Source: Thermoplasmatota archaeon (GTDB lineage: Archaea; Thermoplasmatota; Thermoplasmata; Thermoplasmatales; Thermoplasmataceae). From it: a stretch of 35,549 nucleotides of DNA. A program made the translations under genes and the position numbers. Of the stretch, positions 1 to 35,549 are shown piece after piece. The notes under the pieces are model-generated. The model ran no database searches. It was not told where the DNA came from and worked only from the letters and a program-made list of their open reading frames with translations. Location of the stretch: positions 1 to 35,549 of the forward strand of contig JAMDBW010000076.1 in the NCBI GenBank assembly GCA_023487765.1, in the 5' to 3' direction. Within the stretch, counting starts at the first letter, position 1; each line of letters opens with the position of its first letter.

Positions 1-1434
1 TTTTTTCTTTAATTCAAGTATTTTGGCCAGTGCTATGTCCAGACGTTCGGGTTCCCTGACAATTCCAACGTTATCAGACATGGTTGAAGTGAGTTCATCT
101 ATGATGTCATAAGCGTTGATTCCATCCGGCTTCAGGAAGGAAAGTACTCTTGAGATTTCATTCTGGACATCCTCTTCCGGGACATCCGAGAGATCGGCGG
201 TTTTGGCATAATCCGTGGCACCCTCACCAGTTTTCTTTCCGAAAACAAGGATATCAGCAAGTGAATTTCCACCCAGTCTGTTGGCGCCGTGTAATCCGCA
301 TGCGATCTCTCCGGCCGCAAAAAGACCGTTGACATCCGTCATGCCAGTGTCAGGATCAACCCTTACACCGCCCATCTGATAATGTGTAGTAGGAGCGACT
401 TCCATTTTTTCCTTTGTTATGTCTACTCCAGCGAATTCCATGAACTGCATATACATGCTCGGAAGCTTCTGTTTTACGAAATCAGCTCCTTTGTATGATA
501 TATCCAGGTAGACTCCCCCATGCTCTGTTCCCCTTCCCTCCTGAATTTCCGCGTAGTTTGCCCTTGCAACTACATCTCTTGCATCCAGTTCTTTTTTCTG
601 AGGGGAGTACCTTTCCATGAATCTTTCCATCTTGCTGTTATATAGTATGCCACCTTCGCCACGCACTCCTTCCGTAACAAGTAATCCCTTTACGCCGGGC
701 GGATAGACCATACCCGTGGGATGAAACTGTATCATTTCCATGTCCTGAAGCCTGGCACCTACTCTGTAAGCAAGACCAAGACCGTCCCCGGTAGATTCCC
801 ATGAGTTGGACGTTATCTTGTATACTCTTCCGCAACCACCAGTTGCCAACACAACTGCCTTGGCCCTGAGAAGATGGAACTCCCCCCTGTCCATTTTTAA
901 ACCGATTGCCCCGATAACTTTTCCATCTTTCTTGAAAAGGCTCGTTATATACAGTTCGTCTATAATCTTGACATTCTGCCTGTGAATAACCTGATCTTCA
1001 AGGGTTCGTATGATCTCCAGACCGGTCCTGTCGCCCACGTGACATAACCTCCGGTAAGAATGTCCCCCGAAAGCTCTCTGCAGAATTCGCCCGTCGGGTG
1101 TTCTGTCAAATAATGCCCCGTATCTTTCCAGTTCGTATACCCTCTGGGGAGCTTCCTTTGCGAGAATCTCTGCCATCCTCCAGTTCGATATGTATACGCC
1201 TTCCTCAATTATATCGCCAAAATGAGCCTGCCAGTTATCTTTCGGATCAACATTCCCCAGTGAAGCTGCTATTCCCCCTTCGGCCATAACAGTATGGGCT
1301 TTGCCAAGTAAAGACTTGGAAACCACTGTTACTTTCAGGCCTGCGTCTGAAGCAGCCAAAGCTGCCCTCATTCCTGCTCCACCGGCCCCTATAATAAGAA
1401 TATCCGATTCTGTGTTTAAATATTGCTCAGCCAT
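1..1434 (-). CDS. sdhA: Succinate dehydrogenase/fumarate reductase flavoprotein subunit (3' end outside window)
   Basis: This is the FAD-binding catalytic subunit of respiratory complex II, which oxidises succinate to fumarate. The frame is open from the ATG at 1434 to the left edge, giving 478 codons; the family usually has about 560-590, so the C-terminus lies outside. A dinucleotide-binding glycine loop (GAGGAG, residues 16-21) follows the N-terminus. KAHTVMAEGG holds His47, the position of the covalent FAD histidine in SdhA. The active-site HPTG motif lies near residue 235, and HGANRLGGNSLAD, a conserved substrate/FAD-region motif, lies further on. The Fe-S and membrane subunits are not visible. 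NadB (L-aspartate oxidase) is a related alternative, but the FAD-histidine context favours SdhA. Confidence 0.93.
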   Translation of the reverse strand, partial: MAEQYLNTESDILIIGAGGAGMRAALAASDAGLKVTVVSKSLLGKAHTVMAEGGIAASLGNVDPKDNWQAHFGDIIEEGVYISNWRMAEILAKEAPQRVYELERYGALFDRTPDGRILQRAFGGHSYRRLCHVGDRTGLEIIRTLEDQVIHRQNVKIIDELYITSLFKKDGKVIGAIGLKMDRGEFHLLRAKAVVLATGGCGRVYKITSNSWESTGDGLGLAYRVGARLQDMEMIQFHPTGMVYPPGVKGLLVTEGVRGEGGILYNSKMERFMERYSPQKKELDARDVVARANYAEIQEGRGTEHGGVYLDISYKGADFVKQKLPSMYMQFMEFAGVDITKEKMEVAPTTHYQMGGVRVDPDTGMTDVNGLFAAGEIACGLHGANRLGGNSLADILVFGKKTGEGATDYAKTADLSDVPEEDVQNEISRVLSFLKPDGINAYDIIDELTSTMSDNVGIVREPERLDIALAKILELKKK

Positions 1435-1483
1435 GAGAATCACTTAATATTAGAGCTAGCTGATTGTCCGGATACCTTCGACG

Positions 1484-1492
1484 ATTATAAAG
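1484..1492 (-). promoter_or_regulatory. TATA box of the sdhA gene
   Basis: Read on the minus strand the sequence is CTTTATAAT, about 50 nt before the sdhA ATG. This predicts a start site near 1462 and a leader of roughly 28 nt, which contains AAGTGA as a weak ribosome-binding site. Inferred from sequence only. Confidence 0.4.
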
Positions 1493-1637
1493 ATTTTAAT
1501 CTGAAGGCATAATGGTCATGACTCTTCAGCACGGCTCTGCATGCACTGCGAGATGTGAGTTGCCATCTTCAACAGCCATACACCAAGTTGTTGAAATCCA
1601 GTTGAACTGGAAACGAAGCTTCCCGTCTCTGTCACCG

Positions 1638-2597
1638 TCAGCTTTTTCCGGTTTCTTTCGAGAAAAACTGAACCACAAGAATGGCGCAGATTATCATTGA
1701 TCCTCCGACATACTGCAAAGGAGTGAGGAAAATACCAAGAAACAGTGCGGAGGACAATGCAGCGCTAATTGGTTCCATGGTGCCGGCCAGTGATGCCTTT
1801 GTGGCACTGATTCTGCTCATGCTCTTCATATACAGCCCGAAGGCTATGATCGTGCCGAAGAATGCCACGAACACTGTCAGCAAAATAACGGGAGCAATTT
1901 CAGGAATGTTTATTCTGCTGAAGAATACCACAGTCGGAGCAAAACTGAATGGAACCGAAATCAGGCCGCCGACGATAAAACCCCAGCTGATCACAGGCAT
2001 GGTACCATGTTTACTGATTAATGTGGATGTTACCAGCGTGTAGTAAGCCGCAGTCAACGCGGAAAGGAGCCCTAAAACCAGGGCGCCCTCACTCAGAATT
2101 ATCCCTGTTGTCTGCGAGGGGTAACCTGTGGACAATTCAAAGGTCCCGACAATTGCAAGCAACAGAGAAATCGCAATTGCCAGTGTGAAGCCTATCCTTT
2201 TCATAGCTACCTCCGCTGCAATTACCATTGGGAAAAACAGGTATTGAAGTAGAGTTGCTGTCGGCGCGTTGGAGTACGCTATTGTGGCAAGATAAAAAAT
2301 CTGGACGCCGAAGAGACCAAAGATAGAAAACAGGAAAAAGCGTTTCAGATCACCCCTGGGAAAAGCAGGCCTCAATACTGCCACCAGAATAATCCCGGGT
2401 AGAAGCATCCTGATTGTCACAAGACTCAGGTACGGCATCCCGTACTGTGAAAAGAGCACTGAAGAGACCGTACCTGAAATTCCCCACAGCGATCCGCCGA
2501 TAAGAGCGTAGGAAATACCTGCCATTGAGTTCAATTTTTCAAATTTTCCGGCGTTGCCGCGTCTTTGCCGATCATTCAAATGAAATCCCCCTTCCAT
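1638..2597 (-). CDS. EamA/DMT-superfamily transporter
   Basis: A 319-residue integral membrane protein of the drug/metabolite transporter superfamily. After a hydrophilic start of about 24 residues come roughly ten hydrophobic segments in two similar halves, beginning ALIGGSLWGISGTVSSVLF and closing with PLQYVGGSMIICAILVVQFF; the second half repeats the EamA pattern (ATKASLAGTMEPISAALSS). The substrate cannot be predicted and may be an amino acid or other small metabolite. The listed ATG overlaps the upstream ORF by 26 nt. An internal ATG at 2525, directly before the first membrane segment, is an equally plausible start. Neither has a strong Shine-Dalgarno. Confidence 0.85.
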   Translation of the reverse strand: MEGGFHLNDRQRRGNAGKFEKLNSMAGISYALIGGSLWGISGTVSSVLFSQYGMPYLSLVTIRMLLPGIILVAVLRPAFPRGDLKRFFLFSIFGLFGVQIFYLATIAYSNAPTATLLQYLFFPMVIAAEVAMKRIGFTLAIAISLLLAIVGTFELSTGYPSQTTGIILSEGALVLGLLSALTAAYYTLVTSTLISKHGTMPVISWGFIVGGLISVPFSFAPTVVFFSRINIPEIAPVILLTVFVAFFGTIIAFGLYMKSMSRISATKASLAGTMEPISAALSSALFLGIFLTPLQYVGGSMIICAILVVQFFSKETGKS

Positions 2598-3045
2598 ATC
2601 TGACTAACCTGACCTCTGCAGCCTGCAGGTATTCCCTCTTCTGTCCATTTCCCCTGATCTCCTTCCATACGTACACGCCGTAACTGAACGAACCGGAAAT
2701 CCTGAACCTCTTTCCCATGTGGAGAACAATATCTCCGGGCTGCAGATCGTATCTCTTCCTCCTGATGGAAGGTTTGAATCCCTTCCTGCTGGTCTGAAGA
2801 GAACGGTTATTCCTCCTTCTCTGCTTCACGCTGAAAACAAATACCGGCGTATCGGTATTATGCCATCCCGCTGGCTGGAGTATGTCAACATCGGGGTTGT
2901 TGGAAGTGGTTCTTGAACCATGCACACTGAGACTCCGGTCTCTGTTTAATGCATGATCACAGTTGCCACGGACTTGTGGATCATCCACGGGTGTGTATGT
3001 ATCTCTCCGATCTAACTTCTGCTTTTCTTTCATGTTTTTCTTCAC
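2572..3045 (-). CDS. Probable C-terminal remnant of an IscB/RRXRR-type nuclease
   Basis: A 157-residue, very basic ORF. The first 60 residues are low in hydrophobics and match nothing I know. From about residue 74 the sequence follows the conserved C-terminal region of RRXRR/HNH nucleases of the IscB (OMEGA) type: KQRRRNNRSLQTSRKGFKPS, then IRRKRYDLQPGDIVLHMGKR, then GSFSYGVYVWKE, ending RLVRYGRG. The RuvC-like N-terminus, bridge helix and HNH nuclease, around 300 residues in the family, are absent upstream and I found no HNH motif in the other frames. It is best read as a decayed fragment; a small stand-alone protein is possible. The assignment rests on recalled family patterns, not on a search. 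Confidence 0.55.
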   Translation of the reverse strand: MKKNMKEKQKLDRRDTYTPVDDPQVRGNCDHALNRDRSLSVHGSRTTSNNPDVDILQPAGWHNTDTPVFVFSVKQRRRNNRSLQTSRKGFKPSIRRKRYDLQPGDIVLHMGKRFRISGSFSYGVYVWKEIRGNGQKREYLQAAEVRLVRYGRGISFE

Positions 3046-3274
3046 GTTTTCAAAGCTCCCTGAATGACCAGACTGACTAATATTTGACAGCGACCGTTTT
3101 CTGCAGGGTGAGAGTCACTTTCCCGCCGCTACCGGATAAACCAGCCCGTAAATAACCTTCTTCAGGCAGATCACTTCTTTATTTCAGTTTATTGAAATTG
3201 CAATTTGCGATACCGGAAAAATATTCTATTCAAAGCAAGGCGAAAAAATTAATACACAACCCCCATGAATCATC

Positions 3275-3760
3275 ATGGATAACCTGGCCGTCGGAATCAA
3301 GGCGGGATTGATCGGCGGCATCGCATGGGGGGGCATCGGTTCCATACTCCCGGAAATAGCGATCCACACCAGTGTTCTCGGAAATTTTTCTCAGACAGGA
3401 TTCCTGGTTCCGTTGGGGTCCACTATTTTGCTGGACAGTATTCTTATCCCGCTTGTCATGGTAATACTTGGAATCATTGGCGGGATAATATTTGGAGTGG
3501 TATTCGGGGCAATACATGATAAAATGCCCGGTAAGAAAATTGTGACTAAAGGGGTTTATTATTCCCTCATAATATGGCTACTTTCAAACATTCCGGGCTT
3601 ATTTGGCGCCATTTATACTTATAGCCTTATCCTGTCCATTGCTTCATCGTTCAGTGCAAACCTCGTATTTGGCTTAATACTTGGTTCACTCTTCGGGCGT
3701 AAAATCAAGGAAGAGAAAACCAGTGGATTCGACTCTGAGAAGTTCTGGAATAACAGATAG
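3275..3760 (+). CDS. Small glycine-rich membrane protein, unknown function
   Basis: A 161-residue protein with four or five hydrophobic segments, around residues 5-25, 42-60, 60-82, 92-115 and 118-142. The segments are rich in glycine, for example VMVILGIIGGIIFGVVFG, which suggests tightly packed helices. The C-terminus is short, charged and probably cytoplasmic. No catalytic or transport motif is recognised. The ATG at 3275 follows an A/T-rich TATA-like element (AAAATTAATA, 3244-3253) by about 25 nt, which fits a leaderless transcript. It is divergent from the IscB-like fragment and stands alone before hsp20. Confidence 0.65.
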   Translation: MDNLAVGIKAGLIGGIAWGGIGSILPEIAIHTSVLGNFSQTGFLVPLGSTILLDSILIPLVMVILGIIGGIIFGVVFGAIHDKMPGKKIVTKGVYYSLIIWLLSNIPGLFGAIYTYSLILSIASSFSANLVFGLILGSLFGRKIKEEKTSGFDSEKFWNNR

Positions 3761-3820
3761 GTATCCTTGTTCCACCTTTGATCCACTTGTTCCCATTCTA
3801 AGTTTGATATTACGAAAAAT

Positions 3821-3828
3821 TTTAAATA
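3821..3828 (+). promoter_or_regulatory. TATA box of the hsp20 operon
   Basis: TTTAAATA preceded by an A-rich BRE-like stretch (CGAAAAAT). It predicts transcription starting around 3850, inside the palindrome that follows. Confidence 0.6.
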
Positions 3829-3845
3829 AAAGCATGTAATTCATA

Positions 3846-3868
3846 GTTGTCAACTACTAGTTGACAAC
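3846..3868. promoter_or_regulatory. Perfect 23-bp palindromic operator candidate at the hsp20 promoter
   Basis: Arms GTTGTCAACTA and TAGTTGACAAC are exact inverse complements around one central base. The site lies about 20 nt after the TATA box, over the predicted transcription start and just before the ribosome-binding site AGGAGG (3869-3874). A repressor bound here would block transcription. The obvious candidate is the winged-helix protein encoded by the second gene of the operon; that link is inferred. Confidence 0.65.
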
Positions 3869-3883
3869 AGGAGGATGTGACTA

Positions 3884-4441
3884 ATGACCTATAGATATAG
3901 GAGACGAAGAGAAGATGATGACTGGAAGGATGAATTTGATGAGTTTTTCGAGAACTTTGGTTTCGATTTCGACAAACTGAACGAAAGAATCCTGAAAACA
4001 TGGGACAGAATGCTGAAAGACCCGGATGTCAGCGTATACGGCCCGTATGTTTATGGCTTCACCTACAAGATCGGACCTGATGGTAAACCAAAATTCGAGG
4101 AATTCGGAAACATGGCGGAATCGGAAGTTGAAGGATCATTGCCGAAAGTGGAAAAGGATGTAAGGGAACCGATAACCGATCTCAATGTGGACAAGAACAG
4201 GGTATATATCACCTATGAACTCCCGGGAATCTCAAAAGATGATGTTGAACTGAGCGTTGCTGAAAGAAGTGTGGTTCTATCGGTGAAAAACGGACCAAGG
4301 AAATACCACAAGCACATGGACTTTGAGTACGACCTGAAGCCTGAATCTGCATCAGCAAAATTTGTTAACGGAATACTGGACCTTACCATAGAAAGGGCCG
4401 GAAAAGATACAGGAACCGGAAGAAGAATATCCATTAACTGA
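3884..4441 (+). CDS. Hsp20/alpha-crystallin small heat-shock protein
   Basis: A 185-residue ATP-independent chaperone that holds unfolding proteins. The N-terminal 90 residues are charged and contain a Phe/Asp-rich patch (EFDEFFENFGFDFDKL) and a Gly/Tyr stretch. The alpha-crystallin domain runs from about residue 95 to 175, with the family pattern YITYELPGISKDDVELSV and a final strand FVNGILDLTI. The tail RRISIN carries the I-x-I motif that docks subunits. The start is set by AGGAGG nine bases before the ATG. It is followed after 11 bases by a winged-helix regulator and preceded by a palindromic operator, so stress-controlled expression is likely. Confidence 0.92.
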   Translation: MTYRYRRRREDDDWKDEFDEFFENFGFDFDKLNERILKTWDRMLKDPDVSVYGPYVYGFTYKIGPDGKPKFEEFGNMAESEVEGSLPKVEKDVREPITDLNVDKNRVYITYELPGISKDDVELSVAERSVVLSVKNGPRKYHKHMDFEYDLKPESASAKFVNGILDLTIERAGKDTGTGRRISIN

Positions 4442-4452
4442 GGTATCCCCTT

Positions 4453-5052
4453 ATGATCGATGAGGACATTGAAGCTTTCATTTCGGCCATCGAGAACCAT
4501 ACAAGACGCGAAATCCTGAGAAGCCTGATCCTCGATCAGTCATACGCGCTTCAGATCAGCAGATGGATCGGTGTATCACAGCAGGCGATAATCAAACAGC
4601 TGGACCTGCTTGAGAAGGCTAACCTGATCTCATCTGTTGGGTTGTTCCCGAGCACTTCCGGTGCTTCGAGGAAAATATACAGGCCCACAGGGTTTTCCAC
4701 CCTTGTGGCAGATTATTCCAAAAATTTTATTGAGGTTCGAAGATATGAACTCCCTTCGGACTCCGCAGAAAAACCTGTGGACCAGTTCCTTGACCACAGA
4801 AAGCTCACTCGGAGGCTGGAGGAAACCAACCGGAAACTTTCGGATATCATGAGTGCCAGGATGAAACTCATAATTGAAAAAGATACCATACTTGGCGAAC
4901 TACACAGTTACATCAACAATATTTCTCCTGATGATTTTACAAAAAATATTCTGTACGATTATTCAGACACTATGGACCCTCAGTATGTGTCAAAGAAGTA
5001 CAGTGTCCCGGTCAGCTTTGTCATGCAACTGGCTGAGAATTACCTGAAATAG
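4453..5052 (+). CDS. ArsR-like winged-helix transcriptional regulator
   Basis: A 199-residue protein. The first 75 residues form a winged helix-turn-helix: AIENHTRREILRSLI (helix 1), YALQISRWIGVSQQAIIKQL (recognition region), then a wing. Residues 110-150 (RKLTRRLEETNRKLSDIMSA) look like a coiled coil for dimerisation, followed by a C-terminal helical domain with no assignment. It is the second gene of the hsp20 operon, 11 nt downstream, and is the natural candidate for the protein that reads the palindrome at 3846-3868. This would be functionally analogous to the archaeal heat-shock repressor Phr, but orthology is not claimed. Its 3' end overlaps dphB by 13 nt tail to tail. Confidence 0.75.
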   Translation: MIDEDIEAFISAIENHTRREILRSLILDQSYALQISRWIGVSQQAIIKQLDLLEKANLISSVGLFPSTSGASRKIYRPTGFSTLVADYSKNFIEVRRYELPSDSAEKPVDQFLDHRKLTRRLEETNRKLSDIMSARMKLIIEKDTILGELHSYINNISPDDFTKNILYDYSDTMDPQYVSKKYSVPVSFVMQLAENYLK

Positions 5053-5813
5053 TAACATTTTTTAGCGAACTTGCCAAGGAAATACTCCTCGTTGTGATTG
5101 AGGGAACCCGGTATGACAAGCGTCACTGGCGACTCTTCGAGCCTGAGGTCGAGAATGTTCTCAGATCTGTCGCATATTATTTTTTCCCCTTCCTGCGATA
5201 CTTTTATTGCAGCACATATTACGTCGGATCTGCTGACGGCACCTATCGCGTGTTTTTCCTCCATCCTCAGCAGTACCTCGACAGCCTCAAATGAATACAT
5301 GGTCCTGCCTTCCCTCAGGTCGAGCAGAACCATGGTGTGAAACCCTGAATCCCGGTTGAACTTTATCTTCTGGCATACGCTCCTGGGAAGAAAATTATCG
5401 TCAGGAAACGGCAGTGAAACCGGAGGGCCCATCTTGTAAGGGAACAGCCCGAGTTTTCCCGGTATAACCGAAAGTATTGAAGCATTCTCTATCACTGTCA
5501 CATTGATCCCGGCCTGTTGTGCATCTACTCTCAACTGATTATGCGTTGTCGCGGAAAGCGGGTCTCCCGTCACCAGGAGACATACATCATGCCTGGATGA
5601 CAGTGAAAGCAATGCAACTGGATTCTCCACATCTTCTCTCCCTGCTCTTTTCACTTCCCTGTTCAGCATCGTCGAAAGCTGGTCAATTGTCTGCGACGGG
5701 GAAACAGATGTATAAGTCTCGAAAAATATGTGTTCGCATCCGGAGAGTATGTCCTTTTCCTGAAGACTAAGGCTGGAAGCTCCCCTCAATCCAAGTCCGA
5801 GGATGTAAAGCAT
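5040..5813 (-). CDS. dphB: Diphthine synthase
   Basis: A 257-residue SAM-dependent methyltransferase of the tetrapyrrole-methylase fold. It methylates the modified histidine of elongation factor aEF2 during diphthamide synthesis. The N-terminus MLYILGLGLRGASSLSLQEK and the following FFETYTS match the DphB signature. The GDPLSATTHN segment (about residues 83-92) is the SAM-binding loop, and ENASILSVIPGKLGLFPYKMG is the conserved central block. Length is typical. It follows enolase by nine bases, suggesting co-transcription. Confidence 0.9.
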   Translation of the reverse strand: MLYILGLGLRGASSLSLQEKDILSGCEHIFFETYTSVSPSQTIDQLSTMLNREVKRAGREDVENPVALLSLSSRHDVCLLVTGDPLSATTHNQLRVDAQQAGINVTVIENASILSVIPGKLGLFPYKMGPPVSLPFPDDNFLPRSVCQKIKFNRDSGFHTMVLLDLREGRTMYSFEAVEVLLRMEEKHAIGAVSRSDVICAAIKVSQEGEKIICDRSENILDLRLEESPVTLVIPGSLNHNEEYFLGKFAKKCYYFR

Positions 5814-5822
5814 TAAGGAGCC

Positions 5823-7034
5823 CTATTGGAAATCCTCTTCGATCCTGATGAGCTCATTGAGTTTTGCCAGTCTTTCCCCGCCTATCGTGCCTGTCTTTAT
5901 GAACTCCGAGGCAAAAGCTACAGAAAGATGGGCAATGAAGTCGTCGGTAGTCTCGCCGCTCCTGTGAGATACTGTGTTCCTCATTCCCGCCGCCGTGGCA
6001 ACTTTGACTGCTTCCCACGTCCTTGACAGAGTTCCTATCTGGTTCACCTTTATGAGGACTCCGTTGCTTGACTTTAATTCAATGCCTTTCTTTATTCGCT
6101 CCGGGTTGGTTGTGTAGAGATCATCGCCAACAATAACACTCCTCTCGCCTGCCCTTCGTGTTATTTCTGCGAACCCCTCAAAGTCGGTATCTTCCATAGG
6201 ATCCTCTATAAAGTGGAAACCGAAATCCTTTGAGAACGAAACTGCGAAATCGATTTGTTCATCTCTTGTTCTCGAACCGTCCTTGTAGGAATAAGAACCT
6301 TTTTCAAAGAACGAAGTGGCTGCAAAATCAACGCCGAGAAGTATCTTTGTCCTGGATTCTGAAGAAATGTCCTGAACTGCTCTCCTGACTACCTCAACAG
6401 CCTCGATATCCTCGAGACCTACTGTCCATGCCCTTTCGTCCCCGACCCCCACGCTGATATTGCTGAACTTTTCTGATAAGATCTCCCCGATACGTTTGTG
6501 AACTCTTGTATTGAGATATGCAGACTCTATGAACGTTTTTCCCTGTGATGATACGAGGAATTCCTGTATCGTAGTGCCATTTCTGGAATGTTTCCCGCCC
6601 CCGATAACGTTACCCATTGGTCTGGGAAGCTTGTTAGCCAGTGCCCCGCCCATGTAACGGTATAATGGTATATCGAGTTTTGCAGCAACAGCCTTTGCGT
6701 TAGCTACGGATATTGCTGTTGCCATATTCCCGCCAATGCTGGACATAAGCTCTGTGCCGTCAGTTTCCATCAGCGTACGGTCAAGACCCGCCTGGTCCAG
6801 AGCATTGAAACCTGTCAGTCTGGATCTGAGATTCTTTTCCAGGAATGAAATTGATTTATCAGGACCTCCCTGAGGGAAAGCCTGCATTTCAGTAGCACCG
6901 GTACTGGCACCTGACGGCGCCGAGCATGCGCCGGAGGCGCCTTCCAGAAAGACTGTTGCTTCAACTGTAAAATTTCCCCGTGAATCTATTATTTTCCTGG
7001 CCCTGACATCAAGTATCGGAATGTGATTCAACAT
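5823..7034 (-). CDS. eno: Enolase
   Basis: A protein of about 403 residues that interconverts 2-phosphoglycerate and phosphoenolpyruvate. Visible motifs are SGASTG near residue 42, [15 protein letters not shown] with the conserved glutamate, the metal ligands in [20 protein letters not shown] and [10 protein letters not shown], the catalytic lysine in [10 protein letters not shown], and SHRSGETTD near the C-terminus. The loop that is usually GDEGGFAP reads GDERAWTV: Asp-Glu is kept but the glycine pair is lost. The ATG at 7034 is chosen; a GTG lies one codon earlier at 7037. A TATA-like element at 7054-7067 overlaps the end of the upstream gene. Confidence 0.95.
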
Positions 7035-7063
7035 CACATCATGAACCTGCCTTTGGACTTAAA

Positions 7064-7594
7064 TTATTTCGTGTGCGCATCGACGAGGTTTGATTTATAT
7101 CTTGAACTGAATGTGTTGTAGTTCTCCTTGTACTTTATCCACATATCCTTATACTCTGCGGAGACCGTGCCGATGACTTTTGCCGGGACCCCGGCAGCAA
7201 TGGCTCCCGGGGGAATTTCGGATCTGCTTCTTACCACTGCACCTTCAGCGACAGCTGCCCATTCGCCGACGGTAGCGAAGTCCGACACTGTTGAATTCAT
7301 GCCAATCACCGCCCAGTCCTGAATTTTGCCCGTATGTATCACGCAAAGATGCCCCAGTGTTACGTGATCTCCTATGCTTGTTTTTTCCCCGGGCCTTGCG
7401 TGTATGACGACGTTGTCCTCAACAGCAGTATATGCACCGACGGATATCTCGCCGTAGTCACCCCTGAGAACCGCGCCGGGACCTACCCAGACATTCCTGC
7501 CGATTGTGACCTTTCCGATTATTACTGCATTTGGAAAAACAAAAGCTGTCTCGTCTATTGCAGGCACTCTGCCTTCAAATTCATAAACGGGCAT
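7064..7594 (-). CDS. Gamma-class carbonic anhydrase-like hexapeptide-repeat protein
   Basis: A 176-residue left-handed beta-helix protein of the gamma-carbonic anhydrase/YrdA/PaaY group, built from hexapeptide repeats such as AVIIGKVTIGRNVWVGPGAV. The three zinc histidines of the family are present in VIHARPG, LGHLC and VIHTG, so it is probably a metal-binding trimer. Carbonic anhydrase activity is known for some members only, so the reaction is uncertain. A TATA-like element (TTAAATATAC on the minus strand) lies about 25 nt before the ATG, pointing to its own leaderless promoter; enolase follows after 29 nt. Confidence 0.85.
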   Translation of the reverse strand: MPVYEFEGRVPAIDETAFVFPNAVIIGKVTIGRNVWVGPGAVLRGDYGEISVGAYTAVEDNVVIHARPGEKTSIGDHVTLGHLCVIHTGKIQDWAVIGMNSTVSDFATVGEWAAVAEGAVVRSRSEIPPGAIAAGVPAKVIGTVSAEYKDMWIKYKENYNTFSSRYKSNLVDAHTK

Positions 7595-7613
7595 ACCGGG
7601 AAAACAGTTTCAG

Positions 7614-7624
7614 TATATTTAATT
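7614..7624 (-). promoter_or_regulatory. TATA box of the gamma-carbonic anhydrase-like gene
   Basis: ATTAAATATAC on the minus strand, about 20-30 nt before the ATG at 7594, with no Shine-Dalgarno between. This is the spacing expected for a leaderless archaeal mRNA. Confidence 0.45.
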
Positions 7625-7671
7625 CTTGGAACTCGAGTTGACTGCGGTGGCAGGAAAATAGCATAAATTAA

Positions 7672-8589
7672 TCACGGGATAACAAGTTTTTCACGTTCTG
7701 CGCGATATATTGCCATAATTTCCGGATAGCCCAGCTTAAACGAAGTAAGCGGGTTTTTAATGGCTTCAGCAGCCACAACGATGCCGAGCCTTATGCCTTC
7801 ATCCAGTCCCATCTTCCTGCTGAGACCGAGATAGAGACCAGCCCTGAAAGAATCACCCGCCCCGAGAGTGTCGTAGGGATTCTCCACCTTCAAGGACCTG
7901 AAACTCCTTTTATCTCCGTCCATGTACAGGTCAACGCCCTCAGACCCCCTGGTTATTATGAGGTTTTTGCACAAATCCGGCAAATCCGAAACATTGATTC
8001 CGAGAAGTTGAGAGGCCTTCTGTTCCTCATTTTCATTGAAAATGGAGATGAAGGAAATTTTAAGGAAATCGCCCAGTTGATCTGGAGAATACCTGTAGTT
8101 AAGTTCCTGGCCGGGATCAAATACTATTTTTGAGCTTGCATTTTTCCTCCCCACTTCAAGGAAATCCTCAGGAGGACCAGTTCCAAGATGAATGTATTCA
8201 TAGTCCATTCCACCGGAAGTTATTCCGCTGGAGAATGGTTTCCCCATGGGCCCCTGATAAATGTAATAAATCTGATCCTTTCCAGATGTCACTGCATAGC
8301 AGACTGGCCCATAATCTTCAGAGTCAATGACAATGTGCGAAGTGTCGACACCTATTTTGCTTAAATATTCAAGATATTTATCGTGTGTTTTCAACGATAC
8401 CGCTGAATAGAGGCTGAATGGAACACCAAGCCTTGAAGCAATGATGGCAAAATTACCTGCAGTTCCTCCGAAGTTCTCACCGAAGTTTATTATGTCTGCG
8501 GAACCGCTTCTGGGCAGTTGCCTGACCCTCATGGTTACATCAATGTTCAGATGACCGAAAAATGCGAGAAAATTCCCTTGCACCTGCAC
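7672..8589 (-). CDS. PfkB-family sugar/nucleoside kinase
   Basis: A ribokinase-fold kinase of about 305 residues. The N-terminal FFGHLNIDVTMRV and FGENFGGTAGNFAI (GG-switch region) and the C-terminal signature YDTLGAGDSFRAG, containing the catalytic aspartate, define the family. Substrate is not settled; archaeal members include nucleoside, KDG and ribose kinases. The frame opens with TTG GTG CAG GTG (8592-8581), so the start is ambiguous; the GTG at 8589 is used. A TATA-like TTTATATT directly after the upstream stop codon (about 8605-8612) suggests an internal promoter. Confidence 0.85.
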   Translation of the reverse strand: MQVQGNFLAFFGHLNIDVTMRVRQLPRSGSADIINFGENFGGTAGNFAIIASRLGVPFSLYSAVSLKTHDKYLEYLSKIGVDTSHIVIDSEDYGPVCYAVTSGKDQIYYIYQGPMGKPFSSGITSGGMDYEYIHLGTGPPEDFLEVGRKNASSKIVFDPGQELNYRYSPDQLGDFLKISFISIFNENEEQKASQLLGINVSDLPDLCKNLIITRGSEGVDLYMDGDKRSFRSLKVENPYDTLGAGDSFRAGLYLGLSRKMGLDEGIRLGIVVAAEAIKNPLTSFKLGYPEIMAIYRAEREKLVIP

Positions 8590-8612
8590 CAATTGGGATA
8601 CAAAATATAAAT

Positions 8613-9053
8613 TTAGAGGTCTATCTGAACCCTGGCCATGTTCGAAAAGATAAACGGATCAGATCCGGCATCGACATCGGGAATACCGGGATTTTCTGAT
8701 ACCTTAAGATAATCCCCTGTTCGGGCAATAAATTTCTCAAAATCTGTCTCTGATCTGTAAACAACTATTATGCTCGATGACCGTTCTGATATTCCAATCT
8801 CCGTCTGTGCCTTACTGATCTGTTGCATTCCGGACAGCAACATCAGAAAAATGGATTCCGGTTTCCTGGCTCTGCCGGCATTTCCGAACAGTTTCATGGC
8901 TCTTTCAAAACATATGACTATCTGTTCCACGGATCGGACCTTCGTTGCATCCAGAATTGAAAAAAAATCTCCGGGGGCGTCCCTGAGAAATGAAGTGATT
9001 TCCTGTAGGTGCCCGCTATCCAGAAGTCTTGCAAACCTGATCTCAGGCAGCAT
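8613..9053 (-). CDS. cgi121: KEOPS complex subunit Cgi121
   Basis: A 146-residue protein resembling Cgi121, the subunit of the KEOPS complex that binds tRNA during t6A37 modification. The supporting pattern is FFSILDATKVRSVEQIVICF, then AMKLFGNAGRARKPESIFLM, then SGMQQISKAQTEIG, the helical block conserved in the family. The ATG lies within the last codons of lonB (11-nt overlap), so translation is coupled to Lon. The other KEOPS genes are not in the window. Confidence 0.72.
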   Translation of the reverse strand: MLPEIRFARLLDSGHLQEITSFLRDAPGDFFSILDATKVRSVEQIVICFERAMKLFGNAGRARKPESIFLMLLSGMQQISKAQTEIGISERSSSIIVVYRSETDFEKFIARTGDYLKVSENPGIPDVDAGSDPFIFSNMARVQIDL

Positions 9054-11001
9054 TTGTTCCAGCTCTGCCCTGTTTACCGCCGAATATCTTGGGATTGAAG
9101 AAATCCGTGACTCTGGAGAGGAATTTTTGTTTCTCCGGGCTCGCAGTCAGTGCATTTTCCCATACTTCACTTATATTGGTTACAGGTACTATCTCTATTT
9201 TATCCTTGTGCGCCTGATCGAGAACTATGTCTCCGAAGTTGGCATTCGGCACTATTACTTTCTTCATTCCTGCCCCGATGGCTGCCTCTACCTTTGCAGT
9301 TACACCCCCGACAGGAAGCACTGCGCCCCTGACACTCAGGGAACCGGTCATGGCAACGGTCTGGTCAATTGGTATATTCTCTATGGCAGATATAACCGCA
9401 GTCGCAATTGATACGCTGGCAGAATCTCCCTCTACGCCTTCATACGTGCCGATGAACTGTATGTGTATATCCAAATCTGAAATGTCCTTGCCGCTGAGCT
9501 TCTTGAAAACCGCAGAAACATTCTGAACCGCTTCTTTGGCTATTTCTCCCAGTTTCCCGGTGGCCACAACAACTCCGTTGCCCTTGTGCTGGGCTGGTGT
9601 GACTTCAGCGACTATTGGCATCACTATTCCGGTATAATCAGCCATTCCTGAATTTGCCCCGACGACAGCGAGACCATTGACCATTCCCACGGATGAGCCT
9701 TCGCTCCTGAATGTCTGGTACGATTTCCTGATCTCTATTGATCTGTCTGCGACCTGCTGCTCAAGAGGTTTACTTAGGGCTTTTGCTGCCATTACATGTT
9801 CAGAGGTTACAATTTCAGCTTTCGTGCTTATGGCAATATCTCCGGCAACCCTTATGAGTCCTCCCAGTTCCCTCAGTCTCAGAGTTAATTTGCCTTTCCT
9901 GCCTGATCGTTTTTGCGCCTCTTTCATGATCTCAGTGATTGCGCTGATGTCGAAATGTGGTATTTTCTTGTCTTTGACGATCTCCTGAGCTATGAACTGA
10001 ACCAGCTTCTGACGGTTTTCTTCATTGTCTTCCATTGCATCGTTGACGTAGACCTCGTAACCGTAACCCCTTATTCTTGATCTGAGAGCAGGGTGAATTC
10101 CCTGTACAGCATCCAGGTTTCCAGCTGCAACGAGCACGAAGTCACATGGGACTGGTTCCGTCTGTACCATTGCTCCGGCACTTCTTTCGCTTTGGCCCGA
10201 TATGGAAAATTTCTTTTCCTGCATAGCGGTTAACAGGGACTGCTGACTTTCGATCCTGAGGAGATTCATTTCATCTACGAACAGTACTCCCCTGTGTGCC
10301 TTGTGTATATTACCTGCCTCTACCCTGTCATGAGACGGAGTTTCGAGTCCTCCCGACTGGAACGGATCATGTCTCACGTCGCCCAGAAGAGCCCCGGAAT
10401 GTGCGCCTGTTGAATCAATAAACGGAGGTTTATCATTAGGTGTATGGGAAACGAGTAATTTGGGGACAAGTGCACGTTCCATTCTCATGCCGGGATTGAC
10501 CGCCATAGCCATGTATATAAAAACTGCAGTAATTATTGCAAAAAATGCTATTGTGTAGTTGCGAAGGGCTACAGATGCCACTATTCCCATAAAAACAACC
10601 GAGAGTATTATGAACATAATTCCTCTGGATCTGTCCTTCTTTTCCCTTTCAGCTTTAATCTGGTACTGCCTGACAATTTCCTTTCCTTTCCCCGCAGGGA
10701 GTGTCTTGACTTTAGGCCTGTTGGAATCTTCAGGATTAGGGAAAACCAGGATATCCTCCAGTTCGTCCTTGGGAAGGAAGTCGACCATCGACTGTGCAAG
10801 CATTGATTTTCCAGTTCCGGGTTCGCCGATCAGCAGAACATGCCTCTTCTGGAGAGCGGCTTTTTTAACGACTTCACGCGCCCCTTCCTGTCCGATAACC
10901 TGATCATAAAGTATCCTGGGTACCTGAACATCCTTCGTAGAATTGACGTTCAGCTTCTTAACCCATTCATCAATAGTCTCGACCGTATTTTCCACCGTCA
11001 C
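9043..11001 (-). CDS. lonB: Membrane-anchored ATP-dependent archaeal Lon protease (LonB)
   Basis: A 652-residue AAA+ serine protease that degrades proteins at the cytoplasmic face of the membrane. Walker A (GEPGTGKSML) lies near residue 58. An inserted hydrophobic region of two membrane spans lies at about 125-170, the hallmark of archaeal LonB. Walker B (GVLFVDEMN) is near 238. The protease domain has the catalytic serine in EGDSAS near 523 and the lysine in GGVTAKVEAA near 568, matching the Ser-Lys dyad. Length fits Thermoplasma Lon. Start is GTG at 11001, with another GTG two codons later. It leads a unit with cgi121 and perhaps the PfkB kinase. Confidence 0.95.
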   Translation of the reverse strand: MTVENTVETIDEWVKKLNVNSTKDVQVPRILYDQVIGQEGAREVVKKAALQKRHVLLIGEPGTGKSMLAQSMVDFLPKDELEDILVFPNPEDSNRPKVKTLPAGKGKEIVRQYQIKAEREKKDRSRGIMFIILSVVFMGIVASVALRNYTIAFFAIITAVFIYMAMAVNPGMRMERALVPKLLVSHTPNDKPPFIDSTGAHSGALLGDVRHDPFQSGGLETPSHDRVEAGNIHKAHRGVLFVDEMNLLRIESQQSLLTAMQEKKFSISGQSERSAGAMVQTEPVPCDFVLVAAGNLDAVQGIHPALRSRIRGYGYEVYVNDAMEDNEENRQKLVQFIAQEIVKDKKIPHFDISAITEIMKEAQKRSGRKGKLTLRLRELGGLIRVAGDIAISTKAEIVTSEHVMAAKALSKPLEQQVADRSIEIRKSYQTFRSEGSSVGMVNGLAVVGANSGMADYTGIVMPIVAEVTPAQHKGNGVVVATGKLGEIAKEAVQNVSAVFKKLSGKDISDLDIHIQFIGTYEGVEGDSASVSIATAVISAIENIPIDQTVAMTGSLSVRGAVLPVGGVTAKVEAAIGAGMKKVIVPNANFGDIVLDQAHKDKIEIVPVTNISEVWENALTASPEKQKFLSRVTDFFNPKIFGGKQGRAGTNAA

Positions 11002-11002
11002 T

Positions 11003-11019
11003 CTATCTAAATTAGATAG
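11003..11019. promoter_or_regulatory. Palindromic operator candidate at the lonB start
   Basis: CTATCTAA and TTAGATAG are exact inverse complements around one base. The site lies between the TATA-like element (about 11036-11046) and the GTG start, over the predicted transcription start. There is no Shine-Dalgarno, so the transcript is probably leaderless or nearly so. The half-site TTTAGATA recurs upstream of the neighbouring wHTH gene (11446-11453), so that protein is a possible binder. Confidence 0.5.
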
Positions 11020-11035
11020 TTAAGTCTTTCTTCTG

Positions 11036-11046
11036 GAATATAATGA
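11036..11046 (-). promoter_or_regulatory. TATA box of lonB
   Basis: CATTATATTCC on the minus strand, about 40 nt before the GTG start of lonB. Expected initiation falls inside the palindrome at 11003-11019. Confidence 0.45.
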
Positions 11047-11090
11047 ATTTCTGGTAAAAATGATATTGAGCAGTACAAATTAATTTGAGT

Positions 11091-11432
11091 TTAACCGATC
11101 TCTACTGCGAAAACTTTCTTGTGGTTAAACATTGTTTTTAGTGCCTTTACATCTTCAACAAAATCATTGTTGACCTTGTAGTACTTGAATCCGCTTTTAC
11201 TCTGGTCCATGGCAACAAGGCCAAGTCCCATCAATGATTCCTCTCCCGTATACCTCACTCCAAGACCTTCCAGGCACCCCTTAACGTTTGACGGATCGGA
11301 TTTTACCGCCCGTGAAATTTCGGAAAGGTAGGATCTGTAGGGATAGATTGAAAGCAAATAGAAGAGAACCTTACGTCTGAGTTCACTTCTGTTCAGTGAT
11401 CTGATGATGTTTCCATCTGCCACCAATTCCAT
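11091..11432 (-). CDS. Small winged-helix DNA-binding protein
   Basis: A 113-residue protein with a predicted wHTH in the first 80 residues: LNRSELRRKVLFYLLSIYPY, then YLSEISRAVKSDPSNVKGCL as the helix-turn-helix, then a wing. It resembles small archaeal transcriptional regulators without a named family. The minus-strand promoter AAAGATTTAAATATATC lies about 20-35 nt before the ATG. It sits upstream of lonB in the same orientation, and the TTTAGATA half-site is shared by its own promoter and the lonB palindrome. This suggests, but does not show, autoregulation and control of lonB. Confidence 0.65.
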   Translation of the reverse strand: MELVADGNIIRSLNRSELRRKVLFYLLSIYPYRSYLSEISRAVKSDPSNVKGCLEGLGVRYTGEESLMGLGLVAMDQSKSGFKYYKVNNDFVEDVKALKTMFNHKKVFAVEIG

Positions 11433-11590
11433 AACGTTTAATTAGTTTAGATATATTTAAATCTTTTCTGGAAACTCTTTACATGAGCCAATATCTACAC
11501 AGTGCAGAACATATTTACCTACATAGGGTGTCAGACATGTGCTGACATTCCGCATTTACCCTATTTTCATTTTACACATCTTATAAATAG

Positions 11591-13336
11591 TTAGATAATA
11601 GGTATTATGAAACGAAAGACTGCGATCGAGGCGACCACGCTTGAAGGTATAGTCAATATTATCGTGTATTTAGCCATTCTCAGAGAGTTGAATGCCGAAT
11701 CGATAAGATGTTCATATGTATTTTCTTCACCCATCTTCACCTTCACATGTGCTGTTTTCATGCCGATTCGCACTTCAGTGATATCATTCCTGGCCATCGC
11801 GACCGTCCTCTTAATCAGGTCCGATATGATCACCGGGTCAGCATTCCTGCCCAGTGGATTTGTATCGAGATTGCTGGCATTCACGTAGTGGTTGTCCGTA
11901 GTGTATATCTCAAGGCTGTTCACGTCAGAGGACACTGCTTCCCTTGACAGATCAACCACTTCACGGGTGACGTTGTTTGAATCAGTGAGGACTATAGCCT
12001 GAAATTTGTCACCAGTTTCTGTGACTATCGCCTGTATACCCATTGCCCCCAGTCCCGGCATCGGTTCATATATCCGGTAGTATCCCATTTTTGCAGGAAA
12101 TTTGGATTCCAGACGGTTGAGTTCCCTGGAGAATGCCTTTTCCATTCCTTCACAGTTGTCCAGTTCCGGTGCCTTTTCCAAAAAGAAATTCTGGGCGTCC
12201 AGGGCGGCGAATTCTTTCAGGGCAGTTCTCTCAACGTGATGTATGATCTTTAAGCCTTCCTTGAGTTTGACATCGTCAAATGGCTCCCTCTCAGGTATTA
12301 TCGCACCGACCCCGTATTGCCCGAATTTCTGCATCCCTATGGAATATTTCCCCACGTTTATTTTCTTGAATCGTGAAATTGTGTCGGTGTACTGCATTCC
12401 ATCCAGGCACTCCCTGACACCTTTCGCGATCTCGTCAAGGTCGGAATCGCCCGAGCAATTATTGCTGTTTGTCGTTGTTGTGTGAAACACCATCAGATCC
12501 GTACCAAGGTCGGCAAGTCTGTGCTGAAGCCGCAGAGGAAGATCGCTTGAACCCAGAGTTCCAAACGGTCCCGGGTGGATATAGGGGAAAATCATTGAAA
12601 CCATCCTCGAATTATCAATTCTAAGAACGTCGATCACCTTTACTGGAATCCTCCTCGTGTGTGCGTAAATTTTGCTGAAAAATTTGTTGCCGATATTGTC
12701 GTAGTCCGTAACGTGGTTATAATTCAGAAACATCTGGATAATCTTGGTTGCGTTTTCCCCGTATTCTTTGGAGAATTCCCTTGTGGAACTCTTGACAAAT
12801 GCTATGCCTCCCGCGACATAAATTGCAGAGGAAATGATGAATGGAATGATCACCATAACATCCCTGTAGATAATAGAAAGTGAGAATATTGCCGCGTATG
12901 TGTAATTCAGGGCAGGCATGAAGAACCTGGACGGGCGGTCGGAATAATAAGTATAGAAAATCAGTACTCGAAGCAGTGTCGCGGATGATATAGAGATCAT
13001 CAGCAATGTTTCAGTGTCCGGAAATAGCCTGATGATAAAAATTATCCAGAAAAACATTGATGAAAACCAGAATGACATGAAATTAAGATAGAGTATCCGC
13101 CTGACCGGGAAATATATCCGGGTCAATTTCACGAAAAGAATATCCAGTGCAATGACGAGAAGGTAAGACCCCAGTATTCCGGCCAGTACCAGGTAAATAT
13201 CTCTCAGCAGGTAATAATCAACTGATAATATCACAGCCACGAAGAAGATGAAATTTGACCAGTGCGGAGCTCTCTTGACCATTCTTGTAAGATCGGAAAA
13301 TGCCCTGTTCCGGTGATCTTTCCTTTTCAACGCCAC
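11591..13336 (-). CDS. DUF2070 family archaeal membrane protein
   Basis: A 581-residue protein found across archaea, function unknown. The first 190 residues hold six or so membrane segments. A large soluble region follows with the family's signature blocks SMIFPYIHPGPFGTLGSSDL and FHTTTTNSNNCSGD, where conserved His, Pro and Cys residues suggest a binding or catalytic site. A last hydrophobic segment (YTIILTIPSSVVASIAVFRF) closes the protein. Start is GTG; a TATA-like GTATAAT about 15-25 nt upstream and lack of a Shine-Dalgarno fit a leaderless message. Confidence 0.8.
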   Translation of the reverse strand: MALKRKDHRNRAFSDLTRMVKRAPHWSNFIFFVAVILSVDYYLLRDIYLVLAGILGSYLLVIALDILFVKLTRIYFPVRRILYLNFMSFWFSSMFFWIIFIIRLFPDTETLLMISISSATLLRVLIFYTYYSDRPSRFFMPALNYTYAAIFSLSIIYRDVMVIIPFIISSAIYVAGGIAFVKSSTREFSKEYGENATKIIQMFLNYNHVTDYDNIGNKFFSKIYAHTRRIPVKVIDVLRIDNSRMVSMIFPYIHPGPFGTLGSSDLPLRLQHRLADLGTDLMVFHTTTTNSNNCSGDSDLDEIAKGVRECLDGMQYTDTISRFKKINVGKYSIGMQKFGQYGVGAIIPEREPFDDVKLKEGLKIIHHVERTALKEFAALDAQNFFLEKAPELDNCEGMEKAFSRELNRLESKFPAKMGYYRIYEPMPGLGAMGIQAIVTETGDKFQAIVLTDSNNVTREVVDLSREAVSSDVNSLEIYTTDNHYVNASNLDTNPLGRNADPVIISDLIKRTVAMARNDITEVRIGMKTAHVKVKMGEENTYEHLIDSAFNSLRMAKYTIILTIPSSVVASIAVFRFIIPII

Positions 13337-13411
13337 ATGATATTGGGTGAGTAATTATACGTTTTCTCGCCGGTTTAAAAACTGACGTAAATATGACCTT
13401 CTAACCGTCTT

Positions 13412-14482
13412 TCAGTCAAAGACAGGAAACATCTTGAAACGTCCGTAACCGGAAAGGATTTTAACATATGCCGGCACCTGTGATGACAGCCCGGGCACGT
13501 CCACATATAAGCCGGAAAAGCCGCGGATTTTATCTTCACCTGCTATCACTATCACGTTCTCGAAACCTATGCGGTCCATTACCCTTGAGGATAACTGCTT
13601 ATTGCCCCTTCCTATCAGAAACCCCTGACCCCCGAGAGGTGAAAGAATTATTTTGACTGGCATAAATAACCCGTATATCTCCTGTTCAGACAAGTCTTTC
13701 TTTATCAGTATTCCATTACGTAACAAATCAAATCCAAGCAGGCTCCCTTGTATTCCCAGCGACTTGAGTATGCCTTTGCATGTGGAACCTGGACCGACAA
13801 GATAGTTAACGTCGTTAACCATATTGTCAACAATGTAGCCTGCAATACCTTCAACCGGATTATCCGGGTATTCCGCCTTGGATTCAGATACAATGAGATC
13901 ACTGGAAGGTACGAGAAGTTCACCGTACAGCTTCACATCAATTCTGCCCTCGGAATAGGCCGTTTCATTCAGATCGATTACATCTCCCGGGTGCGATCCG
14001 GTGATTCTGCCGGAAAGGATGTCCTGGAAAATCTGTACCGCCCTGTTCACACTGATGGCAAATATTGAACTGAACATTTTGGTGCCCGCAGGAACACCTA
14101 TGACCGGAGATGTGAAATTCGCATCAACAATGCTCCTGGCTGTGCCGTCTCCTCCGAAAAAAATCAGTACGGAAACATCAGTATCATTAAGTTTTTTTAT
14201 ATAGCGCACAGTGTCTTCAGCCGTTGGATCCGACTGATATCTGTAAATGACCCGGTAATTATTCATACCTAGCGACTTGAAGAGGTCTTCACCCATGGCA
14301 TCTGAGGCAGTTAAGAACATGACATCCGTATCCTCAAGCTTTTCCAGAAAAGTCCTCGCGAGTTCTGCGGATACGGACCTCGGGCACCTGGAAAATGACA
14401 GGGAATCGGAACCTCTTAGATTTAGCAACTGCCCGCAACCAGCTACGGGATTGATCATAAAACCCACTTTCATCGATTTCAC
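13412..14482 (-). CDS. ATP-NAD/polyphosphate kinase-like protein (COG3199 type)
   Basis: A 356-residue protein with the diacylglycerol/NAD-kinase-like fold. The N-terminus reads KVGFMINPVAGCGQ; the nucleotide motif FFGGDGTARS is near residue 110, followed by GVPAGTKMFSSIFA. This matches archaeal COG3199, usually annotated as a predicted ATP-NAD kinase; substrate is unproven, and a true NadK is encoded separately at 24425. Its ATG overlaps the stop of the upstream site-2-protease-like gene (ATGA), so the two are co-translated. Confidence 0.8.
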   Translation of the reverse strand: MKSMKVGFMINPVAGCGQLLNLRGSDSLSFSRCPRSVSAELARTFLEKLEDTDVMFLTASDAMGEDLFKSLGMNNYRVIYRYQSDPTAEDTVRYIKKLNDTDVSVLIFFGGDGTARSIVDANFTSPVIGVPAGTKMFSSIFAISVNRAVQIFQDILSGRITGSHPGDVIDLNETAYSEGRIDVKLYGELLVPSSDLIVSESKAEYPDNPVEGIAGYIVDNMVNDVNYLVGPGSTCKGILKSLGIQGSLLGFDLLRNGILIKKDLSEQEIYGLFMPVKIILSPLGGQGFLIGRGNKQLSSRVMDRIGFENVIVIAGEDKIRGFSGLYVDVPGLSSQVPAYVKILSGYGRFKMFPVFD

Positions 14483-16179
14483 CCCGTAACCATGATTCTT
14501 GCATAAGTAGCGTTGTAGTTGCCGTCATATGCAATGATGTACCAGTATGAAGGCACAGAATCAGCCCTGAGTTTTAGATTGAGCGGATTATTGGGAGTAA
14601 CGGATATTTGCGGGAAGAGCAATTCTACACCCTTGTTCAAAGTGATCGCGTTGTTCCCGATAAAATATGAGAATGTCAGGTCGGGGCCCCCCATAGACAG
14701 TATTGAAAGGTTCTCGGAGGCGGATACATTCAGGGTGAGATTGAACGTGTCATTTTCCTTCACATGCGTGTTATACGGATTGTTGTTGTTGAAGGCCGCG
14801 GAGTGACTCAGGTTCACATCCAGTATTAATATATCCAGCGTCTGGTGATAGCTTCCGGAATAGACCGTGGTATAGAAATGGTTGAATCCGGGCGATAACT
14901 GGTTTGAGAGATTCACCTGCAGCGCGTAGCTGATCATCTTTCCTGGAGTGATAGATCGACTTGCGCCGGAAAGAATAAAGGAAACTGTTGGAGATATTTC
15001 AAAAGCCGGAACAATTGTCGATTGACCCGTGTTATTTACGGAAATATCGAAGCTTATGTTCTGGTGACCAGGGTAGACGACAAAATACTCCTGGGAAATA
15101 TCCGTCTGGAACGTGTTTACGCTTGCGTGAAACGGAAATGGTGCGATTCCCACAAGGAGTATTATGAACGAAATGGCCGCCAGCATTTTCGTGTTTGGCC
15201 TGATCCCTGTTATGTTGTTCAGAGCCTGAGGTCCCCTCAGCCCGACAAGAAGAGCGAAAACCGCCAGTATAATCCATGGAGGATAAAGAATGCCAAGACC
15301 AATTATCACCATTACCGACAGATAGGAAAGGTAAATGGCGCGCCGCCCCATAATTGTTGACGATATAATGCCTCCGTCAAGAAAACCCAAAGGCAATGCG
15401 TTGAGAGAAGTCGTCACGATACCTGTCCATCCCGCAAAGGCCAGGGGGTCCAGAATCCCGTTGGAGGGTATCAGCCTGTTGCCCACGAATTGCATTATCA
15501 ATGGTGTACCTATAGTTTCGGCTGGACTGTTCACAATTGGTGCCGAAGGGGGAAAACTCAGTGTCAGAAATGAACCAATCAGCAAGAATACTGTAGAAAT
15601 AAGGAAACCAAAAATCAGGGAGTAGGACCCGGCTTCAACCATGGCCTTCCTGCTTATATACGGACGGTTTGGAGTGTTGATTATGCCCATAGTCCCAATC
15701 CCGAGAGGGTCGGGAATAAATATCGGCAGACTGTAAGACATGCCGTTTTTCTTCAGCGCCACATATTTTCCCACCTCACGCCCCGCGAGAATTACAGAAA
15801 TCGGAAGGACAAAAAAAACCAGATCGTATGCGATATTCTCCAGAGGATTGTTCAGTCCGCTGTAGCTGACCTGATAAGTGTAGCCAAAATAAAAGACACT
15901 CGCAACAGTTGCGATGAAGAGGATCACCTTGAGTTTCAGGTCGTTCGATAACTCGGGTCTCCTTACCACCACTATTTCGTTGTCCGTACCGGCATTTGTG
16001 AATGCCAGAAAACCAAGCGAATCGAGTTCTTTCGCCATTGCGTCGAAATACTGATCGGGATAGTGTTCAAAAGTCTCGATCCTGAATACCAGTGATTCTC
16101 CGATTGGATCAGCAGCAGAAAAATCGTAATATTTCCTGATTGTGGATTTCAGTAAATTCTGTTTTTCACTGTCGATCAT
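14479..16179 (-). CDS. Site-2 protease homologue lacking zinc ligands (pseudoprotease)
   Basis: A membrane protein of about 566 residues. A soluble N-terminal domain of about 90 residues precedes a multi-span core of the M50 site-2 protease type, then a C-terminal extracytoplasmic region of roughly 200 residues rich in Asn/Ser/Thr beta strands. At the usual HExxH the sequence reads LAGREVGKYVALKKNGMSY: both zinc histidines are replaced (Arg and Lys) while Glu is kept. The second motif is intact, NALPLGFLDGG, near residue 266. This predicts a fold without metalloprotease activity. The ATG at 16179 overlaps the alaS stop (TGATG) and is preceded by GAGGA. Confidence 0.75.
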   Translation of the reverse strand: MIDSEKQNLLKSTIRKYYDFSAADPIGESLVFRIETFEHYPDQYFDAMAKELDSLGFLAFTNAGTDNEIVVVRRPELSNDLKLKVILFIATVASVFYFGYTYQVSYSGLNNPLENIAYDLVFFVLPISVILAGREVGKYVALKKNGMSYSLPIFIPDPLGIGTMGIINTPNRPYISRKAMVEAGSYSLIFGFLISTVFLLIGSFLTLSFPPSAPIVNSPAETIGTPLIMQFVGNRLIPSNGILDPLAFAGWTGIVTTSLNALPLGFLDGGIISSTIMGRRAIYLSYLSVMVIIGLGILYPPWIILAVFALLVGLRGPQALNNITGIRPNTKMLAAISFIILLVGIAPFPFHASVNTFQTDISQEYFVVYPGHQNISFDISVNNTGQSTIVPAFEISPTVSFILSGASRSITPGKMISYALQVNLSNQLSPGFNHFYTTVYSGSYHQTLDILILDVNLSHSAAFNNNNPYNTHVKENDTFNLTLNVSASENLSILSMGGPDLTFSYFIGNNAITLNKGVELLFPQISVTPNNPLNLKLRADSVPSYWYIIAYDGNYNATYARIMVTG

Positions 16180-18881
16180 CAACTTCCTCGGAACTTACAT
16201 CCATCCAAAATCTCCTTAATTAAGGTTTCATTGAGTCTCTTTGTGCAGGAAATCCATGCATGCCGACTGGAGCCTTTCACTTCACCGGAAACATGAGCAC
16301 TGATGCATCCGCCTATTTGCATTGAATCCAGACGGGTGGTAATGATCCTGATTTCAACACTGGAGCCGCTTAAATTTTGCAGAATTGCAATATCGCGCCT
16401 AAGTGAGAACATTGCGCTGATTATCCCCTTAATTTCATCTTCCTCAAAACTGCCTGAGATGAATGATAAACTATTGCCGTTGATCTCAATCTGGCCGGAA
16501 TTATTTACTGCGTTTTCAATGACCTGTTTTAACTTTCTTTCATGGTATTTCCTCATGGAAATATTTTCCTGAATCACTTTCGTGAAGGCTTCTTCGACAT
16601 TTTCAGAACTTGCTGACAGTTCCTTCTCGATAAGAGAAGCAGTGTTGTACAGGCTGTGTACATAGTCCAGAGCAGCCTCTCCTGCGGCAAACGTAAATCT
16701 CTGGATTCCTTCCTGAATGGTTTCTACCTTGATTATCTTGATAAAACCTATTTCGCCCGTAGACTTAAGGTGTGTTCCACCGCAACCCTCAACGTCAACG
16801 CCGTCAATCTCAACGACCCTGACTTTCCCGCCTTCCGGTACTCCTCCCTCAAACAGGCGAAAACCGTATTTTGAAAGAGCACCGTTCCATTCAATGTTCC
16901 GGACTGTAATGGAGCGGTTTTGTGTGATATATTGCAGGCATTCCTTCTCTATAAGTGATATTTCTTCAGTTGACGGCCTGTGAAAATGCGTTATGTCGAT
17001 CCTGGACCTGTCCACTCCTTTCTGCACTCCACTCTGCCATACATGCTCACCAAGAACGCGCCTCAACACGCCCAGAAGAAGATGGGTTGCTGAATGATGC
17101 ACCATGAGTCTCCTCCTGCGCGCGTAATCTATATGCCCTATGATCCTGGACTTTTCGGGAATCGCCGACGAGAGTCTGTGAACTATTGCGTTTCCATGCC
17201 GCTCCGCCTTCAGCATGTCCACGTTCTTACCGTGGTACACGAAGTATCCCAGATCTGTGGGCTGTCCTCCTCCCTCCGGGTAGAACGCAGTCTGGTTTGT
17301 TATTACGATCTTGTCCTCCGAATGAAGGACGATTGCGTTGAATTCCCTGATGGATGTATCATCATAATAAAGGGGCCTTGTAAAGATATCCGGGAAAGTC
17401 TCTTCATTCTTCTTAATCTGCCTCTGCTGTTCGTGTCTGGAAATGACAAGGTAATTGAAATTCTCCGGTATCGTGACAGTATTTTTCCGCTTATCATGTA
17501 CAATTCGCTTTGCCAGTTCTGGAGTGATTCCAGAGGAATCATACAGAGTAACAAGATCCTGACTGCTCAGGGAACTGTTTTTATCAAAAACCCTGAGGAC
17601 AATTCCTTCAGCACGACTGTACAGGTCATTGTATCTTGCTTCTTCCTCCTTCAGGGCTTCCGCTATAAATTTTTCCGGAAAGTTCTGAATAACATCAGAC
17701 ATGTTCTCATGGTGCAGTTTTATCAGGTCATAGATCGTGCCGCTGTAATTTGCATCCCTTTTTGCCCGGAGTGCTCTCCTTATGAGCAGCCTGGCAAGAT
17801 ATCCGACCTTAACGTTGCTGGGGATGACGTAATCTGCAAATAAGGTCATAAGTGTCTTCGTGTGATCGGCCAGAACGAACACCGCTCTTGACCTTTCGAA
17901 AAAGTTCTCCAGTTCCTGAGCCGATAAAGAAATTCCCATTGTTCTCAGTTCATTTTCAGCCCTGTCAAGAACCAGTGATTTATCGAATGGTTCAGTTTCG
18001 GCGGAAATTTTGGACAGTACCCCCATTATTCTTGAATCCCATGGTTGAATCTGCGATTTGTCCATTATTTCATTTATCGCATAGGACATTATCGCTTCAT
18101 AAACAGTGGGGGTACCCTGCGAAAGCCAGACCAGCCTTTCGAGACCGTAACCGGTATCAACTATCTTCATGGACATTTTTGAATATTTTTTGCCGTCAAT
18201 CTCGAATTCTCCATTCTCATCCTCCTGCAAATCCATGAATACCAGTGTTGCAACTTCAAGCCCGCCAACAAATACTTCGAAAGCGTTTCCCCCGTTTCCT
18301 CCCCCTGACCATGGTTTTTCCTTGAAAGTTATTCTGAAAGCTTCAATTCTCAGGCCTTCGGTAAGCAGTTTAAAGCAGTATTCGACGGTTTCTTCTTTCC
18401 AGTATACGAACCTGTCCGGATAGTTGAAGGCATCATGGCACAGCATTTCGAAGCTTGTCAGGTGCCTGCCGGTCTCGCCTACCAGGTCCGTGTCAGTCAT
18501 CCTGATTGACGGCTGTGACATCACCAGAGGATTATCAGGAGGTTTTACTCTGCCTGAAGTTACATGAGGCTGGAAATTGTATATGGAAGCGTTGACAAGA
18601 AGAACGTCGTCCCTCCAGCGCGGAACGACAGGATAAGGTTTCAGGAATCCATGATCTCCGGTGAAGAAACCTATGAAAAGCCCCCTCATTTCTTTCAAGG
18701 TGTAAGGGCGGCTGATGGGACTTTTTCCGATAAAGGTATATGAATCACATGGTGGATCTCCGCAGGTTTTGCGTTCAGCGTCGGAAGTCCAGAAGTAAGA
18801 ATCGCACTTTGTGCATTTCTTCTTGGTAAAAGCGATTCGATTGAATAATTCCAGGTCCAGTTGACCGGTTTCTGACGACAC
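16179..18881 (-). CDS. alaS: Alanyl-tRNA synthetase, archaeal type
   Basis: A 900-residue enzyme that charges tRNA-Ala. It has the archaeal N-terminal zinc-ribbon-like extension (KKCTKCDSYFWTSDAERKTC), the class II catalytic core, and an editing domain with HHSATHLLLG near residue 594 and the zinc motif CGGTHL near 699. The C-terminal oligomerisation domain follows. Length is typical for archaea. The start is GTG, supported by AGGTGAG seven bases upstream. It lies in a minus-strand run after fibrillarin and a methyltransferase, and its stop overlaps the next gene's ATG. Confidence 0.96.
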   Translation of the reverse strand: MSSETGQLDLELFNRIAFTKKKCTKCDSYFWTSDAERKTCGDPPCDSYTFIGKSPISRPYTLKEMRGLFIGFFTGDHGFLKPYPVVPRWRDDVLLVNASIYNFQPHVTSGRVKPPDNPLVMSQPSIRMTDTDLVGETGRHLTSFEMLCHDAFNYPDRFVYWKEETVEYCFKLLTEGLRIEAFRITFKEKPWSGGGNGGNAFEVFVGGLEVATLVFMDLQEDENGEFEIDGKKYSKMSMKIVDTGYGLERLVWLSQGTPTVYEAIMSYAINEIMDKSQIQPWDSRIMGVLSKISAETEPFDKSLVLDRAENELRTMGISLSAQELENFFERSRAVFVLADHTKTLMTLFADYVIPSNVKVGYLARLLIRRALRAKRDANYSGTIYDLIKLHHENMSDVIQNFPEKFIAEALKEEEARYNDLYSRAEGIVLRVFDKNSSLSSQDLVTLYDSSGITPELAKRIVHDKRKNTVTIPENFNYLVISRHEQQRQIKKNEETFPDIFTRPLYYDDTSIREFNAIVLHSEDKIVITNQTAFYPEGGGQPTDLGYFVYHGKNVDMLKAERHGNAIVHRLSSAIPEKSRIIGHIDYARRRRLMVHHSATHLLLGVLRRVLGEHVWQSGVQKGVDRSRIDITHFHRPSTEEISLIEKECLQYITQNRSITVRNIEWNGALSKYGFRLFEGGVPEGGKVRVVEIDGVDVEGCGGTHLKSTGEIGFIKIIKVETIQEGIQRFTFAAGEAALDYVHSLYNTASLIEKELSASSENVEEAFTKVIQENISMRKYHERKLKQVIENAVNNSGQIEINGNSLSFISGSFEEDEIKGIISAMFSLRRDIAILQNLSGSSVEIRIITTRLDSMQIGGCISAHVSGEVKGSSRHAWISCTKRLNETLIKEILDGCKFRGS

Positions 18882-18926
18882 CTTTTTCTCACCTTTCTTT
18901 AATCGTTCTGAATAATAACGAGGTAT

Positions 18927-19715
18927 TTACGGTTTGGACGCAATCAGGACTATTCTCCCCTTTGTAAGAATCCTCTTCTCCATATCGATTTTTGTTCTCC
19001 GAAGTGTATCTTCCGATGCTTTTGCCATAGCGTCGTATGCCTTTTGACCCTGAGGAGTGTCCGGTTTTACAGGGTAAAGCCATTTCTCCAATGGGAATTC
19101 TTCATTCATTTCCACAACCTCCAAAAGGCTGAAACCTGCCTTCTCAACCAGGGATTTCCATGCCGGTGCCGTCTCCGCAGATGCATGGGAAGCGTCTCGA
19201 ATTTTCTCAAGTTCATTGAAGAAATCCAGGTCATCCGTTTCCGGCCGCGTCATATCGGCAATACCAATCTTTCCTCCCGGTTTGAGGATGCGGAATACTT
19301 CCGCAAGAAATTTGGCTTTGTCCGTAAAGTGATGCGCGGCTCTTCTGCATGTTGCTATGTCAAAGCTTGAATCGGGAAACGGGATAGATTCAACGTTTCC
19401 GAGAACAAAATCGATGTTGAAAATGCCTTCCTTCGCCGATATCTTTTTCGCTTCGTCCAGCATTTCTTCTGTTCCATCGAATGCCACAACTCTGGCTACA
19501 CGTTTTGAAAGTGCTAATGTCGTAAAGCCGGTCCCCGCAGCCAGGTCAATTGCTGTTTGATCCTTGCCCGGATTCAACCTTTCAATAAGTTCATTCAGAT
19601 CAGAACCAGACTTGTGAGAAATGCTTCTGCTGTAATTTTCCGCGTTTTTCGAAAAGAAATCCCTGAAATCAGACATATTCAGTAAATAGGAGATATGATA
19701 TATTGATTTCACCAT
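18927..19715 (-). CDS. Class I SAM-dependent methyltransferase
   Basis: A Rossmann-fold methyltransferase of the UbiE/Methyltransf_11 type. Motif I is AIDLAAGTGFTTLAL, followed by the acidic VVAFDGTEEML, IDFVLGNVESIPFPDSSFD, and the post-motif HHFTDKAKFLAEVFRILKPG. Substrate unknown. The listed ATG begins two bases after the fibrillarin stop; an internal ATG at 19676 (MSDFRDFFSKNAENYSRS) is where the family normally begins and may be the true start. Position after fibrillarin suggests co-transcription. Confidence 0.8.
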   Translation of the reverse strand: MVKSIYHISYLLNMSDFRDFFSKNAENYSRSISHKSGSDLNELIERLNPGKDQTAIDLAAGTGFTTLALSKRVARVVAFDGTEEMLDEAKKISAKEGIFNIDFVLGNVESIPFPDSSFDIATCRRAAHHFTDKAKFLAEVFRILKPGGKIGIADMTRPETDDLDFFNELEKIRDASHASAETAPAWKSLVEKAGFSLLEVVEMNEEFPLEKWLYPVKPDTPQGQKAYDAMAKASEDTLRRTKIDMEKRILTKGRIVLIASKP

Positions 19716-19717
19716 TC

Positions 19718-20377
19718 TTATTTTCTTTTCAGGTGTAACATATAATTAGCCTTGGAATAAGGGTTCAGATTTATAACCTGCATCGTCCTGAACCCTTCAA
19801 TCTTTCCAGTTTCTGTTTTGAGTATATCTGCTTCATTTCCTTTACTGGATATTGCCCTGATCTTCAAAATAAGAAGGGCATCCCTTGCCTCTGGAAAAGC
19901 TTCTGCGTTCGCGTTGAATATCTGTACCTGGTTCCTTTGTGCAACGTCCTGATAAATAACGTCTGCACGTTCGACAAAAAACCTGTACCTTTCAGGAATG
20001 CCGGCATCTTCCAGGACAGGGTATATATTATTCCTTCTCTGAGACAGAGAGAGGAGTTTCACGAAAGGATCGTATGCCTTCTCTATGGCAAATATCTGAC
20101 CTGCACTGCATATATCGGAGAGATGGCTGACTGTTGTTCCCGTTGATGCACCAAGGTAAAGCACCCTGCTGTCCCTGCGGAAAGGCAAATCGTCAAATCT
20201 TTTTAAAATAGCCGCTGCCACTTTGCTTCTCTTGGGTTCCCATTCCCTGAAATAGAAACCGTCCGATTTTCGTACGTCTTCACCATATACGGAATCCCTG
20301 TACTGTGACATGGTATACAGTTTTCCCTGTTTCTTTGCTATTCCGAGAGATGTTAGGTCCAATGGGCAGAAGAGCAC
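19718..20377 (-). CDS. flpA: Fibrillarin-like rRNA/tRNA 2'-O-methyltransferase
   Basis: The catalytic subunit of archaeal C/D box RNPs, methylating ribose 2'-OH in rRNA and tRNA. Matches include VYGEDVRKSDGFYFREWEPK, the SAM-binding LYLGASTGTTVSHLSD, AIEKAYDPF and a central DVIYQDVAQRNQVQIF block. The Nop5 partner is not adjacent in the window. The long frame opens with GTG at 20377, but the TATA-like ATATATTTTTATC at 20384-20396 predicts initiation near 20365, so a TTG at 20362 or the ATG at 20311 may be used. Family homology reaches at least to the KLYT segment upstream of 20311. Confidence 0.88.
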   Translation of the reverse strand: MLFCPLDLTSLGIAKKQGKLYTMSQYRDSVYGEDVRKSDGFYFREWEPKRSKVAAAILKRFDDLPFRRDSRVLYLGASTGTTVSHLSDICSAGQIFAIEKAYDPFVKLLSLSQRRNNIYPVLEDAGIPERYRFFVERADVIYQDVAQRNQVQIFNANAEAFPEARDALLILKIRAISSKGNEADILKTETGKIEGFRTMQVINLNPYSKANYMLHLKRK

Positions 20378-20383
20378 GATAAA

Positions 20384-20396
20384 GATAAAAATATAT
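20384..20396 (-). promoter_or_regulatory. TATA box of the flpA transcription unit
   Basis: ATATATTTTTATC on the minus strand in the divergent gap between flpA and mbf1. It probably drives flpA, the methyltransferase and alaS. Confidence 0.45.
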
Positions 20397-20453
20397 GGTT
20401 TATGCGGGAGAATTAAGTTATTATCTATTGTCTGCTTATGATTATTGATATTT

Positions 20454-20900
20454 ATGGATTGTGAAATGTGCGGAAAAAATGCTCCTCATCTGGCTAAGGT
20501 CAGAATTGACGGAGCAGTCCTCAATGTCTGTGAATCCTGCACCAGATATGGCACTCCTGCAGAAAGCGTCAGGACAAAGTTTGTCAGTCCGTCCGTGCAG
20601 CAGAACATAGAACCTGTGAAGATTCCACAGAAAAAGATCGTTGTTCCGCCGGCCAGACCTTCCTCGAAACGGCGAAGATCCGAAAATATAGACACTCTTC
20701 AGATCGTGCCGGAATATGCAGACCTGATTAAACATGCCAGATCAAAACTTTCCCTGACTCAGGATGAACTTGCAGCGAAGATACTGGAGAGAAAGAATGT
20801 ATTATCAAGCATAGAACGCGGTGATCTGCTACCTGAAATCAGGATAGCCAGAAAACTGGAAAAACTTCTTGGCATCAAGCTTGTTGAGAAAGAGGAATAA
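20454..20900 (+). CDS. Multiprotein bridging factor 1 (MBF1), archaeal
   Basis: A protein of about 148 residues. The N-terminal zinc ribbon (CEMCGKN at the start, CESC near residue 30) is followed by a basic, Pro/Arg-rich linker and a C-terminal HTH_3/XRE domain (KLSLTQDELAAKILERKNVL, then IERGDLLPEIRIARKLEKLL). Archaeal MBF1 associates with the ribosome and probably links stress and translation. The ATG at 20454 is chosen over a TTG at 20445 because the zinc ribbon begins directly after it. DUF357 follows, after a possible 5-bp hairpin (20899-20914). Confidence 0.88.
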   Translation: MDCEMCGKNAPHLAKVRIDGAVLNVCESCTRYGTPAESVRTKFVSPSVQQNIEPVKIPQKKIVVPPARPSSKRRRSENIDTLQIVPEYADLIKHARSKLSLTQDELAAKILERKNVLSSIERGDLLPEIRIARKLEKLLGIKLVEKEE

Positions 20901-20939
20901 GCACCGGAAAGTGCTGAAATAATTTGAGGATTTGGAAAA

Positions 20940-21224
20940 ATGGAACTGGAAGAGAAAGTGGTAAAATACATAGAACTGGAAGAAGAAGCGCTGGAAAAAT
21001 TAAAAATTTCGGCTCCCGAAGATTCTTTTTTAATAGAATTTGCAAGAGACGCAATGAAAATGATAGTAAGCTACTTTAATGACGCGAAACACTTCCACGC
21101 ACAGAACGATGAGATAAATGCGTTTGCCGCTTTGAATTACTCTTATGGATGGATAGATTCTCTCGTGAGATTAGGCATATTTGACGGAGATCGGGATCAC
21201 AGGCTCTTCACTCTGTTCAAATGA
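20940..21224 (+). CDS. DUF357 domain protein
   Basis: A 94-residue all-helical protein. The pattern YFNDAKHFHAQNDEINAFAA followed by YSYGWIDSLVRLGIF is characteristic of DUF357, a small archaeal family of unknown function. It lies downstream of mbf1 with a 39-nt gap and GAGGA ahead of the ATG, and upstream of the ribosomal operon. Confidence 0.8.
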   Translation: MELEEKVVKYIELEEEALEKLKISAPEDSFLIEFARDAMKMIVSYFNDAKHFHAQNDEINAFAALNYSYGWIDSLVRLGIFDGDRDHRLFTLFK

Positions 21225-21256
21225 TATTGAAGTAACTTTAAATTGTCTTCACAGAT

Positions 21257-21308
21257 AAGGGCGTTACCCTTTGATGAAAGTATCTTAATATATGAAGCAA
21301 TAAGGGTA
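21257..21308 (+). promoter_or_regulatory. Promoter region and possible alternative leader stems before rps13
   Basis: A TATA-like CTTAATATAT lies at 21284-21293, giving a short leader with AAGGATGG before rps13. A second TATA-like element (CTTTAAATTG, about 21235-21244) upstream would instead produce a longer leader, in which AAGGG (21257-21261) and AAGGGTA (21302-21308) compete for the same ACCCTT segment (21266-21271). The structural role is speculative. Confidence 0.35.
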
Positions 21309-21334
21309 GGCACATTTAACTGAAGGATGGTTCA

Positions 21335-21805
21335 ATGGCTCAAGATCAAAAAGAAAAAAGAGACGATTTCCAGTACATAGTAAGAATTGCGAGTAAAGAC
21401 CTTAACGGAGAGAGGACGGTAGAATTAGCCCTGGCCGACCTTAAGGGCGTAGGAATTAGACTTTCAGACATGATTATCTTAAAACTCGGACTGCCGAAGC
21501 ATAAGAAAATAGGTGAACTCAGCGAGGACCAGATCGATCAGCTGAGCGACTATGTCGAGGCCGAGAAATATGAAGGACTCCCGTCATGGGCCCTGAACCA
21601 CAGAAAGGAAATGGTCAGCGGAGACGATCTTAACCTGGTTACAAATGATCTGGACATACAGATTCAGGACGATATTAATGCCATGAAGAAGATAAAATGT
21701 TACAGAGGAGTCAGGCATGAGAGGGGTAAGAAGGTCAGAGGCCAGAGAACCAGGTCAAATGGCAGAAAAGGACTTACAGTAGGAGTCCAGAGGAAGAAAG
21801 AGTAA
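21335..21805 (+). CDS. rps13: Ribosomal protein uS13
   Basis: A 156-residue protein of the small-subunit head that contacts tRNA and the large subunit. The N-terminal DFQYIVRIASKDLNGERTVE and LADLKGVGIRLSDMI (helix-hairpin-helix) and the basic C-terminal tail RHERGKKVRGQRTRSNGRKG match archaeal uS13. It opens the conserved archaeal order uS13-uS4-uS11-RpoD. A TATA-like element lies about 45 nt upstream, with AAGGATGG as ribosome-binding site. Confidence 0.96.
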   Translation: MAQDQKEKRDDFQYIVRIASKDLNGERTVELALADLKGVGIRLSDMIILKLGLPKHKKIGELSEDQIDQLSDYVEAEKYEGLPSWALNHRKEMVSGDDLNLVTNDLDIQIQDDINAMKKIKCYRGVRHERGKKVRGQRTRSNGRKGLTVGVQRKKE

Positions 21806-21817
21806 GGAGGATAATGA

Positions 21818-22405
21818 ATGGGCGATCCTAAATTTCCACATAAAAAATATTCAACACCTAGACATCCCTGGGAGAAAGACAGGATAGATGCTGAAAAGCA
21901 GATCCTTATCAAATACGGCCTCAAGAATAAGAGAGAGCTATGGAAGGGCATGGAACTCCTGAAATCGTTCAGAAGCCAGGCAAGAGACCTGCAGGCCAGA
22001 ATGAGGGTGAACGATCAGAATGCGGGAAAGCAGTTTCAAGCCTTGATAAACAGGCTGAGCAGATACAACATACTTAACCAGAATGCTACTCTTGACGATG
22101 TATTGACACTGACGATAGACGACATCCTTTCCAGAAGATTCCAGACAATTGTTTACAAGAAAAACCTTGCGAAAACAATGAAGCAGGCAAGACAGATGAT
22201 CACTCACGGACATGTAATACTGGATGGGAGAAGAGTTACTGTACCAAGCCTTCTGGTCGAGGGACACCTTGAAGATTCCATTCTTTATACTGAAGTTTCT
22301 CCTTTTACTGATGACCTTCACCCAACGAGGCAGGTTATCCTGAATGGAGTGCAGGAACAGGACGTTAAACCGGAATCCGGTGAAAAGGAGACCAAGGAAT
22401 TATGA
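21818..22405 (+). CDS. rps4: Ribosomal protein uS4
   Basis: A 195-residue primary 16S rRNA-binding protein. The archaeal N-terminus [20 protein letters not shown] and the S4 RNA-binding domain (about residues 105-165, with [19 protein letters not shown]) identify it. Two ATGs sit at the start; the one at 21818 is favoured by GGAGG seven bases before it and by the family N-terminus. Its stop overlaps the rps11 start (ATGA). Confidence 0.97.
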
Positions 22406-22785
22406 ATAAAACTGGCATAGCGCATATTTATGCTTCACAGAATAACACAATAATACTGGTGACTGATACGACCGGGGCTGAAACCATTGCAAAGGCAACC
22501 GGCGGAATGGTCGTCAAGAATGATAGAGATGAATCCAGTCCATATGCAGCCATGAAAGCTGCAGACCTGATTGCTGACAAACTGAGGGAGAAGGAAATTA
22601 CCGATCTGATAATTAAAGTCAGAGCACCGGGAGGCAGTAAATCAAAAATACCCGGACCCGGAGCTCAGTCTGCAATTCGAGCTCTCTCACGGGCAGGTTT
22701 CAAGATTCTCAGGATAGAAGAAGTGACCCCGATCCCCCACGACGGTACCAAGAAAAAAGGAGGAAAAAGGGGAAGGAGAGTCTAG
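22402..22785 (+). CDS. rps11: Ribosomal protein uS11
   Basis: A 127-residue platform protein of the small subunit. The pattern [40 protein letters not shown] and the C-terminal [20 protein letters not shown] is diagnostic of archaeal uS11. Translation is coupled to rps4 by the ATGA overlap; AAGGA precedes the ATG. Confidence 0.97.
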
Positions 22786-22791
22786 TCACAA

Positions 22792-23613
22792 ATGTCTCTT
22801 AAGATTCTTAAATCAGAGGATAGATTCATTCGATTCGTGATTGACGGGATAACTCCTTCCATTGCAAACTCTCTCAGGAGAGTACTGATGGATGATATTC
22901 CGAAACTTGCTATAGACAAGGTCGTTTTCCACCACGGGCAGATAAGGGACAGGGAAGGTAATGTTTACGATTCGTCATTGCCTCTTTTCGACGAAATTGT
23001 CGCTCACAGGCTCTCACTTATTCCGCTGGTCACAGATCAGAAGATGAATTTCAGGAATCAATGCGTGTGCGAAGGAAAAGGGTGCCCTCTGTGCACAATG
23101 TCCTACTCGATAAACAAAATAGGGCCGGCTGTTGTTACTTCTGCAGACTTGCAACCTCTCGGTAACCCGGAACTGACACCAAGTGATCCAGACATACCGG
23201 TTGTGAAACTTGGACCAAAACAGGCTATGCTTGTTACCGCCGAAGCTATACTGGGCAGAGGCAGGGAACATACGAAATGGCAGGCAACCTCAGGAGTCTC
23301 TTACAAATACCACAGAGAATATCTGGTAACCAAAGCTGAAATCGAAGACTGGAAAAATATCAAAGAAACATGCCCTTCTAACGTAATATCTGAGGACAGC
23401 AAGACGATAAGATTCACTGACGATACGCCTTGCAACAAAATAACGCAGCTAATGGACAGAAGCGGTGTCAAGATAATCGAGGACGACACGAAGTTTGTTT
23501 TCCAGTTTGAGACAGATGGTTCCTATAGATCGGTTGATTTGCTGGGCTACGCGTTAAAACGCCTTCCACAGAGACTGAATACACTTCTGGAAAGCCTTAC
23601 GACCCCTGACTGA
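22792..23613 (+). CDS. rpoD: DNA-directed RNA polymerase subunit D
   Basis: The archaeal Rpb3/alpha-like assembly subunit that pairs with subunit L (273 residues). [20 protein letters not shown] is the alpha-N-terminal motif. The inserted region has [11 protein letters not shown] near residue 85 and ETCPSN and TPCNK later. The regular CxxCxxC ferredoxin-like cluster motif of Sulfolobus subunit D is not seen, so an Fe-S cluster is uncertain here. It is followed by a metabolic cluster rather than the uL18e/uL13 genes that often follow in archaea. Confidence 0.95.
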
Positions 23614-23657
23614 TGTCCCGAATATTATATCCTGCATCCCCATATCTATTTTAGAAA

Positions 23658-24428
23658 ATGGAAAACTTTCACTCCAAGTTTTCAGAAATAGGAAGCCTGA
23701 TAATGGAAAATCTCAGATCCAGGGAGAATCAACCTTTAATCAAGGACGTAGTTGGCATTGGAGCAGACGGTACTGCGACACACCATGTGGATAAGATTTG
23801 TGAGGACGTAATTATAAACTACGTGCAGGACAAGGATCTCCCCTTCAACATCATGAGCGAAGAAATAGGTTTCCTGGATCGGGGTTATGAGGAAACCATG
23901 CTGACCGACCCTCTCGACGGGACTTTTAACGCAGAGAATCGAATACCTTTTTATTCGGTATCGATGGCGACGCTTGTTGATGATTTTTACAGCCTGAGCC
24001 GCGGCTTCATAATGGATCTTGCCAACGGAGATACATTTTATGCCGAGAAAGGAAAAGGAAGCAAATTTAACAACCATACCATAACGGTTTCCAGGACACC
24101 GGTGAAGGGATATATCTCTAGCATAGGTTCGTGCGCCGATACTTTAAGAAAGAAAATTATGGATCTTCCCGGAAGACACCGGTACTTTGGCTGTGCTTCC
24201 TTGGAAATGGCTCTTCTGGCGAAAGGCTCTGTCGATCTCGTTGCATATGTTGGCGACAGAAGTTATATCAGAAACGTGGATGTTGCCGCCGGGGTCATGA
24301 TTGTCAGAGAAGCGGGAGGGATAGTTTCAGACGAGCTTGGCAATGATTTTAACATGGGTCTTGACGTAACCGTGCGCAAGAACATGATTGCGGCAAGAAA
24401 CAGGGAAATTCTGGGTGAACTCATATGA
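23658..24428 (+). CDS. Inositol monophosphatase/fructose-1,6-bisphosphatase family phosphatase
   Basis: A 256-residue Mg-dependent sugar phosphatase. The three family motifs are present: MSEEIGF (Glu), TDPLDGTFNAE (DPxDGT, residues 80-90) and YIRNVDVAAGVMIVREAGG. Archaeal members often hydrolyse both inositol phosphate and fructose bisphosphate. A TATA-like AATATTATAT at 23622-23631 suggests an internal promoter. The stop overlaps the nadK start; fused phosphatase-NAD kinase proteins are known in methanogens (MJ0917), which supports a functional link, perhaps in NADP turnover. Confidence 0.88.
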   Translation: MENFHSKFSEIGSLIMENLRSRENQPLIKDVVGIGADGTATHHVDKICEDVIINYVQDKDLPFNIMSEEIGFLDRGYEETMLTDPLDGTFNAENRIPFYSVSMATLVDDFYSLSRGFIMDLANGDTFYAEKGKGSKFNNHTITVSRTPVKGYISSIGSCADTLRKKIMDLPGRHRYFGCASLEMALLAKGSVDLVAYVGDRSYIRNVDVAAGVMIVREAGGIVSDELGNDFNMGLDVTVRKNMIAARNREILGELI

Positions 24429-25243
24429 AGATGGCATTCATAATAAGAAAAGGCTGCCCGAGATGCGCAAAAGTTGTCAGCAGGATAACCGAAATACTTC
24501 CGGATAACGTTGAGACCATATACGATAGAGAGGCTGCAAAGTTTCTGGGAACCAGGGGCACAGACATAGAGAACATCAAGGCGGACATAATAATAGCAGT
24601 AGGAGGAGACGGCACTGTGCTGAGATCACTACAACTGCCCCAGGGACCTGTCCTTGGCATTAACATGGGCGGCCTCGGTTTCCTCAGTGAGGTTGAAATT
24701 GGCGATGTTGAGAAGTCTATTTATAAACTCCTGAGAGGGGAATATAAAATTGAGAAAACCATGAAGCTGAAGGTTTCGATAAATGGCATGGAAACACTCG
24801 AGTGTGCCAATGAAGTTGTGGTACATACGAGTAAAATAGCCAAAATACGGAAATTTAGGGTATATGTCGGAGATTCCTTTTTTGACAATACCAACGCGGA
24901 CGGGATTATTGTCGCAACTCCCATAGGCTCTACGTCGTACTCTTTCAGTGCCGGAGGACCCATAATTTTTCCAACACTGGATGCAATGGTTGTCACGTAT
25001 CTGGCGCCTTTCAGGTCGAGGGTGAGACCTGTTGTGATTCCGGCAAACGAGACAGTAAGAATTAAGTTGTCCGGCAATGAACAGGACTCCGTGGTCATAG
25101 TTGATGGACAGGGAGAGTATCCTGTGGATTCCCGGGATGAGATACTGATTTCTGTATCAGAGAACAAGGCTGAATTTATAACTTTCAGAAATTCATTCTA
25201 TGACAGAATGAGGGAGAAGCTCATCAAGAATGTGGTCAATTAG
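24425..25243 (+). CDS. nadK: NAD kinase
   Basis: A 272-residue enzyme that phosphorylates NAD to NADP. The catalytic GGDGTVLRSLQ motif lies near residue 60. The second signature NTNADGIIVATPIGSTSYSF follows at about 155-175 (NADG and GSTAYS-like). A Cys pair in the N-terminus (RKGCPRCAKVVS) is noted but unexplained. The gene is translationally coupled to the phosphatase before it (ATGA) and overlaps the JAMM gene after it by 14 nt. Confidence 0.95.
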   Translation: MKMAFIIRKGCPRCAKVVSRITEILPDNVETIYDREAAKFLGTRGTDIENIKADIIIAVGGDGTVLRSLQLPQGPVLGINMGGLGFLSEVEIGDVEKSIYKLLRGEYKIEKTMKLKVSINGMETLECANEVVVHTSKIAKIRKFRVYVGDSFFDNTNADGIIVATPIGSTSYSFSAGGPIIFPTLDAMVVTYLAPFRSRVRPVVIPANETVRIKLSGNEQDSVVIVDGQGEYPVDSRDEILISVSENKAEFITFRNSFYDRMREKLIKNVVN

Positions 25244-25592
25244 GAAGAGAACCCTCAGGATGATAATGGAAGCCTCCAGAGACTCACTGCCAATGGAATT
25301 TGGTGCTTTCCTCAAAGCTGAAAAAAATGTAATTTACGAAATAGCCATGCTTCCGGGTACTATACAGGGAGATCGGCATACTCTTTTTTATCTCTACAAC
25401 AAGCCCATAGATTTTTCAATTGTGGGGAGTGTTCATTCCCACCCCTCCGGCATAACCATTCCGTCCGACGAAGATAAACACATGTTTTCAAACTCCGGGG
25501 CGATTCACATAATAGTGGGTTATCCGTTTGAGCTTGAAAGCTTCTCTGCCTATGACAGGGCTGCCAGACCCGTAGAGATAAATGTTATATGA
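25230..25592 (+). CDS. JAMM/MPN+ metalloprotease (desampylase-like)
   Basis: A 120-residue single-domain JAB1/MPN protein. The full JAMM zinc motif is present: glutamate in PMEFGAF, then GSVHSHPSGITIPSDED, which fits H-x-H-x7-S-x-x-D exactly. Archaeal relatives remove ubiquitin-like SAMP modifiers or process such proteins. No SAMP gene is seen nearby. It overlaps nadK by 14 nt, so all three genes form one unit. Confidence 0.88.
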   Translation: MWSIRKRTLRMIMEASRDSLPMEFGAFLKAEKNVIYEIAMLPGTIQGDRHTLFYLYNKPIDFSIVGSVHSHPSGITIPSDEDKHMFSNSGAIHIIVGYPFELESFSAYDRAARPVEINVI

Positions 25593-25612
25593 CATGGGAC
25601 TGAAAGTGAGAA

Positions 25613-25651
25613 TCATTCCGGGAATGAGAAAAAGCCGAAATAATTAAAAAG
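25613..25651 (-). terminator. T-rich terminator region of the prp operon
   Basis: On the minus strand, directly after the citrate synthase stop, come two T-rich tracts (CTTTTTAATTATTTC and CTTTTTC) and then the palindrome TCATTCC-G-GGAATGA (25613-25627). T-tracts are the usual archaeal termination signal. The site also lies after the convergent JAMM gene. Confidence 0.5.
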
Positions 25652-26716
25652 TCACAATTGGAGACCTTTGGGCCCCACATATTGTGCATCCGGCCTGATT
25701 ATCTTGTTGTCCGAAAGCTGTTCTTTGTAATGCGCACACCAGCCGAATACTCGTGAGGCCGCAAATAACGGCGTGAAAAAATCTTCCTGTATCCCGAGCA
25801 GATGCATGTACAGTGCAGCAAAAAAATCTACATTCGCGGGTACATTCTTCTTTTCCCACATTCTCTGTTCTATTGCCTCGGCAATCTTCACGACCTTTGA
25901 ATCACCTGCTAACTCCCGCAACTTCAACTTGACGAATTGTGCCCTGGGATCAAGCCTCTTGTAAACGCGATGACCGAACCCCATCACTTTTTCACCTTTC
26001 TCAAGTTGAGTGTCCACGTACTCAATGGCTTCCTGTACATTCCTGAAACCGTCAAAGAACTCAAGAATCTCAGCGTTGGCACCCCCATGGAGCGGACCTT
26101 TGAGGGTTGCCAGGGCAGTAGTGAATGCAGATACAGGATCAGCAAGTGTGGATGCAGTCACCCTCAGTGCAAAAGTCGAAGCGTTGAATTCGTGCTCCAT
26201 GTAGAGTATCATGAGTTCTTCAAGGTACCTTGCCTTTTTCTGGTCATTTTTTCCCGTCAGGAGATAATAAATTCTTTCTGCGTATGTCCCTTCAATCGGA
26301 TTCAACGGCTGCATTCCATGAGAAAGACGGAAAGCGTTCGATATAAGCTCGGGAAACTTTGAAGCCATTTCCAGCATCAGGTCATCCGGGTTTTTACTGC
26401 TGTAAGGGTACATCGATACCAGTGATCTGAGTGCCCTCATCATGTCTTTTTCTTTCAGAATTGAGATCACTCTGTTGATGTCCTCAGAAATGCCGAAACC
26501 TGATTTCAGTTTAGCGATGAAAGCTTCCTTTTCTGCTTTGGACGGAAGTCTACCATTCACTATGAGGAAAGCTGCATCTTCAAAGTGAGCTTTTTCAGCG
26601 AGTTCTACGGCCCTGTAACCCCTGTACAGCAAAACTCCCTCCGAGTCTGTAATGGCAATGGCCGTCTTGTCAACTACAACGCCTGCGAGTCCCTTAGGCG
26701 CGATCATTTCTCCCAT
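25652..26716 (-). CDS. prpC: 2-methylcitrate synthase/citrate synthase
   Basis: A 354-residue enzyme condensing propionyl-CoA or acetyl-CoA with oxaloacetate. The catalytic residues are in GPLHGGANAE (His), GFGHRVYKRLDP (His) and NVDFFAALY (Asp); FGWCAHYKEQL and IRPDAQYVGP are typical C-terminal blocks. Its place directly after prpD and prpB argues for methylcitrate synthase; sequence alone does not separate the two activities. The ATG immediately follows the prpB stop (TGAATG). The strong AAGGAGGA lies inside the last codons of prpB. Confidence 0.9.
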   Translation of the reverse strand: MGEMIAPKGLAGVVVDKTAIAITDSEGVLLYRGYRAVELAEKAHFEDAAFLIVNGRLPSKAEKEAFIAKLKSGFGISEDINRVISILKEKDMMRALRSLVSMYPYSSKNPDDLMLEMASKFPELISNAFRLSHGMQPLNPIEGTYAERIYYLLTGKNDQKKARYLEELMILYMEHEFNASTFALRVTASTLADPVSAFTTALATLKGPLHGGANAEILEFFDGFRNVQEAIEYVDTQLEKGEKVMGFGHRVYKRLDPRAQFVKLKLRELAGDSKVVKIAEAIEQRMWEKKNVPANVDFFAALYMHLLGIQEDFFTPLFAASRVFGWCAHYKEQLSDNKIIRPDAQYVGPKGLQL

Positions 26717-27562
26717 TCATTTTCCTCCTTTTTTTAAATTATAAAGATTCAAATCTTCATCCTCGTATTCGTGGTAACCAATAACATCATAAAATTCTGA
26801 TCTGGGCATGAGACGATCAATAAAATCTCTCTGCGTCCCTGATTTATACAGGTCGTCGTAAGCAGACTGTACGGCCTTCAATGTTACGCGAAAAGCAGTG
26901 AGCGGAAAAATTACCGCCCTGTATCCTATGTCTTTGAGTTCTCCAGCCGATAGCAGCGGACTCTTGCCAAACTCCGTCATGTTAGCTAAAAGCGGACCGC
27001 GGATTTCTTTCACGCACTTCCTGAACTCGTCAGGACTCTCCATAGCTTCAGTGAATATGATATCGGCGCCGCTCTCGAGATAAGAATTGGCCCGGTCTAT
27101 GGCATCATCTATGCCCAGCACAGACCTGGCATCAGTGCGTGCAATTATAATAAAATCATCATTTTTCCTTGCATCAGCGGCAGAACTGATCTTCCTGTTC
27201 ATCTCATCCCGGTCAACTATCTTCTTGCCATTGAGATGACCACATTTCTTGGGTAAGACCTGATCTTCAAGATGAAGTGCTGCAGCACCTGCCGTTTCGA
27301 GAACCCTGATCGTTCTGGTTACGTTTATGGGTTCCCCAAACCCCGTGTCAGCATCGACAATTAATGGCAATTTGGAAACCGCAGTGATTTTCCTGACCTC
27401 ATCTGCAACTTCAGACAGGGTGGTAACAGAAAGATCCGGTAGTCCCATGGATCCAGCTACACCTGACCCGGAAAGATAAATGGAATTAAATCCTGCCCGT
27501 TCCGCCTGAATCGCTGATATTCCGTTGAAGACGCCGGGAGCCACAATGAAGTCGTTTTTCAA
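26717..27562 (-). CDS. prpB: 2-methylisocitrate lyase
   Basis: A protein of at least 281 residues from the isocitrate lyase/PEP mutase family that splits methylisocitrate to pyruvate and succinate. Motifs: SGSGVAGSMGLPDLSVTTLS, VDADTGFGEP with the metal-binding Asp, HLEDQVLPKKCGH with the catalytic cysteine, and LANMTEFGKSPLLSA. The only start in this frame is a TTG at 27562 (or CTG just before), without a clear ribosome-binding site. Family members usually have about 14 more N-terminal residues, and the frame upstream reads GPKALAELL, which looks homologous. An ATG overlapping the prpD stop (27598) is one frame off. See findings. Confidence 0.9.
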   Translation of the reverse strand: MKNDFIVAPGVFNGISAIQAERAGFNSIYLSGSGVAGSMGLPDLSVTTLSEVADEVRKITAVSKLPLIVDADTGFGEPINVTRTIRVLETAGAAALHLEDQVLPKKCGHLNGKKIVDRDEMNRKISSAADARKNDDFIIIARTDARSVLGIDDAIDRANSYLESGADIIFTEAMESPDEFRKCVKEIRGPLLANMTEFGKSPLLSAGELKDIGYRAVIFPLTAFRVTLKAVQSAYDDLYKSGTQRDFIDRLMPRSEFYDVIGYHEYEDEDLNLYNLKKGGK

Positions 27563-27596
27563 CAGTTCAGCTAGCGCCTTGGGACCTGCGTTGACA

Positions 27597-28931
27597 TTAT
27601 CCCTTAAAATTGACGTCCGATATCACCTCGAAGAGTTCGCCGATTGATCTTTTCTCGAAATTCTTCATGAATCCCATCAGTATCCGGGAGTTGTCCTCTC
27701 CCATCACCGAATTTGCTTTTCTCCCAAGATCTTCCCATGTATACGGATTCCTGTGGTGCCCTTTCGGTACATCCAGTTCTTCAGTAAACGTTCCTTTGTC
27801 AGTGAACACTTCGATTTTCACAGGCAGATATTCCGGATACATCTTGTTGAATTTATCCGTCACGGTGTATTTCGACCTGTCAATTAGCGCAAGTATTTTG
27901 CTGTCGCGAAGGAGGTGATCGTCATAGGAAGCGGGATTGGGAGAACCATATACAAGGGTATACGCAACAATATATGGCATGCTGTGGTCAGCGGTTTCCC
28001 TTGTTCCTGGCCTGAGTTTCTCCGGATCCTTGATTATGATTTTATGCGCAACTTCAAAGGTCTCGACATTCACCCTTTCAATTGTTCCGTCTATCCTGGA
28101 CCTTAAGTTCGACGCGACCTCAGCAGCACTCATTGCATGGTATTCCACGGGGAAGTTCTTAATCATTGTTCTCAGGACCTTCCCGTGCTGCAGGTTAAGA
28201 CTGAATTCGCCGGATACCTGCTTAAAGAAACCCATTTCACCACTAAAGATTGGTGAAGGTCCGGTAAATCCTTCCATTGCGAGCAACGATGCGAACACAC
28301 TGTTTCTCGAAGCGTCGGATGCCGTACAACCCTTCCACATGCTCAGTTCTCCAGCTCTTGTCTGCCTCAGGCTTATGTTGTTATTTATGGCAAGATTCAG
28401 GTTATTCTCGAATTTCTCTTCGTCAAAATCAAGCAACAAGCCAAGACCGGAGGCGGAAGAAATGGAAATGTATACAACGTGATCCCACCCGCGGTCCCTT
28501 ACCGATACTGCATCGGAGAGTGCTCCCACAACATCGTAGGCCAGTGAGACAGCCTTCGTGACTGATGAACCTGAAAGCTCTTTTGCATAGGCCATGGAAA
28601 GTATCGGTGGAATATTATCTGACGGGTGGAGAGCTTCTCTGGACAGGTATGTATCATTGAAATCAAGGTACCGGGTCATTGAGCCGTTAATCAGCGTAGC
28701 GATGTCCGGCGAGGCCTTATCCCTGCTGAAGTAAACCGGTGAGTTGTATTTACCTGAAGAAGGGAGGAGAGCCTTTTTCTCTATTAAGACCGGCCTTGCG
28801 TTTCTGGCACCGTAAGATGTGACTATTGAATCTGCAATTCTCTTCTTGATTTCTTCCAGGACATTTCTGTCAAGACTCCGGTCTGCAACTTCTCCGGAGT
28901 GTTGAAAAATAGACTGTACTATCTGGTCCAT
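27597..28931 (-). CDS. prpD: 2-methylcitrate dehydratase (MmgE/PrpD family)
   Basis: A 444-residue protein of the MmgE/PrpD family that dehydrates 2-methylcitrate. Typical blocks include VTSYGARNARPVLI, ATLINGSMTRYLDFNDTYL, HPSDNIPPILSMAYA and FPVEYHAMSAAEVASNLRS. It is the first gene of a prpD-prpB-prpC operon, so the cluster would convert propionyl-CoA to pyruvate and succinate. The minus-strand TATA-like AATTTAAATAAT at 28952-28963 is about 25 nt before the ATG, so the message is probably leaderless. Confidence 0.9.
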   Translation of the reverse strand: MDQIVQSIFQHSGEVADRSLDRNVLEEIKKRIADSIVTSYGARNARPVLIEKKALLPSSGKYNSPVYFSRDKASPDIATLINGSMTRYLDFNDTYLSREALHPSDNIPPILSMAYAKELSGSSVTKAVSLAYDVVGALSDAVSVRDRGWDHVVYISISSASGLGLLLDFDEEKFENNLNLAINNNISLRQTRAGELSMWKGCTASDASRNSVFASLLAMEGFTGPSPIFSGEMGFFKQVSGEFSLNLQHGKVLRTMIKNFPVEYHAMSAAEVASNLRSRIDGTIERVNVETFEVAHKIIIKDPEKLRPGTRETADHSMPYIVAYTLVYGSPNPASYDDHLLRDSKILALIDRSKYTVTDKFNKMYPEYLPVKIEVFTDKGTFTEELDVPKGHHRNPYTWEDLGRKANSVMGEDNSRILMGFMKNFEKRSIGELFEVISDVNFKG

Positions 28932-28951
28932 GCGGTTGTAATCAGTAAATA

Positions 28952-28963
28952 TTATTTAAATTG
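28952..28963 (-). promoter_or_regulatory. TATA box of the prp operon
   Basis: Minus-strand AATTTAAATAAT preceded by an A-rich stretch, 25 nt or so before the prpD ATG with no Shine-Dalgarno between. Confidence 0.55.
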
Positions 28964-29089
28964 CTTTGAGTTTGAATTCCAGAGGAGCACCGGAAAACAG
29001 CCACGAAAATGGACTTAAAATACATAATTTTTGTTTTCCCTAGAAAATGCCAAACCACTAGTTGTGAATTTGCATGACAACGAGGCAAA

Positions 29090-29098
29090 ACCTTAAAT
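29090..29098 (+). promoter_or_regulatory. TATA box of the structured leader and actin-like gene
   Basis: ACCTTAAAT preceded by the A-rich GGCAAAA. Initiation is expected near 29117-29121, exactly where the folded leader begins. The preceding 28981-29089 holds no gene that I can support. Confidence 0.5.
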
Positions 29099-29118
29099 GC
29101 ACGTATGCTAATAGTAAT

Positions 29119-29245
29119 GAGCTTGGAACAGAACTCGACAGTGCAACGAAAGCGTAGCGTAAGCTTGGGATGTAGGGCCTCCTCCATGGACCTGATAACC
29201 CCGGGCATAGATGATGTGAAACCGGTGCATCGTTCTGTTGGCTTT
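29119..29245 (+). ncRNA. Structured RNA or 5' leader (four-way junction) upstream of the actin-like gene
   Basis: Hand folding gives four helices. P1 closes the element: AACAGAAC (29127-29134) pairs perfectly with GTTCTGTT (29232-29239). Inside are H1 (29141-29160: GTGC, A-A mismatch, ACG, loop AAAG), H2 (GCTTGGG 29163-29169 with CCCGGGC 29200-29206, topped by AGGGCC with GGACCT and loop TCCTCCAT) and H3 (GATGT with GCATC, 29213-29231, loop GAAACCGGT). H3 abuts P1, allowing stacking. A TATA box lies the right distance upstream, and the Shine-Dalgarno of the actin gene follows by about 12 nt. It may be a cis-regulatory leader, riboswitch-like element or separate small RNA. No known family was recognised. 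Confidence 0.5.
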
Positions 29246-29250
29246 AGCTA

Positions 29251-29268
29251 AAAAGGTGAATATGTTTG
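29251..29268 (+). promoter_or_regulatory. Shine-Dalgarno selecting a TTG start for the actin-like gene
   Basis: AAAAGGTGA (29251-29259) lies six bases before TTG at 29266. An ATG at 29262 is only two bases from the Shine-Dalgarno and opens a seven-codon frame that stops at once. The family N-terminus begins at the TTG, so TTG is the start. Confidence 0.7.
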
Positions 29269-30246
29269 ATAACAATAGGTGTTGATCTGGGATATGGAGA
29301 TACGAAAGTAGTAGGGGCTGACGGACTCAGAGAGAAATTCCCCTCAAGGTGGGCTCCGACTGAGGCAAAGAATTGGGGCATAGGTGGAACAACTACCGTG
29401 CTAACGATTAACGACGGCGAACCGTTCTTTTTCGGGGATAATGCCACTGGAGCCAGCGTGAGGGAACCACAAGGTGATGGAAGACTTTCTGACCCGGACT
29501 CGTTGCCCCTTCTGGCCGGAGCTCTCTGGGTAAGCGGAGCCGGTAAAGATGGTCAGCCGGTAGACGTAACAATCGGGAGCGGAACCCCTCTCGGTACATT
29601 CGAACACGAAGTCAACGCAGCCAGAGAATATCTTCAGGGAAAAGAGTTTGTCATAAAATCACTGGCCGGAGAGACGAGGACCTTCAAGATTTCCAAGATG
29701 GTAATGAGACCGCAGGGAGTAGGAGCGGCACTGTACCTTCTGGACAAAGGAATGATAAAAACGCAGTACGGATACGGAGTCGTTGTTGATATCGGTTCGA
29801 GGACGACTGATGTATTGACGGTCAACCTGAAGAACATGGAACCCGTAGTTGAAATGTCATTCAGTATTCAGGCAGGTGTGGGTGACGTAGTTGCCGGGAT
29901 AGGCAAGCACATAGCAAAGGAAACCGGATTCGTTGTTCCTACAGATATTGCCAGAGAAGCAATCAGCCAAGTTGTGGTGTTCAAGCAGAGAGAAGTCGGT
30001 GGCCCCGCTGTTTCTGAACCCATTCTGAACAACCTGGCTGCAAAGATTCTGGATAAATTGAGGGAGAATCTCAGGGAAGAGCTTGACCGAATTACTGCCC
30101 TTATACCAGTCGGCGGCGGATCAAGTTTAATAGGCAATAAGCTTGAGACTCTCGCACCGGGTGCAACCATCAGGATTCCTGCCGAGGATTTCCAGTACGC
30201 AAATGCCTTGGGATACAGGGATGCGGCAATGAGATCGCAGGCGTGA
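29266..30246 (+). CDS. Actin/ParM-like ATPase, Ta0583 family
   Basis: A 326-residue actin-fold ATPase that matches the archaeal actin homologue Ta0583 of Thermoplasma acidophilum (recalled, about the same length) along its whole extent. Visible are the phosphate-1 loop GVDLGYGDTKVVGADG, the block GSGTPLGTFE, MRPQGVGAALYLLDKGMI, the phosphate-2 loop YGVVVDIGSRTTDVLTV near residue 172, and the adenosine motif LIPVGGGSSLIG near 282. Ta0583 is structurally closest to the plasmid-segregation protein ParM. It is preceded by a structured leader and followed by a terminator-like hairpin and an RHH-type gene. Confidence 0.93.
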   Translation: MITIGVDLGYGDTKVVGADGLREKFPSRWAPTEAKNWGIGGTTTVLTINDGEPFFFGDNATGASVREPQGDGRLSDPDSLPLLAGALWVSGAGKDGQPVDVTIGSGTPLGTFEHEVNAAREYLQGKEFVIKSLAGETRTFKISKMVMRPQGVGAALYLLDKGMIKTQYGYGVVVDIGSRTTDVLTVNLKNMEPVVEMSFSIQAGVGDVVAGIGKHIAKETGFVVPTDIAREAISQVVVFKQREVGGPAVSEPILNNLAAKILDKLRENLREELDRITALIPVGGGSSLIGNKLETLAPGATIRIPAEDFQYANALGYRDAAMRSQA

Positions 30247-30262
30247 TCGCCTGTCTTTTTTT
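30237..30262 (+). terminator. Hairpin plus T7 tract around the actin-gene stop codon
   Basis: CAGGCG (30238-30243) pairs with CGCCTG (30248-30253), loop TGAT containing the TGA stop, followed by C and seven T. It resembles a factor-independent terminator. The next gene therefore probably needs its own promoter, TTTTTATACAG at 30276-30286. Confidence 0.6.
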
Positions 30263-30275
30263 CATAGCCTGAAAA

Positions 30276-30286
30276 TTTTTATACAG
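30276..30286 (+). promoter_or_regulatory. TATA box of the RHH/HTH protein gene
   Basis: TTTTTATACAG, about 40 nt before the ATG at 30322; expected initiation is near 30306. Confidence 0.45.
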
Positions 30287-30321
30287 TATAACAATCAAAA
30301 TCGTCCTTATTCAATACGAGG

Positions 30322-30732
30322 ATGAGCAAAATTATGCCACTGAAAAAGCAGAAGGGAGTGGAATCCGATGAGGAGGGAATGGAGGAGGACCAGAGCGTCA
30401 CTATTACCCTCGGTAAGGATGAACTCTCAGCAATCAATCTTCTGCGAACTGAAAATGAGACTATTGTCCAGGTGCTTAGAAGAGCGTTGCAGGATTCTCT
30501 TGAATATGGTGTCATGAAACACGTGCTCAGCTCTATCGACGGGCGTATCGCGGATCTTTCAAAGAAATACAAGATCAGTCAGTCTTCAATAATTAATTTC
30601 AGGTATAATGTCGAAGAGGGCATGAGGGTGCCTGAAGAGCTGAGGAAAAAAGAGGACAGCATGACAAAGATAATGAATCTCAAGGCCTCTCTTGAGAAGA
30701 AGTGGGCAGAGGTAGAAAAAACGGAAGAATAG
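30322..30732 (+). CDS. Ribbon-helix-helix-like DNA-binding protein next to the actin homologue (ParR-like candidate)
   Basis: A 136-residue charged protein, not a recognised named family. Residues 24-65 follow the ribbon-helix-helix layout: a strand SVTITL, helix KDELSAINLLR, turn ENET, helix IVQVLRRALQDSLEY. Residues about 76-95 (RIADLSKKYKISQSSIINFR) resemble a helix-turn-helix, and the tail is a charged helix, perhaps a coiled coil. The pairing with a ParM-like ATPase recalls ParMR plasmid segregation pairs, in which ParR is an RHH protein. That is inference from layout. An ATG at 30334 is an alternative start. Confidence 0.6.
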   Translation: MSKIMPLKKQKGVESDEEGMEEDQSVTITLGKDELSAINLLRTENETIVQVLRRALQDSLEYGVMKHVLSSIDGRIADLSKKYKISQSSIINFRYNVEEGMRVPEELRKKEDSMTKIMNLKASLEKKWAEVEKTEE

Positions 30733-30749
30733 CGATTGTCCGGATCGCT
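30731..30749 (+). terminator. Hairpin after the RHH gene
   Basis: AGCGAT (30731-30736) and ATCGCT (30744-30749) are perfect inverse complements around a 7-nt loop, overlapping the stop codon. There is no T-tract, so it may instead stabilise the mRNA end. Confidence 0.35.
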
Positions 30750-30837
30750 CTCAAAAGCCTGAATTCAAGATGTTTAAACGATATTCACGGTTTTGTGCCA
30801 GGATTCTTTTCACCGAGATTGAAGATACCTTCATGTA

Positions 30838-30848
30838 GTTTATATTAG
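30838..30848 (+). promoter_or_regulatory. TATA box of the peroxiredoxin gene
   Basis: GTTTATATTAG about 25 nt before the ATG, without a clear Shine-Dalgarno; a leaderless transcript is likely. Confidence 0.5.
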
Positions 30849-30867
30849 TGAACCAATTTCAATAAGT

Positions 30868-31320
30868 ATGGTACTCAGCACTGGAAAATTGGCACCGGAT
30901 TTTGAAGGAGTCACTGATAGCGGTTTGAAATTCAAACTTTCCGACGCGCTGAGAGAAAAGGACGTGATCCTGTATTTTTATCCGAAGGATGAAACGCCGG
31001 GATGCTCTGCTGAAGCCTGCAGTTTCAGGGACAGCTGGGATGAACTGAGAAAACTTAACGCTGAAGTGGTAGGCGTCAGTTCCGATTCCGTTGAGTCACA
31101 CCGTAAATTCAGAGAGCATAGATCGCTTCAGTTCATTCTCGTCAGCGACGAGGATCAGGCCATACGGAGCCTGTACGATGTGAAAGGCAGAATAGTTCCG
31201 CCCAGAGTGACGTATGTTATCTCAAAAGGCGGAAAAATAATTCACGTTTATAGTTCCCAGATGGCTCCCAGAAAACACGTTCAGGAGGCCATGAGAGCAC
31301 TGCTGGAATCCAGAAAATAG
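30868..31320 (+). CDS. bcp: Peroxiredoxin, BCP/PrxQ type
   Basis: A 150-residue thiol peroxidase. The active-site block YFYPKDETPGCSAEACSFRD contains the peroxidatic Cys and, five residues on, a second Cys typical of PrxQ. VSDEDQAIRSLYDV and PPRVTYVISKGGKI complete the thioredoxin fold. It detoxifies hydrogen peroxide and organic peroxides in the cytoplasm. It is convergent with the CDGSH gene. Confidence 0.93.
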   Translation: MVLSTGKLAPDFEGVTDSGLKFKLSDALREKDVILYFYPKDETPGCSAEACSFRDSWDELRKLNAEVVGVSSDSVESHRKFREHRSLQFILVSDEDQAIRSLYDVKGRIVPPRVTYVISKGGKIIHVYSSQMAPRKHVQEAMRALLESRK

Positions 31321-31326
31321 GGACCC

Positions 31327-31352
31327 TGACCTGCACCGTTCTGCGCAGGTCA
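31327..31352. terminator. Hairpin between convergent genes
   Basis: TGACCTGC (31327-31334) and GCAGGTCA (31345-31352) form a perfect 8-bp stem with a 10-nt loop just after the peroxiredoxin stop. It could end transcription from both sides, though no long T-tract is adjacent. Confidence 0.4.
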
Positions 31353-31383
31353 ACTGAAAGCAGAGAGGCAGCTGACCAGGGTG

Positions 31384-31656
31384 TTACTCGTTATCGTAGA
31401 ACGAAGTTATGCTGACTCTGTTTCCTTTTTCATCATATATGTAGATCTGGTCCTTTTCATCAAGAGTTTTCTTGTGTGTTCCATCACAGAACGGTTTATT
31501 TCCAGAGAGTCCGCATCCGCATATGTACTTATCTACTCCGCCAATCTTTACAACATACGGTCTGTTTCTTTTATGTTCAATCAGTCTCGCCACAGCAATC
31601 TTATGAAATAATAACTCATCCCTCATAACCTTTGGTTTTTTGCGGTGAAATTTCAA
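31384..31656 (-). CDS. CDGSH iron-sulfur domain protein
   Basis: A 90-residue protein with the motif [17 protein letters not shown], which fits C-x-C-x2-S-x3-P-x-C-D-G-T-H and binds a [2Fe-2S] cluster through three Cys and one His (mitoNEET family). The N-terminus is basic and without a membrane anchor. Role: redox or cluster transfer, unproven in archaea. It is divergent from the SDR gene with a 50-nt shared promoter region; an internal ATG at residue 11 is an alternative start. Confidence 0.88.
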
Positions 31657-31706
31657 TTTTATGATTTCGAGGAAAGAAGTTTTATGGAAAACCTATTTAC
31701 GTGATC

Positions 31707-32453
31707 ATGGTTCAGATTAAACAAACCGGGACTGTATTGGTTACTGGCGGAAATCGCGGTATTGGAAAGGCAATAGCACTGCAGTTAGCAGGATCCGGTT
31801 ACGACGTAGTTATTACATATCACAGCGGATCAGACGAGGCTGAACAGACTGTGAAAGAGTTGCAGGAACTCCGTGTCCAGTCAGAAGCACTGATGGTTGA
31901 TCTTTCCCTGAAACATGAAATACCCGGTTTCATAACTCAGTTGAAAGAGTCGAATCCGTCGTTGTTTGCTATTGTAAACAATGCCGGGATATACACAGGA
32001 AATACGCTTTCAGATACAACAGACGATGACTGGGAAAAAGTTATTTCCCTGAATCTGTCTGCACCATTTTATCTTGCGAGAGAACTTGCATCATCAATCA
32101 TTGACGGCGGTTCCATTGTCAACATATCTTCCGTGTACGGGCTTGTTGCCGACCCATGGGGATATGGATACCAGGCCTCAAAAGCCGGTCTGATACATAT
32201 AACTCAAGCTCTTGCAAAAGAACTTGCACCCCGGGTGAGAGTAAACTGTGTTGCACCAGGTTTCATCAGGACAGACATCAATGAGGAAGCACGGAAAAAC
32301 GAGAATTTCAGGGCCAAAGTTGAAAAAATGACACCAATGGGAAGATGGGGCGAAGGAGATGATATTGCCAGAGTCGTTGAATTTCTAATCAATCCGGTTA
32401 ATAGCTTCATTACCGGGCAGACATTTGTTGTGGATGGAGGGATAAGCCTCTGA
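31707..32453 (+). CDS. Short-chain dehydrogenase/reductase (FabG-like)
   Basis: An oxidoreductase of about 248 residues with the classical SDR layout: TGGNRGIG cofactor loop, NNAGIYTG, catalytic Ser in VNISSVYG, YGYQASKAG (Tyr-x3-Lys), and PGFIRTDIN. The C-terminus GQTFVVDGGISL is typical of FabG-like enzymes. Cofactor preference and substrate cannot be fixed. A GTG at 31701 extends the frame by two codons, but the ATG at 31707 is preferred; the TATA-like TTTTATGG about 25 nt upstream fits a leaderless start. Confidence 0.88.
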   Translation: MVQIKQTGTVLVTGGNRGIGKAIALQLAGSGYDVVITYHSGSDEAEQTVKELQELRVQSEALMVDLSLKHEIPGFITQLKESNPSLFAIVNNAGIYTGNTLSDTTDDDWEKVISLNLSAPFYLARELASSIIDGGSIVNISSVYGLVADPWGYGYQASKAGLIHITQALAKELAPRVRVNCVAPGFIRTDINEEARKNENFRAKVEKMTPMGRWGEGDDIARVVEFLINPVNSFITGQTFVVDGGISL

Positions 32454-32549
32454 GCGGATTCCCTGTGTACATAAACAGAATCAACTCTCGATGATCGCCA
32501 GTGTCCTCTCAGCAGAGAGAAAATAAATGCCAGGTGTCATTCCCGATTA

Positions 32550-33407
32550 ATGGGTGGATCACTTCTGAAATGGGCCGGAGGAAAGAGACAGATGATTCCG
32601 TATCTAATGGGCCTTATTCCGGATTCGTTCGGAACATACTTCGAACCTTTTTTTGGCGGAGGGGCCCTTTATTTTGAATTGCGCAGACGCGGGTTACTTA
32701 AGAAAGCCGTGCTTTCCGATACCAACAGTGATCTTTTCAACCTCTACAACGTTGTGATGAAAAAACCGCTTGAGCTTTGTAATTCCCTCAAGTCGTTGCC
32801 GTATGGAAACGTAAAGGAACATTACTATCAGGCAAGGGAACTCTTTAATAATACCGGAATTACGAAAGAACCTGTTTTGAAATCTGCTCTCTTATTATAC
32901 CTGAATCGCCATTGTTTCAACGGGCTTTTCAGGGTGAATTCAGAAGGGAGTTTCAATGTCCCTTTTGGGCGTTACAAGAACCCGGGCATGCCCGATACTG
33001 ACCAGATTCTTTCAGTTAATGAAGCTTTCAGGGACACAGTGTTCAGGAACGAAGATTTTGAATCTGCAGTTTCGGATGCTGTTGAAGGTGATCTGGTTTA
33101 CTTCGATCCTCCTTACATGCCTGTTTCCGGAACTTCTCACTTCACTGACTATACCTCAAGCGGATTCAGGGAAAAAGACCAGATCAGGTTGCATAGAGTA
33201 GCGAAGGAGCTGTGGGACAGGGGCGTGTACGTTATTATCAGCAATTCCAGTACTGATTTTCTGAAGGAACTGTATAAAGATTTCAACCTCAAGGAGATCA
33301 TGGCGAACAGGGCAATCAATTCAATAGCGGAGCGAAGAGGGAAGGTTACCGAACTGAGCATAACAAATTTCAGCGCCAGTTCTATTTTTCCGTTGAACAG
33401 GACATAG
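32550..33407 (+). CDS. DNA adenine methyltransferase, Dam/DpnM-like (orphan)
   Basis: A 285-residue N6-adenine methyltransferase of the alpha class. LKWAGGKRQ and YFEPFFGGGALYF (SAM-binding) precede the catalytic DPPY in DLVYFDPPYMPVS near residue 186. LNRHCFNGLFRVN and FNVPFGRYKNP are shared with Dam and DpnM, which modify GATC; this specificity is likely but unproven. No restriction endonuclease gene is recognisable on either side, so it looks like an orphan or a remnant of a restriction-modification system. Confidence 0.9.
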   Translation: MGGSLLKWAGGKRQMIPYLMGLIPDSFGTYFEPFFGGGALYFELRRRGLLKKAVLSDTNSDLFNLYNVVMKKPLELCNSLKSLPYGNVKEHYYQARELFNNTGITKEPVLKSALLLYLNRHCFNGLFRVNSEGSFNVPFGRYKNPGMPDTDQILSVNEAFRDTVFRNEDFESAVSDAVEGDLVYFDPPYMPVSGTSHFTDYTSSGFREKDQIRLHRVAKELWDRGVYVIISNSSTDFLKELYKDFNLKEIMANRAINSIAERRGKVTELSITNFSASSIFPLNRT

Positions 33408-33416
33408 CTGGATACC

Positions 33417-33814
33417 TTTAGTTTATGGCTTCTTCAGTGCCACGTGGCATACCCGGAGGTCTGCAGGCATACACTCCCCGGAGAAGTTCTCGGTAAGTCT
33501 GATGTCGTACAGCGAGGCCTCAAGGATGTAAACCTCCTCCCTGAAGTCGTGTTTCAGAACTCCGTTGGGTGATGCGTCAGTTCCAGGTGCAAAGCGAAGT
33601 GGTCTTGATGTCATCACGTACTTTCAAAACCTCGGAATGGGACTGAAACACGTGCTTTTCCCCGAATCAGGGATTCAGGATAACTGCCTTCAGTCACGTT
33701 TCCTTTGTAATCCATAGTGATTGTATCTGAAGCCGTGCAGTCAGCAATGGATATCTGATTATCGTTCAGATGTCCCGGAATCAATATTCTGTTTTCGCCA
33801 ATGTGATAAGACAC
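33417..33814 (-). pseudogene. Cupin-domain protein broken by two frameshifts
   Basis: Three pieces in different frames of the minus strand join into one cupin protein. The first (GTG at 33814, after GGGAG) runs RILIPGHLNDN to VSVPFRGFEST and stops near 33614. The second continues with MTSRPLRFAPGTD, then HDFREEVYILEASLYDIRL. The third, one base off near 33478, gives VYACRPPGMPRG. Each break can be repaired by one added base. EEVYILE and YACRPPGMP are recognisable cupin blocks. The 3' end is short and abuts the dam gene. Real decay and sequencing error cannot be separated here. Confidence 0.7.
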
Positions 33815-34234
33815 TTTTCTCCCTTCCGGGTTCAGTCAGTTCCTCGTTCGCAAGTATCCTGTTCGCTGTGGGCAACTTCTGTTTTATGCCATTCCTTTCT
33901 TGGATCTTCAGTTTATGTATGTTATTATTCTCATTACTCTTGTATGCAACAAGTGAGAATCAGGAAACAGGCAACATTTAACCTTTTCATGACTTCAGTG
34001 ACCCTCCCCCGCCAGGCAGCATGAGTGTTCATAATGTTTCAGCAGTCGTCAGGACTCTGTGTATATATTGCTCGTCGACCTTGAATACTGATGAGTTTAT
34101 GTATTCCCGGAGGCAATGAACATTTCATCCGGTTGCGGCACTGAGATCATTTTTGTGCGAAATAGAAGATGAAAACTCAAAAAAATGATTTATTCATAGC
34201 TTAATATTAATATATGCTTTAACAATTCAAAGCG
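33815..34234. other. Gene-poor stretch before the GntR gene
   Basis: No gene supported on either strand. The minus strand has a start-less open stretch (about 33815-33950, including KIQERNGIKQKLPTANRILA) that could be a decayed upstream gene, but I recognise nothing. The right end carries the promoter of the GntR gene: TTAATATTAATATATG at 34201-34216, about 20-30 nt before its ATG. Confidence 0.5.
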
Positions 34235-34900
34235 ATGGAGAAACTAAGCCTGCCAAAAATAGCGTATGATGCCATTATCGATGTCATAATGGTCGGAACT
34301 TTGAAGCTAGGCCAACCCGTACCACAGATTCAATTAACAAAACTTCTCTCAATGAGCAGAACCCCTGTGAGAGAGGCAATGGCTGCCCTTGAAAGAGATG
34401 GAATACTGGTAAAGGAAGGGAGGAAATACTCTGTGTGCTACATTTCAAGGAAAGAGGTGCAGGAGCTTTACAGTGTTAGAAAAAACCTGGAAGGGATGGC
34501 AGCGTGGGATTGCGCAAGATTATTGACTCCGGAAATCGCAAAAGCTCTAACGTCCCAGATGAAAAAGATCAAGAAACTGACTTTTTCCGAGAATGTGGAT
34601 CCCTACGCTCTCTCGACTCAGAATGGCAACCTCCACCTCGTTATAGCCCAAGGAAGCGATAACAGGTATAACGTCAGATTTCTGAATGAAGTGTTGCTGA
34701 AATTGAAAATAGTGCGTGCCGCCACCTTGAATAGTTATGAAAGAAGGAACGAGGAGTTTGAGGAGCATACAGGGATAGTCGAAGCAATTCTCGAGCGTGA
34801 TTCGAGAAAGGCCAGAGTTGCAATGGAACAACACAGAATCAACATCCTCAAATTCACTGAAGAAAACACACTTCCTGCCTTATTCCCGGATGACGAGTAG
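34235..34900 (+). CDS. GntR-family transcriptional regulator with FCD ligand domain
   Basis: A 221-residue regulator. The N-terminal winged helix contains the GntR signature LTKLLSMSRTPVREAMAALE followed by RDGILVKEGR. The C-terminal helical part (about residues 80-210) matches the FCD ligand-binding domain, with candidate metal histidines in NLHLVIAQGS, EHTGIVEAIL and MEQHRINIL. Such regulators usually respond to small organic acids. The family is mainly bacterial, so acquisition by transfer is plausible. The likely target is unknown; neighbours are a gene-poor region and a transposase. Confidence 0.87.
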   Translation: MEKLSLPKIAYDAIIDVIMVGTLKLGQPVPQIQLTKLLSMSRTPVREAMAALERDGILVKEGRKYSVCYISRKEVQELYSVRKNLEGMAAWDCARLLTPEIAKALTSQMKKIKKLTFSENVDPYALSTQNGNLHLVIAQGSDNRYNVRFLNEVLLKLKIVRAATLNSYERRNEEFEEHTGIVEAILERDSRKARVAMEQHRINILKFTEENTLPALFPDDE

Positions 34901-34916
34901 CCTGAGCGTGCACAGA

Positions 34917-35006
34917 TCATGCTGATAACTCAATCCCCTGGTCGTTGAGTGATATGGAGATTGCGTTTTTTGTTTTAACCCGCTGCTCCAGAATTTCAAC
35001 TTTCAT
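34917..35006 (-). CDS. Possible short ORF or truncated gene start (29 codons)
   Basis: ATG at 35006, stop at 34917, beginning MKVEILEQRVKTKN. A minus-strand TATA-like GTATATAATG (about 35035-35045) lies 30-40 nt upstream, a plausible promoter. No family recognised. It could be the surviving first part of a gene cut off next to the GntR gene, or chance. Confidence 0.25.
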   Translation of the reverse strand: MKVEILEQRVKTKNAISISLNDQGIELSA

Positions 35007-35161
35007 GCTCAAGGAATGTATACATTAATTCATATCATTATATACCACTTTCAACTGCACAGATAACCTGATCATTGTTGAATAAACAAGAACTATGATT
35101 AGTGGACGAAGATCGCTACATGGCCGATTTTTTCACCGCTTTTTTTCGCACACGTATTTAA

Positions 35162-35549
35162 GTTTTTGTAATATACTCAGCAGCGATAAAATGGGGGTAC
35201 TTAAATTGCAATTATAGCAGGAGCTACTCCGTAAGGCAAAGATCGGTTCCGGAAACGTCGGAGAACCTGAACATTGCCGCAAAGGGGCACAATGCGGATC
35301 ACATATACCTGCCGCAGGTGAACATGGCGCTTGCCTTTGATCTGGATCAGTACCGGCCGGTTTTTCTCAAACCGCCGGAGGGATCCGTGAGGGATGTGAA
35401 ATCACTCAGGAATGCACCCGGTGAGATCCACTTCGACGGCATTCTTGTCCTTGATACCGGTTTTTCATCGCAGGACCTGGCAGAGATCATGCGGATGGAT
35501 ATGAGGTTCATAATGCCTCTCCGCAGGAACCAGGACATGATTGACTATG
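35162..35549 (+). CDS. DDE transposase, 5'-incomplete and cut by the window edge
   Basis: The frame is open from just after a TAA (35159-35161) to the right edge. From about 35243 it resembles the central part of IS4/IS1634-type transposases: SENLNIAAKGHNADHIYLPQ, VNMALAFDLDQYRPVFL, DVKSLRN, then ILVLDTGFSSQDL containing a catalytic-type Asp, and RFIMPLRRN. No start codon precedes the homologous part and the N-terminal domain with the first Asp is missing, so the element is probably 5'-truncated. The exact family is uncertain. Terminal inverted repeats could not be located. Confidence 0.65.

Follow-up and report, generated by a model that had tools for sequence, protein, structure and literature searches.

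The genes for actin homologues of the Ta0583 type are preceded, in three related genera of Thermoplasmata archaea (g1, g12 and g7), by a long leader in which the start of the predicted RNA pairs with the segment situated just 5' of the Shine-Dalgarno sequence, a feature that recurs in 12 species. This end-to-end complementarity exceeds chance in several lineages. We consider it an even call whether the stretch is a 5' untranslated leader of the actin mRNA whose clade-specific 5'-terminal stem affects stability or translation. Since the pairing of the ends is common to related genera and the interior changes freely, the leader is most likely a modest element of mRNA stability or translation, and not a new riboswitch or small RNA.

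The actin locus and the predicted fold of its leader

The window, by which we mean the whole stretch of 35,549 nucleotides analysed, belongs to the draft genome (G000; 1.33 Mb in 88 contigs) of an uncultured, acid-loving Thermoplasmata archaeon. At positions 29266-30246 of the forward strand, which also carries all of the promoter and leader features described below, there is a gene with a TTG start codon that encodes an actin homologue of 326 amino acids. This protein is a clear homologue of Ta0583 of Thermoplasma acidophilum (PDB 2fsj), its top match in the PDB (E 2.2e-128), and it contains the Pfam domains ALP_N and MreB-like_C. The TATA-like box proposed for this gene by an earlier, sequence-only reading of the locus is present as CCTTAAATG at 29091-29099, and the homologous place is occupied by TTTAAATG in the other species of the genus and in genus g12. 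The usual archaeal spacing between TATA box and start site puts the start of actin transcription near 29117-29121, approximately 25 nt past the centre of the box; the block around this predicted start is conserved in ten species. The predicted leader is about 145 nt long and contains the Shine-Dalgarno sequence GGTGA (29255-29259), which is conserved among the aligned leaders. Additional conserved blocks flank the TATA box in the g1 and g12 loci, CATGA...GCAAACATTTAAATG on its upstream side and TTGACAATTG...AGCTT on its downstream side, and these are possibly the sites of regulators.

The closing helix and the three hairpins that had been described for this leader do appear in its predicted fold. 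The perfect 8-bp helix joins AACAGAAC (29127-29134) to GUUCUGUU (29232-29239) and, is predicted from the TATA spacing and the fold to lie within a few nucleotides of the 5' end; in a lower extension, AGCU at 29120-29123 pairs with GGCU at 29240-29243. The hairpins are predicted at 29143-29158, 29163-29206 and 29213-29231, the third of them weak, with an energy of only -2.1 kcal/mol. A comparison with the nearest species, L002, whose actin is 98% identical to that of the window, affects these elements quite differently. The closing helix and hairpin 1 have no changes at all, hence hairpin 1 is uninformative, and the single change in the lower extension, from U-G to U-A, preserves the pairing. 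In hairpin 2 the pairing survives in five of the six changed pairs and is broken in one, whereas hairpin 3 loses two of its six pairs. Since hairpin 3 is weak and broken in the sister species, the four-way junction is not a conserved structure; the interior differs between groups of species. Given that this interior is not shared, and that a covariance model built from four sister leaders (R1) finds no other group, the four-way junction is a single-sequence prediction.

Predicted end pairing across species and genera

Orthologues of the actin gene are present in 37 of the 77 genomes of the family, and among them are 12 distinct long leaders, from 12 species of the three genera. Their minimum free energy folds close end to end in all 12. 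In species L005, L006, L008 and L010 the end helix has 17 bp (8 + 9, on either side of a small internal loop) and 97% of its cells are paired; four of its pairs change on one side and yet still pair, and the outermost pair alone fails, in two species. There are no two-sided changes in the g1b end helix, and because the changes in the helix are almost all one-sided, the support from covariation is modest or weak. When the structure predicted for one species was read in the sequence of another, fewer pairs were lost than the average for the same changes distributed randomly; this held in each of 16 comparisons, although many were individually weak and often short of significance.

The interior of the leader cannot be aligned between species groups of a single genus and has no common fold. 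R1 fails to recognise the leaders of g12 and of the window; in a search of 31 loci and 77 genomes it gave good scores only to its own four source leaders, so that homology of the leader elements across groups is not demonstrated. In the alignment of orthologous upstream regions, which had been proposed as a check, the pairing that closes the ends recurs in four species groups with differing sequences, but the interior is variable and the covariation modest. Comparison of the sequences moderately supports a structured leader as such.

Many genera that carry a Ta0583-type actin have short leaders. For example, genus g6, labelled Thermoplasma-like by sequence similarity only, has actins that begin most like Ta0583 itself and, unlike the window, short leaders without any structure closing their ends. 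Genus g3 (L012, L014, L037 and L040) has a different, short hairpin directly 5' of the actin Shine-Dalgarno; its stem sequence varies among the species and its pairing is kept.

Chance, regulation and other explanations

The main rival to a structured leader is that this is a long, fast-evolving leader without structural function which folds by chance, its ends pairing as those of many RNAs of such length do. This is a possibility that we rate lower but take seriously. The window's own leader had been described as folding almost completely; its fold is not unusual in energy: the minimum free energy of 29119-29265 is -38.8, against a mean of -38.85 for dinucleotide shuffles (z 0.01). Taken singly, its end-to-end duplex (L001) has a p of 0.22. 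Extension of the RNA by 60 nt of the actin reading frame lowers the expected number of end-to-end pairs to 3.6 at 37 °C, where the closing helix loses most of its weight, and to 8.9 at 55 °C, where the helix recovers part of it; at 37 °C the added sequence competes with this helix in both L001 and L027. Between the sister species the leader is 84% identical, as against 89% for the upstream intergenic stretch, and this too suits an unconstrained leader, as do the unconserved interior and the scarcity of two-sided changes.

Against chance stands the fact that all four species groups fall in the favourable tail, whether judged by RNAalifold, by rank within the locus or by the end duplex. The duplex p-values, which are uncorrected for the choice of segments after the folds had been seen, are about 0.001 in four g1 species, 0.007 in L027, 0.017 in g7, 0.05 in both L002 and L004, and 0.07 in both L003 and L030; the recurrent pairing thus departs from chance strongly in one group and weakly in the others. 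RNAalifold compared with column shuffles gave z-scores of -2.5, -4.0, -4.1 and -3.2 for the four groups. Such scores run low in this region anyway, and hence they were calibrated on other windows of the same loci, among which the leader ranks 5 of 46, 5 of 47, 3 of 46 and 4 of 46 for a conserved fold. In every group it is outranked by a window close to where the actin gene ends and the next one begins. The antisense strand folds less well in L001/L002 (-20.6 versus -32.2 for the sense strand) and in g12b (-12.8 versus -27.4), and about equally well in g1b and g7. Variation is lower in paired than in unpaired columns, under a structure that was itself taken from these sequences, in L001/L002 (6 of 66 versus 16 of 70) and in g1b (13 of 54 versus 41 of 72), but not in g12b (14 of 64 paired versus 12 of 41 unpaired).

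If the leader is a modest element of stability or translation, its action could be envisaged as follows. RNA polymerase would start near 29117-29121, and the first 10-30 nt of the transcript would pair with the segment just 5' of the Shine-Dalgarno, closing off an interior of about 110 nt as a domain that folds differently in different species. The closed end would most likely protect the mRNA at its 5' terminus and hold the ribosome site in one position beyond the domain, and in this manner tune both the life of the mRNA and its translation. Stem-loops at the 5' terminus are known to stabilise mRNAs, the leader of Escherichia coli ompA being an example. As predicted for the actin leader, the helix of such stems lies at the 5' terminus of a long leader or close to it, the Shine-Dalgarno is outside the helix and the interior sequence is free to vary; the actin leader differs in being archaeal and in having a putative long-range helix that encloses a large domain.

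It is rather unlikely that the leader is a regulated element that switches actin translation when bound by a ligand or by a protein, which might be the one encoded by the neighbouring gene. That neighbour is itself conserved and has a conserved hairpin that masks its Shine-Dalgarno, so control through leaders may be a theme of the gene pair. However, even within the genus no unpaired core is conserved, there is no aptamer-like block, and removal of the 5' arm changes the exposure of the Shine-Dalgarno in no consistent way; for these reasons the riboswitch envisaged by the sequence-only reading is unsupported. The Rfam comparison proposed with it found no family: the window has no match at the gathering score and nothing relevant at permissive thresholds. 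The element precedes no other gene in the 77 genomes, with no further copy in the source genome and no second copy in any of the others, and the leader runs directly into the actin Shine-Dalgarno, so that a separately acting RNA has no evidence in its favour. A literature search, which covered few subscription papers, found no work on the leader of Ta0583-type genes.

A site acting at the level of DNA, either an operator or a centromere of the parC kind upstream of a ParM-like actin, we regard as improbable. The Ta0583-type actins have been included in the ParM grouping (PMC2651865), a ParR-like partner may follow the gene, and conserved blocks flank the TATA box on both sides, but the array of direct repeats that such a centromere would have is absent: repeat counts around the promoter equal those of shuffles, and no centromere-like direct repeats were found in the window. 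Moreover, conserved complementarity that includes G-U pairs in g1a and g12b favours RNA over DNA. What survives of the proposed segregation site is the neighbouring gene, which could encode a ParR-like partner. A small leader peptide hardly deserves credence: an open reading frame of 44 amino acids from 29117, or 48 from 29105, spans the stretch exactly (29117-29251), but it shows no purifying selection between the window and L002 (17 non-synonymous changes versus 16.6 expected, the actin gene having 6 non-synonymous and 88 synonymous), its ATG has become TTG in L002 and indels between g1 species shift its frame; we rejected it as coding.

The gene downstream of actin

Downstream of actin, most genera have a gene for a small protein, located at 30322-30732 in the window (P0002). 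Proteins of this type have an N-terminal pattern like that of ribbon-helix-helix proteins and, near the C-terminus, a nearly invariant K, E and W (LKxxLExxW). From these sequence features it is possible that P0002 is a ParR-like partner of the Ta0583-type actins; no fold or family was confirmed for it, the structure model being too uncertain to name a fold. Its Shine-Dalgarno-like sequence, AGGATGA, forms the 3' arm of a hairpin of approximately 7-8 pairs (30301-30325) whose pairing is found across species, the 5' arm being complementary in ten species of g1 and g12.

Two other observations concern the 3' side of the actin gene and its fate. At 30237-30263 the actin stop codon lies in the loop of a terminator-like hairpin that precedes a T run, and hairpins recur at this place in relatives with differing sequences. 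In genomes G012 and G083 the actin gene is in pieces with internal stops, and these are possibly decayed copies.

The arrangement resembles the parMRC partition systems of plasmids in that the gene next to a ParM-like actin is small and encodes a protein with a conserved motif at the C-terminus and an N-terminus that is possibly of the ribbon-helix-helix type. It differs in that the actin promoter has no parC-like repeats and that the partner is a ribbon-helix-helix protein only putatively. One could speculate, at rather long odds, that actin and its ParR-like neighbour are a chromosomal partition-like pair in the Thermoplasmatales under RNA-level control, in which the folded leader and the hairpin masking the Shine-Dalgarno would set how much filament protein is made relative to adaptor.

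If confirmed, this would be a case of an archaeal cytoskeletal gene whose leader is both structured and conserved, among organisms in which few untranslated regions have been studied. The gene pair matters more than the leader, and its downstream member may prove to be of greater interest: a conserved neighbour would make the role in DNA segregation that has been proposed for Ta0583-type actins directly testable.
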